A stretch of 64,000 nt of DNA from Heterostelium album PN500 (lineage: Eukaryota > Evosea > Eumycetozoa > Acytosteliales > Acytosteliaceae): positions 620,001 to 684,000 of the forward strand of contig NW_008805074.1 of the NCBI RefSeq assembly GCF_000004825.1, written 5' to 3'. The translations under genes were made by a program, and so were the position numbers. A model generated the notes under the pieces. That model was not told the DNA's origin. It saw nothing but the letters and a program-made list of their open reading frames with translations, and did not search any database. This document shows, in pieces, positions 1-64,000 of this stretch (position 1 is its first letter; every line of letters begins with the position of its first letter).

Positions 1-60
1 GTTTTTAAAAAAAAAATAGTGTTGATTTTAACTCTATTTAATTATTTCTCATTGGTAGTC

Positions 61-560
61 AACCAAAATTCATAACTCTTTGCGATCAAATCTCTCAAAT
101 CAATTGAAATCAGTCGTGAAGATTTCGTCTATATCAAAGAGTTATAGTTGATTGTGAACGATCAAGTTCAATCTTTCAAAGCTGCGGCGATACTCAGTTT
201 GTTTGGATACGATGAAAACGAAGACCTTTGTCGTTGCAGTTGTACCTATAATAGAGGACATTAAACCAATGATATCTAACAATAATCAAACCGATGGTTG
301 GATAGAGTTTTGTCAGAGATTATCAAACAACAAAAAATTTTCATTGTCAAACTATTGTACCACAAGATAAGAGAACAATCGTTTTTCGATTTGGTAACAG
401 ATTGTTTTGTTCAATCATAAGCATTGAACACAACCCTTTCAAGACTGAAATATGAAATGATATACTCGATGAATCATTTTATACGATGCATTCAGCCAAC
501 ACAACTATAAACAAACTTACACTCTTCAATCTCGATGATCAACATCTTCAATGGACAACC
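61..560 (+). pseudogene. Decayed coding sequence of unknown family
   Basis: From about position 85 one forward frame reads like real protein, with pieces such as SIEISREDFVYIKEL, QSFKAAAILSLFGYDENED and LSEIIKQQKIFIVKLL. It is broken by stops at 145-147 (TAG) and several later points, and it becomes less protein-like after about 560. Local G+C is higher than in the surrounding spacer. No start codon, splice pattern or known domain could be identified. I read it as a decayed gene or gene-family remnant. The left end may lie outside the window. Confidence 0.35.
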
Positions 561-1808
561 AACATATTGACACACAAACAATCATATCAGAAATCTAAAT
601 ATTCTATCTTTTTTTAAATCATTTTCGAATACTCATAATATCCCAGAAACATTTAAACTTTTTTTCATCCTACTATCCAAAACAATTTTCCTTTTTAGTT
701 GCAAAAAACAAATCTTTCATGGAAAGGCTAAATCTGTTAAACATTGAAAATCAAACAAATATTGAAATCTACCGAACCATCAAAGATAAATTTATCATAC
801 AAAAAAAACAAAAACGAACAACATCAAGTTGAAAATGTTGATTAAATTTAATAAATAAAAATAAACAAAAATGAAATTTATTATTTTAAAGATTATGAAT
901 CTTATTTCAAAACTTTGTTAGGCATTGGAAGAGGTCAACAAACTAGGTTATAAAATTTCTTAATAAAGTAATCATGAGAAAACAATTTGTGTGATGTGTG
1001 GTTATCAAAAAAATGTATCTTCAATAAAATAAATAATAATAAAATATAAAAAAAAATTTTAATTGACCCAGGCTATCAAAAAAAAAAAACAAACTTACCA
1101 TTTTAGTAAAATTTGCAAATTTTATAAATTAAAGTAGGTTTTTTATTTAATGAAAAAACTAAAAAAAAAATTGTTTACCATATATTAAGGTATCGAATTT
1201 TTGCATCATCTCAAACAAGATTGAAAGTTGAATTTTTTTTATTGCTTTTATTTTTTCCAATTCAATGAAAACAATTACAAGCTCATTTAAAATTTTAATT
1301 AATTTTATTGCTCCAATAACGAATCATTATTAAAATTAATGAATTGTTTTTATTGTTGTTTTGACAAAAAGGAATAAACATATATAATCAATAGTCAGCT
1401 GAACGAACCTTTTTCTTTTGGATCAAAATTTTGACCTGCATATTCATTCCTATTATAACAATACAATTTTATATAATACTAGAATAGTATCTATTACCAT
1501 ACAGTAAAATAAATAACAAACTTTCAATTTTATTTTTTGCAACTTCAAAACTTTTTAACTTTTTGCAAATTTTAATTTATCTAGTAGATAAAAAGATAAG
1601 AATCATTTTTTATTAATATTAAAATTAAAATTAAAAAAGATTATAACATTAATCATATTATGTAAGTATAGTTTTACTAAAAATAATTAAAACAATCAAT
1701 CAATCAATATCAATAAATCAATAATCAATATCTTATTTTATTTTGTTTTTTGTTTTATTTTTATTGATATTCTTATTACTTTATTCATATTTCTCTTTAT
1801 TTCTATGT
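561..1808. other. A/T-rich spacer, no gene seen
   Basis: This stretch is very A/T-rich with many A and T homopolymers. A short open piece around 700-830 might be the tail of the decayed sequence to its left, but there is too little to call. I see no RNA gene or convincing exon. Confidence 0.5.
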
Positions 1809-2575
1809 ATCATACGCCAATCTTAATCAATTGTTTATATCCATTTTTCATGTCTATTTTGACAAACACACTAACACTTAAACACACTTTTATAACCAAT
1901 ACCACCACAAAAACACCTTTTAAAAAAATCCAATATTTATCATTTTTTTCTACCACTTTGGAAAATGTGTGTTTGAAATCTGATGGTTTGATAAATCATT
2001 CTTAAGAGTTGTTGTAATTTTTGAATTATATTTTCATCAATAAAGATAATGAGACTTTTGGAATGATTGAAAGAAATGATTGTATTCAAAAGTCGATCAA
2101 AAATAGAAATATTATCTAGATCATCTGTATATTTATAATGAAAGATATAATTTTTGTTCTCCACTTTCAATATTATTTGTTTGTTATTTCTATTGTTCTT
2201 TTATTATAAATAATTCTTTCTTTGTTTCTATCATAAGAAGATATTATTGCTCATTTTATAAAAACTACATCAATATAATTACTTTGGTGTTTTTAAATAA
2301 TATAAATGGATCAATAACATATTGATTTGTTTAAATATACCTGGTAATAAAACACTCGGTCATTCTCATTATAATAATGGATAGAAATAAAATCATGGAT
2401 GTTTTTGTATTTTAAAGATTTACAACAGTGTTGGCTCTTCTTTTTCAAAAAACGTTCAACAATGGCTTTTCCAATTCTGTATGTATGTGCCACTTTTTCA
2501 AAAAAAGACAACAAAACCATACTATAAAATAATATCAAACCATCTTTTAAATCTGAAGGGATTTTGGTAGAATTT
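1809..2575 (-). pseudogene. Possible decayed or unrecognised multi-exon gene
   Basis: Three protein-like pieces lie in order on the minus strand. The first, about 2575-2311, includes IPSDLKDGLILFYSMVLLSF and could end at a splice donor CAG|GTATAT near 2340. The second, about 2185-1940, includes KYTDDLDNISIFDRLLNTII. The third, about 2005-1809, reads FIKPSDFKHTFSKVVEKNDK in a different frame overlapping the end of the second. No initiating ATG is seen, and joining piece two to piece three needs a frameshift or an unseen intron. This could be a degraded gene or a poorly conserved functional one. No family is recognised. Confidence 0.3.
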
Positions 2576-3306
2576 ATACCTATGGTTCAAACAACAACTC
2601 TAACATTAACTTTGATATTATTATAATCGATTCTAATAAATTTTGAGGGAGAGAGAGAGCGAATTAATAGTTTAGTTGTTAACACACCATCCAACTTTAA
2701 AATATTAAATTGTTTACCCTCTGCTTACTTTAAACTTATATCTTTTAATTAAATTTAATTAATAACAATCATATCCACAATAATTAAATTGAACACATCA
2801 TCATCATAGCACCATTTTAAATTCAATATAAATATCAATGTTTGCAATTCAATATTATTTGTTTTAAAAGTTATAAGTTATAAAAAAAACCAGGATAATT
2901 TTTTTTAAACTACACCATTTATAACAAACACTAACAAATTTTAAAATAACTAATAAATATCAATTTTCAATTTTATTTTTATCTATCTTTTAAATTCATA
3001 ATATTAATTATTTGTTTTATTCTATTGTTTTGGTTAATTAATTATTTATTATTGTTGTTGTTATTTTGACAATTTTTTTTTATTTAATATTGGAAATCTA
3101 AAACTTTGTAAAAACCAATAAAAATAATTTTTTATTTATTTCATTGGCATTTATATCATTTAATTATTTATTTATTTTATTTTATTTATTTATTTAAATT
3201 CCAATTCATTTTGGTTTTTTTTATCCTTTAATTTAATATTTTTATTAATTTATTAATTAAATTCTATTAATTTCAGAATTTAGATTTCTAAAAACTAAAT
3301 TATAAT
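2576..3306. other. A/T-rich spacer and probable promoter of the downstream gene
   Basis: The spacer is more than 80% A/T by eye, with long T runs just upstream of the ATG at 3307, as is usual for dictyostelid promoters. It also contains a short GAGAGAGAG tract near 2648. I see no gene in it. Confidence 0.5.
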
Positions 3307-4758
3307 ATGAAGTATCAAGAAGAGAAAATAATAATATCTAAACTTAAATCAATTTTAAATAAAGTAAATAGTGGAAACAATAATAATAATAATAGTAGTA
3401 ATAATAGTTCCACTTCTTCCTTATCATCTTTATTATCACCATTAAAAACACATCCAAATAGAAGAAATAAACAAAGTCAACTAAAGAAAAAACAACTACA
3501 ACTAGAAAATAAATTAAAAAAGAAATTAGGAAATAATAAAAATATTAAAATAGACAACGATAATAATAATAATAATAGTGATAGTAATAGTAATAATAGT
3601 AACCTGTCATTAATGGAGACAAAGTCTGTCAGTAAATTCAATAGTCATCCAAACCACTCGAGTCCATTCAGAAAACCTATAAAGAAGTCCAGCTCCTACT
3701 ATGAACTGCTCAATGGTACTGTCAATGTCGGAACGTCGCACTTTGATCTGCAGCAACAAAAGATGCTCCACGAGGAAATGGACGGTCTCCAAGAGAAAGA
3801 CGGCGACGACGATGAACCACCTATACACCACCTGAACAACAGCGCCGAAGAACAACTCGAACAACAACAAAACCTATATATACAACAGCAATTTATATCG
3901 CTAAGTCAGTTTGAAACTAGACCTCGTGTGGAATCGATCGACGATTGGTTCCGTCAACCCGAGGACTGGGAGATCAATCTAAAGTACCTCTACAAATGGA
4001 AATGGAGAATCGAAATGGAGAAACACTTTAGACGTTACCGTAAGAATAGAATCAGACTGATACAAGATCAACTATTCCGTCAATTTGGAACGACAACAAA
4101 TAGAAAAATTGAGAAAATCAATGAAGAAGATGAAGAAGAAGAGGGAGTACAACAACAACAACTTGTAAATATTGATGATAATGAATGGAATAGTCTGCCT
4201 CACGATCCAATGTATTTAAATCAACTTCAAAACAATTTGGATAGATTATGTTTTAGTGAATCGGAACATGAGACAACAACTACAACATCATCATCAACAA
4301 CTGTCATTTCCTCCTCAATGACTAAAACATCAACGACATCAACTACTACTACTTCGTATATTAATACATATGATATTGGTGACTATGATCTTGATATTGA
4401 CATTGATGACGAAGAGAGTCTTAAAGATCTGGATTTGGAGATTGACGATGAGTCTGGTGTGCTCTATGCTGTTTACCGTTCGCCAATGCTCACGTCGTCG
4501 TCGTCGGATTGTGGAATCAGCAGTGGTGTCAAGAGCAGAACGTCATCGATAGATTCGATCATCGAGAGAATATATATCGATGAGAAGATTGTCGATGTCA
4601 ACGAGGAATGCCCACCGACCAAGGAAGAGAATGACATGTTTGAAAAGATGTTGACCGATATCAAGAACATTCAAATTCCAACGATGGAATATGATTTCAA
4701 CTCTACGAGAACTGATAATACGCCATGGATTGCTCAAGCATCTGAAGCTTGTGAATAG
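3307..4758 (+). CDS. Hypothetical low-complexity protein, 483 aa
   Basis: A single uninterrupted frame of 483 codons starts at ATG 3307, the first in-frame ATG after the A/T-rich leader. I do not recognise the family. The first 100 residues are basic and rich in Asn and Ser runs (N-runs near residues 24-32 and 84-99). Residues about 212-250 form the most ordered-looking part, rich in Trp, Arg and Lys (DWFRQPEDWEINLKYLYKWK, then a stretch dense in Arg). After this come an acidic Glu run, Thr/Ser tracts near 320-350, and an Asp/Glu-rich section DIGDYDLDIDIDDEESLKDL. There is no signal peptide or membrane segment, so it is probably cytosolic or nuclear. Codon use in the middle and at the end is typical of genes in the window, which supports a real CDS. 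Function unknown. Confidence 0.75.
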   Translation: MKYQEEKIIISKLKSILNKVNSGNNNNNNSSNNSSTSSLSSLLSPLKTHPNRRNKQSQLKKKQLQLENKLKKKLGNNKNIKIDNDNNNNNSDSNSNNSNLSLMETKSVSKFNSHPNHSSPFRKPIKKSSSYYELLNGTVNVGTSHFDLQQQKMLHEEMDGLQEKDGDDDEPPIHHLNNSAEEQLEQQQNLYIQQQFISLSQFETRPRVESIDDWFRQPEDWEINLKYLYKWKWRIEMEKHFRRYRKNRIRLIQDQLFRQFGTTTNRKIEKINEEDEEEEGVQQQQLVNIDDNEWNSLPHDPMYLNQLQNNLDRLCFSESEHETTTTTSSSTTVISSSMTKTSTTSTTTTSYINTYDIGDYDLDIDIDDEESLKDLDLEIDDESGVLYAVYRSPMLTSSSSDCGISSGVKSRTSSIDSIIERIYIDEKIVDVNEECPPTKEENDMFEKMLTDIKNIQIPTMEYDFNSTRTDNTPWIAQASEACE

Positions 4759-5167
4759 AATAATAGAATCATATTATATACATATATTTTTTAAAAAAAA
4801 AACAAAAACCAACAAAAAAAAAAAAAAACAAAATTTTAAACAATTTTTTTTTTTTTTTTTTATAATTACCAAATGTAAATGTTTAATAAACAAATCAAAT
4901 CAAATCATTAATTTCATCTTATCTTATATTCCTATAATTAGTTTGAATCAATAATTATCTGTTTGGTTGTTATACAGTAGTTGCAAGTAAGTTCACTTAA
5001 GTTTGTATGTTTGTGTCAGTTGGAAAAAACAAAAAAATTCAAAATTTTTTTTTAAAAATTTAATTTAATTTTATTTTTGATTACTTATATAACTGTGAAG
5101 ATTATAGATATTTTATATTAATATAACAGACAGATAGATATATATATATATATATATAGATAAAATC
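4759..5167. other. Spacer with homopolymers and a TA microsatellite
   Basis: This is the 3' flank of the upstream gene and the promoter of the RTF1 gene. It holds a long poly-T run near 4843-4861 and a (TA)n tract at about 5137-5157 just before the next ATG. No gene seen. Confidence 0.5.
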
Positions 5168-7142
5168 ATGACAAAAGGAAAGAGAAATAGCGATGATGAA
5201 GATTTAGATGAACAGTTATTGTCGGTCACCGAGAAGAGACCAAACAAGAAAACAAAGTCTGACACACCGACTCGAGGTAAATCAACCTCATCAAGAGGAA
5301 AATCAACGAGAGGAAAGAAAGAGTATGTTATAATGCTATTAAATACAATATATTCAATTGATATCGATTAAATCTGATTACTTATTATTAACGATATTAA
5401 TAACTCATTGTAATAGCTTTGAACAACAATCAGATGAAGAGGTATTTGACGATGGTTACGATGAGGATATGTACGAAAATGAAGAAGACAGAATAAAACT
5501 ATCAAAGTTATCGCAATTCGAGAGAGAAGATATCATTGCTGAAAGATATGAAAAGAGAAGAGAACTAAAAGAAAGATGGGATCAACAACAAAAGTTAAAA
5601 CAAATTGAAAGTATGTAGAGAGTTAATTAGTACTATTCATTGATTCTTCTTCTTCTTCTTCTTTTATTAATTTACACTGTTGTTTTGTTTTGTTTGTTTG
5701 TTTGTTTTCTTTTAGAGAGTAAAGGTGGAAGTAGCAGTAGTAAAAATAAAGTAGAACAAGAAAAAGAAAAAGAAAGAGAAAAGGAGAAGGAAAAAGAGAG
5801 AGAAAGAGAAAGAGAGAAAGAATCAAGAGAGAAAGAGTCAAGAGAGAAAGAATCGTCGTCTACACGCGAGAAAGATAGGGGCGATGACAGAGTGGGAGGC
5901 AGCAGCAGAAGACAATCGGAAAAAGAGATATCGAAAGACAGTAAATCGAGTAAAGCTCTCAAAGATATGATACAGAAGCGTGAGAAGAAAGACCAAAAGA
6001 AGTTCGAAATGGAACACGACTATATTCGCGAGAAGGAAGCAGAGATGGAGCGTGAATCGCGCATCAAGCGAAAGATCGAGAAGTACCTGCAGCAACTCGA
6101 TATCCAGACGCTTAATCAAGTGCGTCTCTCACGTAACATGCTGGTGAAGTGGGTCGATCAACCCTACTTTGAAAAGTACGCGCCAAAGTTCTTGGTGCGT
6201 GTGGTCATTGGACAGCACAACAACAATCCGATCTACAGAATCGGTGAGATTCTCGAAGTGAAGGTCGGACCGAAACTCTACAAAGTGGAGAACAAAGAGA
6301 CCGATAAGATTCTGATACTGAGCTATGCAGGCGCCAAGAAGGAGTTTGGCATTGAGAACGTCTCGAACAATCCGATCACACCGTCCGAGCACGAAAAGTG
6401 GATCACCGACATGTGTCGCGCCGACCAGGAGTTGCCTTCGGCCGAGCTGATCCAGTCGAAGATCAACGACATCAAGAAGGCCTCCGACTACATCTACACC
6501 GATCTCGACATTGAGAAGCGTGCCTCCGAACGCCAGAAATACAACAAGCAACCACTGAATATCGCCTTTGAGAAGGCGAAGCTCATCGCCAAGCGTGACA
6601 CCTTTGAGCCGACCTCCAAAGAGTACCAGGAGGTGTGCGCGCAAATCGAGGAGTACAGCAGGATGACAATGGACATCAAGCAGCGAAAGACCGACGAAGA
6701 TCGTGCACTGAAAATCAATCAGAAGAACAAGAACTTCAACTTCAAACAGCAACACTCTCAGATCCAGACCGCTCCGACCAACGAAAACGACCCGTTCGCA
6801 CGTAGAAAAACACGTGCCTCTGCTGTGGTCGTCGGTGAGCACAACAAGGTGCAGACGGCATCGCCATCGTCAGCGATGCTTTCGCCCTCACAAAACAACA
6901 ACGGTGAATCAGAGAATAAACACAAGAAGGAGAAAGAAGTCGAGAAAACTCTCAGAGAAATACATCTCAGCATTGAGTTGGACATTCAGATTCCCGACAA
7001 CGTCAGTAAAGTCGCCAACGCATTGCCAATGAGAAAGAAACGACCAATCAAATCTTTAAATGGCGACACAAACAACGATGCCAACAAAAATAGTATGACC
7101 GTCGAAGAGTATATTGAATTGAGAAATACCAACAGAAGATAG
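5168..7142 (+). CDS. rtf1: RTF1, PAF1-complex subunit (three exons, 591 aa)
   Basis: Exons 5168-5322, 5417-5610 and 5716-7142 join in frame (introns GTATGT...TAG and GTATGT...TAG) to give 591 residues. RTF1 is a subunit of the nuclear PAF1 complex. It couples elongating RNA polymerase II to histone H2B ubiquitination and binds Spt5 through its Plus3 domain. The Plus3 domain is visible at about residues 244-350 (QVRLSRNMLVKWVDQPYFEK, YRIGEILEVKVGPKLYKVE, then KWITDM). The N-terminal acidic region and a charged helical segment (EREDIIAERYEKRRELKERW) match the usual RTF1 layout. Between them is a long Glu/Lys/Arg repeat that is expanded here. The C-terminal third is predicted helical and charged. 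Total length is close to other RTF1 proteins. Identification is confident. Splice sites are by inspection. Confidence 0.9.
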
Positions 7143-7501
7143 ATTATCACATGTGTTTCTACAATTAAAAAAATACAAAAAAAAAAACAAAAACATTCCG
7201 AATAAAATATAACTTAAATTTGTAACACTTCTCTCTCTAAAAATATCCAAATATTTATTTGTTCGTTTAAACTTGACATATTAATTAATCAAGTCAATCA
7301 AGTAAATCAAAGAAAGTCTTAGAACAAAGTGAATTACTATCCAATTTTTAATAAACTGGCAATCCTTTTAACAGAGCTATAATTTTAATCATCAAGTATA
7401 TAAATCAGCACTCATCAAGATATTTGATCCTATTGTTTTTTGAAAAAAAATATAGATATTTTAAAAAGTTAGGCTTTTTTTTTTTAAAATGAGGGAATCA
7501 G

Positions 7502-7527
7502 AATTTTGTTGGGACACTAACAAAATT
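7502..7527. repeat. Short inverted repeat (9-bp arms, 8-base loop)
   Basis: AATTTTGTT at 7502-7510 and AACAAAATT at 7519-7527 are perfect reverse complements around the loop GGGACACT. It lies about 360 bases after the RTF1 stop codon, so it could be a 3' structure or chance in A/T-rich DNA. Confidence 0.5.
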
Positions 7528-7655
7528 ACCTTTTTTAGTTTTTCGTTTTTATGGACAATAAAATAGAGGGTTTAAGACCTCCTCACAAATCTAAAACAAA
7601 ATCTCAATCTGGGTTTATGGCGTGATTGGAATTTAAATCTAATGATTATGATGGT

Positions 7656-7711
7656 TACTTTAACAACTAGTCCATCCATCATTCCTTAGAACCAAACTAG
7701 TTGTTAAAGTA
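7656..7711. repeat. Perfect 16-bp inverted repeat with 24-base loop
   Basis: TACTTTAACAACTAGT at 7656-7671 is the exact reverse complement of ACTAGTTGTTAAAGTA at 7696-7711. The loop (7672-7695) is relatively C-rich (CCATCCATCATTCC...). The arms are not simple repeats, so chance pairing is unlikely. The whole element is 56 bases and lies about 100 bases before the small secreted-protein gene. It may be a cis-regulatory palindrome, a small hairpin RNA or a remnant of a small inverted-repeat element. Confidence 0.7.
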
Positions 7712-7810
7712 CTCAGTTAGTAGTAAATCTACAAGTAAATCAGATATATAACTGAATTATTAAATAAATAAATAAAAAATAGTTTAGTTTACATTCAAAA
7801 AAAAAAAAAA

Positions 7811-8305
7811 ATGTTTAAACAATTATTAACAGTTATTTTTGTTTTGACTGTGATCGTTATGACATCAACAGCAGAATCTATCGAGCTCTGTGGTGTATGC
7901 GAAAATAAAAAACTTCAATCATGTTCCTCTAATGCTGGCTCAACAAAATGTGTAACAATACCTCTTCAAAAATGCTTGTAAGTGTAGTAATAACAATTAA
8001 TCTTAATAATTATATTTACTAACTAATAAAAATAAAAAATAAAAAGTACTTTCGATGATATATGTACAGGTGAACCATATGGAAAAGCATACTATATTAA
8101 ATCGATTGCAAGAGGTGAAGTCGATGGTTTGGAATATCCATCTGTTGCTACTTGTAAAGATGAAGCAATGGGTATTTCCATTACTCAAGATTGTGATACT
8201 TGTGCATCCGGTACTACTCTAAAATGTAACTCCGGTAATTCTGCATATACCATACAGATATTCTCAATTGCTATCATTTCAACGCTAGCAATATTATCAA
8301 TTTAA
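7811..8305 (+). CDS. Small Cys-rich secreted, probably GPI-anchored protein (two exons, 141 aa)
   Basis: Exons 7811-7977 and 8047-8305 join through a GTAAGT...AAAAG intron to give 141 residues. Residues 1-21 (MFKQLLTVIFVLTVIVMTST plus A) form a clear signal peptide. The mature part has paired cysteines (CGVC, CSSNAGSTKC, CDTC) and no known domain. The last residues after a small-residue patch (NSGNSA) are hydrophobic (YTIQIFSIAIISTLAILSI) and end at the stop, the usual form of a GPI-attachment signal. The likely product is therefore a cell-surface protein. The family is not recognised, although small proteins of this plan are common in dictyostelids. The continuous frame across the intron and the two terminal hydrophobic signals make the model convincing. 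Confidence 0.75.
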
Positions 8306-8432
8306 ATAAAATATATATATAGATAGATATTATAATAATTATTATTATTATTATTTTAATTTTTATGTATAAATTTGATATACATTTGTGAATGTGATAT
8401 AAATCAATTGATTGTCGTTGTTGTTGTTGTTT

Positions 8433-9019
8433 TTAAACATTTCCATTTTCTGTTGGTGGTGTTGTAGTTGTTGTTGTCGTTTGTAAATTTAAATCTTTCT
8501 CCATTGTAAATCTAACATCATCGGTGAATGCTACTGGATCTAATCTTTCTACTGCTTCCTCTACAATCTATGTTTTTGTTTTCATGTTAATGGTTGATTA
8601 GTATATTGTATTTAATACTAAATCTGCTTTGTGATGCGTAAGTTTCATGTTTTTTAACATACAAGATGTATTTCGACCTCGGTTGTCGGTGCTAAATTAA
8701 TGATTTGAAGAGTCTCTGCCTTTGTAAGCTTGTTTTGTTTGCATAGTTCTTTTGTCTCCTTTACGATTTCATCTGTTTGTTTGGCAGCCGGTGTAGTCTC
8801 AAGATAGCCAACCACACTCGACACGAATTCATTGAGTAACGCTTGTCCTTTTATTTTTCTCTTATGTTTTAACAAGTTTAAAACTTCATAATTTGTAATC
8901 AATTCATCATATTTATTTGATATACTATAGTAGTTATTATTATTATAATTTGATGATTTGATTAATAATAAAATTATATAAGAAAAATATCGTATATTGT
9001 ATTTTATTTACATTTTCAT
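8433..9019 (-). CDS. rpc9: RNA polymerase III subunit RPC9 (C17/CRCP), three exons, 134 aa
   Basis: Exons on the minus strand are 9019-9012, 8924-8663 and 8567-8433, giving 134 residues. The first exon is only 8 bases (ATGAAAAT). The product is the Rpb4-like stalk subunit RPC9/C17 of RNA polymerase III, which pairs with RPC8/C25 and takes part in initiation at tRNA and 5S genes. Diagnostic matches to the family are ITNYEVLNLL near the start and KLTKAETLQIINLAPTTEVE before the last intron, followed by a short acidic helix (VEEAVERLDP) as in human CRCP. The C-terminus ends in a Thr-rich tail. Without the 8-base exon there is no ATG in frame, which argues for the micro-exon. The gene is divergent from the cysteinyl-tRNA synthetase gene. 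Confidence 0.85.
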
Positions 9020-9421
9020 AATTATTCTTTTCTTTTCTTTTCTTTTACCCTGGGATGTGACTAATACTGCTGTTTAAACAAAACAAAACAAAACAAGTGT
9101 TGTATAAATGGATAAAGATGTAATGTGGTTTTGTGAATCGAGCTTGATGCAAATAATTCTTTGAAATTTAACAAATAACTAAAACCAAATTACAACATTC
9201 AAATTTTATTTCCTTTTTTTTTTTTTTTTGTTTTTTTTTGTTTTTTTATGAAGAACCGACTGTTGACTAAACACCACCTTCAAATTTAATCATTTTATCA
9301 ATATTTATTTTTGTTTTAAACAAACAAGTTGTGGTTTAATTAATTGTTTTTTTTGTAACATCATTTTAAAAATAACAATTATTATATTATTATTAAATAA
9401 AATATATAGATAGATAGTGAA
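9020..9421. promoter_or_regulatory. Shared divergent promoter region of RPC9 and cysteinyl-tRNA synthetase
   Basis: These 402 bases separate two divergent ATGs (9019 minus, 9422 plus) and must hold both promoters. The region contains T runs, an AAAACAAAACAAAACAAAA tract near 9078, a (TCTTT)n pyrimidine tract at about 9026-9047 and AGATAGATAG just before the plus-strand ATG. No defined factor site is recognised. Confidence 0.5.
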
Positions 9422-11523
9422 ATGTCTGGAAATACATCACCAACACTTCAAGGAAAGAAAAAGAGAGAACAACCAGAATGGTTCAAACCAGCTGGTCAAC
9501 CATCGGAACTTCAAATCTATAACAGTTTGACATCCTCAAAGGTAAATAAATATAATAATTGATAGTGTTGTTGTTAATAATTTTTAGATAATTAACTTTG
9601 TTCTTGTAATCGCTATATTTTTTTTATTATCAAAAAAAAAAAGGTACCATTCACACCAATCAGTGGTGGAAAATCAGTATCATGGTATATTTGTGGACCT
9701 ACTGTTTATGATGCTTCACATATGGGTCATGCTAGATCATATATCAGTTTCGATATTATTCGTCGTATCATGAAGGACTATCTTGGATATGATGTTCAAT
9801 ATATCATGAACATCACTGACATTGATGATAAGATTATCATTCGTTCCAGAGAGCAAGGTATCACTCATACCGAACTCTCTCGTAAATGGGAGAACTCTTT
9901 CTTTGATGATTTGAAAGCATTGAATGTAAGTTGACCAACCACCACCACCACCAAAGTGTCAGTCGGACGTCACTCCGGAATAATTATAATACTTATTTTG
10001 TTGTTGTTGTTGTTTGAATGTAGGTATTACCACCAGATGCTTTGACAAGAGTAACCGAATACGTTCCAGAGATTGTCACTTTTGTTGAGAAGATTATTGC
10101 CAATGGATTTGCCTATGAATCGAATGGATCGGTCTACTTTGATACCGAGGCCTACATGAAGGTGCATGAATATGGAAAGTTGGAGCCATCTTCGGTTGGC
10201 AATGAAAAGTTGAATAGCGAAGGTGAGGGTGCTCTCTCGGCTGGCTCTGACAAGCGAAACAACAACGATTTCGCATTGTGGAAGAAGTCGAAGGAGGGAG
10301 AACCAAAGTGGAACTCACCATGGGGTGAAGGTCGTCCAGGTTGGCACATTGAGTGTTCCGCTATGGCATCCGATATCTTGGGTGCCAACATCGATATTCA
10401 CTCTGGTGGTGAAGATCTCAAGTTCCCGCATCACGACAATGAGATTGCCCAATCCGAAGCACACTACGGATGCAAGCAGTGGATCAACTACTTTATCCAT
10501 TCCGGTCACTTGTTGATCGACGGTCTCAAGATGTCGAAATCACTCAAGAATTTCATCACCATCCAGGACGCCCTCAAGAAATACACCGCGCGTCAAATCA
10601 GAATGTTGTTTTTGATTCATCGTTATGACAAACCAATGAACTACAGCACCGAGTCGATGACCAACGTCATTGAGATCGAGAAGATCTTCACAGAGTTCTT
10701 CCACGCCGTCAAATCGATTGTAAGAGACGCACCACAATCACTCGCACAAAACTGGGAGCAAGTAGACAAGGATCTCAACAACCAGTTGCTCGAGACCAAG
10801 AAGAAGGTTCACGAGTTCCTCTTGGACAACTTCAACACTACCGACGCCATTCACGCGCTCAACGACCTGGTGAAGCGTACCAACGTCTACTTGGCCGACA
10901 AGAATCGTAACCCAAGACTCGCCATCTTGAACAACATCGCCACCTACATCACTCATATCCTGAGAGTATTCGGTTTGGTCGAGGGTTCAGCGATTGGATT
11001 CGGTTCCGGAGGTTCCGCCAACGTCGAAGACACCTTGAAGCCAGTGCTTGATGCACTCGTCGAATTCCGTAATCAAATTCGTTCGAGCGCCATCAACAAG
11101 GACTTCTCCAAGATTCTCCAGTCGTGTGATCACCTCAGAGATGAAGTACTCCCGCTGTTGGGTGTCAAGATCGACGACAAGTCCGGCAACTCTGTCTGGA
11201 AGTTCGAAGACAAGGAGGTCCTAAAGAAGGAGATGGAACTCAAGAAGGAAATCGAAGCAAAGAAACTCGCTGACAAACTGGAAAAGGAGAGAAAGGAGAA
11301 GGAGAAGTTTGAACTCTCCAAGATACCCGCCTCAGAGCTCTTCAAGAAGGAAACCGACAAGTACTCACAATTCGACGAGCGTGGAGTTCCAACCCACGAC
11401 AAAGAAGGTAACCCAATCACCAAATCACAACTCAAGAAACTCCAAACCGCATTTGATACTCAAGCCAAGAATCATCAAAAATATTTAGATTCAATTGCCA
11501 ACACCACTGAAACTAAACAATAA
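9422..11523 (+). CDS. cysS: Cysteinyl-tRNA synthetase (three exons, 633 aa)
   Basis: Exons 9422-9541, 9644-9925 and 10024-11523 join in frame to 633 residues. The enzyme charges tRNA-Cys with cysteine. It is a class I synthetase with a Rossmann catalytic core. The HIGH motif is present as HMGH (residues 66-69) within [15 protein letters not shown], and KMSKS is at 303-307. Zinc ligands typical of CysRS are visible: C57, C245 in WHIECSAMA, and the [14 protein letters not shown] histidines. The C-terminal 110 residues form a Lys/Glu-rich helix and end in a eukaryote-type extension. No mitochondrial presequence is seen, so the product is probably cytosolic. Length lies between bacterial (about 460) and animal cytosolic (about 750) forms. 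Confidence 0.93.
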
Positions 11524-11850
11524 TAAAAAATAAAAAATAAAAAACAAAACAAAATAATAATAATTCAAACAACAACAATAATATAACATATGTCTTATAA
11601 GTATCATCAAATAATCAAATGCATTTTATCTGACTGATAAAAACGACCGACAAGATCTGATAAACCCCCATTTCTAAAAAAAACAAAAAAAGAGGGAAGT
11701 TTTTTTTCACAATCATAAATAATTTAATCTTCATTTGTTTAATTGTTTATTTATTTATTTTTGTTGTTGTTTCAAAATCTAATGACATTGTTGTGTTGAA
11801 TTCTATTATTATTGTAGTTTTAGTTGTGCGTAAAGAAACAACATAGTAAT
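11524..11850. other. A/T-rich spacer
   Basis: This is the 3' flank of cysteinyl-tRNA synthetase and the 5' flank of the WD40 gene. It has A runs after the stop codon and T-rich tracts near 11700-11770. No gene seen. Confidence 0.5.
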
Positions 11851-14800
11851 ATGAAAAGAAAAGAATCAAATGAAATAGTAGGAACCTATGTACAAACTGT
11901 AAAACAATATGAAGAGATATCAAATGCGTATGTTTAATTAATACGAATTCATTTATAAACTGTGGTGGACCAATAGATTAACTGTCGTTCTTTGTTTTAT
12001 GAACAATAACTATATATGAAAACAGATTGACAAGACTATTCTTTAGCAGAGAGGTATGGGGATATGATTTCAAATCAACAGAGTTATTGGCAATTGATTC
12101 AACTCCAAAAGAGACAACTACAACTACAACTACAACCACAACAACCAGTAGTAGTAGTAGTAGTAGTAGTAGTACAGCCTCTGCTTCTACAAACTCAAAT
12201 TCAAATTCAAATATAAATATAACAAATTCAAATGCAAATACAAATACAAATACGAATATTAATGGAAGAAGATCAGGAACAAGAACAAGTGCAGCAACAT
12301 CTAAATCAAACGAAGATAATGATGATTTAATAAACATCGTTGATACATCATCACCACCATCATCGTCATCATCATCTACGACTACAATAACCACAACATC
12401 ATCTTCATCGCCATCAACAATTAATAAGAAACCAGCCAAAATAGCAAAACCGAAACCACTTAAATTCAAAGGATGGACAAGACTAGGAAGAAAGAGTGCA
12501 CGTGTCATCAATGTATATAAGAAAACAAAGAGTCTGAATGGAACTCTACTTAAAAACCCTATAAATGAACTATTTTCAAGTCCTTTACCAAATATCAATG
12601 TTTGTATAATATAGAGAATATAGAGAGTTATTTACATATATATATATATATATCTAACTAACAACCATCAATCTATAGGAACTCACTGTATTTCAATTGA
12701 GTTATCTAGAAGAAACACTTGCTGTTTTAAAACAACAACTTGGTATACCTAGAGATATTACAATCAGTACATCAAACTATATTGTAAGTATAATATGCAC
12801 TTACACTGTTTCAAATATGAATGCAATCAAAACTAACATTTGATTTGTTTGTTTGTTTGTTTGTTTGTTTATAAAAGAAACAAAACTATGATTTTATAAA
12901 AAGCTATATTAATTCTCAAATGCCCAAAGCAATCTCTGATAGTATGGCAAAGTATGTTAAATCAATAGATTAATCTATTATATTTTGTTATGTTATGTTA
13001 TGTGATACTGTACTTTTTTTGTTTTTCAAATGAAACAAAACAAAACAATTACTAACTGTAAGAAATTCAATTCATTGATATTCTTTCAAATGTCAATATT
13101 TTAGTCCATGTTACAATACACTTTATTTTTCAAACGATGCACTTCTTGCGTTGAAACCCTATATGTCACACAAAACCAGAGCGTATCTAAATCAAAAGGG
13201 AATACACTATTTCTATGAAAACAATATATTCTTGAAAACAGGCGATCCTCTTCACATACCTTTCTCAAGACTTGAAATGGAAACACTATTTAAAAACATT
13301 GGCAGAGAAAGAAATCTGCCGTTACATAGATTGGAGCGTATTTGCAGGTAACTATCGTCGATCAACTGAAAATGTTTTATAGCAACAGTAATAATAATTA
13401 TTTAATATTGATATTTTTATTGTTATAGATCATTACCTGGTAGAGTACCTATTGATTGTATGAGATTTCTAGAGGATTTCGATTGTGGAAAACATATTAG
13501 TACAGCGATTATATATAGTAAGCCGGTCAAGGAGAAATCGGTGCAATCGATTCTGATGGAAAGAGAGTTTGGCAAAATAAGACAGCCAATATACACCAAC
13601 AAAGATTTGATGGCGAAACAGTTTGAAGATTTCGGACTTCATAGCAGCTACAACTCAAGAGGTAGTATTGTATACGATGTTAAAATAGATCCAACTGGTA
13701 AAACGTATGATTACTTTCTTTCATTACAAATTGATTCAAACAATAGTTTACTTATTAATTAATCAACAAACTAAATAAATAACTATATAGGAATAAAATA
13801 TTGGCAATGACTGAACAGGATTCAACACTATTCGATATCGATAAAGGAGAGATTAAAAAGTTGGTATTTCATCATGCCACTTGCAATGAAGGTCATTTCT
13901 CGAATGACGGTGAGGAGCTTTTGACATCGGGAGAAGACGGTTCCGTTGCTATTTGGAATGCATCGACCGCCGAATTGCTACATCATCACAAAGTACCGAA
14001 TGACCAAATTGTAAGAATGGCAGTTCATCCACAAGAACCATTTTTAGCAGCTGCTACCAATAGAAAGTAAATATATTTTATCAAATAATAAGAAAAACAA
14101 ACCAAAATAATTAACAACCTTTATTATTTCTAAATCAGATCTTTTTTTGTTATTAACTACAAGAATTTTAATGTTGTTAATTTACATGGAGCATTGAAGA
14201 CTTCGGAATGGCCTGCAACTATTGCTGATATGGCATTTGGATATGATTCATATAGACACTATTTATTGGCTGGTATCTGTTCAAATGCACTTTATTCTTA
14301 TGCTCCAATTAAAGGATTTGTATGTACAAGCTTTATGTTATTTTACTTTAGAAAAGGTGTTAGAAAATTATAACTAACGAATAAATCAATACAGTCTGTA
14401 TTAGTTGATTGTAATAAACCAGAAACTTTTAGAAAACTTACAGATCAAGATGGTGAAATCAATACAGTCAGTTGGAATCCTAAACAATTCACAAACTTTG
14501 TCTGTGGATCAACAGATCTAAAGAAATCACTTTGTATATATGATATCAGAAAGAATGCACCAATAGAATTTTTGAAAACAAAACAAGTAGATCCAAATCA
14601 TCTTGCATGGAGGTAATTTTTAATTAATAATTATAATTTAAATCAATTTAATTTATTAATTTTCTTGCTTTTATTTATAAAAAATCAAGTCCGTGTGGAG
14701 TACATTTATCTTCTTCAGGTGATTCCAATTCCGTTTTTGTTTATGATATTAGATTTTCATCACGTCCTCTTCATGTTCTCAAGCATTATGGTGATCACAC

Positions 14801-15068
14801 AACGAATGGAATGGTAAACGTTGGAAAATGGACGAAACAAGGCAATTTCTTGGTGACTTGTGGTGATGACTGTACTGTGAGAATTTGGGATATTTCGAGA
14901 GGTGATCCTTTGATCAAGTCTTTAAGATCTCACACTGGTTCAGTAAACTATGTCGATGTCTCTGTAAACTCTGACTTTATAGTGAGTGGTGGTGATGATA
15001 GTGTTGTCAATTTATATTCTACGACCAAGAACGTACAACTCGAAGCCACAAAAGTTGCTGAATCATAA
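11851..15068 (+). CDS. WD40-repeat protein with long unknown N-terminal region (ten exons, 800 aa)
   Basis: Ten exons join in frame: 11851-11927, 12026-12599, 12679-12783, 12878-12951, 13105-13347, 13429-13704, 13791-14066, 14139-14319, 14395-14612 and 14690-15068. The product is 800 residues. Residues 1-450 match no domain I know. They contain a Thr/Ser/Asn low-complexity insert (about 50-150) and conserved-looking segments such as FKGWTRLGRKSARVINVYKK and PFSRLEMETLFKNIGRERNL. The C-terminal half contains WD40 repeats, for example TSGEDGSVAIWNAST, FLVTCGDDCTVRIWDISRG and SDFIVSGGDDSVVNLYSTT, and would form a beta-propeller scaffold. The donor of exon 2 is an unusual GTTTGT, but it is the only one that keeps phase. 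The partner complex is unknown. The gene ends 82 bases before the convergent aminotransferase gene. Confidence 0.8.
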
Positions 15069-15150
15069 AATAATATTTTAATAGATAAAATAATAACTAC
15101 TATTTCCATTATTTTGTTTATATATTAAAAACACCAAACCAAATTTTTAT

Positions 15151-16708
15151 TTATTTCTCGAAATGCTTATCGAGATTTGTTAAAGCTTTATCGATGATGG
15201 CGAAACCTTCTCTTAATTCTTTTTCGTTGATGATGAGTGGTGGGTTAGTGAAGAAACTGCTCCATCTGAGCAAAGTGTAAAGTCCGTTGGCGTTGAAGTC
15301 CGCCTTGAGTGCACCCATGGCTGGGTGAGCTGGACCGTTGTACTCAACGAATGGCTCTCCTTTGGCGTTCTTTTGGAGTTCGACGATACCAAAGAGACCG
15401 AGGGCACGGTATCCCTTGACGGTTGGATGTTTGGCCTTGAGTTGTTCGAGACAATCGATCAGGACCGACTCCATCTTGTTGACGTTGTCCAAGACACGAT
15501 TCTTGAGGAAATATTGGAGTGCTCCATAGGCAGATGCCAAAGTGACTGGATGTGAGTTGTAGGTTGAACCAATACCGATTGGATTCTTCTGGAAGAAGTT
15601 GGCAACATGGTCACGACAGGCGACAGCACCCAATGGCAAGTAGGCACCGTTGATACCCTTGGCCATGGTAACGATATCGGGGACGACACCATCGCTATTC
15701 ATGAAACCAAACATCTCACCGGTTCTACCGAATCCATTCATAACTTCGTCGCAAACCATAAGAATTCCATGCTCATCGCAGATCTGTCTCATTCCCTCGA
15801 GGTAACCACGTGGTGCTTTGAGAATACCGTTGGTACCGGTGACGGGCTCAATGAAAATGGCGGCAATGTTCTTTCCACCCTCGTAGGCAATCACCTCACG
15901 GAGATATTGGAGACTCTTCTTGGTGACTTCCTCTTCGTTTTCACCCCATTTGAATGACAATGGGAATGGATCCATGAAATGAACGACTCCAGATGCAGCT
16001 GGCTCTGCAGCCCAACGACGTGGATCACCAGTCAACGAGATCGAACCAAGTGTAGCACCGTGGTACGAACGATAACGAGCGAGAATCTTGTGACGACCGG
16101 TATATAATCTAGCCATTCTCATGGCGGTTTCATTGGATTCAGCTCCACCACTTGTGTAGAAAAGATGTCCAAGATCACCTGGTAGCAAATCAGCCAACAA
16201 CAATGAGAGCTTAGCTTTGATCTCTGTGACAATTGCGCATGGGTAAGCGTAGGCAGCTGACTTTAATTGGTCGTTGACTGCTGTGATGACCTCTTGTGGT
16301 ACGGTGTGACCTAGATTGGAACACATAGCCTGTGAGTTGAAATCAATGAATTTCTTTCCATTTTGATCGTAGAAATATACACCTTCTCCCTTTGCCATAA
16401 CCAAAGCACTCGATGAAGCTGGTCCAGTAGCATTCCAAGAGAATAAAGTATCTGATTTAATTACATCAAGAATCTCTTGTTGAGACATCTTTTTCTCTGC
16501 AATCTTTTGATGTTTTTCATATAATCCTATTTAATTAATAGAAGAATCAATAAAAAAAGTTAATATTTAAGATCTTAAAATGAGATAAGACAAGTTAAAA
16601 CTAACCATTATAATTTGATTTTGATGAAAAATTAGCAACTCTGATTGAAGTAGCAGTATTTAAATATCTTTGCAATGAAGTCAAAGATTTGAGTTGTTTG
16701 GACAACAT
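15151..16708 (-). CDS. Class III PLP aminotransferase, probably mitochondrial (two exons, 492 aa)
   Basis: Exons 16708-16606 and 16526-15151 on the minus strand give 492 residues. Class III (omega) aminotransferases move an amino group from a terminal amine such as GABA, beta-alanine, taurine or ornithine to a keto acid, using PLP. Visible features are SGGAESNETAMRMAR (PLP phosphate region), YHGATLGSISLTGDPRRW, CDEVMNGFGRTGEMFGF with the ring-stacking Asp, and the Schiff-base Lys about residue 324 in DIVTMAKGINGAYLPLGA. The first about 40 residues are rich in Arg, Ser and Lys without acids (MLSKQLKSLTSLQRYLNTAT) and look like a mitochondrial targeting peptide. This exon is easily missed because an internal ATG (16488) begins the second exon's core. 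Substrate cannot be told from sequence. The taurine/beta-alanine:pyruvate type looks closest. Confidence 0.87.
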
Positions 16709-17223
16709 TATTTATAAATATATGTATTTTAATGAAGTTGGAACAATTGCAATGTTTTGCAATCTTTAAGTCGTCTCAAGGTTTGATCAAAATTTCAAAA
16801 AAAAAAATAATCAAAATAAAAAAATAGATATTTTGTTTGCTGCACCTTTTGCAAGATGAGAGAATTGAAAAAAAAAAATAAAGAAGAAATCTATGGACAG
16901 AGAACTCAAGACAAAAGAGAAAAAACATTTTAAAAAAAGAAAAAAAAAGATAAACACAATTTTTTTATATTTAAATAAATTATAATTACATATACAAAAA
17001 AGTTTATTTAATGTACTGGTTTGGTTTGTTATTTCCTGTTTTGAAAATTCATTTTGTTTGAAATAAATTTATTTGGAGCGGAGAATGATGGTTGAATGGG
17101 AAAAAAAAGTTGGTTTTTTTGAAAAATAAGAGTGATACATATAAGGATATATATATAGGAAGGTGGAGTTGATTGATTATCGGCAGTTTATACTAAATAT
17201 TTTTCTAATTGTTGATGTTCTGT
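16709..17223. other. A/T-rich spacer
   Basis: This is the promoter side of the aminotransferase gene and the 3' flank of the DD3-3 gene. It contains several A and T homopolymers and no recognisable gene. Confidence 0.5.
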
Positions 17224-19062
17224 TTAAGCTACGACACGCTTGACACCTGGAACCTTGGAGAAGAAACGGTTGGCAGATGAATGTGGGTGAGTCTTGGCGT
17301 AGGCAATTGAACCACCAGCAGTGGCCAAACCGACAAAGAGGGTACAACCGACAGCAATCAATGCGATTTGCCATGTTTGTAACAATGGGGTGACGTGGAT
17401 AGCACCCTTTTGATCACGGTTGGAGAAATCGTGGTTACGAGTGGACATGTAGTAGAATGAACCGGTTCTGTCCATCTTGTGAACACCACCATCGAAAGTG
17501 TTTGGAGCGGCATTCAAGTAAGCACAGTTTTGTGGGTCTTGTTCGATATCGTTTTGGTTGTTGTTGTTGTCGGCCATGAGTTGAGCGTATGACTTGCATC
17601 CGACTTGGTCTTGTTGAGCGAAACGGAGACGATCTGCTGGGTCAGTGAGGAGAGCGTTCTTCGAGGTGTAGTCGTCATCCTTGAATGGAGTACCGTAACC
17701 GAGTGAGTGGATTTGAACCAAGTTGGAACGATCCAATTTGTTTCTACCGTTACCAGCGTTTCCAGCTGGGTTGTGGTCGCAACCGGTCCATTGGAAGTGG
17801 ACGTATTCGTTCTTCTTCATGGTGATTTGACTTGGAGTGAATTGATATTCCATGGCTGGGTAGGCTTGTTGAATGTTACCTCTCTTACCCTTGACCATGA
17901 TATTCCAGATCTTGGCATCCTTCAAGCTGGATGGACGTGGACGGATGGCAAAAGTGTGTGAACGATCTTGGAAGGTACGACCGTATTGGTTTTCGTTGAT
18001 GTTGAGGGTGAGGTTTTGACCTTCGACGAGGACGTTTGGATTGTTTTTGATTGGTGAGTTGTTACCGTTGTTACGGCTGTCGTATGCACTGCTTCCGAAT
18101 CCCTTGACCTCAGAGGAGGAGATATTGTAACGGATACGCAAGACACATGCGCAAGTGTCCGATTGGATACAGTCTTCCATACCTTGGTGTGGGAGTGACC
18201 AGTTGTAGGAGGTGTAACGACCGTTGTCCATGGAGAGACCGAGGTGATTGACGTGATTCCATTCGGCCTTCAAACACTCTGGTGCTCCGATACCCCATGA
18301 TGGTTGTTCAACCCATTGTCCACCCTTGGAGGTACATTCGGCTGGATCGATCGATGCTGGATTGTTGGTGGCACGACCTGGGAACATACAGTAGTACTTG
18401 GACTTGACGTTCTGTGATTGAGCTTTGTACATCTTGCAGTTGTCGGTGTCACCGGTGAAGATGGCGATATCCTTCCATGGTGATGGAGCCCAGTATGGGT
18501 AGTAGTCACGCTCCTCTGGACATTCGAAACCGTATTGAGTTCCACCGGTTTGTTGACGAGTGAAACGTGCGGTGTTTTGGACGTTTTGGTTGGCGGTGAA
18601 CAATCCCTTGTTACGCGAACGGGTGGTACAGTTGTTGTAGTATTCGTAGGATTCGTGCATACCGAATTGGTATTCCGAACCAGACATGGTTGCAACTTGA
18701 GCTGGATCGTTTGGAATGGTGGTGGTGACGGTACCGTCACGAATGTTGGTCAAGGCTGGGTCGTTGGTCGATCCGCACATGTATTGAAGAATGACGTTAC
18801 AGTCGTTTTGGTTGTTTCCACAACCGTGTTGGGAGGTCCACTCTACTGGGAGATAGGACTTTTCGTACCATCTGACGATACCACCACGACAGTATCCACC
18901 TCTATCGTTGTTTTGTGAGTTGAAAAGACGTTGAGCGTTGTCACGATTGGTTCCTTCCTCTTGATTACGATCGTTGCTACCTGGTGGAGCATGCATATAA
19001 ACGTCGGCCATTGCTACGACGAGTAGCAATGACAAACATAACAATGTAACGTGAATTCTCAT
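17224..19062 (-). CDS. dd3-3: DD3-3 family type I membrane protein (612 aa)
   Basis: A single exon encodes 612 residues. Residues 1-19 are a signal peptide ([19 protein letters not shown]). The following [20 protein letters not shown] and [14 protein letters not shown] are the hallmark start of the DD3-3 family, first named for a developmentally regulated D. discoideum gene and also found in some invertebrates. Other family hallmarks are [37 protein letters not shown] and RNKGLF. The ectodomain is Cys-rich with several N-glycosylation sites. A membrane segment lies at about 564-589 ([20 protein letters not shown]...), followed by a basic tail of about 23 residues. It therefore sits at the cell surface or in the endomembrane system. 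The molecular function of the family is not known to me. Codon use is strongly biased to C-ending codons, suggesting high expression. Confidence 0.88.
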
Positions 19063-21177
19063 TGTTATATTTATTCTAATTTACTTAATCTTATCTGTGT
19101 GATTGAAAATTTTTAAAAAAATTATTAGAAAAAATACATATAAACTTTTGATATTATTATTATTTATTTATTTATTTATTATTATTTATATCGATATAAC
19201 AGTATTGTTGATTTTAGATTGATGAGGAATTCTTAAATCGAAAAAATAAAAAAAATCCAAACGAAACGAAGCAAAGAAAAGCAAATCAAAATCACGAATT
19301 GAATTTAAATAAATAAATAATAAAATTGAAATACTAGTATATTTTAATAGATGGATGTACAAAATACAATGTAATTGTAAACTATATCATTTTTTGTAAT
19401 TCAATTCTATTCAATTATTGCAATTACATCGTGTCTAATCTGATATTATTTGACATGAATTGGTATGGTATGATTATCTGTAAATAGTATGTGGATGTTG
19501 AGTGTGTGTGTGCTGTTAAATTGATTGATTGTGTGTGTTCGATTTAGAATTTGGATTTTTATTTATTTTTATTTTATTTTATTTTGGAATTGAATATTTA
19601 CATTATCTGTTTTTGATTGATTATATGAGTGTGATTTTATTACTGTTCCACTTTTTGAAATATATAATACAGGTATGGATTCTTATTGCTGTTGTTGTTT
19701 TTTTTTGTGTACAAAAAATATAAATAAGGTTTATTATAAATACAAATAAATATTTATTTATTATTTATATATATATATGTGTATATATATATGTGTGTGT
19801 GGTGTGGATGGTGCAATTAAATGATTTTGTTTTTGATTGTGTAAAATAGATACTTTGAATAGCGTCGCCAAAAGAATAAGTGCAAAATAAAGGAATCCAG
19901 CCAAAAAAATGATTAAAAAAAAGGTCTCATTAAACTTCCCCTCTTGCATTGCATAACCGTTGTGTTTTGTGTTGTGTTGCTTTTTTTTTGTTTTGTTTTG
20001 GATAAAATAAAAACCACAAATAAAATTAAGTTTTTGTTTTTCGATAAAATTTGCAAAAAAATATGAATTGTTTTGTTGACGACAGGATTGTTTTTGGGGT
20101 GGAGGTCTTTGTTTTTAATTTGATCAGAGCTGACGCATCTAATTTTACAGCGCATCCAAACAAAAATAAAAGTTTTTGATATTTTTGATGTTTTGGGCTC
20201 TGCATGATGTGTTGACGATATACAAGATGGGTATTCTCATCAGAGAGCAAAAAAAAAAAAAAATTGTAAAAATCTAAAAAAAGTGTGGTGCCAGAAAATT
20301 TGAAATCCAAGGTTATTTCAAACCTAACCGAAAATGCTCTGCAATTCAAACTACACACATTGGATTTCTCGACTTTTTGTGTCAAATTTAAACCATTATC
20401 TGAAATTAAATAGATTTTTATTTAATTTTGACAAATAAAGTGGAAGAAGATGCGTGGCATTTATTGATTATTGTTAATGTATTATATTATTATAACTTAA
20501 AATATGACTTTTAAGTTAGATCTGTCATCAATTTACAATTTAAAAAAGTTGAAATTTTTTGGGTTTGTTTTTGTTTAATATGGTGTTTCAAATGTGTTTC
20601 AAATAAAAACAATTCGGTTTATTTAAAAATGATATAACAAAACATAAATAGAATAGAATTAATAGATTGGTTTTTTTTTTGGAATTATACATACAACTTT
20701 TTTTGATCTTAAATTTAATTTAATTTAGAAATACAAATGAATTTAAATATCTTCCTTTTTTTTTTTTGTTATAAAATTTAAACAAATAGATAATTTTTTT
20801 TAGTAATACAATAATGAAAATAAATTATAAATGCATTTACTTAAATACTTAGGAAGTAACTAAACAAAGATTTGCGATTTGCATGAGAGAAAAAGTGGTG
20901 GGTGATGCGAAAATACCCATTATTATGTGAATCAGGAAAATAATTGAAAAAATTTGCAAAATTTTCAAATCAAGAGTCATCCGATGTTGTTGTCAACATG
21001 AATTTGGGTTCAAAAAATGAAAATTTAAGCATTTTAATAGTTTGACATGTTCTGCGGGTTCATAGTTCTAGTTAAACCCTATGATTTCACTTGATTTGAT
21101 TGTTTTGAAATACTGAATAAATACCTTGATATCTTTATTGAGTCAAAAAAACTGTATCGAAAAATGCCCCTAAAATC
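19063..21177. other. Long A/T-rich spacer
   Basis: About 2.1 kb lie upstream of the DD3-3 gene without a convincing gene. There are TA/TG microsatellite stretches near 19765-19805, TTTA repeats and long homopolymers. A 119-codon open frame on the minus strand at 20026-20385 is low in protein character and is not called. Confidence 0.5.
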
Positions 21178-22140
21178 AATTGTCATCATCAATGTGGATT
21201 TCGAATACCACACGATTCAAAACATAAACATCAAGAGGCAAGGACATCGAACCAGAGATAAATTTGAATAAAATACCCAAATTAGATGTCAACATCAAAA
21301 CAATACCAATATTTGATGTTGATTTACAATAGGATATTTAGACTGGAGTATAAATTTTATCATTCCAAATTGAATCATTACATCATACTTTTTAAGGGTA
21401 TTTCTCACTAATTTACGAAATCATATGATCCAAATTATATTATTTAATTTATTTAAATTCTCATATCACACTCGTTCATTTTATTCCATTTCAAACCAAT
21501 AATATTATAGTTGAAATTTAAGCAAATTAGGTTTTAAACATTACATCAACAAACCAATATCTTTAAAAAAGAAACCAGCTGGTCAAGTCATTAAATGACC
21601 CAGGTTCTAACAAAATTTAGAAAATGATCGGGTATGCAGTGTTTTTGCAAATGAAATAATCAATCTTCAAGTTCCCAAAATCTTATGATAAACATCTAAA
21701 AAAAATTATCGAATCTGAGATCATATCACCCAATTATTTTTCATTTTTACTTAAAAACATTAAAAAGGCTTTGCAAATCAAAAAAACCCATTGACTTTTT
21801 AAATGGGTAATTTGGTTTCATAAGATGCAAAGTTGATCTTTTTGATATCTAAAAGATTCGAATTATCAATCTTACTCTATATTATTTGAATGATCATAGC
21901 TCGATTGATTTTTGTTTTTTCATTTGAAAGAAATGAAGGTCATATTTCTCATCTTAATTTTATTTATTTTTAAATAAATATCTAAAAAATTTAACCTAAA
22001 AATCAAGATATTTGTTTTTGACATAGTTGTTTGAAGTTCTTTAAACCCATTTTTGGTGAGGTTATCCCATCCCATTTCACTGGTGAAGTGATCACTACTT
22101 CTTCTAAATTTACTGGAAATTGAAAACAATCAACATCGCA
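21178..22140 (-). pseudogene. Possible decayed gene fragments of unknown family
   Basis: On the minus strand two protein-like pieces stand out in otherwise closed DNA. Near 22140-22020 one frame reads VDCFQFPVNLEEVVITSPVK followed by WDGITSPKMGLKNFKQL. Near 21330-21178 another reads LFKFISGSMSLPLDVYVLNR and then VVFEIHIDDDN. Stops interrupt everything in between. They may be remains of one gene or be chance. No family is recognised. Confidence 0.25.
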
Positions 22141-22373
22141 TATCTTATTCCAAAAAAAATAAATAAATAAAAAAATAAAGAAAATAATAGTTTTATTAAT
22201 TTAAAGTTCTTCTTTAGTAATAGTGACAAGTCAATTAATGAACATTAGATATATTTAATATGAATATAAATAAATTTATTTTCTTAAAATTAAACTCAAT
22301 GTGAAGAAATTGTTTATTTTAGTAATATTTAAAAATTGAGGTTAATTTGTTTTTGTTGTTTATTTATGTTTAT

Positions 22374-24998
22374 TTAGAATTCCCAATCATCTTCTACGTC
22401 AATTGCCCACGGGAATTTATCTCTGAGAGTCTTGGAGAAGATCTTTTCGATTGGTACACCGACTTTCTTACACCAGGCAGAGGTGATTCTTGGGTCGAGA
22501 TAGTTGATCTTTGAGGTACCGAGTGCAACTGTCGATGTCTCGTCTTTTCCGGTTCTGAGCAACTCTTGCTTCTTGATTTGCTCTTTGAATTTCTTTCTCT
22601 TGTCCTCTAGTCGGTCTTCAGATTCTGGGAATTTTCTGGATCTCTCAAACTTGGTTTCCACTTCCTCTTTGATGTCTTCGTCGGTCTTGTCTTTGTCCTT
22701 GTTGGATTTGATTGCTTTCTCCTTGGCCTCTTTCAATCTCTTCTTTTCACGCTCTTTGATTTCCTCTTGTTTTTCCTTACTCATCTTCTTACCCTTCTCC
22801 TTGTTGACCTTGTTCAACTCGAACGCGCAGAGATCATGGAGATCTTCGAGTTCCTGGATTTTGTCGCCAATCTTTTCCATGGAGGCAGCGTGTGTCTTTG
22901 GTGCGGCACGCTGATGGTTACATAGAATGGCAACCTCACGATTGCAACGAGTGTAGAATAGATACTTCTCATCGACGGTCTTTAGAGATGGCGGCATCTT
23001 TGCCAGTTCCTGTTGAAGTGTAATCGAGGCGTTGAAAGTACGGAATACCTTTGCAGACAATCCGTCCATCTGCGACTTCAAATGATTGTTGAGCTTACCA
23101 ACAGAGATCTGGTCAAAGAGATTGTCAGACTTGCTCTTCTTCTTCTTATCCTCGGTCTTGGTGAAGCTAAAGAGATGCTTGTAGACGGTCGCGTCAATCT
23201 CCACGGTGTTGTGATAACGCATCGAATCCTTACCGAGGAAATCGAGGGTGATTGTATTTGGTTTCTCCTTGGGGAAATCGATGTGCTCGACACGCAGGGA
23301 GCAGCAACCGACAGTGTCCGCTTGGTCCTCTCCCTTCTCGTTACCGACTCTGAGTGCGAGCTTATCGATGAGGTAGAGAGCGACGGCCAGTTGACGCTCT
23401 TCGAGATCCTCGGATTTGAGCTTGGAGCGATATCCCTTACGGATGTCATCGATGCACTCCTTCAGGCCACGCGCAGTCTCAAACTTCTTCATGTCGGCGA
23501 GTCCCTTGATCTTTGAGCTCGATCCCAACCAAACGTATTTGAATCCGTTGTTGATGTTCTCACGCCAGAATGCCAGCCACGTTACGGTGTTGTCGTGGAC
23601 TACTTGCTTCCAGTTGTGTCCTTCGATTGGCGATGGTGGAACCTTCTCGTTCTTACCGATGTTGATGGTGACGTCCGATGGATAGATTCTGGTCTTTAGC
23701 ATTCCGGTCTTGGGATGCTCACCACGACCCAAGAACAGACCGGGCGGCTCAATAGTGTAGTTACCAATCTTTTGTTTGTGACCGTCGATAGTTGCAATAC
23801 CATGGATTGCCTTGATCTTTTCCTTGTCCTCCTTCTCCTGTTTCTTCTCCTCTTCGGTTCTGTTCTTACGCAGATCTTTTCGCTCGGTGATAAACTTGTG
23901 GATCCTCGAGAAATCCAGCTTGTCGAATGTCTTCACTGTTTTCTTTTGCTCGGAGGAGAGCAACGCACGGAAATCGTTAAAGAAATTCTTACGGAAGATC
24001 TCTTTCTTGACGTGGTCAGTCTCAATATAGTTGGCGTAGAAGGTGGCGACTTCCTCTTGTTCCGGTGTCAGCTTCAGCGGCTCACCATCATAGTAGAGCT
24101 TGATACCGTGTGGAACGTAGGGTGGTGGAAACACTGGACCGGCATGTGAGAGTGTTTTCCACTTGACACCGTCGGCATGTGGTTTGTCGAGCCACCACTT
24201 GTATTGATCGTCTCCACCCTCCTCGTCTTCGTCGTCATCGTCATGTTTTCTCTTCTTTGATTTCGTTGTTTCCTTCTTTTCTTTCTTTGCTGTAGCTGTT
24301 TTCTTTTTTGGTGTTGTCGCTGCTTTCTTCTTTGCTGGTGTTGCCTTCTTCTTCTTCTTCTTGTCGTCTTCACTCGATGATGAGTCAGAGTCCGAAGAAT
24401 CCGATGAGTCAGAGTCCGAGGAATCCGAGGAATCAGAGTCACTGCTGCTACTTTCCTGTTTCTTCTTGATTGGAGTTGCTTTCTTTTTGGCCGCAGATTT
24501 CTTGGTTGTAGAGCTAGCTGGTTTCTTTGGAGCGGCAGCTGGCTTTTTCTTTGGTGTAGTGACAACCTTCTTTTTCTTTGGCGCATCGTCGTCGGAGGAG
24601 GAACTATCGTCTTCGGAGGAATCATAGGAATCGCTATAGTCAGAGGAATCATCGGATGACTCTTCTTTCTTTACTTTCTTTGGTGTAGTTGATGCTGATG
24701 TTGCGGGTTTCTTTGGTGTAGTTGCTGTTGTGGAGGTGGTAGTAGTCGTTGTTGTCGTGGTTGTACTAGTACCATTTGGTTTTCCATTGGCACCTGCCTG
24801 CTGATTGTCGTCCAACTGCATTCTCTCGGGTTTCACTTGTGGAACGGCAGCTTCTGCAGGCTGGGCTTGTGACGCCAATGGTGGTGTCTTCTCCTTCTTT
24901 ACGGGTGTGACAGTCTCCACTGTATTTCTCTGTTTCTTGACTGGTGGTAGTTCTTCATCCGATTCCTCAGTCATAACGCCAGCATTATTTGTTTCCAT
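22374..24998 (-). CDS. top1: DNA topoisomerase I, type IB (874 aa)
   Basis: One exon encodes 874 residues. Type IB topoisomerase nicks one strand, relaxes supercoils and reseals through a 3'-phosphotyrosine. The catalytic Tyr is Y833 in [11 protein letters not shown] (codon 22502-22500), 41 residues from the C-terminus as expected for the family. The core domain is easily read: [80 protein letters not shown], and the histidine-containing CNHQRA. A Lys/Glu-rich coiled-coil linker precedes the C-terminal domain. The first about 265 residues are disordered, rich in Lys and in acidic Ser/Asp blocks ([20 protein letters not shown]), typical of nuclear-targeted eukaryotic TOP1 but long. The ATG at 24998 is the first in frame after an A/T-rich leader. 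Confidence 0.95.
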
Positions 24999-26279
24999 TT
25001 CTCTAATTTACAATAATAATTAAACTATATTAGTTCCTACTACTAAATAACAGCTGTTAAAAATTACATTTTTAAATTGATGGATTGATTGATGAATTCT
25101 TTGAAATTGAAAAATTGAATTTTTTGATGAGCGGGTGGGTGAAAAATTTAAACGATTCATCCAAACAAGAATTATCACGATGATTTCATAATAATAGATT
25201 GAATTTTTGAACTTACAATTTTAATAATGTTTGTTATTAATAGTGTATTATATATTTGTTGTTTTGATATTATAGATACTAGATATTACAATAAAAATAA
25301 TAATAAAGAATATAATGTAGATAGTGTATAAAGTATGATATTGAATAATAAATAAATAAGTTTAAATAATGTTTGATTCTAAATTTAATCCTAATCTAAA
25401 GATTAAATAGATAGATGTATTAAATAATAAAAAAGGTATTTTATCGTTTTTTGTTTTTCTTTTTTTTTTTTTTTTTGTGAAATTTTTATATTAATTTAAA
25501 TATAGTTATTATTCTGAATAAATATATATATTAATAGAAATAGTAATATAAAGATAAATAAATAGAAATATATAATAGGTTTTAGCTATTTATTTGTATT
25601 ATTTATTTAATGTTTGGTTAAATAAATGATAAATATTTATTGTGATTTGCCTGAGTTAGTTAAAAAGGAGAGAAAGAGAAAAAAAAAAACATAAGTGTTG
25701 TTGATTCAGTCATTAAAAAAAAACAAAAAAAATTCACAAGTCACACCATACTAAAACTGTATTGAAACACTTAGTGAAATTTTAAAAAATTTAACGTGAA
25801 AAGTTTATGTTTTTTTATTTTTAATTTTATTTTTTTTCTTTTTTTTCACCAGAGTTGGCGGTACATTTTCACCTGTGAAAAAAAAAAAATTTTCAAAAAA
25901 AAAAAACAAAAATCAAAAAATTTAATTAAATTAAAATAACAAAATTGAACTTGATTATTTGTGTCATTCATTTTTGACTTTTTTTTGTGGTGGGAATGAA
26001 TTTTATTAACATTATTAGTTTCGAGAATTGGTAAAGATAATAATCGTTATTGTATTAATCAAAGAGTGAAAAGAGAAGAAAAAAAGATAATAAATAGAAT
26101 CACAAATTTGATTTGTTATTATTTTAAATTTTATTATTCTTTTTCAAATGTTGAATAGTTAGTTAATTAGTTAGTTAGTTATAGGTTATTTATAAAATAT
26201 ACTACTGCTTGTTGTATATGTATTTATATTTTATACTATAGTTTAGTTTGTATATTTAAATATTAGATATTGATAAAAC
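24999..26279. other. Long A/T-rich spacer
   Basis: This is the TOP1 promoter side. It contains GATTGATTGATGAATTC-type short repeats near 25080, long poly-T and poly-A tracts at 25450-25480 and 25790-25920, and TTAGTTAGTTAGTTA at about 26159-26180. No gene seen. Confidence 0.5.
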
Positions 26280-26498
26280 ATGAAGTATCTATTTCTGAAT
26301 TTTATGACAGTTGAGGAGCTGATCGCTCTAATAGTTTTTGTACATATAGTTGGAGTAGTAAATATTCATTATACAAAACAATCAAAAGGTGTTACATTTG
26401 ATTCTAATACTTACATACATGTTTATTAAAATTAAAAAAAATAACAGGGATTTATAGTTGCAAAATTATTTAAAGACGGAAGAAGAAATAAATATGAG
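26280..26498 (+). CDS. Possible small membrane protein (low confidence)
   Basis: A 48-codon frame begins at ATG 26280 with MKYLFLNFMTVEELIALIVF and a hydrophobic stretch VHIVGVVNIHY. About 30 bases after its stop region an acceptor-like ACAG precedes a second open piece GFIVAKLFKDGRRNKYE and a TAA at about 26498. Joining them needs a non-standard donor (GTGTTA or similar), so the model is uncertain. It could be a decayed gene. No family is recognised. Confidence 0.2.
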
Positions 26499-27679
26499 TA
26501 ATATATCACTTACACATAATATTACAAAGCATTTTTTCGCAGCAACAACATTAATAACAAAAACAGTTCATTTTCAATTATTTATTTATTATTTATTGTT
26601 TTATCCATTCGATTATTACTAATACTATATTATTTAATCAGAAATAATGGATTGAATGATTTCTATCATAGTAATTATAACAATAACAACAATCCTATTT
26701 TATTCAAAAACCATTAATATCAGTTCAACTGCCAACTGGGGCAGAGTCAAAGCAGGACAGAAATTTTAATTACAAATCATCGAATTACTTTAAATTAGCT
26801 TTCGCAGAGTATTGAATTTGAATAAAATAGTTAAAACCTCAATGTATATAAGAAAAGAAATAATAGAAGCATTAATTACATATTTTTATTTGTTATTATA
26901 ATTTAAAGAGCAAATAAAATGTGGGCAGAGACAATACTCTTTGCAGCTACAAAGAGAATTTAATTATTTTTAATAGTTTTTTTTATTTTGAAATCTTTTA
27001 GAAATTATATGATACAGCACTCCATTCCATTAAATTGATCACCGAACGAATAGATAAAACTCTCTGATGATGATTCCCGATGATAAATCAAAGAAATTTG
27101 TTTTGGGAATAGATAAGACATTGCATTCTAGAACGTAACTGAAAGTTGGATTTGATCTTGGTAGTTTGTTTGGTCATTATATTGAATTTAATCAATTTTA
27201 GTACGTCTTACATAAAAGAATGTAGATATTGCAACTACATGCAGATAGAGCTCTACTTAAATCAATTTGATGTTTTGATACCGTCTTTTTGGTCAAATTT
27301 AGTTCGATTATAAGTTTGAATCTGGCGAGAGTGAGTACAGTGATCCTCCAAAAACTTTAAAGAAAAAAAAATAACACTTTGCTCAAATACTTTTATTAAA
27401 AACTAAATAAACCTACCCAAAAATCTTCAAGAGTATTCAAATCACAATTTTAAACCATAACAAACAATTTTTTTTAAAAAAACAATTAAAATATTTGTTG
27501 TTTTTTGGTAAAGGCTTCAACTTTTTTATTGGAACATTGCAAATGTCACTCGTTTATTCAATGTCATTCTTCTATGAATTTTAATTTCTTAATTAATTTG
27601 GATTTTATTAAAATATAAATACTTATGATCTGAGTATTTTCAATTCATTCAATTAAATATTTTCTAATCAAATAATAAA
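26499..27679. other. Spacer and promoter of the hssA-like gene
   Basis: This is A/T-rich DNA without a convincing gene. The last 140 bases contain a TGTCACTC/TGTCATTC motif block that is conserved upstream of the paralogous gene at 57109 (see separate entry). Confidence 0.5.
27543..27580 (+). promoter_or_regulatory. Conserved upstream element of hssA-like gene copy 1
   Basis: ATGTCACTCGTTTATTCA followed directly by ATGTCATTCTTCTATGAATT lies about 136 bases before the ATG at 27680. Nearly the same block lies at 56961-56998 upstream of the paralogue at 57109 (about 147 bases before its ATG). It contains a direct repeat TGTCAYTC. Conservation against diverged A/T-rich surroundings suggests a cis-regulatory element, although shared ancestry of the copies is an alternative. 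Confidence 0.5.
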
Positions 27680-27989
27680 ATGACTCTTATCAGTAAGTAA
27701 ATAAAAATTCATATTTATAAATATAAATAAATCCAAAAATATTTATTAACTATTTTAATGGGTTTTTTTAAAAGAATCTATTTCATTGTTAAGTAATTCA
27801 TTCTCTGGTATGGACAAAACCATCTCTGATACTGCTGTCTCAACTGGAAATTCATCGATTGATTCCGAAAACCAAGAGCAATGTTTTGGTTGGGGTAGAA
27901 GAAGAACTACCACTGTTATCTTTGGTGATGTTAATGTCTTTGGTGGTAATCGTTGTGGTGGAGGTTGTTGTGGAGGTTTTGGTTTTTAA
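27680..27989 (+). CDS. hssA-like short Gly/Cys-rich protein, copy 1 (two exons, 75 aa)
   Basis: Exons 27680-27692 and 27775-27989 give 75 residues. A 13-base first exon (ATGACTCTTATCA) is followed by an intron GTAAGT...AAAAG. The protein starts MTLIKSISLLSNSFSG, continues through a charged centre QEQCFGWGRRRTTTVIFGDV, and ends in a Gly/Cys tail CGGGCCGGFGF. The plan (MTL/MTI start, intron after about four codons, Ser-rich N-terminus, Gly/Cys-rich end, under 100 residues) resembles the dictyostelid hssA/2C-type families of developmentally expressed small proteins. Assignment to that family is by resemblance only. A paralogue lies at 57109-57432 with the same intron position. Confidence 0.7.
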
Positions 27990-28108
27990 AACCCAAGCAT
28001 TTATTATATTTTTGTTTTAAACAAATAAATTATATTTTCTTGTTAGTTTAATATTTAAATATAATAGACTTTTTATTTTTATTATATTTTTTTTTACATT
28101 CCTATTCT

Positions 28109-29914
28109 TTATAATTTTGCTTTTGGAATGACAACAGGTTTCATAGCCAACAGTTCATTGTTCATCATTTCTCTCATAACGAATTTTTGGACTTTGCCAG
28201 TAACAGTTAACGGCATATCTTTTACGAATTTGATGTACTTCGGAATCTTAAAGTGAGAGATCTGACCTTTACAAAATTGTTTGATCTCATCTTCGGTCGA
28301 TTGTTCGTCGTGTTTCAAGATGATCCATGCACATAGTTCCTCACCATACTTCTCGTCGGGCACACCAAAGACTTGAACCGTTTGAATCTTTGGATGTTTG
28401 AAAAGGAATTCCTCTATCTCTCTGGGATAGACGTTCTCTCCACCACGAATCACCATGTCCTTGAGACGACCGATCACCGAGCAGTATCCCTCCTCGTCGA
28501 AAGTACCAAGATCACCGGTCGCCATCCAACCGTCGTGCAGTCCATTTCTTCCGGCTGGCTCTCCCCAGTAACCCAACATCACTGAGTAACCTCTAACCCA
28601 AATCTCACCAATTTCACCAACTTTAACAATCTTTCCGTCTTCGCCAACGAGTTTCACTTCGAGATGCGGTTGGCAACGACCAACTGTCGTTGTTCTCTTT
28701 TCAAGGGAGTCGGTCGATTTCCGTTTGGAATGAGATTGGCGATGTCTCTGTCATACCATAACCAATGGTGATCTCTTTCATGTGCATCTTCTCCATTACA
28801 CTCTTCATTGTTTCCACTGGGCAAGGTGAACCCGCCATAATTCCGGTTCTCAAACTGCGAAGGTCATACTTTTCGCAGTGCTCCAACTCTGCGATAAACA
28901 TAGTTGGTACACCCTGTAGAGCTGTACATCGCTCCTTCTCCACTGCAGCCAATGTTTGCTTTGGATCGAATGCTTCACCAGGGAACACCAATTTGGCACC
29001 TACCATCACACAAACAAGCACAGACATAACCATACCAAAACAATGGTAAAGAGGAACCGGTATACACATTGCATCGACTTCACTCATCTTTAGAGTTCTA
29101 GTCATAAACAGTGCATTGTTTACAATATTTTTATGTGTTAGAGTTGCACTCTTTGGATTTCCTAGGAAATTAATTAATTTATAAGTTTGATTCCATTTGT
29201 ATATTGTTAATAGTTAATCTATTTACCTGTCGTTCCAGATGTAAATTGAATATTGATAGGTTCTTCACAACGGTTCTGTCTTGCAATCGCTCTGATTCCA
29301 AGGTGGCCTCCCAATTTGTTGGTGAGATGCTGTTTACCTAGTTTCATTAGATCCGAAAACTCTGTAATACCCGAGACATGTTCTGTTTTCTTGCATCCAG
29401 TGTCTATTTCAATGAGACGTCGCAGACTTGGCAATCTCTTACAGGTCAACGGCAGTTTGTTGGTGGATACACGTATCTCTGGTGCCAGTTCACAGAGCAT
29501 CTCGATATATTTCGATGTTTTGAAGCTGCGAGCAACCACCAGTGTTGAACAACCAACTTTGTTGAGAGCATACTCCAACTCTGACAGACGGTATGCCGGA
29601 TTGATATTTACAAGGATGGCTCCGATCAGTGCACTACTGAACTGAGTAATGAGCCACTCCACTCTATTTGGTGACCAAATACCGAGACGATCACCCTTTT
29701 TTACACCGATTGCCAAGAGTCCGGCGGCCATAGCCTCTACCTCTCTTAGAAACTCTGTATAGGTCAATCTTATATTCTGTTGACTGAAAACCACGGCAAT
29801 TCTCTCTGGAAATCTATCTTTAGTGTCTAGAAGCAGCTCATAGACTGTCTTTTGAGATAATTCACATGTTTGGTCACCAATAACAACTGATAGTCCTCCT
29901 TTTGGTATTACCAT
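28109..29914 (-). CDS. Acyl-CoA synthetase (AMP-forming, ACSF2-like), with a one-base frameshift
   Basis: Exons are 29914-29227 and 29161-28109 on the minus strand, about 579 residues if the shift is disregarded. The enzyme activates a carboxylic acid (probably medium-chain fatty acid) through an acyl-adenylate to its CoA thioester. Motifs are the ATP loop [18 protein letters not shown] spanning the intron, [49 protein letters not shown], and the catalytic Lys in [14 protein letters not shown] near the C-terminus. Order and length match ACSF2-type enzymes. At 28709-28715 the minus strand reads GACCGAC, one C more than the frame needs. The frame before ends ...FQTEIDRLP-stop, and the frame after resumes at [16 protein letters not shown]. 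All other motifs are intact, so a sequencing error or a very recent mutation is likely. No organelle presequence is seen. Confidence 0.85.
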
Positions 29915-30910
29915 CTTATATATATTTTATATTTTAAAAAAACTTTTTACTTTAAAATTGATTTTATAAATCAACTATTTTAGAATAAATAAAAATGGTT
30001 ATATATTTGTGATGATACTAGTTGTTGTTTTGTTTGGTTTGTTTTTTTTCTTTTTTTGTCTAAATTAGACGGTAACAAAAATAAAGAAAAAGAATGAATG
30101 ATGAAAGTAACAAACAAAACACTAGTTTATTTCAAACACAACCTATTACAAAAAAAACAAAAAAAAAGATATTTTTGGTTAAATTTAATTAAAAAAAATT
30201 AGTAGTTATTGTGTTTTCAATCATTATTAATATTGACTTTTCATATTTATTTGCATCACCCCACTAAACTAGTTAAATTGTTTATGAATTTGAAATTTTT
30301 AATTGACTACTGGGGGTTTTTTTAAATTTGCAAATTTTAAAATTGAAAATAAAAAAATTAAATTAAATTAAATTTTTATAGCTTTTAATATACTATGATA
30401 ATTGCCCACAAAAATGTATAAATATTTATCTTCAAAATTTTACTTAGGCAATTTTGATAGACAGATAAAAAGAAAATGAATTAAAATGTAAGAGTTATAG
30501 GGATAAGCAGCGAAATGAACTAATTCATTAGGTTTCTCAATTAATAAGAAAGAATGAACCAATATTTAGATTAAAATTTTAATTTAATCTTGATATTTGT
30601 AAATAATTATAATAATTCCTAAAAAGAAAAGAAAAAAACAATAGAATTTAACAATGAATATATAGATATTATAATTATCTTTAGGAAGAGATGATTCGAG
30701 TGTCAAACACCGAAAAATCATCTTTGATCAAAAAACAAAAAAAGATATTTTTACAAAAAAAAAAAAAAACTTTTTTTATTCAAGATTGATTAATGGATGA
30801 TGTAATTAACCAATTTTTTTATCAAAGAACCATCTTCATCTTGAAAATAACTAGAGTTAATTAATAGTTGTAGAAAATATATATAAATAAATAAAAAAAT
30901 AAAATAAAGA
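29915..30910. other. A/T-rich spacer between divergent genes
   Basis: This holds the promoters of the acyl-CoA synthetase (minus) and of the secreted Cys-rich protein (plus). It includes a possible hairpin at 30686-30725 and many homopolymers. No gene seen. Confidence 0.5.
30686..30725. repeat. Inverted repeat, possible hairpin
   Basis: AGATGATT (30689-30696) and AATCATCT (30716-30723) pair perfectly and extend outward by two or three more pairs with one G-T. An inner GTGT/ACAC pair lies in the loop. It is about 190 bases before the ATG at 30911. Significance is unknown. Confidence 0.4.
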
Positions 30911-31507
30911 ATGTTTAAAAATAAATTATTATCATTTTCATTAGTAGTGTTATCATTGTTGTCGGTGTTTGTATATAATGTAAATGGACAACAATGGGTT
31001 AATATGTATAGCTTTGATAATGCCGAATGTTCTGGTGATGTTCCATCATTGATAAGTAGCCCCTCTGGTGGCTGTATCGGAAATGTCCGTTTTATGTGCG
31101 ATTCTCAATACACGATCGAGGAGTTCTACTATCTCAATGATTGTTTGCTGAAGCACAACGCCTATAAATTCGCGAATGAAAACTGTTCGAATTCACAAAC
31201 CTTCAATTGCACTACAATCGATGGCATTGCGATCCCATCGAATTCCTTTGTGACAGAGATCTACGCTGGCCGTGTAGAGGGTTGCTCCAACGACCAGGAT
31301 GATATCCTTCAATTCCAATCGGCGCCACTCGGTGTCTGTGTCGGTGGTGACACTATTTACACCTGTAATTCCTATGGTGTCACTGTCCAGTCATACGCTG
31401 CCGCTAGCAACTGTCAAGGTCAATACGATACATCGTTAACACCACTTGGATGTTCTCATGGTAATTCAATGATGAAAAACTATTTAAATGTTTATTGTAC
31501 CAATTAA
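30911..31507 (+). CDS. Secreted 12-cysteine protein (198 aa)
   Basis: One exon encodes 198 residues. Residues 1-26 are a signal peptide ending ...FVYNVNG. The mature chain begins QQWVNMYSFDNAECSGDV and has 12 cysteines, an even number consistent with six disulfides, plus N-glycosylation sites (ENCSNS, NCTT). There is no membrane segment or GPI signal, so it is probably fully secreted or part of the extracellular matrix. The two halves may be internal repeats: each has spaced Cys and a GGCIGNVRFMCDS / LGVCVGGDTIYTCNS-type segment. The family is not recognised. It resembles other small secreted dictyostelid proteins in plan. Confidence 0.8.
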   Translation: MFKNKLLSFSLVVLSLLSVFVYNVNGQQWVNMYSFDNAECSGDVPSLISSPSGGCIGNVRFMCDSQYTIEEFYYLNDCLLKHNAYKFANENCSNSQTFNCTTIDGIAIPSNSFVTEIYAGRVEGCSNDQDDILQFQSAPLGVCVGGDTIYTCNSYGVTVQSYAAASNCQGQYDTSLTPLGCSHGNSMMKNYLNVYCTN

Positions 31508-31578
31508 TATATAATAAAAACAAAAAATAAAATATTTTATAATTCTACAGTTTTTCTTTATTATTATTACAAAAAGTT

Positions 31579-31720
31579 TTAAAAATCATCTGTATAGTCT
31601 ATCTTTGTGAATTTAATTGGAATATCAGATACTGATTTATTATTACTATTACTACTATTATTTCTTTGGGTATCATTATTTTGGTTGTTATTATTGTTGA
31701 TGTTGCTATTATGGTTATAA

Positions 31721-31780
<60 letters not shown>

Positions 31781-32751
31781 AGGCCAATATTATTACTATG
31801 GTTATTATTATAGTTATTGTTAAAAGTATTTTGTTGATTGATATTATTATTTACATTTGGATTTATATAATTGTTGTTGTTGTGGTTGTTGTAATTGTTA
31901 TTGTTGTAGCTACTGTTGTTATTATTCATTATCATTCTATTGTTGTTAGTATGATTATTATTGACTTGATTATTATTATTAACTTGATTATTATTTATGT
32001 AGGCTTGTTTGTTATCAGTTTGATTGTTTTTACCACTGATGGTGTTTACCAGCTTATCTATATATGGTGAAAAGCTTGGTATTTGTGAATTTGTTGTGCT
32101 TGCAGTCTGTGAATAGACTGGTTGTTGTACTTGTAAATGTACTTGTTGTGATGGCTGTGGTTGTAGTTGAATTGATTGATGTTGTTGTTGCTGTTGTTGT
32201 TGTTTTTGTGGTTGACCATAATCTGGTATATCATTGGTTGAAAAGTTGTTATAGTTATATGAGGAGGGCTCGTTGTATCCACTGGCATAAGAGGTGGTCG
32301 GTTTCTTCTTGACGTCGTCATACTCGATTTTGATCGATACCTTTGTACCGCTCTTTGTATACTGATAGTTTGGGTAGAACCCGATGTTCCTACTCTTAAA
32401 GTAGTTGTTCGCTTCGATCAGTGCGTTGTTGAATCGCTTCACCTTGAGCTTACGATAGCTGCGGAACGCTATGAATATCGAGAATGCACAGACCACCGCG
32501 CTAATCGTGTTCATCGCCATGAACAAGTCGTTCGAGTAGTAGATCGACATGGCAAACATGACCAACTCAACGATGAGCGTGAGTGAAGTGGTGATGAGCA
32601 TCCCGATATCTTTGGTCAAGCTCGACTCTGCATTGATCTTTTGAATGACACTCTCAAACTCGAGCTGACCGAATATCGATCGCAACTCTTTTGGTACCGT
32701 CGTTTTAAATCCACCTCTTACATGATCTTGTTTAATAATTGTATGTTTCAT
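31579..32751 (-). CDS. Two-TM hypothetical protein with Gln and poly-Asn tail (390 aa)
   Basis: One exon encodes 390 residues. An N-terminal domain (1-155) contains two adjacent membrane segments, about 51-72 (MLITTSLTLIVELVMFAMSI) and 76-96 (LFMAMNTISAVVCAFSIFIA). A charged stretch with conserved appearance follows (SYRKLKVKRFNNALIEANNY, GTKVSIKIEYDDVKKK). The C-terminal 230 residues are low complexity: a Gln-rich section, then very long Asn runs encoded by near-perfect AAT/AAC repeats (31712-31775). The protein ends FTKIDYTDDF. The family is not recognised. A membrane-hairpin protein with cytosolic termini is the simplest reading. The coding part is real by codon pattern. The Asn tract length is probably polymorphic. 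Confidence 0.72.
31720..31777. repeat. ATT/AAT trinucleotide repeat encoding poly-Asn
   Basis: A nearly uninterrupted (TTA)n run on the plus strand corresponds to a run of about 19 Asn codons in the minus-strand gene. Such repeats are common in dictyostelid coding DNA. Confidence 0.9.
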
Positions 32752-33338
32752 TTGCTAATTATTTACTACCTTTTGCTTTTAAACTTATTGATATCGAGTT
32801 GATCAAAAGCGAATGATCAAATAAAATAAAAATAAAAAAAAAGAAGTATGGCACTTTTTTATTTAATTAAAAAAAAATAAAAAAATTCTTGAAAAATCAA
32901 AAGAAATATAGCACTTTTTGAAAATCTAATTAGTTAATCAATGAATTGTAATGAAATTTGATAGATATAATGTATAATTAAATAAACCTATAGTAAATCC
33001 AATCAGCAGCCTATACAGAGGAAATCACCAGACTTATTAAAAACATTCATTTGTTGCCTGCTCCTAAACTTAAAACATTATATGAAACCCAATAAAGGTT
33101 GGGAAAAAAGCAAAAGTACCAGAACTTGGACTGCTTTGCGGATCAGTACTAACCCTCAGTAATTTTAAATACTTTTATTTATTTTGTATCATCAAATATT
33201 TCTTCTTGTTACTTTAGTACTATCACTGTGCTTTTTACAAGAAAATTTATTAATTGTTTTTGAACAAAAAAAAACTGAAAAAAATTGTGTGTTGATTATT
33301 TGGATTTGTGTCATGATTTAACTGAACTACGTTAAGGA
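32752..33338. other. Spacer, including the left part of duplicated unit A
   Basis: No gene is seen. From about 33022 it matches 35404 onward with roughly 90% identity, including the 3' flank of the secreted peptide gene (CCCAATAAAGGTTGGGAAAA and AGTACTAACCCTCAGTAATT). Confidence 0.5.
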
Positions 33339-34767
33339 TTAAGATACCGGTTGACATTTACCACTAAACCACATACATCCTGGTTCATTAAAAAAATCGA
33401 TACTATTGCCCTTATGCCAACAATAACGGTCACCTAAAACATATCGATGTTAATTTTTAATATATTTATTATAGAAATTAAACTTACCTGGATTGGCATT
33501 GGCAACCATACAAATCATACTGATAATTAAAACTACTAAAGCAATTAGAAATGTTTTGTTCATTTTATTGATACTTTTGAAAAATATTTTGAAATAAAGA
33601 TATGTTTAGAAAAAATAACCAAAAACATTTAATATTTATACAAAAAAAAAAAACAAAAAATAATCAATTTAAATATTAATAACAATAGTTTGTGTTACAT
33701 AGTAATCTCCTTCTTTAAAAGTCACTCTATTATTCTCCTCACACTCATTTAATAATTTCCTCTTATAGGGTATTTAACTGTTTGCTGATTAGAAAATTAT
33801 TTGGTTAAATTATAATTGTTCTCACATTCCAATAATACATCTTCAATAGAAACAATGAAAATAGTGATTTTATTGAGTGTTAAAAGTGAATTTTTCTAAA
33901 TTAATGTTGTTTTTGTAACTTTTTCGCACATTTGTCCTAAATTTCATTATTTCTATTCAAAAGTTCAAAGAGTTTGTTCAAGCGAGACAATATATATAAT
34001 AATTAACAACTTCTTAAATCAGAATAATTAAATAAATGATATAATGAGGTTAAAACCTGAAGTGTCAGGTCAAAAACAAAATATTAATGTTTATTCCCCC
34101 AATACTAATTTTTAAATCTAAAATTTGTAACTTAGTAAAATGAATTAATCAAACTCCTAAAACTTTTGTTTTTGTTTTTTAAAATTTTATTAAAAGGTTT
34201 ACTTTTAATTGGTATTTGGTTTGAGTTGTTGATTTTCATAACAACAATTAAAACTATTAATTTGTTTTGTGGGGGAAACTAATAAACTGAAATAAATTAA
34301 TTTATTGGAGAAATAATTATTCTTCAATATATTTACCTATAATCACAAAGTATAGACATAGTTTTTGTGTGCATTTTGCAAAAATAATGCGAGAATACAA
34401 AAAGTCTGTAAAGAATTTAAAACAACAACACAAATAACACTGTGAAGAAAGTGGTAACACAAATAATATTGGTGGAGGGGAAGAAGACAACTGCTCCACT
34501 ATATAAGACGACTCAGTGCAGCAGTTGAGAATAGATGAGTTCGAGAATATTCATCATTGATCTAGAATAAGATATTAAAAAGATAGGGTCTGTTAGCATC
34601 AATTTAGAATAAAAGATTGTAGTGGTTACCGGTGGTAAGACATTTTGATCATTATGTTTTCAGCCAATTTTCATATATTTTGAGATAAAGTAATTTAATT
34701 TTCTTTTTAATCTTTTTTTTAAAAAAATACATCTTTATAAAATGGTATTATTCGAAAAGAAATTCAA
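33022..34767. repeat. Tandem segmental duplication, unit A
   Basis: This stretch matches 35404-37108 in the same order: 3' flank, secreted peptide gene, upstream region, then a block beginning ACAGTTGAGAATAGATGAG and ending TATTATTCGAAAAGAAATTC. Identity is high in the peptide gene flanks and in the last 250 bases, and lower between about 33970 and 34510. The unit offset is about 2.35-2.38 kb. Confidence 0.8.
33339..33563 (-). CDS. Small secreted Cys-containing peptide, copy A (two exons, 56 aa)
   Basis: Exons 33563-33488 and 33433-33339 on the minus strand give 56 residues. The intron is GTAAGT...TTTTAG. Residues 1-23 are a signal peptide (MNKTFLIALVVLIISMICMV plus ANA). The 33-residue mature part NPGDRYCWHKG...EPGCMWFSGKCQ has three cysteines. 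The intron falls just after the signal peptide, so exon 1 encodes export and exon 2 the mature peptide. A paralogue with the same structure lies at 35737-35963 in the second unit. Signal peptides match at 21 of 23 positions, but mature parts at only 12 of 33. The role is unknown. Candidates are a defence, signalling or extracellular peptide. Confidence 0.7.
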
Positions 34768-34891
34768 ATCATTACTTATTATATTAATAGAAAAGTTTTT
34801 ATAATAACTGATAAACTTCATGAATATAAGCTAGAAGTTGGTGCGGTAGTGATACTATTAGTAGTTTAAATAGTAATAGTTTAGTTTCTAA
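33564..34891. other. Spacer within and after unit A
   Basis: This contains the upstream region of peptide copy A and A/T-rich DNA. The segment 34518-34767 is repeated at 36868-37108. No gene is seen. Confidence 0.5.
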
Positions 34892-35154
34892 ATGAATACA
34901 AACTACGTTAATAGTGTTAAATTAAAGTGTGATATTTGTTCATCTTCTTATACTGAATTGAGAAAACTAAACAGTCTCAACTGAGAAAAACAACTCAATG
35001 AAATTAAATTAAGTTAGATTGGGAGAATACACTTCAAAAGAATGCCGATATAAATTTGAAGCAGTGGTGTCATACGGACTGTAATGTAAAAGTTACTCCG
35101 TCAGACCATGCAAATAATCTCAAAACCAGAATGCCCGACGTTGTTGAGGAATGA
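34892..35154 (+). pseudogene. Possible decayed zinc-binding protein fragment
   Basis: ATG 34892 opens 30 codons with a CDIC motif (KLKCDICSSSYTELRKLNSL) before a stop at 34982. In another frame from 35041, WCHTDCNVKVTPSDHANNLK follows and ends at TGA 35152-35154. The CxxC and CHTDC pieces suggest a split zinc-binding region. It lies between the two duplicated units and has no counterpart in them that I can see. It may be decayed or belong to a mobile-element remnant. Confidence 0.25.
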
Positions 35155-35403
35155 ACAATAAATTGAAATTAGAAGAATTCTAAACATAATTATGTGATGG
35201 GTGCAAAAAACAATAGGATCAGATCAAATAACTTATTTGACATATACAGAGATAGAAAAATATGCTCAGTAAAAATAGTTGTAATTAAAATTAAAGATCT
35301 CTAATCTATTTAAATTGGTTGCCTAACCTTGTGTATATATAAAGATAATCTCATTAATTATGGTACTTTTCAGTAAGATTAAGCATATAGAATTATAAAA
35401 ATC

Positions 35404-37108
35404 AAATCACCAGACTTATTAAAAGCATTCATCTGTTGCCTTCTCCTAACTTAAAACATTATATGAAACCCAATAAAGGTTGGGAAAAAAGCAAAAGTAC
35501 CAGAACATGAACTGCTTTGCTGATCAGTACTAACCCTCAGTAATTTTAAATACTTTTATTTATTTTGTATCATCAAATATTTCTTCTTGTTACTAAAGTA
35601 CTATCACTGTGCTTTTTACAAAGAAAATTTATTAATTGTTTTTGAACAAAACAAAACTGAAAAATTGAGTTGATTATTTGGATTTGTGTCATGATTTAAC
35701 TGAACTACGTTAAGGATTAAGATACCGGTTGAAACTTTAATCATCACAGATACATTCCTCACTGCGCCACAAACATCCGGTTTCATCAAAGCAATCGTTT
35801 CTATTTTCAAATTGCGAACAATAACCGTCACCTAAAAAATATCGATGTTAATTTTTTTAATATATTTATTAAAGAAATTAAACATACATAGACTGGCATT
35901 GGCAACCATACAAATCATACTGATAAATAAAACTACTAAAACAATTAGAAATGTTTTATTCATTTTATTGATACTTTTGAAAAGTATTTTGAAATAAAAA
36001 GATATGTTTAGAAAAAATAACCAAAAACATTTAATATTTATACACAAAAAAAAACAAATAATAAATTTAAATTTTAATAAAAATAGTTTGTATGTTACAT
36101 AGTAATCTCCTTCTTTAAAAGTCACTCTATTATTCTCCTCACACTCATTTAATAATTTCCTCTTATAGGGTATTTACCTGTTTTCTGATTAGAAAATTAT
36201 TCAGTTAAATTATAATTGTTCGCACTTTCCAATAATACATCTTCAATAGAAACAATAAAATATTAATTTTATTGAGTGTTAAAAGTGAATTTTTCTAAAT
36301 TAATGTTGTTTTTTGTAACTTTTTCGAACATTTATCCTTAATTTCATGGTCTATTCAAAAGTTCAAAGAGTAATACCTGTAACACAAAAATTAAATTATT
36401 AAATATTGAAAGGGTATATTTATGAAATATATTAATTAATATTTCTATAGACGCCATGAAAATAGTGTTTTTTGGAGTTTTGTTAAATTAGTTTATTTTT
36501 TTGATACTTTTTTGTAACTTAGTCAAACGAATTATCAAACCACTTAAATCTCAAAACTTCGTTAATTTTGTAAAATAATGTAAATCAGGGCAAAATTTGA
36601 TTGTTTCTTGTTAAAATAAACTAAAAAGTTAATAACAATGAATACAAATGGACAAATAATAAAAATGTGGGTTTAAATATATATATATAGATATAAAAAT
36701 TGAGTGATTTCGTTAAAATTTTAATAATAAAAACAGTATAGAAATGTAATGTATTTTTGTGTTGATGCATGATTAATTGAATTTGTTTTTTAATATTTTA
36801 AAAAGTTTTATATTATTATGATCTATTCTTTTAATAGTTTAATATTTTGGTAATGAAATAAAAAACAGTTGAGAATAGATGAGTTAAAGAATATTCATCA
36901 TAGATCTAGAATAAGATGTTAAAAAGATAGGGTCAGTTAGCATCTATTTATAATAAAAGATGGTAGTGGTTACAGGTGGTAAGACATGTTGATCATTATG
37001 TTTTCAACAACCAGTTTTCATATTTTGAGATAAAGTAATTTAATTTTCTTTTTAATCTTTTAAAAAAATACATCTTTATAAAATGGTATTATTCGAAAAG
37101 AAATTCAA
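35404..37108. repeat. Tandem segmental duplication, unit B
   Basis: This is the second copy of the unit at 33022-34767, with the same order of blocks. Divergence is roughly 5-15% in alignable parts by eye, with small insertions and deletions, so the duplication is not very recent. Confidence 0.8.
35737..35963 (-). CDS. Small secreted Cys-rich peptide, copy B (two exons, 56 aa)
   Basis: Exons 35963-35888 and 35831-35737 on the minus strand give 56 residues, with the intron GTATGT...TTTTAG in the same place as copy A. The signal peptide MNKTFLIVLVVLFISMICMV is nearly identical to copy A. The mature part SLCDGYCSQFENRNDCFDET, then GCLWRSEECICDD, has six cysteines (three possible disulfides) and is strongly acidic at the end. 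Copy A has only three cysteines and a more basic mature part. Conserved positions include the C at mature residue 7, the GC-x-W core and the C seven residues after that core cysteine. The function is unknown. Conserved signal plus diverged mature peptide is the pattern seen in defence or recognition peptides in other organisms. Confidence 0.7.
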
Positions 37109-37338
37109 CCGATCTACTTTCATGCTTGGTCTAAACAGATGTATTTCATCCGCATCGTACGATTCTTCCCCTATTTTAAAAGAATTGAAGAATGAAAAAA
37201 TTAGTTCACAATTTTAATCAATTTTGAGGTTTCTGAAGTGAGGAATAATTGCTTTTTTTTATTTTTTTATTTATATAACTAAAGTAGTATACATGATTTA
37301 TTAAAAGTTATATTAAAAGGATGGATTTACCATCAATG
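35964..37338. other. Spacer within and after unit B
   Basis: This is A/T-rich DNA containing the upstream region of peptide copy B, a (TA)n patch near 36679 and the repeated block 36868-37108. No gene seen. Confidence 0.5.
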
Positions 37339-37730
37339 GTTTTTTTTTTTTTTTTTTTTGCAAAAAAAGATTCATGATCAGTCAACAAATTGCAGGTTTT
37401 GATATTAACCTGCTAGTTCGTGTTTTATATTATATATACATTCTCACACAGGAAATGAGAAATAGCCAATAAAATATTATTATTATTATTATTATTGTTT
37501 ATAGTTATTATTAATTAATAAGTTTAGTAGTATTAGGATAGAATAGATCTAACAGTTGTTGAGTGTTGATTAACAACAGTATAAAGTGGTGGCACGTAGT
37601 TGGAAGGATTTAGATTCCAATCAGATTTAAATTTATGTGTTATTGCAGAGCAATCGACAGTGATTCCTTGGGAGATAGAATTAGCGATTGTGAAGTTAAG
37701 CTTGTGGTAATTGGCATCGATTAATTTGGT

Positions 37731-38045
37731 CTAATGGGTGACTGCTCTTTTGACGGTATTTTCCAGCTTGTAATGGGTACCATCACCAAACATTTCACAG
37801 GACAGTGCCTGCCATAACGAATGTACGATAGCAGCAGTAAGGTGGGTGAAGTGGACAGTAGTACGAATAGGACCGTCGAACTTGATGCACGAGTGCTTCC
37901 AATTGCGAAGTCTATAGTTACAGTACTTGTGGTATATACGTTTGATAGAGGAAAGGAACTGCTGTGAAACCACATTCCTGCATTTGAAGAAGAAATGCTC
38001 ATGTGGGTTGCAGAGTTCAGTGAAGGTGTCGCAGATTTGTATCAA
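37731..38045 (-). pseudogene. Retroelement ORF2 C-terminal fragment
   Basis: An open frame of 104 codons contains a C-x6-C-x3-H-x-H-x4-C cluster (CDTFTELCNPHEHFFFKC) followed by a mostly helical tail. Across the inner insertion the same frame continues to about 38402. There is no catalytic reverse transcriptase core, so it cannot act by itself. It could alternatively be a host gene fragment, but the poly-A tail and the second copy of its 3' region favour a retroelement. Confidence 0.5.
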
Positions 38046-38083
38046 TGTTTTTTTTTTTTTTTTTTTTTTTTTGCAAAAAAAAG

Positions 38084-38112
38084 ATTTGTTGACTCATGAT
38101 CAGTCAACAAAT
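38084..38112. repeat. 11-bp perfect hairpin near the retroelement 3' end
   Basis: ATTTGTTGACT (38084-38094) and AGTCAACAAAT (38102-38112) pair perfectly around CATGATC, a few bases from the poly-A tail. In the outer copy one arm is largely deleted. A second GCAGGT...ACCTGC pair follows. A 3' RNA hairpin used for template recognition is possible. Confidence 0.55.
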
Positions 38113-38198
38113 TGCAGGTATTGATATTAACCTGCTAGTTCGTGTTTTATATAATATTTACATTCTCACACAGGCCGTGAGAAATATAGCCAATAAAA

Positions 38199-38199
<1 letters not shown>

Positions 38200-38259
<60 letters not shown>

Positions 38260-38285
38260 GTTATTATTGTTATTATTATTATTGT
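38200..38285. repeat. TTA trinucleotide microsatellite
   Basis: This is a long (TTA)n run with a few TTG interruptions, inside the inner retroelement copy. The corresponding place in the outer copy (about 37477-37497) has a much shorter run, so the repeat expanded after insertion or in the source element. Confidence 0.9.
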
Positions 38286-38409
38286 TATAGTTAATATTAA
38301 TTAATAAGTTGAGTAGTATTAGGATAGAATAGATCTAACAGTAGTTGCGTGTTGAGTATCAATGTTAAAGGAGTATATGCGCGCTTTCAGGGCAGAGCCT
38401 CATAATAAT

Positions 38410-38481
38410 GGCTCCACCGAGAATTGAACTCGGGGCCTCAGGTTTACAAGACCTGCGCTCTGCCAGCTGAGCTATAAAGCC
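38410..38481 (-). tRNA. tRNA-Thr (anticodon TGT), 72 nt
   Basis: The minus strand folds as a standard cloverleaf. The acceptor stem is GGCTTTA with TGGAGCC (two G-T pairs), the D arm GCTC/GAGC, and the anticodon stem CAGGT/ACCTG with loop CTTGTAA giving anticodon TGT. The T arm is CCGAG/CTCGG with loop TTCAATT. Internal promoter boxes A (TAGCTCAGCTGG) and B (GTTCAATTC) are intact. There is no intron. No run of four or more T follows within at least 60 bases 3', because retroelement DNA begins right after the gene. The normal pol III terminator appears lost or displaced. Confidence 0.93.
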
Positions 38482-39181
38482 GTTTGATGTTGGAAAAATT
38501 TTAATTCTCCGGACCTCATTTATAAATGTTAAATAGAACACTTTTTTATATAAAATACCCTTTAAAAATAACTCAAAAACAAAATTTTTTTATAAAAAAA
38601 TTAATCTTAATCTTCAGTTTACAAGACCTGCGTTTGATGTTGGCAAATTTTTCGAAAAATTTCCATCTTTGACAATGCAACCTAAAACAATACATTATTA
38701 CCAGTGATTAAAGCAATTGAATAAAATAAAGACTGAATCAATCATGGGTGACCAAACCTATTTAACTATTAAACAAAATATAATAACCAAGAATTACTGA
38801 TGTAAACATAAATAATAATAGTAGTATTAATATAAACAACCGAACAATAAACAAAACATTATATATTACTTTGTTAGCTACAGTGCACTTTGGTTTCTTT
38901 CTTTAAAAATTGTGAACTATTTCAGACCTTGATCTGACTGTTTCTTTAAAGTATCTGTAAATTTTTATATGTTATTAATTAATTTAGTGAAAATAGCAAT
39001 ATGTTGATCGCTAAGTACTTAATGAATGCAATATTTCTTTCATTATTCATCTGATTGAATACCAAATCAATAAAATTTTATTTGAAAATTAATTCATTCT
39101 TTTTTTTTTTTCAATCAATCTATTTCTCTGCAAAAAGGTTTGAACTCACACGATTTTTTAAATTAATATAAACAGATAAAA
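38482..39181. other. Spacer with a partial tRNA duplicate
   Basis: This is the 5' flank of the tRNA gene and the promoter of the KDSR gene. A tRNA-derived fragment lies at 38616-38645. The rest is A/T-rich with no gene seen. Confidence 0.5.
38616..38645 (-). pseudogene. tRNA-Thr fragment (anticodon arm plus 5' flank)
   Basis: CAGTTTACAAGACCTGCG directly joined to TTTGATGTTGG copies the anticodon arm (38439-38457) and the 5' flank (38482-38492) of the neighbouring tRNA gene, with the D arm and acceptor half deleted between them. It cannot encode a tRNA. Confidence 0.6.
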
Positions 39182-40489
39182 ATGTTATATATTATTCTAG
39201 CATTGGTCGCATCACTTGCACTTTTTATAACTACTCGTAAGACTTCCTATAGCTTAAAGAATAAGCATGTAGTTGTATTTGGAGGTTCCAGTGGTATTGG
39301 TAAACAATTGGTTTACTCATTACTTGAAGCCAACGTCTTAAAGGTTACAATCGTATCTAGAAGTACTCAAAAGATGCAAGAAGTAATAGATGAAGCTCAA
39401 GAAGTAAGTTATATATATATATATATAGATCTTTAATTAAATATACTTAATCAATCTAACAATCAAACAATCAATAGAAATATAAAGATAAATTATTTAT
39501 GCATGCATGTGATATCACAAAGAAAGAATTGGTAAAATCAACAGTTTCAGAAATCATCAAACAAAGTGGAAGAATCGATTGCTTAGTTAATTGTGCTGGT
39601 AATACTGAATAATTTTAATGTTTAATTTTGTTTCAATTGTTAAAGTATACACTAATAACTCTTCGATAATAATAATAGGTTTGGCAGTACCAGGATATTT
39701 CATTGAACAGGATGAAGATATCTTCGAATCGACAATGCAACTCGATTACTTTGGTTCGTTATACACAACCAAGGCAGTGGTTCCACATATGATTGAGAAT
39801 GGTGGAGGTCACATTGTTTTCGTATCTTCGACCTGTGGTGTTGTCGGTGTGCCAGGCTATACCACCTACTGTCCAGCCAAGTATGCGATTGTCGGTCTTT
39901 GCCAAACACTTCGTAGTGAGTTACTTCCATACAACATTGGATTCTCAATGGTCTATCCACCAGATACCGATACTCCAGGGTAATTAATCTATGATTTATT
40001 ATTATTAAACTTTTGCTCCACGTTTGTTTTAAACAAACAAACAACCAACTAACTAACTAACATTCTTTTGCATTAAACTTAGTTATGCTCAAGAAAACTT
40101 AACAAAACCAGAGGAAACCAGAATTATTTCAGGTGGTGGAAAAGCTGTTTCACCAAGAGTTGTTTCCGATGCCATCGTTAAGGGTGTTGAAAACGGAGAT
40201 TATCACATCGCTGTAGATATTCCAACAAAGGTAAAGAAGAGTTTATAAAGAAAACACAGTTTAAACAACAAACTGTCATAATATATATATTAACTGATCA
40301 ATTGATTCTTTTCTCTTTTACATAAACTAGTTATGTGTTATTTTGTCATCCGGTCTAACACCATTCTATTTCCCATTTTTCGATATTATAATGGCACCAA
40401 TTTGCAAGTTGGTTGGTATCATTGCTATGAAACAAAACGATGGTGTTGTAATGTCCACTTGGAAGAATAAAAATAAAGCAAAGAATTAA
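39182..40489 (+). CDS. ksrA: 3-ketodihydrosphingosine reductase (KDSR), five exons, 316 aa
   Basis: Exons 39182-39403, 39478-39598, 39679-39979, 40083-40230 and 40331-40489 join to 316 residues. The enzyme is a short-chain dehydrogenase that reduces 3-ketodihydrosphingosine to dihydrosphingosine with NADPH, the second step of sphingolipid synthesis, at the ER membrane. An N-terminal membrane segment (residues 2-18) is followed by the cofactor loop GGSSGIG (34-40). The NCAG motif lies across an exon junction (about 112-115), the catalytic Ser at 164/165, and YxxxK as Y178-K182 (YTTYCPAKYA). The YPPDTDTPGYAQEN segment and the KPEETRIISG that follows are typical of KDSR. A C-terminal hydrophobic region (FYFPFFDIIMAPICKLVGII) completes the family plan. 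The ksrA symbol follows the D. discoideum usage and is tentative. Confidence 0.88.
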
Positions 40490-41085
40490 ATAAAATTTCA
40501 TCCTATTATTATATTTATCAAATGTACAGCTTGATCAAAAAAAAGAGAAATGATAAAGTGCAAACTAAACTATATTGATTTAATAAATAAAATAGTAATT
40601 GTTTGTCTATTTTGTTTGTTTGTTTGTTTTTTTTTAGATATACTGTTTTTAATTACTATATTTTTGTCTATACTTGTGGATCAAATTAAATTATACAAAT
40701 AGATTGATTATTGTTAGTTAAGAATTGGCATTGAATTTGGTAATGATGCCAACTCTATTGTAACTAATGGTGTTGGTTTTGGTTTTGATTGTGAGTATTT
40801 GATTATGGAGGGGATGGATGGAATTAATTATTATTATTATTATTATTGTTATTATTATTATTTATGCTATTGTTGTTTATAATATATATATATAATAGTG
40901 GGTATATAATATTCGAATTATCCACTTTTACTATTCTTATTATTATTATTATCTTTTGTTGTTGATTTATAATTGGTTTTAAGATTTTAAGTTGACTCAC
41001 TTCTCTCTACTCTTTCTCTCTCTTCTCTCTTTGTGTCTCTCTTAGTATCTCTTCTCTTCTCTCTTTGTGTGTGTGTGTTTTGAAT
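40490..41085. other. Spacer between convergent genes
   Basis: This holds the 3' ends of KDSR and the tyrosine phosphatase. It contains an (ATT)n patch near 40829-40862 and a pyrimidine-rich CTCTCT region at 41001-41070. No gene seen. Confidence 0.5.
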
Positions 41086-42961
41086 TCAACTCGTTTGTTG
41101 AAATCCTCTCTCTTTTAGTTCATCTGCAATCGTTGCGTAACAAAACAAATATTGTTCCTATAATAAATTGTTATAAGAGAGAGATGATTGGTTAGTATAT
41201 ATTATTGATGATCACCACCAACTATAGTTGGTATGTTGATTGTAACATACTAATTGTTGAACCATTCCAGGTCTTTGTTTTCTTAAATTATTAACGATTG
41301 AATAGATATTAAAGTCGATCTTTGAGTTTGGTTTAGCATTGTCAATTCTACTGATGAGGGTGTGTACTGTACAGAATGTTCCTGTTCTTCCGACACCGGC
41401 ACTGCAATGTACGACGATCGGTGCCTCTCTGTATTGCTCCACCAGCGAGTTCTGTGTGGTGTTGATCAAGTGCAGCAGATAGCGGAGTGGCTCTGTGTCA
41501 TTGGGTGCATTGTGGTCAGGCCAACCTTCATATTGATAATGTGTAATAACTCTAGTTTCATTCACCTATATATAATTCAATTTGATTGTTGTTGTTGTTG
41601 TTGTTAATATATAAATACTGTTGATTGTCCTCTCATGATCATTAACAATATAAATATATATAAATAGATATATGTTTAATCATGATCCAATCAATCATAA
41701 TTTCAATAATTAAATTTATGATTGAAAAAATAATCATAATGATTCGCAAATATATAAAAATATATATATATATATATAATTAAATTAATTAATTAAGATT
41801 ATCTTACAGTTTGATTTGTTAATTTAAAAGTTCTAATAATAATCTCGCGCTCGATATCTCTTTCAATGTTTTCCAAAGAAACTGTAAATTGTTCATAATC
41901 GATTGGATCACTGTCGGACCAGTAACGATCACACTTTATTCTACAGTTTTCCAATTCCTTCGACAGCATTACAATGATTGTACTAGAGTTCTCCCACACC
42001 ATTCTCCAAAAATCAATGATAGTATTCTGAAGTGGTCCTTGTGTACAAATATATTGTCTATCAACCTCACCCTATAAGTTAGCAAATTAATTAGTAGTTA
42101 TTAGAGACATTAAAAACTAAATAAATAGCCAATAAAACTTACATCAATAAAGTTTGCATTAATATAATCAGACCCCTCCTGGCCATTTATCTTTTCAAGT
42201 TTAACTCTTGTTGTATCACCTAAAATATATCAACCAATTAGTATATATACATGCATACATTTATCAATGTTTGGACGTTAATAGATAGGATAGTTACATG
42301 GTAAAATATTTGTATAACGATTCTTTGAAGTATTATGTTTTAAATTTCCTTCGATGGTCTGATGATTGTTGTTGCTCTGATAGATGTTTTCCAGTGCAAG
42401 GAATTCCTCGCGTAACAAGTTTTCCGCTTGAATGTGTTTTGTCAGATCGTATATTGGCCTCATAAACTCTTCGTGTGCCTGTTGGAGTAGAAGCGCATGT
42501 GATGGTGGTGGGATGGAATTTGATGATTTCGATGTTGGGAACGAACCAAGAGATGACATCCTAGTGAATGCTGGTTGCAATGAACTTAGATTAACACTTG
42601 AATTGGATCTTGCTGACAATGGTATTCTTGCTGTACTATTATTATTGTTATTATTATTATTACCTGTTGTCGAAGTTGTAGATGTTGTTGTTGTTGTATT
42701 ATTATTATTATTGTTATTTCGACTGTCTTTATTATTATTGTTATTATTATTATTATCTATTGTACAACTCAGGTCCATTTGACCATTGATGAATGTAGAT
42801 GATGAAGTAGAAGAAGTAGAGGTGGTTGACGGTGTAGGTGTCGGGAATGTTATTTGTTGGTGTTGTTGTTGTTGAAGCTGTTGCTGCTGTTGAAGTTGCT
42901 GAGTTTGCTGCTGCAATTGCTGTTGTAGTTGTTGTTGTCTTGATATTGTATTGCCAATCAT
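41086..42961 (-). CDS. Protein tyrosine phosphatase with Gln/Asn-rich N-terminus (five exons, 463 aa)
   Basis: Exons on the minus strand are 42961-42298, 42219-42143, 42071-41808, 41565-41251 and 41157-41086. They give 463 residues. This is a classical non-receptor PTP that dephosphorylates phosphotyrosine through a cysteinyl-phosphate. The domain begins near residue 175 (NLLREEFLALENIYQ) and contains NRYTNILPCDTTRVKL across exon 1/2 and DYINANFIDG, QYICTQGPL and FWRMVWE. The general acid D352 lies in YEGWPDH and the nucleophile C389 in VHCSAGVGRTG. The tail RKQRPGMVQQL-EQYLFCYATIADE spans the last intron, whose small final exon is easy to miss. The first 150 residues are Gln, Asn and Thr runs. 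No membrane segment. The frame stays open upstream of ATG 42961, so an earlier exon cannot be excluded. Confidence 0.88.
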
Positions 42962-44824
42962 ATATTGTTGCTGTGGTGGTTGTTCAATAAGTTTAGTTGG
43001 ATAATAAAAATTGATCCTTCTACTTATAAATCTAAATAATCTTAATATTTTTGATAATTTTTATAAAATATAATAATAAATATTATTATTTTTGTTGTTG
43101 TTGTTTTTTTTTTTAATATTTTTTGTTTTTTTGACCAAAAATAACAAAAAACTAAACTATTTATATTAATTAGTTCTAACTCTCTGGTAACTAAAATATT
43201 ACTTTAAAAGGAAGGTTACAAACAAACACACAATGAATATATATATATTATATATAATTATTTATTAATTTTTGATAAATATAAAAACTTCTCTCTAAAA
43301 TTATTATAATTGAAAAACAACCTATTAATTTAATGAGATATTATTAAAATTTATAATTATATTAATATTTATTATATATTTTTAAAAATAAAGAAAGATA
43401 TTGATGATAGTAAAAAAAATTACAAAAAAAATAAAAAATAAACAAAAAAAAGAAAATTTTATTTTTTTTAATTAAAAAAAAAATAAAAATTAAAATTGCA
43501 ATACCAAAAAAATATATCTACTTTTTTTTTTTTTTTAATCTAAATCCTTAATTATTTTTGTTGCTGTTGTGATTTGGAATAATAAAAATGATTGATTTAT
43601 AAATATATCAATTTCTAACAATCTATCAATATCTATCTATTTATCTGTTTTTGTTATATCTGTTTTTTAATTTTAACAATCTATAAGGGTTGCACAGTAT
43701 TGATGATAATAATATTAATGCTGCCGACACAGTCTTTTTAATGTTTGATTTGATTTGATTTCAAAAGTTTTAACAGTTGTTGTTGTTTATCCTATTTTAT
43801 ATATTCCCTTACTTTTAAATAATAATTAATTGAAATCTTATTCTAATTAAAAGTATTACTCTTAATAATAATTAATATTAATAATGCTGATTGTTTTAAA
43901 AATACTTTTTTTACCTGGTTTCATATTCTTATCTCTCCAACAACACAACCAACCAATTAAAATGAATAACATTTTAATACCTCTTCATTTTTTTATTTTA
44001 TTTTCCTTATAACCCCTTCATATTGATATAAGCATCATCAACAAACAAACAAAAACAAAAAACAACAAAAAGAGTGGATTAGTGTTAGCTATTGAATGAC
44101 TGATTGATTGATCGATTGATTAATTATTTATTATCTATTTTAAATGTTATATTAATATTGGTTGGTTGGTTGGTAAATTATGATTGATTGTTTAGTTTTG
44201 AAAGATTGATAATTCCAATAAAAAGACAAACTAAACGAAATGAACGAACGAATGAATGAATGAATAAGACAGACTAAAAAATTCATTGATTAGCTAATTG
44301 AAACAAATAACCAAATCAAAATCAAAGAAAGTCATTGAGTGATATGATATTTTATTTGATTTGATAATACAATGAATGAGAGAGCAACTTAAAGTTAAGA
44401 ATTTCTTTGATAAAATAATTCATGAAACCTACCTTTGTTAATGAATTAATTATGTTCAAACTAATTTATATTTTCTAAATAAAATAAATAAATAAATAAA
44501 TAAATAAATATATCAAGATCTATTTGATTTGTTTTTTGGTTGAACAAGAAAAAATTAGATTAATTAAAAAACAAAAACAAAAATTAAAAATCTTGAAACA
44601 TCAACCGTAGTTCTTTCAAAATTTGATTGAGATTATTTGATTTATGATGAGGCACACGATTTTTTTCTTGGTCAAACATGATTCCACTAAAATCATTCAT
44701 TGATCTCATCCCTAATCGATAATTAATCATATTTTTGTCTTACATCAACAAAAAAGTTTTGATTGATTCCAATTATTTTCGAATATCAAAATAAATATTT
44801 TTTAATTTTAGTGTTTTAGAATTT
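42962..44824. other. Long A/T-rich spacer
   Basis: About 1.9 kb lie without a convincing gene. The first 80 bases keep the PTP frame open (possible extra upstream exon). Further on are long A/T homopolymers (43430-43540), GATT repeats (44098-44125), a GGTTGGTTGGTTGG patch (44160) and an (AAAT)n run (44483-44510). Confidence 0.5.
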
Positions 44825-45295
44825 CTATTTAATATTTTCTTTGACTGCCAAATCTTCCCAATATTTCAAATAACTTTCTTTGTTCTTCCATAAATAATAC
44901 TTTAAATGACGATCCCATTTTCGCTAAAAATTAATAATGGAATGAAATTAAATGATATTTATTAATATACTACTTTTGTTTTTAAGAAATGATATTATGA
45001 TATATCATAATAATAAACATACGGTGTTCTCTGATATACAAAAATGAAATTGTCTTTGAAAATCGATACAATTTATGAATGCTACATTGTTATCTCTTTT
45101 ACAATTTAATAGATCACTGTAGTGTTCCATACATGAATCCATTACAGCCTCTTGTCTAGTACTGGTCAAGATTGCATTCTTCTTCTTTGTTAATTCATCG
45201 AATTCCTCTGGCATCAAATTAATATTCTGTAAATAATAGTCATCCCAACTCTGAAACTGAGGTTCGTCAATTCTAATTCCACTTTTACTACTCAT
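44825..45295 (-). CDS. Twin-CX9C (CHCH) protein, probably mitochondrial intermembrane space (two exons, 123 aa)
   Basis: Exons 45295-45023 and 44923-44825 on the minus strand join (GTATGT...TTTTTAG, phase 0) to 123 residues. Two CX9C motifs are exact: CMEHYSDLLNC and CIDFQRQFHFC, separated by a short loop, which is the helix-hairpin-helix plan of CHCH proteins. These are imported and oxidised by the Mia40/Erv1 relay in the mitochondrial intermembrane space. Many help assemble or form respiratory complexes. The tail after the second motif is aromatic and basic (KWDRHLKYYLWKNKESYLKY), different from the common COX17/CHCHD types. No presequence is present, as expected for the class. The exact orthologue is not recognised. 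A complex I or cytochrome oxidase related role is possible. Confidence 0.75.
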
Positions 45296-45900
45296 TATTT
45301 TTTGTTTTTATATATATAAATAGATTTATTATATATATATGTGTGTGTTATATGTAAGTTGTTTTGATTACTACTTGAATTTTAACACATTCAAACACTT
45401 TTTTGATGATGATGATGAAGTTGATTGATTATAATAATGATATCGCAAAAATAATCAAAACAAAACACATCTGATTTGATACCACTCTACAAACTATATA
45501 TGTGTGTAATCTTAATGATTAATAAGACGAAAGAAATTTTTTTGTTTTTCAAAATATTTATTTTTTATTTTTTTTTATTTTTCTCTCTTCTCAATTTTTT
45601 GTTGAACTGTTTTCAAACCCAAGAATAAATAATTAAGTTTAAAAACTTATTTAGATTGTTTTAGTTTTTATCAAACAGACAAAATAGAATAGAATAGAAT
45701 TGTCTATTATTATAATTAGGAAAAAAGTAGTAATTTCAATAAATAATTTTTTTTTATTTTATTTTTATTTTATTTTTGTCAATCTAGTTTTTTTTTAAAA
45801 AAAAAGAAAAAAAAGGAAAGGAAAAAAAAAAAATAAAACAAAATCAAAATCAAGATATATTTATTATTTATTCATTTATTTTAGAGAGAATAATTAATTA
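45296..45900. promoter_or_regulatory. Divergent promoter region of the CX9C and PDAP1-like genes
   Basis: The two ATGs (45295 minus, 45901 plus) face away from each other across 605 bases of A/T-rich DNA with GATGATGATGAAG near 45403, long T runs (45738-45800) and an A run just before 45840. No gene or defined factor site is recognised. Confidence 0.45.
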
Positions 45901-46574
45901 ATGGGTTACGGAAAGAGTGGTGGTGGTGGTAGAGGTGGTAGAGGTGGTGGTGGTGGTGCCAATACCAAGCAATTCGGTCGTCAATACGAAAAGTCGAAAT
46001 CAAACTCCAGAGGACAAGAGCGTGTAGTTCGTTATGGTGACGAAGAGGAGATGGATGACATCAGACGTAGAAACGAATCGTCAGACGAAGAGGAAGTCGA
46101 GAAGAACTCATCCGATGAGTCTGAAGACGAAGTTGAATCATCGGAAGAGGAATCATCGGAAGAAGAGAAACCAAAGACTACCACCTCAAATCCAAACAGA
46201 GTTAAAACCGTCACCAAGAAACTAGGTGATATTAACCTAGGTCAAAAGACTGAACTAACAAGAAGAGAAAAGTAATTATCGATAATAATAACAACAATAA
46301 TAAGCATATTATTTATCAATATTCTTGTGTTGCTCATTTTTGAAAATGAATTCAACTTTAACTAATAACCGTTCATTTATCAATTGATAATTATCAAAAT
46401 TTTAGGGAAGAGGTTGCTAAACAACAAGCAGCAGCAAGAGCAGCACAAAAACAACAAAAAGCAGATATGGAGAGACTTATGGTTATCAGACAACAAAGAG
46501 AAGAAGCAGCAAAGAAGAGAGAAGAAGAAAAGAAAGCTTTGGAAGCAAAAGCTGCCGAAAAGAGACGTCAATAA
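45901..46574 (+). CDS. pdap1: PDAP1/HASPP28-like 28 kDa heat- and acid-stable phosphoprotein (two exons, 179 aa)
   Basis: Exons 45901-46271 and 46406-46574 join in phase (GTAATT...TTTTAG) to 179 residues. The protein starts with a Gly/Arg block (GGGGRGGRGGGGGAN), followed by a charged centre with acidic Ser clusters (SSEEESSEEE, likely casein kinase II sites). The end is a conserved Arg/Glu/Lys helix: LTRREKEEVAKQQAAARAAQ, then MERLMVIRQQREEAAKKREE. This C-terminal helix is the signature of the PDAP1/HASPP28 family, small, hydrophilic, heat-stable phosphoproteins of unclear molecular role, reported as PDGF-associated and as RNA-related in other systems. Length (179) matches the human protein (181). 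The symbol is by orthology and tentative. Confidence 0.85.
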
Positions 46575-46764
46575 AATAAATAAATAAATAATAATAAAAA
46601 AAAAAGTAAAATATAAAAAAATCATATAAAAATATATACTTAATAGAAACAAAACTTAATTGATCTATCTTTACAAGTCTAATCTTACAAATAATCTTAA
46701 AAAAACTATTTTTGTTTTTGAACTTTGTGTAATTTTACTTTTTTTATTTTATATAATTTATAAT

Positions 46765-49718
46765 TTATAGTTCGTCATGACCATTTTGGGTTGATTTCTT
46801 TGGTTGATTTTCATTATCATCTTCTGATCCACCATCTTCATCAAACATAGAATTCTTTGTATCTTCTTTTTGTTGTTGTTGATCTTGTTGATCTTGTTGT
46901 TCGATATCAATGGTTTGTTCATTGTTGTTGTTTGTTGGTACATCTTCAGTATTGTTATCAGTGGTTGGTGGTACATCTTCTTTGTTGGCAGTGTTTGATG
47001 ATGACGACGATTTACCATCCTTTGGCTTGGTGGTGGTCGATGGTTTCTTGGGTGGTGGACGCTTCTTCAGCTTCAATTGATCCTTGACGGTCTTTTCGAT
47101 ATCGTAGAACTTGAACTTGATATCGGCACTGGAGAAGCTGAGATCCTTGGTGAAGTCGGCACTGTCAAACTCTGACTTTTTCTCCTTGATCCACTTTTCG
47201 AGTTGCTCCACCTTGTCGGTGATACGCTTGGCGTCCTCTGGCTTCTCCATGTCCTTGGTGAGGTTGGCTACCAGTGGCTTCAGCTTGGTGAGCAGAGTCT
47301 GGAGTTCTTCGAGTGCACCTGGAATGTTTGCCTTCTCAGAGACACGTCTGAAGATCTTGTCTCCCTTCTTCTTGATATCACGATATTGATTTTGGAATTC
47401 GACGATGTCTTCGAGCGAGTTGTCGTTGGCGTCCGACAACCATTGCGAGGTGACGTCAATGTCGGCGAGGAATGTCTCACGCTCCTCTGGAGTGGAGCAA
47501 GCTTGATACTCTTCGGAGTCGAGCTTATCACGTGTCTCATAGATGAATGCTTCGATGTTATTCTTCTCGTGTCTGAGATCACGCAGCGACTTGTCCTTGG
47601 CATCCAATTGATTCAATCGGACATTCATGGTTGCGAGTTGTTCACGAGTCAATGGTTGGACGACACTGTAGACAACGCTGATATTCAATGGAATTCTATG
47701 AACACGTGATACCAACTCGGTTACGGGTGGTGTGGATTCACCAGTCGGTTTTGTTTCTGTTGATTCTTCAGTTGTGGTGGTTCCGTCGGCGGAAGCAGTC
47801 GATGCTGATGATGAGTTGGAAGTTGAATTGCTGGAAGATGGTGTTGATTTGACACGTTGAGTGAAAACAGTGATCTCTGCCTCTGCCTTCTCGAGAATGG
47901 CCATACCATTGGAGTTGAGACGGATCGAACAGGTAATCTTTGGTTTTCCGGTGAAGTTGAGATTGTCTGATGCCACTGGGATATTGCTGACAGTGTAGTA
48001 AGCGATGCTCGATGGTTGTACATCGCTATAGCTAATGTTAACAGAGAACGATTGGTTACTGTAGAATGTCAATGATTTCTTAATATTGATTCTATTATTC
48101 TTACGGAAGAATACTGGTGAATTATTGTTGCTATTGCTGTTTGATGATGGTGATGATTCGTCGTCATCATTTGATTGTTCAACTTGTTGTTCATCTTGTT
48201 GTTGTTGTTGAGACAATACAGTTTGTGGTTGTTGAACCAATTTAACATCGATACCGAATGGTGTGATATCTTTCAATCTAATATCCTTGACACGGAAGTA
48301 ATGTGAAAGACTGGCAGCATAGAAAGTTGCACCACTGGCAACTGCTTCATCTCCATTCAAATGTTTATCCAAAACCTCACGTTTCAAATAAGCTTTGAGA
48401 GCTGCTTGAACACCTGGAATTCTACTACATCCACCAATTAATTCAACGAAATCAATATCGCTCTGGTTGAAGAAGTTAAAAAGTTAGTTGTTGTTTTTGT
48501 TTTCTTTTTTTTGAGATATAGTTAGTTGTTACTTACTGGATTCAATCCATTTGCTTCGATAATTCTTTTCAATGGTGCAACTGCACGTTCAAAGAGTGGA
48601 GCTGCGAGTTCCTCGAATTCGGTACGTGTAATGGCCGATGAGAAATCGGTATCTCCTTGGATTCCACCGATGAAGATGTGTGCCTGTTGGTTGACACTGA
48701 GTGTCTCCTTCATTTTCGATGCCTCTTTGAGCAGCTTGATGGTGAGTTTCAAGTCGTCGGTGTCGACGCTGCTGTCTTGCTTTTTCAGTTTGGCCTTGAG
48801 GTACTCAACAATGACCATATCAAAGTTCAATCCACCGAGATTCTCGTCCCAATCCATCGATTTCACGACGTTGTTGGTGACGGTACGGTTCTTCTTGTTC
48901 TTCACTTCGGTGTGTGAGCTGAAGTGGACCAGCGACAACTTGGTCGACTTGGCACCCATGTCGTAGAAGATGGCGGTTTGATTACGCTCAAACTCACGAT
49001 CGGTCGCGAAATTCAACGATGCCGCGTTGATCGAGTGGACCAGTGACAACACATTCAGACCGGACATCGAGGCAGCATCCAATACTGCCTGACGCTGAGT
49101 GCTTGTCAGCCATGGAGGAATGGCAATAACGCATTCCTTCACGTTGCCATGTATGTAGTTAGAGGCAAGCTCTTTGATACGACGCAGCGTCATAGCGAGC
49201 AACTCCTCCGGTGTATAGTAGACGTCGTCACTGTATTTAACCTTGAAAGTATTTCTCTCGGTGTCATTCGAAACGCTGTAACCGAGTGATCCCATTCCAA
49301 TCTCCTCCAAGATACCATCACGATAGATAGTACCAACCAATGGTTCATATAATGAATATACTTGTTTTGGATTTCTAACCCACTAATAATTTTATTTTTG
49401 TTTTTGGAAAATATTTTATTAATATGTAATTTTTCAAAAATCTATAATTATATATATATATATACATACCAAACTGAATGCATCTGAACCAAATACTCTC
49501 TCTTCACGGAACCAACCAACTTGATGTGGTGTCTTACGTTGTGATTGTTCATTTAAGACCATCTCGTATTTTCCTGGTGAGATCAAACCGATCTTGAAGG
49601 ACTGTGTGCCCAGATCGATACCAATGACACTGGCATTCGATGTACTGACTATAAATATTACAAAAATGAATAGTACTGCAGATATCAATCTGGTACTATT
49701 TAATTTATATAGATTCAT
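46765..49718 (-). CDS. hyou1: Grp170/HYOU1-type ER Hsp70 chaperone (three exons, 930 aa)
   Basis: Exons 49718-49470, 49382-48537 and 48462-46765 on the minus strand give 930 residues. This large Hsp70-like chaperone works in the ER lumen as nucleotide exchange factor for BiP and as a holdase. Evidence: a signal peptide (about 1-29, ...[13 protein letters not shown]), the nucleotide-binding start [19 protein letters not shown], a second phosphate motif [16 protein letters not shown], an adenosine motif [14 protein letters not shown] right after the second intron, and a diverged substrate domain with an acidic/Ser insert. A long helical C-terminal domain ends in GHDEL, an ER-retention signal. 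Motif spelling (IDLGTQS, not GTTNS) and length are characteristic of HYOU1/Lhs1 rather than BiP. The gene is convergent with the PDAP1-like gene. Expression is probably induced by ER stress, but no ERSE site was recognised in the promoter. Confidence 0.9.
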
Positions 49719-50415
49719 GATTGTTTGTTTTTTTTAATCTTTTTATTTTATCCTTTTGATAGAATGAAATATAAATATATATCAATACTACTATATACTT
49801 TGATATATATATATAAATATCTATTTATCTGAAATAAAAATAATTAAAACGATTAAAATTACTATAAATATATAAAAAAAAAAAAACAAAAAAAATGAAA
49901 ATGATATCAAATTAATTTTGAACACACGAAATATTAAAAAAAAAAAAAAAAAACACAAGTCGTGACGAAGCACTAAAAAAAATTAAATAATCTGGGAATG
50001 ACAAGGCACCTGTTTTTTTTTTTTTTTGCTTTGTCACCAAGCTATTAGATTAAACAAACAGAGAATGATATGATATAATACGATAATTAACTGAAACCTG
50101 GTAAAAATAATAATAAATGATCGATTAGCATTTTGTTTTTTTTTTTTGGTTTTAAAAATTATATATTTTCAAAATTTATTTAAATTTGATTACTAAGAAT
50201 GAAATCTATCGTTGTGTAATTTTAAATTGCGTAAAATGTTTGTTGAGTGATTTGATTATTATAAATTGATATAATAAGTTTGATAAGATAATAATATGAT
50301 ATATAAATATTAATAAATATATTTTGTTGTTGCTGAGTTGGAAGATTGTTTTTTTTTGTTTTTTGTTTTTTTGATATTATTATAAATTTTGTTGTTGTCC
50401 AAATACAGATTTGAT
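49719..50415. other. A/T-rich spacer
   Basis: This is the promoter of the HYOU1 gene and the 3' flank of the first ABCB gene. It holds long poly-A and poly-T runs, including 49934-49952, with no gene seen. Confidence 0.5.
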
Positions 50416-53400
50416 TTAAAGTTGTCTTTGTACTAAATTGGCATAGAATCCATTCATTTCCAAGAGTTGTTGATGATTTCCAATTTCGACGACTTTACCA
50501 CCTTTGACAACTGCGATAATGTCAGAGTCGATGATGGTACTGAGACGATGAGCAATGACAATTGAGGTTCTTCCTTTCATGACATTATCAAGTGCTTCTT
50601 GTACAACTGTCTCGGATTTGGAATCGAGAGCACTGGTTGCTTCGTCCAACAAGAGAATCTTTGGATTACGAATGATTGCTCTTGCAATGGCAACACGTTG
50701 TTTCTGTCCACCTGAGAGTTGTGTATACTTATCACCGAGTTGAGTGTCGTATCCATCCGGGAGTTGATCGATGAATGAATGAGCATTGGCTGCTTTGGCT
50801 GCTGCAACAACTTCTTCCATGGTGGCATCGGGTTTACCGTATCTGATGTTCTCAATGATCGATCCGGAGAACAAGAATGGTTCTTGACCGACCAAACCGA
50901 AATTGCTTCTCATCCATGTCAAATTCATATTGGTAATTGGAACACCATCCAAAAGAATTTGTCCTTGTGAAGGATCGTAGAAACGCTCCAACAAACCAAT
51001 GACAGTTGATTTACCACCACCGGAATCACCGACCAATGCAACTTTCTTTCCAGCTGGAATGGTGAGTGAGAAGTCGTTGAAGATCTGTTTGTTTGGACGT
51101 GATGGATAGGCAAAGTTGATATTTCTAAACTCGATGTCACCTCTGATATCTGGAAGAGTATCACCACCTTTGTTGAATGGATCAATCTTTGAGATCTTAT
51201 CGATGAGCTTGAAGATAGCGTTGGTGGCAACTGTTGCTTTGGCCATGTCTGGTGCGAAAGCAGCGGCATTTCCAACACCCATAGCTGACATAACAATGGC
51301 AAAGAATACACGTTGCATCATACCGAATCCATGGATGGTGTTTTGAATGTAAATACAGTGGTCTTTGCTGACTCCATAGATGTAGTCGGGTGGAACACAC
51401 TTGTTAATGTCGGATTGTGGTGCTTTCCATTCACCTTCTGAGACCAATTTACCTCCGTACCAGTAACCAAGTGCCCAAATCCAGAACATTGTTGCTTGAG
51501 TGAAACCAAACACCAAACCAGCAGTCAATGCCTTCTTCTTGGCGATCTTAATTGGATCTTCCAATGCAAACTTGAATTTGTCATAGACCTTCTTCTCGGC
51601 GGTGAATGAACTGACAGTACGAATACCACCGATCGCTTCGGTTGCGATCTGACCGGAACGCGCGTACGCTTCTTTTCCTTCCTTGGAGAAACCAGCCATG
51701 AAATCCATTTCAACTTTACCGGCGAAACCAATGATTGGAACGGTTGCCAGAATGACAAGAGTCAACTTCCAACCGGCGATGAATGCAATGACGAGACCGG
51801 CTACCATTGTAACGATGTTTTGGATGATCAAACCAAGACGTTGACTTGTCATACCTTGTACCAAGGTGGCATCGGTTGCCAAATTAGCAGTGAGAATACC
51901 GGTGGAGTTTTGTGGCATATCGAACCATCCAATCTCCTGACGGATAATCGAACGGAACGAGAAGTAACGGAGATGATAGGTGAGAACTTCACCGATGTAG
52001 GTGAAAGAACAGATTTGGACAAAATTGGCAAGACCTGCGACTGCAGCCAACAATAAGAACCAAAGACACAATGTAATGGCATTGTCATACATATTGACAG
52101 AGTTGAAAACCTTGAGAATCTCAGAGAAAATAATTGAGAAAACTGGCATGATCGCACCGTTTGCCAAAGCACCAATCATACCGAGCAAGAAGAATGGCCA
52201 TTCGGCTTGATTCATCTTGGCAATACGGAGAATTGGAACTTCAGACTTGACTTCTTCCTTCTTTTCTTTCTTCTTCTTCTTCTTCTTCTTGTCGTTGTTG
52301 CTTGAGGAGTCGAGATTGCTACCTTCATCATTGCTGACTTCTTCAGTGTCGGAAGTAGTATCTGAGGAATTACCTTGTTTATCGGAATCATCAGTGGATT
52401 TAACACCACCATGAGTACCTTTACCTTTACCTTTAAGCTTCTTCTTGGCGTCTTCGTCACCGGATTGTTGACGTTGGACGAGAGCAGTGTAGACTCCATT
52501 CATTGCCAACAACTCTGAGTGAGTTCCTTTCTCAACGATAGCACCTCCACGAACAACAGCAATGACATCAGCACCTTGAATAGTTGTCAAACGATGAGCA
52601 ATAACAATAGTAGTACGACCAACCATGAGTTTATCGATGGCTTGTTGTACGAGATGTTCATTTTGAGTATCAAGAGCACTGGTTGCTTCGTCGAGCAAGA
52701 GAATCTTTGGATTTTTGATCATAGCTCTTGCAATGGCAATACGTTGTTTCTGTCCACCAGACATTTGAACACCTTTCTCACCGACTTGAGTGTCATATCC
52801 TTCTGGAAGTGCAGAGATAAAGTCATGAGCATTCGCTGTCTTGGCTGCTTCAATGATTTGTTCCATCGATGCATTTTCATTTCCATATCTGATATTATCA
52901 GCAATTGAAACACCAAACAATGTTGGTTCTTGTGAGACTAAACCAATATTTTGACGAAGACATTTGACATTGATATCTTTGATATTGACACCATCCATCA
53001 AGACTTCACCATCCAATGGATCATAGAAACGTTCTAATAAAGCGATAACAGATGATTTACCACCACCGGAATCACCAACCAATGCAACGGTTTGACCTTT
53101 CTTGATTGCCAAACTAAAGTTATTGAAAATTTGTACTTCTGGACGTGATGGATAGGCAAACGATACATTTCTATATTCAATATCACCTTCGGCAACATGT
53201 TCAATACCTTCCTTTGAGAATGGATCCGATCTTTGATTTACGATCAATGACCTGATAGATCTTGTAAGCAGCACCTCTACCATTTGCGAAATTTGCAAGA
53301 TTTGGAGCTGCTTGTCCTAAAGCCATAGCACCCTAGTATGAAGAATAAAGAAGAATAAGGAAAAAAATTATTGAGGAAAATTGGAAAAAGAAAAATGTTG

Positions 53401-54624
53401 TTAGAAAATTAAATGTTTAAATATGCTATAATTCAATAAATATCTACATACCATAATAACAGCAAAGAATACAGTTAATACATCAGAACCTTGCCAGTCA
53501 CGACCAGCAACTGGATTGTAGGTTTTATCGGTAATCAATTTGGCACCGTACCAGAATGCAAGACTGTAGGATCCAAACATAACAAAGAATACAGATCCAA
53601 TACCGATACCATTCATTACACCCTTTTTACGACCGATAACCAAAGCATCCTTTAGATTATTGGCATACAGTTGATTCTCACGTTCCTCACCAGAGAAAGT
53701 TGCTACGGTTCTGATTGAACCGATCTTTTCTTCGGCGACAGCACCTGCTTTGGCGTATGCATCTTGACCTTTCTTGGTGAGTTCTGTCATCATCTTGGTC
53801 ATGAAAGCACCACATGCTGCGAGCAGAGGAGTAATGGCGAGAATAACCAATGCAAGTTGCCAACCATTGACCAAACCAACAATGAAACCAGAGATAAAAG
53901 TCGAGGTGAAATGAAGGAAATTACCAACTTTCTCACCGATTGCCTCTTGGAAAAGCTGAGTATCCGAGGCGATACGTGTGGCCAACTCTGATGATTTGGT
54001 TACGTCGTACCATCCGATTTCCTGACGGAGAATCGCTTTGAGATATTGTTTACGACAACGGACAGATTGACGCTCACCAGCTACTGACCAGCAAGTTACC
54101 TCGAGGTAACACGCAACGAACATACCGATACCAATATACACGAAGTTCAATGAAACCTTTGAGATTTCATCGATGAGTGAGAAGTTATCTTTTCTCAACT
54201 CCTGATAGGTGAAAACATTCATGACTTGACCGAAAACAATGGAGATGGCTGGCATTGCAACACCAGCTGCAATAGCACCGATCGAACCGATGACCATCAA
54301 CAAGATTTCAATCCATGTAGCGAAACGGAACAACTCAAAGAATCCAACGGTTGGTCCTACTTCGGGTTCGCCTGGTTTCTTCTCGTCTTTCTTTTTTGAC
54401 TCGACGATGGAGGGTGTAGCAGAAGAATCGGGAGTCGATTCCAGCTCACCGTTGGAAGATGGCGATGCTAAAGGCGATGAATCATCGTTGGCCAACGTAT
54501 CGACTATTGGTTTCATAACTAGGCCATCTTGATGGAAGTCAGTATCATGTTTTTTACCTTCGTCGTTTGTGTAATCGTTGTGATTATCACTATCAGCTTG
54601 TCCACCAACGTTATTTTCATCCAT
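50416..54624 (-). CDS. abcB: ABCB (MDR-type) full transporter, tandem copy 1, with a one-base frameshift
   Basis: Exons 54624-53452 and 53332-50416 on the minus strand would give about 1362 residues. The layout is TMD1 (about 85-400), NBD1, an acidic/Lys linker, TMD2 and NBD2, the full ABCB exporter plan for lipids, peptides or drugs at a membrane. NBD1 has Walker A GDSGGGKSSV, signature MSGGQKQR, Walker B ILLLDEATSALD and H-loop VIAHRLTT. NBD2 has GDSGGGKSTV, LSGGQKQR, the same Walker B and VIAHRLST. In early exon 2 the minus strand reads AAAGATCGGATCCA at 53226-53227, with one G too many. The frame starting GAMALGQAAPNLANFANGRG breaks there and resumes at DPFSKEGIEHVAEGDIEYRN. The paralogue at 57658 has no such shift. 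All motifs are intact, so an assembly error or recent mutation is likely. Exact member name not determined. Confidence 0.9.
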
Positions 54625-57108
54625 TTTTTTAACTTTTTGTATAGGTATAAAAAAAGAATTACTATTACTTATTGGATTTAACTATTTGTTGAACACTGAT
54701 TGTGTTTATTAAATGAAAATCTAAAAAAAAAAAAGACTTGGTTGTTGGGTGTTAGCGAAGCGATTTATTTTTAAATTTAAAAAATGTATTGGAACCACAC
54801 ACAAGTCTGTTTGCCTGGTGAATTGATGATTTGCAAAAAAAAAAAACAGAACCGATTGTAAATAAAAAAGATTTCCAATCCGATATTTTTTTGTTTTATT
54901 GTTATTTTTTTTTTTTTCGTGTTTGTTTTTGGGATTTATTTTTTGTAGTTATGTTGATGTTTATGTGTGCGAATCATATTGTTTATTAGTCACTGTTAGA
55001 ATAATAAACAATAAAAAAATAAAGATGTGTATACCAGGGTTTTGGTATTCTGTGAAAAAAGTCAGGATATAAAAATATCCAAAGTTTTTTTTGGCAATTT
55101 TTTAGTAAAAGAACAAAATTTGATGGTTTGAAAACCTTCATGATTTCGTATCATGTGAGTTAAGTAATTACCTTTTTTGTATAATTAATTCAAAACAAAA
55201 CTGTATTTTTGTTTTTACAGCATATTATAAATATAATTGATAAAGTTATAAATAATTATTTATTTTAGTCTTTTTGGTAAAACATTAATTAACTTTTGGG
55301 TTTATATTTATAGATAAAGCTGTTTTTTTTTGTGATTGATCGTTTTGTAGATCTACATAGGTGGGTTGATCCAAAATTTTTTGCACTAAAAAATAGACCA
55401 CCACATCATGATTTAAGCCAAAAACAAAAACAATTTAATGAATTGTGTGTGGTTAACTCTAAATTAATTTGAATTTTCTAATTTGTTTTGCTAAAAAGTA
55501 AGAATGATGAATAATGTAGGTGGTATGTGAGTGATATGTTTGCGCAAACAATACATCATTTTTTCGTTGCAATGACATACACATATTTATTATAGTTTTT
55601 TTTTTGTTTAAAACCGATGAGAGTTTTTTTTTTTTTGTTGTTTTTGAAATTGGATTGATATCTTTTGGGTTATTGGACAAGCCGATCTAACCACAAACAA
55701 GCAAATCAATGAGTCATTATTTATTTTTGATACCCCACAACCTTTGAACTTTAGTTAGGTCATGGAAGGTGATGTCAAAACCAAATAACAAATATATTAC
55801 AAATTAATACATACAAATTACGCAAATCTGATGAATATAAACAAGCAGTGGTTGTTTGTTCAAAAAATGTGAATGTTTATAATTGTTGTTGTGTTGCAAT
55901 TTCGAAATTATTTATAAATTACAAAAAAACAATTGTTTACCTTTAATTATTATTTAAAAAGATATTTTAAAACATAATATAAACAATCTTGAATAACAAA
56001 GCGTTTGAATCCGAATTCAAAATTAAAGGGGTATAATAAAAAGTCAAATTTACCACCCCACACAGAGTGTGAAATTCGATTAGTTTAAAAGTCCACAAGA
56101 CAAACACAATAGTAAACTTGAATTTTCAATTACACATTTGTAATGGTTATACATTTATTTATTTTTATATTTTTACCTTTTTACCTTTTTATTGTTGTCA
56201 ACAAATTGTTATTGTTATTTTTTATGCTTTTTACAAATTTGAATTAATGCTTTAAATATTATATAAGATTTAAAGAAATAAAGATTCAAGTAAATGAAAT
56301 GAAAAAACAAAATGAAACTATAAATATTTATAGTTATTTTTTATTAAAGTTTTAGTATAATTACTTTTTACTAGTATTTGTTGACTCTCTTTGGGATAGG
56401 CAACGAATGGTTATTTTAGATAGAGGGATATCTTTTTAAACTAAAGTTTTGCTAAAGATCAGCTATTTTTCCAGGAAATGACATGTGATAAAAAATGAAA
56501 GAGGTTCTTCAGCAGTGTACACCCTTAAATTCTACTAATTTTTAATACTGATTGAAATGAATCTGTAACCACTATCAATTTAAAAATAAACCCGCCTAAA
56601 TTGTCATAGAACCTCTTGATTTTTTTTTTGTAAAACCAAAAATAAATTGGTTTTTTTACACCCCCATTACAATTTGTTTGGCATTTATATTTTTAAAAAG
56701 GTTTATTTATTTTTTTTTAATCAAAAAATATTTTTAAATAATTAAATCGATAGTTGTCATAATTTTTGGAAACCCAAGTATCCCAATTGAAGATAATACT
56801 CAAAGTCAAAGTAAAATTACTATTATTAAATAATAATAATCACCAGGGCTTATTTGTTAAATTTAATGCAATTTGGTTATGAATGATAAAATCGTAACTC
56901 ATTTTGATTTGCATTCTTTCCTTTTGATATAATTTCATTTTTGAATATTTGATTGAGTCAATGTCACTCTTTTAATCAATGTCATTCTTCTATTAATTTG
57001 AATTTCTATTGTTTTTTACATGAACAATTTTAATTGTTTGGAAAGTATAAATACTGGCAATGGAGTAGTTGTATTATAACATCAATTATTAATCAAACAA
57101 ATAATAAA
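54625..57108. other. Long A/T-rich spacer
   Basis: About 2.5 kb hold the promoter side of ABCB copy 1 and the upstream region of hssA-like copy 2. There are homopolymers and no convincing gene. The block at 56961-56998 is conserved with 27543-27580 (listed separately). Confidence 0.5.
56961..56998 (+). promoter_or_regulatory. Conserved upstream element of hssA-like gene copy 2
   Basis: ATGTCACTCTTTTAATCA followed by ATGTCATTCTTCTATTAATT matches the block at 27543-27580 with only a few differences and has the same direct repeat TGTCAYTC. It lies about 147 bases before the ATG at 57109. Confidence 0.5.
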
Positions 57109-57432
57109 ATGACTCTTATCAGTATTATTAAATTAATATATTTATATATTTAAAAAAGAAAAAAAAAATTCATTTATTTATTTCTAATCAAAATTTTTTA
57201 TTTAGAATCTATTTCATTGTTAGGTAACTCATTCTCTGGTTTCGAGAACAACTCTACCTACAATATTGCAGGAACCTCTGGAAAATCAACTATCGATTCT
57301 GAGAATCAAGAACAATGTTTTGGTTGGGGTAGAAGAAGAAGAACTACCACTGTTATCTTTGGTGATGTTAATGTCTTCAATGGTGGTGGAGGTTGTTGTG
57401 GATTTGGAAGTTGTGGAGGTTTTGGTTTTTAA
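57109..57432 (+). CDS. hssA-like short Gly/Cys-rich protein, copy 2 (two exons, 79 aa)
   Basis: Exons 57109-57121 and 57206-57432 give 79 residues. Exon 1 is the same 13 bases as in copy 1 (ATGACTCTTATCA). The intron is GTATTA...TTTAG. The protein starts MTLIKSISLLGNSFSG, shares QEQCFGWGRRRRTTTVIFGD with copy 1, and ends GGGGCCGFGSCGGFGF. The core from SENQEQ to DVNVF is almost identical in both copies, while the Ser-rich segment before it (about residues 17-36) is diverged. The 3' flank also matches copy 1 (AACAAATAAA then CTTGTTAGTTTAATATTTAAA). Between two ABCB genes, on the opposite strand. Resemblance to dictyostelid hssA/2C-type small proteins is by plan only. Function unknown. Confidence 0.7.
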
Positions 57433-57657
57433 AACTCAACACTTATTTTATTATATTTATTTTAAACAAATAAAATTTATTATCTTGTTAGTTTAATATT
57501 TAAAATAAAAATACTTTATAAATAAAAATTAGTAGTTTACTTTTTATTACTTAATAAGTTTTAAATAATTTAATGATAGGGTGAATAACAATCTGACAAC
57601 ACATTCGGTTTGTGAGGTCATTGATTTTTATTTGTTTATTGTTGTAGTCAAACAGAT

Positions 57658-60600
57658 TTAAAGTTGTCTTTGTACTAAATTGGCATAGAATCCATTCATT
57701 TCCAAGAGTTGTTGATGATTTCCAATTTCGACGACTTTACCACCTTTGACAACTGCAATGATATCGGCATCGATGATGGTGCTGAGACGATGAGCAATGA
57801 CAATTGAGGTTCTTCCTTTCATGACATTATCAAGTGCTTCTTGTACAACTGTCTCGGATTTGGAATCGAGAGCACTGGTTGCTTCGTCCAACAAGAGAAT
57901 CTTTGGATTACGAATGATTGCTCTTGCAATGGCAACACGTTGTTTCTGTCCACCTGAGAGTTGTGTATACTTATCACCGAGTTGAGTGTCGTATCCATCC
58001 GGAAGCTGTTCAATAAATGAATGAGCATTGGCTGCTTTGGCTGCAGCGACAACTTCTTCCATGGTGGCATCGGGTTTACCGTATCTGATGTTCTCAATGA
58101 TTGATCCGGAGAACAAGAATGGTTCTTGACCGACCAAACCGAAATTGCTTCTCATCCATGTCAAATTCAAATTGGTAATTGGAACGCCATCCAAAAGAAC
58201 TTCACCCTGGGCTGGGTCGTAGAAACGTTCCAACAAACCAATGACAGTTGATTTACCACCACCGGAATCACCGACCAATGCAACTTTCTTTCCAGCTGGA
58301 ATGGTGAGTGAGAAGTCGTTGAAGATCTGTTTGTTTGGACGTGATGGATAGGCAAAGTTGATATTTCTAAACTCGATGTCACCTCTGATATCTGGAAGAG
58401 TATCACCACCTTTGTTGAATGGATCAATCTTTGAGATCTTATCGATGAGCTTGAAGATAGCGTTGGTGGCAACTGTTGCTTTGGCCATGTCTGGTGCGAA
58501 AGCTGCGGCATTTCCAACACCCATAGCTGACATAACAATGGCAAAGAATACACGTTGCATCATACCATATCCGTGAATGCAAGTTTGAATGTAGATACAA
58601 CGGTCGTAGCTAACACCATAGATGTAGTCTGGACCAACACATTTGTTGAGATCGGATTGTGGTGCTTTCCATTCACCTTCTGAGACCAATTTACCTCCGT
58701 ACCAGTAACCAAGTGCCCAAATTAAGTAGGTGGTTGCCTGAGTGAAACCATAGACAAGACCAGCAGTATTGGCTTTCTTCTTGGCGATAGCAATTGGACC
58801 GGTCAAAGCAAACTTGAATTTGTCATAGACCTTCTTCTCGGCAGTGAATGAACTGACAGTACGAATACCACCGATCGCTTCGGTTGCAATTTGGGCGGAA
58901 CGAGCATATGATTTCTTGCTGTCCTTGGAGAAACCAGCCATGAAATCCATTTCCATTTTACCGGCGAAAGCAATAATAGGAACGGTGGCCAAAATGACAA
59001 GTGTCAACTTCCAACCGGCGATGAATGCAATGATAAGACCAGCGATAATGGTAACGATGTTTTGGATAATCAAACCAAGACGTTGACTTGTCATACCTTG
59101 TACCAAGGTGGCATCGGTTGCCAAATTGTTTGTGAGAACACCAGTTGAGTTCTCTGGCAAGTCAAACCATCCAATGTCTTGACGGATAATCGAACGGAAC
59201 GAGAAGTAACGGAGATGATAGGTGAGAACTTCACCGATGTAATCGAATGCACCGGCTTGGAAGATATTGGCAAGACCAGAAATGACAGCGAGTAACAAGA
59301 ACCAGAGACACATCTTGACAGCTTCATCGTAGACATCTTTAGAGTTGAAAACCTTCATAATCTCAGAGAAAAGAATTGAGAAAACTGGGAAGATTGCACC
59401 GTTTGCCAAAGCACCAATGGTACCGAGCAAAAAGAATGGCCATTCGGCTTGATTCATCTTGATAATACGTGAAATTGGAACACTGGACTCCTCTCCCTTC
59501 TTCTTGTTCTTCTTGTTCTTCTTCTTCTTGTCAGTATCACCGGATTGTGATCCATCGATTGAAGAATCGTTGCTCTCTTCAACTGAAGAAGAGGAAGCAG
59601 AGTCAGAAGTGTTGGTTAATGTCTTCTCATTATTATTTCCTGTTGCAACGCCTTTGGATTTGAGTTTCAATTTGGTTTCGTCGTCACCGGATTGTTGACG
59701 TTGGACGAGAGCAGTGTAGACTCCATTCATTGCCAACAACTCTGAGTGAGTTCCTTGTTCAACGATTGCACCTCCACGAACAACAGCAATGACATCGGCA
59801 TCTTGAATAGTTGTCAAACGATGAGCAATAACAATAGTAGTACGACCAACCATGAGTTTATCGATGGCTTGTTGTACGAGATGTTCATTTTGAGTATCAA
59901 GAGCACTGGTTGCTTCGTCGAGCAAGAGAATCTTTGGATTTTTGATCATAGCTCTTGCAATGGCAATACGTTGTTTCTGTCCACCAGACATTTGAACACC
60001 TTTCTCACCGACTTGAGTGTCATATCCTTCTGGAAGTGCAGAGATAAAGTCATGAGCATTCGCTGTCTTGGCTGCTTCAATGATTTGTTCCATCGATGCA
60101 TTTTCATTTCCATATCTGATATTATCAGCAATTGAAACACCAAATAGTGTTGGTTCTTGTGAGACTAAACCAATATTTTGACGAAGACATTTGACATTGA
60201 TATCTTTGATATTGACACCATCCATCAAGATTTCACCATCCAATGGATCATAGAAACGTTCCAACAATCCAATAACAGATGATTTACCACCACCGGAATC
60301 ACCAACCAATGCAACGGTTTGACCTTTCTTGATTGCCAAACTAAAGTTATTGAAAATTTGTACTTCTGGACGTGATGGATAGGCAAACGATACATTTCTA
60401 TATTCAATATCACCTTCGGCAACATGTTCAATACCTTCCTTTGAGAATGGATTGATCTTTGATTCACGATCAATTGTTTGGAAAATCTTGAAAGCGGCAC
60501 CTCTACCATTTGCGAAATTTGCAAGATTTGGAGCTGCTTGTCCTAAAGCCATAGCACCCTAGCATGGTGATTAAAGAAAAATGTTGTTAGAAAAAATATA

Positions 60601-61733
60601 ATTCAAATATTTATAGTTTAAGAACTATTTCTTACCATAATAACAGAAAAGAATACAGTTAATACATCAGAACCTTGCCAGTCACGACCAGCAACTGGAT
60701 TGTAGGTTTTATCGGTAATCAATTTGGCACCGTACCAGAAAGCCAAACTGTAGGAAGCAAACATAACAAAGAATACAGATCCAATACCCAAACCGTTGTA
60801 AACACCTTTCTTACGACCAATCTTGAGTGCTTCATTGAGATTGGCAGCGTATCTAGCATTCTCACGTTCCTCACCCGAGAAAGTTGCTACGGTTCTGATT
60901 GATCCAATCTTTTCTTCGGCGACAGCACCGGCTTTGGCGTATGCATCTTGACCTTTCTTGGTGAGATCGGTCATCATCTTGGTCATGAAAGCACCACATG
61001 CTGCGAGCAATGGAGTGACGGCGATAATAACCAATGCAAGTTGCCAACCATTGACCAAACCAATGATGAAACCAGAGATAAAAGTTGAGGTGAAATGAAG
61101 GAAATTACCAACTTTCTCACCGATTGCCTCTTGGAACAGCTGAGTATTGGAAGCGATACGTGTGGCCAACTCTGATGATTTGGTTACGTCGTACCATCCG
61201 ATTTCCTGACGGAGAATCGCTTTGAGATATTGTTTACGACAACGAACGGATTGACGCTCACCGGCAATCGACCAACAAGCAACTTCGAGATATGATGCGA
61301 AAAACATACCGATTGCGATATAGACAAAGTAGAGGGCGACAGCCGAGATTTCTTTGTAGACATCGAAATCTGGTCTTCTGAGTTCTTGGTAGGTGAATAC
61401 ATTCATAACCTTACCCAAGACGATGGAGAGTGCTGGCAGTGCAACACCGGCGGCAATGGCACCGATCGAACCGACAATCATCAAGGCACAGTCGAGTCCG
61501 TCGGCAAAACGGAACAATTGGAAGAATCCAACATTGCTGTTGTCTTCGACGGGAGGTTTGTCTACCTCGTCGGTCTTCTTTGGCGAAGAGGATCCCAAGG
61601 CAATTACGACATCTTCGTCGCGACCAGGCGTGCTGGCGTCACTATGAATAGCGGGTGGCAAATTTATATTGTTACTATTTAATGGCTCCATTGGAACTTC
61701 ATTAAAATTATTGTTGTTGTTGTTTTCGTCCAT
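57658..61733 (-). CDS. abcB: ABCB (MDR-type) full transporter, tandem copy 2 (two exons, 1332 aa)
   Basis: Exons 61733-60636 and 60558-57658 on the minus strand join in frame (GTAAGA...CTAG) to 1332 residues. The intron is in the same place as in copy 1. N-terminal Asn run, then TMD1 starting near residue 80, NBD1 (GDSGGGKSSV, MSGGQKQR, ILLLDEATSALD, VIAHRLTT), a Ser/Asp/Lys linker, TMD2 and NBD2 (GDSGGGKSTV, LSGGQKQR, VIAHRLST). It ends NGFYANLVQRQL like copy 1. Both catalytic sites look complete, so this copy should hydrolyse ATP. The two genes are almost identical in DNA over NBD1 and over NBD2 plus the end of TMD2, but clearly different in the N-terminal 70 residues, the linker and the TMD2 extracellular loop. 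This patchwork suggests gene conversion. Substrate unknown. Confidence 0.93.
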
Positions 61734-62276
61734 TGTTGTTGACGATTGAAAAACAATGGATTCACTACAACGATATCACTACAACTAAGATTAATACTAC
61801 TACTTTCTTCTAAATTTATAATTGGCTTGATTTTTCCAATCCAATCTAATTTTACTCGTGTTTAAGAAAATAATAATATTATTTTAGAAATAGTATTTGT
61901 TTCGATTTTTCTATAGATATATAAATTTGCAGAATTATAAATTCCCAACTATACTATATACCTACTAATAAAATAAATAATAATAGTAATTTGATTGATT
62001 AAATTTAAACTTTAGATCTATAAAAAAAGGAAAACAAAACTATTTATAAAAATATTATTAACTAAAAAAATATATATGAAAACTATAATAATTTTAATAC
62101 TATTATAATAAATATATATATAAACTGAGAAATAAAATTAGGTTAAATAGGAAACAATGAACAAATGATTTATGAATTGATTGATGAGATGAGTAGAGAA
62201 GGAAGAGTGTGATTTAATTTAAAATTAGTTTTTAGTTATAACAATGTAATTACTTAAAATTAATTTAGAACTCACC
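61734..62276. other. A/T-rich spacer upstream of ABCB copy 2
   Basis: This is the promoter and probable 5' leader of ABCB copy 2, with TA-rich stretches near 61900-62120. No gene seen. Confidence 0.5.
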
Positions 62277-62581
62277 TATGTGTGTGTGTTGTGTTTGGGC
62301 TTATAACCACCAGATGTAACCAACGAATTGATTGGGTGATTTGATGTCAAGTGAAGAGTGTCAGTGGGTGCAGATTTAGTGTTTACCACCAAGATAGATA
62401 CCACCGAACTGAAAATAAATAAATAAATAAAAAGTGATATTTGATTTTTGATACAAAATGATATTTAACAGTATTCCTCTGCTTTTTCTTGGCGATCTTT
62501 TTAATTTTCAACTGTTGAAACTCACCAAACTTAAACCAAAAATATAAAGTCGTGAGTTGAGTAGTCAGCTACTTACCCCAT
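62277..62581 (-). other. Exon-like island (small gene or 5' untranslated exon)
   Basis: Segment 62408-62277 has clearly higher G+C than its surroundings. On the minus strand it is bounded by an acceptor TTTTCAG and a donor ATAG|GTGAGT. About 170 bases upstream is ATGGG|GTAAGT at 62581-62577. Joining the two gives a 45-residue Thr/Ser/His-rich frame ending at the donor's TAG. In another frame the island starts FGGIYLGGKH followed by a stop, which looks more like a protein end and would need a micro-exon. It could also be a 5' untranslated exon of ABCB copy 2. The choice cannot be made from sequence alone. Confidence 0.3.
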
Positions 62582-63414
62582 TATTTTAGAGGAAATTTCT
62601 CAATAGATTAGAGAAACTAAAATTATCAAAAAAAAAAAAAAAAACGAACAATGCCAAAACGTGTCACAAATGTCAAATGTAACCCACCTTTCGATTTGAT
62701 AAGAAAACAATTAGGCGGGTTACAATTAAGGAAAAAAAAAAATTAAAAAAAAAGTCAAAAAACAAAAATAAAAATAAATATTTTCCCTCCCATTTTCTTT
62801 TACAACGATTTCATTATTTTAAAAAAAAATTTAAATGTAACTGATAAATCAATGAATCATACGCGATTTTAGGATCTTGATTGACGTCAATCTACACCAT
62901 GTTTATTATGATTCGATACATTTTATAAGGTTGTCGTGTTCATTCATCAATGCCAAAAAAAAATTTTCATTTCCAAAAACAAACAACAATGCAATAAATT
63001 AAATTATATTTTTAGTGGTTATGTCTTGTTTCGCAAGATATTCTCACTAATACTCATATATGAGAAATATCCTTGGAATTTTATTTTGAATACACATTTT
63101 TTTATTTTTATTTTTTACTAACTTGGGTTGGAAAAAGAAGAGGTAGTCAGGTCAGATCTACTATTTCATCCATCCTTCCTTCCCTCCTCCCTGGTAAGCT
63201 TAATTAACCTTACAATTATAAAGATTGTTGTTTTATCAACTAAATTAAAATATATATACACGATCGACAACAATAGGAAGATGATGATGATGACGATGAT
63301 GAATTCATGCTTATCGGGTTGGGTTGTAATATTAATATAAAATCTTTGATATAAAATAAAAATAAAATAAAAATAAATTTGTTTTTTTTTAAAAGTTATA
63401 AAATTAATTCATTT
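62582..63414. other. Spacer with an inverted repeat
   Basis: This is A/T-rich DNA between the exon-like island and the C-terminus of the right-edge gene. It includes the inverted repeat 62678-62724 and a GATGATGATGATGACGATGATG tract near 63281. No gene seen. Confidence 0.5.
62678..62724. repeat. Inverted repeat, 10 of 11 paired, 25-base loop
   Basis: TGTAACCCACC (62678-62688) pairs with GGCGGGTTACA (62714-62724) with one mismatch. The arms are C/G-rich against an A/T-rich background, which makes chance less likely. It lies about 100 bases upstream (minus-strand sense) of the ATGGG|GTAAGT donor at 62581. Confidence 0.45.
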
Positions 63415-64000
63415 TTATTTTGTATGAAGTAATTCATGAGGTGGAGAACATACTAATACTCTAATTGGTAGACTCCAATGAAGTGTGTCGACAAATGGGA
63501 TGTTGTGTTCATCGTTGTTAATGAGTACACCGACTATAGGATTGTTTTCATAGCGTTTGTGTCTTGTTGTTCCTGTAGATGCTCCACCTGTGCTTCCACC
63601 ACCACTGCCGATGAGTCCGCTTACACTAGAGTTGTTGGAGGTCGATGCACGTACACCAGGCAAACTGTTCGAACTGCTGTGTAACACGTCCTCCGAGATC
63701 ATAGCACCGCTATCCGAGCTGATATTACTCTCACTGTCACTCGGTATCTCTGAGATCACTCGATTACTCACAGACTTTGAGAGTTGTTGTAGATGTTGTG
63801 GTGGTGTAGATGGCATCGATTGTGATTGACTCAAATTATTATTATTATTATTATTGTTGTTGTTTACAGCTAAGTTTGATTGTTGTTGTTGTAATTGTTG
63901 AGGTGTTGTAGTTGTAGTTGTAGATGTAGTAGTTGTTCTTCCTAAATCTTCATTATAAGAACTACTCTTTCCAATTGATTTGGTTGATTGTAAATGATGA
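63415..64000 (-). CDS. Hypothetical low-complexity protein, C-terminal part (at least 194 aa, continues past the window)
   Basis: The minus-strand frame is open from the window edge to the stop at 63415, at least 194 residues. The visible part starts with Ser/Thr/Gln/Asn runs (HHLQSTKSIGKSSSYNEDLG then Thr and Gln tracts). It continues with a Ser-rich acidic stretch (SEIPSDSESNISSDSG) and a Gly/Ser linker. It ends in an ordered-looking tail containing RHKRYENNPIVGVLINNDEH and LHWSLPIRVLVCSPPHELLH. No domain is recognised. No membrane segment is seen. The conserved-looking tail and typical codon use indicate a real gene whose main domain probably lies beyond the right edge. Confidence 0.65.
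   Translation of the reverse strand, partial: HHLQSTKSIGKSSSYNEDLGRTTTTSTTTTTTPQQLQQQQSNLAVNNNNNNNNNNLSQSQSMPSTPPQHLQQLSKSVSNRVISEIPSDSESNISSDSGAMISEDVLHSSSNSLPGVRASTSNNSSVSGLIGSGGGSTGGASTGTTRHKRYENNPIVGVLINNDEHNIPFVDTLHWSLPIRVLVCSPPHELLHTK

Follow-up and report, generated by a model that had tools for sequence, protein, structure and literature searches.

The question raised by this locus is how two copies of one retroelement came to lie behind a single tRNA gene, and whether one of them entered the body of the other. The window, that is the whole stretch of DNA analysed (64 kb, C13:620001-684000; G+C ~32%), carries on its minus strand a tRNA-Thr gene with a TGT anticodon, followed by two element copies with matching 3' ends (93% identity over 96 nt and 92% over 78 nt), each terminating in GCAAAAAAA plus oligo-A. 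The tRNA, the two minus-strand copies and their common ends had all been recognized in the original prediction, which viewed the copies as nested. The features of the region are the following.

38409..38481, minus strand: tRNA-Thr gene (anticodon TGT), the targeted Pol III gene (ARAGORN; Rfam RF00005, 68.9 bits)
38378..38385, minus strand: 3' box of type 2, reading AGCGCGCA on the tRNA strand and lying 23 bp beyond the tRNA (box scan)
38356..38366, minus strand: left (tRNA-proximal) copy of the target-site duplication of the inner element, AACATTGATAC on the tRNA strand
38050..38355, minus strand: inner, tRNA-proximal TRE3-like copy, made by the last 11 codons of ORF2 (QHATTVRSILS, then the stop), a 3' UTR with a (TAA)n tract, and oligo-A
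38039..38049, minus strand: right copy of the target-site duplication of the inner element, also within the left flank of the outer copy
38031..38038, minus strand: host-target remnant (AAATCTGC), 8 bp, between the duplication and the outer copy
37340..38030, minus strand: outer, tRNA-distal TRE3-like copy, made by the ORF2 C-terminus, the 3' UTR and oligo-A
37260..37339, minus strand: another repeat, ~80 bp, directly after the outer copy

On the minus strand, 53 bp of flank, the first duplication copy included, separate tRNA-Thr from the inner copy; then come the second duplication copy, a further 8 flanking bp and, last, the outer copy. The ORF2 part of the latter consists of 99 codons from 38030, an in-frame TAG (37731-37733), and 65 codons to the normal stop. 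The 104-codon frame noticed earlier corresponds to these 99 ORF2 codons plus a few codons read from the flank; its identification as a conserved single-copy host gene was rejected, the frame being an ORF2 C-terminus with dozens of copies.

The family was collected from 32.9 Mb of genome sequence in 39 contigs. A search with a 1,065-bp query gave 55 matches, 40 of 158 candidates being scored; searches with three sub-pieces added copies, and the 73 pieces selected merged into at least 69 loci, the true number being probably higher, as no more than 40 candidates were scored per search. The long copy found on C3 (L104+L022) matches the PF03372 endonuclease (3.7e-7) and RVT_1 (2.5e-20), and its best solved relative is LINE-1 ORF2p (4e-14). 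Its ORF2 is interrupted by one stop and one frame change, and has a C-terminus ending like those of the window copies. A 356-codon open stretch of L104, which has no Pfam match, directly precedes ORF2, and two ORFs are seen in this one copy. TRE3 elements typically have a zinc finger at the C-terminus of ORF2; here a Cys/His-rich stretch (CEFCGDTFTELCNPHEH) was spotted by eye in the DNA, and no Pfam zinc-finger match was obtained. A 41-aa stretch translated by eye had no Pfam match, and a hit of the ORF2 C-terminus to Pfam 'Forkhead' (E ~0.01, short of the cut-off) was disregarded.

Other copies of the family are associated with tRNA genes as well. Among 30 loci with 1.5-kb flanks, ARAGORN identified a tRNA in 24; one tRNA is common to L005 and L027, and in L018 element and tRNA converge. 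A same-strand tRNA lies upstream in 18 of the 20 loci for which 6.2 kb of upstream sequence was examined; none was found in the 6.2 kb upstream of C15:590102 and of the fragment C16:450539, nor in 7.6 kb around the long copy on C3. In loci with at least 500 bp upstream, same-strand tRNAs precede the element in 41/59 and opposite-strand tRNAs in 0/59, and opposite-strand tRNAs follow within 1.5 kb in 2/59; the tRNAs considered were the ARAGORN genes of the mapped loci, supplemented with 20 taken from the 63 best-scoring ones. When loci with shorter flanks are included, the same-strand upstream count is 45/69. Sites at which a B box is combined with the 3' box described below add 8 of the remaining 24 loci, one of which has an opposite-strand site as well. 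This brings the tRNA-associated loci to 53/69 (same strand, within 6.5 kb upstream), as counted with 152 listed of 172 such sites. No tRNA was found upstream in 16/69 loci, several of which had <700 bp or no upstream flank examined. The repeated targeting of the region behind one tRNA by a TRE3-like non-LTR element, as originally proposed, is therefore supported, and an absence of tRNA genes from other copies, which would have spoken against it, was not observed.

In 39 copies located within 180 bp of a tRNA, the insertion junction falls 33-170 bp past the gene (mean 86 bp for the 38 with a box); this set excludes elements starting >180 bp away as well as L098, which matches over 37 bp, and the window junction was set by hand to 54. 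The spacing once thought unusually short is not so: the copy nearest to tRNA-Thr is the inner one, at 53 bp, an ordinary distance. Tandems are frequent: of 28 tRNA-proximal copies with enough flank, 9, the window included, have another member of the family within the next 400 bp; some of the nine may be fragments of one copy. The placement typical of TRE5 elements, ~50 bp upstream of the tRNA in opposite orientation, was not seen in the family.

As for previously described elements, Table 1 of PMC5006619 lists two in Polysphondylium pallidum: Pp_TRE3-A, 4,515 bp long, with 35 copies (4 of them full length) inserted 26-138 bp from the tRNA, and Pp_TRE3-B, 4,741 bp long, with 38 copies (2 of them full length) inserted at 57-151 bp; the consensus sequences of both are in Repbase. 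The 53 bp measured in the window are inside the first range and just under the second, again as tabulated there. The window family resembles both elements, as far as they are described in parts of that paper (Spaller et al. 2016; PMC5006619), in being non-LTR, in the two ORFs with an APE-RT ORF2, in the poly-A end and in the location downstream of tRNA genes. It differs from them in the number of loci (at least 69 vs the 35 and 38 copies of the table in PMC5006619) and in having no intact ORF2 among the candidates scored: no open frame exceeds 653 aa in the 68 scored of 243. Two other L1-type ORF2 families, 37-42% identical to the ORF2 of the window family, reside in the same genome. One includes five open frames of 1107-1114 aa (C4:2143240, C3:2527550, C16:178997, C2:1542698, C15:864116), the other two open frames of 1133 aa (C11:1479257-1482538, C27:306102-309383). 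Of eight copies of these families, three have one of the listed B-box-plus-box sites upstream on the same strand, no more than 3 kb away.

The window family could simply be Pp_TRE3-A or Pp_TRE3-B, with nothing unlisted about it. Its same behaviour and similar size fit that identity, 35 and 38 copies being tabulated in the part of PMC5006619 concerned; yet the five and two intact-length copies of the other families sit close to the listed 4 and 2, and both the locus number and the lack of long open frames in the window family speak against it, which makes this assignment possible and rather the less likely one. Since the open-frame counts of the other families resemble those of the intact A and B copies, a third lineage is the better guess. 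Judged by the published description, the window family may well be an unlisted P. pallidum TRE3 lineage, and the 1133-aa and 1107-1114-aa families are candidates for Pp_TRE3-B and Pp_TRE3-A, respectively. Such a numerous, decayed and possibly unlisted family would be a data point on the life and death of tRNA-targeted elements in compact genomes.

The family also behaves like D. discoideum TRE3-A to -D, which are located behind tRNA genes in the same orientation and form tandems at re-used tRNA genes (as reported in parts of PMC5391098). Skipper-2 elements also reside downstream of dictyostelid tRNA genes, according to parts of PMC5006619. They are LTR/gypsy elements, whereas the window copies have oligo-A ends, are truncated at the 5' end and have relatives encoding an APE/RT ORF2.

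Whether the inner copy sits in the outer one was decided by locating the start of the latter. The sequence upstream of GACACCTTCACTG was compared in 26 other loci (L001-L030 minus L001, L002, L005 and L027). In 22 of them it runs on upstream of GACACCTTC as ...GTGAGTTCTGTGGT (ungapped match; upstream of GACACCTTCACTG, ...CATGTCTGTGAGTTCTGTGGT); L006 matches the same upstream sequence by eye with a one-base gap, and L009, L014 and L020 do not. At this point the window has ...ACATTGATACAAATCTGC directly joined to GACACCTTC, the flank string being ...AACATTGATACAAATCTGC. Because 22 of the 26 loci diverge from the window there, the outer copy is truncated at the 5' end at ~38030, and the inner copy consequently lies outside its body, in its left flank. 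In the genome search no family match covers 38356-38404 (query 1-49), the locus itself excepted. Judged from its sequence, this segment is host 3' flank carrying the 3' box of the tRNA.

The locus very likely records two insertions in succession, both dead and truncated at the 5' end, of one non-LTR family (L1-type, APE-RT) which behaves like TRE3; they are placed in tandem behind tRNA-Thr. The two copies are adjacent, belong to the same family and have the same orientation, as a single event would leave them, either a chimeric or template-switched cDNA or a duplication giving both at once. This origin is very unlikely: each copy ends in a separate oligo-A, the inner one is flanked by a duplication of its own, the common 3' stretches are ~7-8% divergent, and tandems with other spacings are found at other tRNA genes. 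Also very unlikely is the original reading, in which an outer copy starting ~6 bp past the tRNA received the inner one within its body and open frame: the inner copy does stand between the tRNA and the outer one, a few open codons lead in frame from the flank into the outer ORF, and L107 is elsewhere a genuine case of a copy inserted in TRE3 sequence, so that true nesting does happen in this genome, but the divergence of 22/26 loci, plus the gapped L006, at 38030 and the lack of element matches in the box-bearing 38356-38404 segment contradict both the interrupted frame and the six-base spacing. Two successive insertions in tandem, at an ordinary distance from the tRNA, are an instance of published TRE3 behaviour; in itself the tandem illustrates, in a clean but ordinary way, how TRE3 elements target one place repeatedly.

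The order of the two insertions was approached through the target-site duplications. The 64-kb window contains the string GTATCAATGTT at two places, 38039-38049 and 38356-38366, which bracket the inner copy as originally noticed; the reverse complement of the string is absent from the plus strand of the window. Nine of the 11 bp are unambiguous, because the terminal TT merges with the oligo-A tail, and two random 9-mers from the window are equal by chance with a probability of 4e-5. The oligo-A of the outer copy is followed by a related string, CATTGATGGTAAATC, in which CATTGAT..AAATC recurs imperfectly. This match (12/15, with a gap) is equalled by 494 of 20,000 random 22-mers of the window; a diverged target-site duplication of the outer copy is a plausible but weak reading of it. 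As this candidate is imperfect and barely above chance, the notion that the same site was re-used leans mainly on geometry. The exact duplication around the inner copy, set against the diverged one past the outer copy, hints at the order of events, the outer copy being probably the older and the inner copy the younger. On these premises the outer copy would have landed first at ...AACATTGATAC..AAATC..., the outer-only allele would have had CATTGATAC adjoining GACACC, and this stretch, 43-53 bp past the tRNA, would have been hit again by the inner copy later on. In the rest of the family, an automatic search found duplications of 7-13 bp in 14/33 rows and of <7 bp in 19/33, a variable length being typical of TRE3 duplications; the junction was misplaced in the window row, and the 11 bp given for the window derive from direct inspection.

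Repeated insertion may be envisaged by analogy with published work on TRE5-A, the only element whose targeting had been studied experimentally in some detail as of 2016, according to parts of PMC5006619. The ribonucleoprotein of the element would be drawn to the tRNA gene by way of the Pol III complex located there, and its endonuclease would nick the bottom strand some tens of bp to ~170 bp downstream of the tRNA. The poly-A RNA would be reverse-transcribed from the nick, and the reaction, often stopping early, would leave a 3' fragment oriented like the tRNA. With the tRNA as the point from which the target is measured, new copies would tend to land between the gene and older copies, each newer copy pushing the older ones away.

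The flank hit by the insertions contains a feature of more interest than the element. GC-rich dyad boxes (three forms, at most one mismatch) were found 15-39 bp past the end (mean 23, s.d. 4) in 91 of 93 tRNA genes, a sample which is not random, as 41 genes accompany TRE3 loci and 52 were drawn from among the 63 tRNA genes with the best scores; P. pallidum has 273 tRNA genes as tabulated in PMC4334915 (Table 1). Duplicate tRNA loci, tRNAs with <60 bp downstream (e.g. L100) and the box-selected L124-L141 were excluded from the scan. No box was found when the scan was begun 65 bp further downstream (0/93), nor in upstream flanks (0/41). The exceptions are L107, where CCGCA and TGCGG half-sites are split by other sequence, and L091, on a 14-kb contig. 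The box has the form CCGC-NN-GCGG in 61 genes, TGCGCGCA in 26, and CGCAT-N7-CGCAT in 4, the CGCA/TGCG half-sites being arranged tail-to-tail (CCGCATGCGG), head-to-head (TGCGCGCA) or as a direct repeat. The form partly tracks the isotype: the TGCGCGCA type marks 12/14 Lys-CTT and 4/4 Thr-TGT genes, and the box in the window flank is also found behind three other tRNA-Thr(TGT) genes. A run of four or more T precedes the box in 57/91 genes.

The link to tRNA genes holds in the reverse direction. The string CCGCATGCGG occurs 63 times in the genome, vs once for the reversed string, and 17 of 18 listed sites not earlier linked to a tRNA have a tRNA gene ending 15-31 bp before the box; one of these 17 genes has an unclear isotype, and two sites lie between convergent tRNA genes. 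A B box followed within range by the first form of the box is found 120 times vs 3 for the reversed form; for the second form the numbers are 52 vs 0. Separately, a single palindromic box was noticed between convergent tRNA genes in L133 and L138 (and L082), at box-like distance from both, and such genes may share one box.

No TRE3 insertion falls between the tRNA and the box end (0/38). Positions of box and insertion are uncorrelated (Spearman rho -0.05, p 0.78, n = 38), which led us to reject a role of the box in positioning the nick. The box may bound the landing zone, via selection against its disruption or via a bound complex, while the distance is set otherwise than by the box. Since the box comes after a T run in these 57/91 genes, and since its dyad could hardly accommodate a loop as RNA, it is more likely to be a DNA site to which a protein would bind.

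Hofmann et al. (1991) reportedly dealt, as the title has it, with consensus boxes flanking the tRNA genes of D. discoideum. The present box would resemble those, to go by that title, as a conserved box in the tRNA 3' flank; in the present genome it is a GC-rich dyad, placed 15-39 bp beyond the tRNA, and has no match to the B-box pattern. A 3' external B box is found at ~80% of D. discoideum tRNA genes, as given in part of PMC5911963. In contrast, the external B box GTTCRANNC was detected within 150 bp downstream in only 2/93 genes here, with 144 bp examined per gene on average. No earlier description of the box was found in the literature searched, which included parts of PMC5006619, PMC5911963, PMC5391098, PMC5633606, PMC13063481 and PMC7919456, the 1991 D. 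discoideum flank-box paper being outside its scope. With some hesitation, we lean towards a near-universal, undescribed 3' external box which replaces the external B box of D. discoideum, is predicted to be the site of a Pol III-associated or boundary factor, and marks the near edge of the TRE3 zone. The box is known here from one dictyostelid genome. If this reading is true, the box would be a lineage-specific Pol III-linked DNA element in a genome in which the D. discoideum external B box is nearly absent, and it would make testable from what TRE3 elements measure their landing distance.

Additional repeats were observed behind tRNA genes. Parts of another repeat (around GTAACCAATGGGTTTTCCC...GGGAAGTTAACTAATTATCATCTGCTCCACAAGCATCACACAGAT) are located just past the box in L059, L062, L070, L080, L087, L090, L099 and L102. 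The string GCGCGCCACGTACTA occurs ~55-200 bp behind tRNA genes in L049, L040 and L051, and is possibly the 5' end of another tRNA-targeted element. The ~80-bp repeat at 37260-37339 in the window, with the near-palindrome GATGGTAAATCCATC inside, recurs near other tRNA genes in both orientations: ~40 bp behind tRNA-Asn (L066, opposite orientation), behind tRNA-Lys (L072), and 1.7 kb behind another tRNA-Lys (L014). It is perhaps part of another tRNA-associated element.

At 38618-38643 of the window, ~130 bp upstream of the tRNA, a fragment of the anticodon part of tRNA-Thr (TTTACAAGACCTGCG) is joined to the tRNA 5' flank TTTGATGTTGG; it is a partial tRNA-Thr duplicate, from which the 5' half of the tRNA is absent. 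Further away, 50416-54624 and 57658-61733 are neighbouring ABC-transporter-like genes encoding very similar proteins, apparently a tandem duplication.
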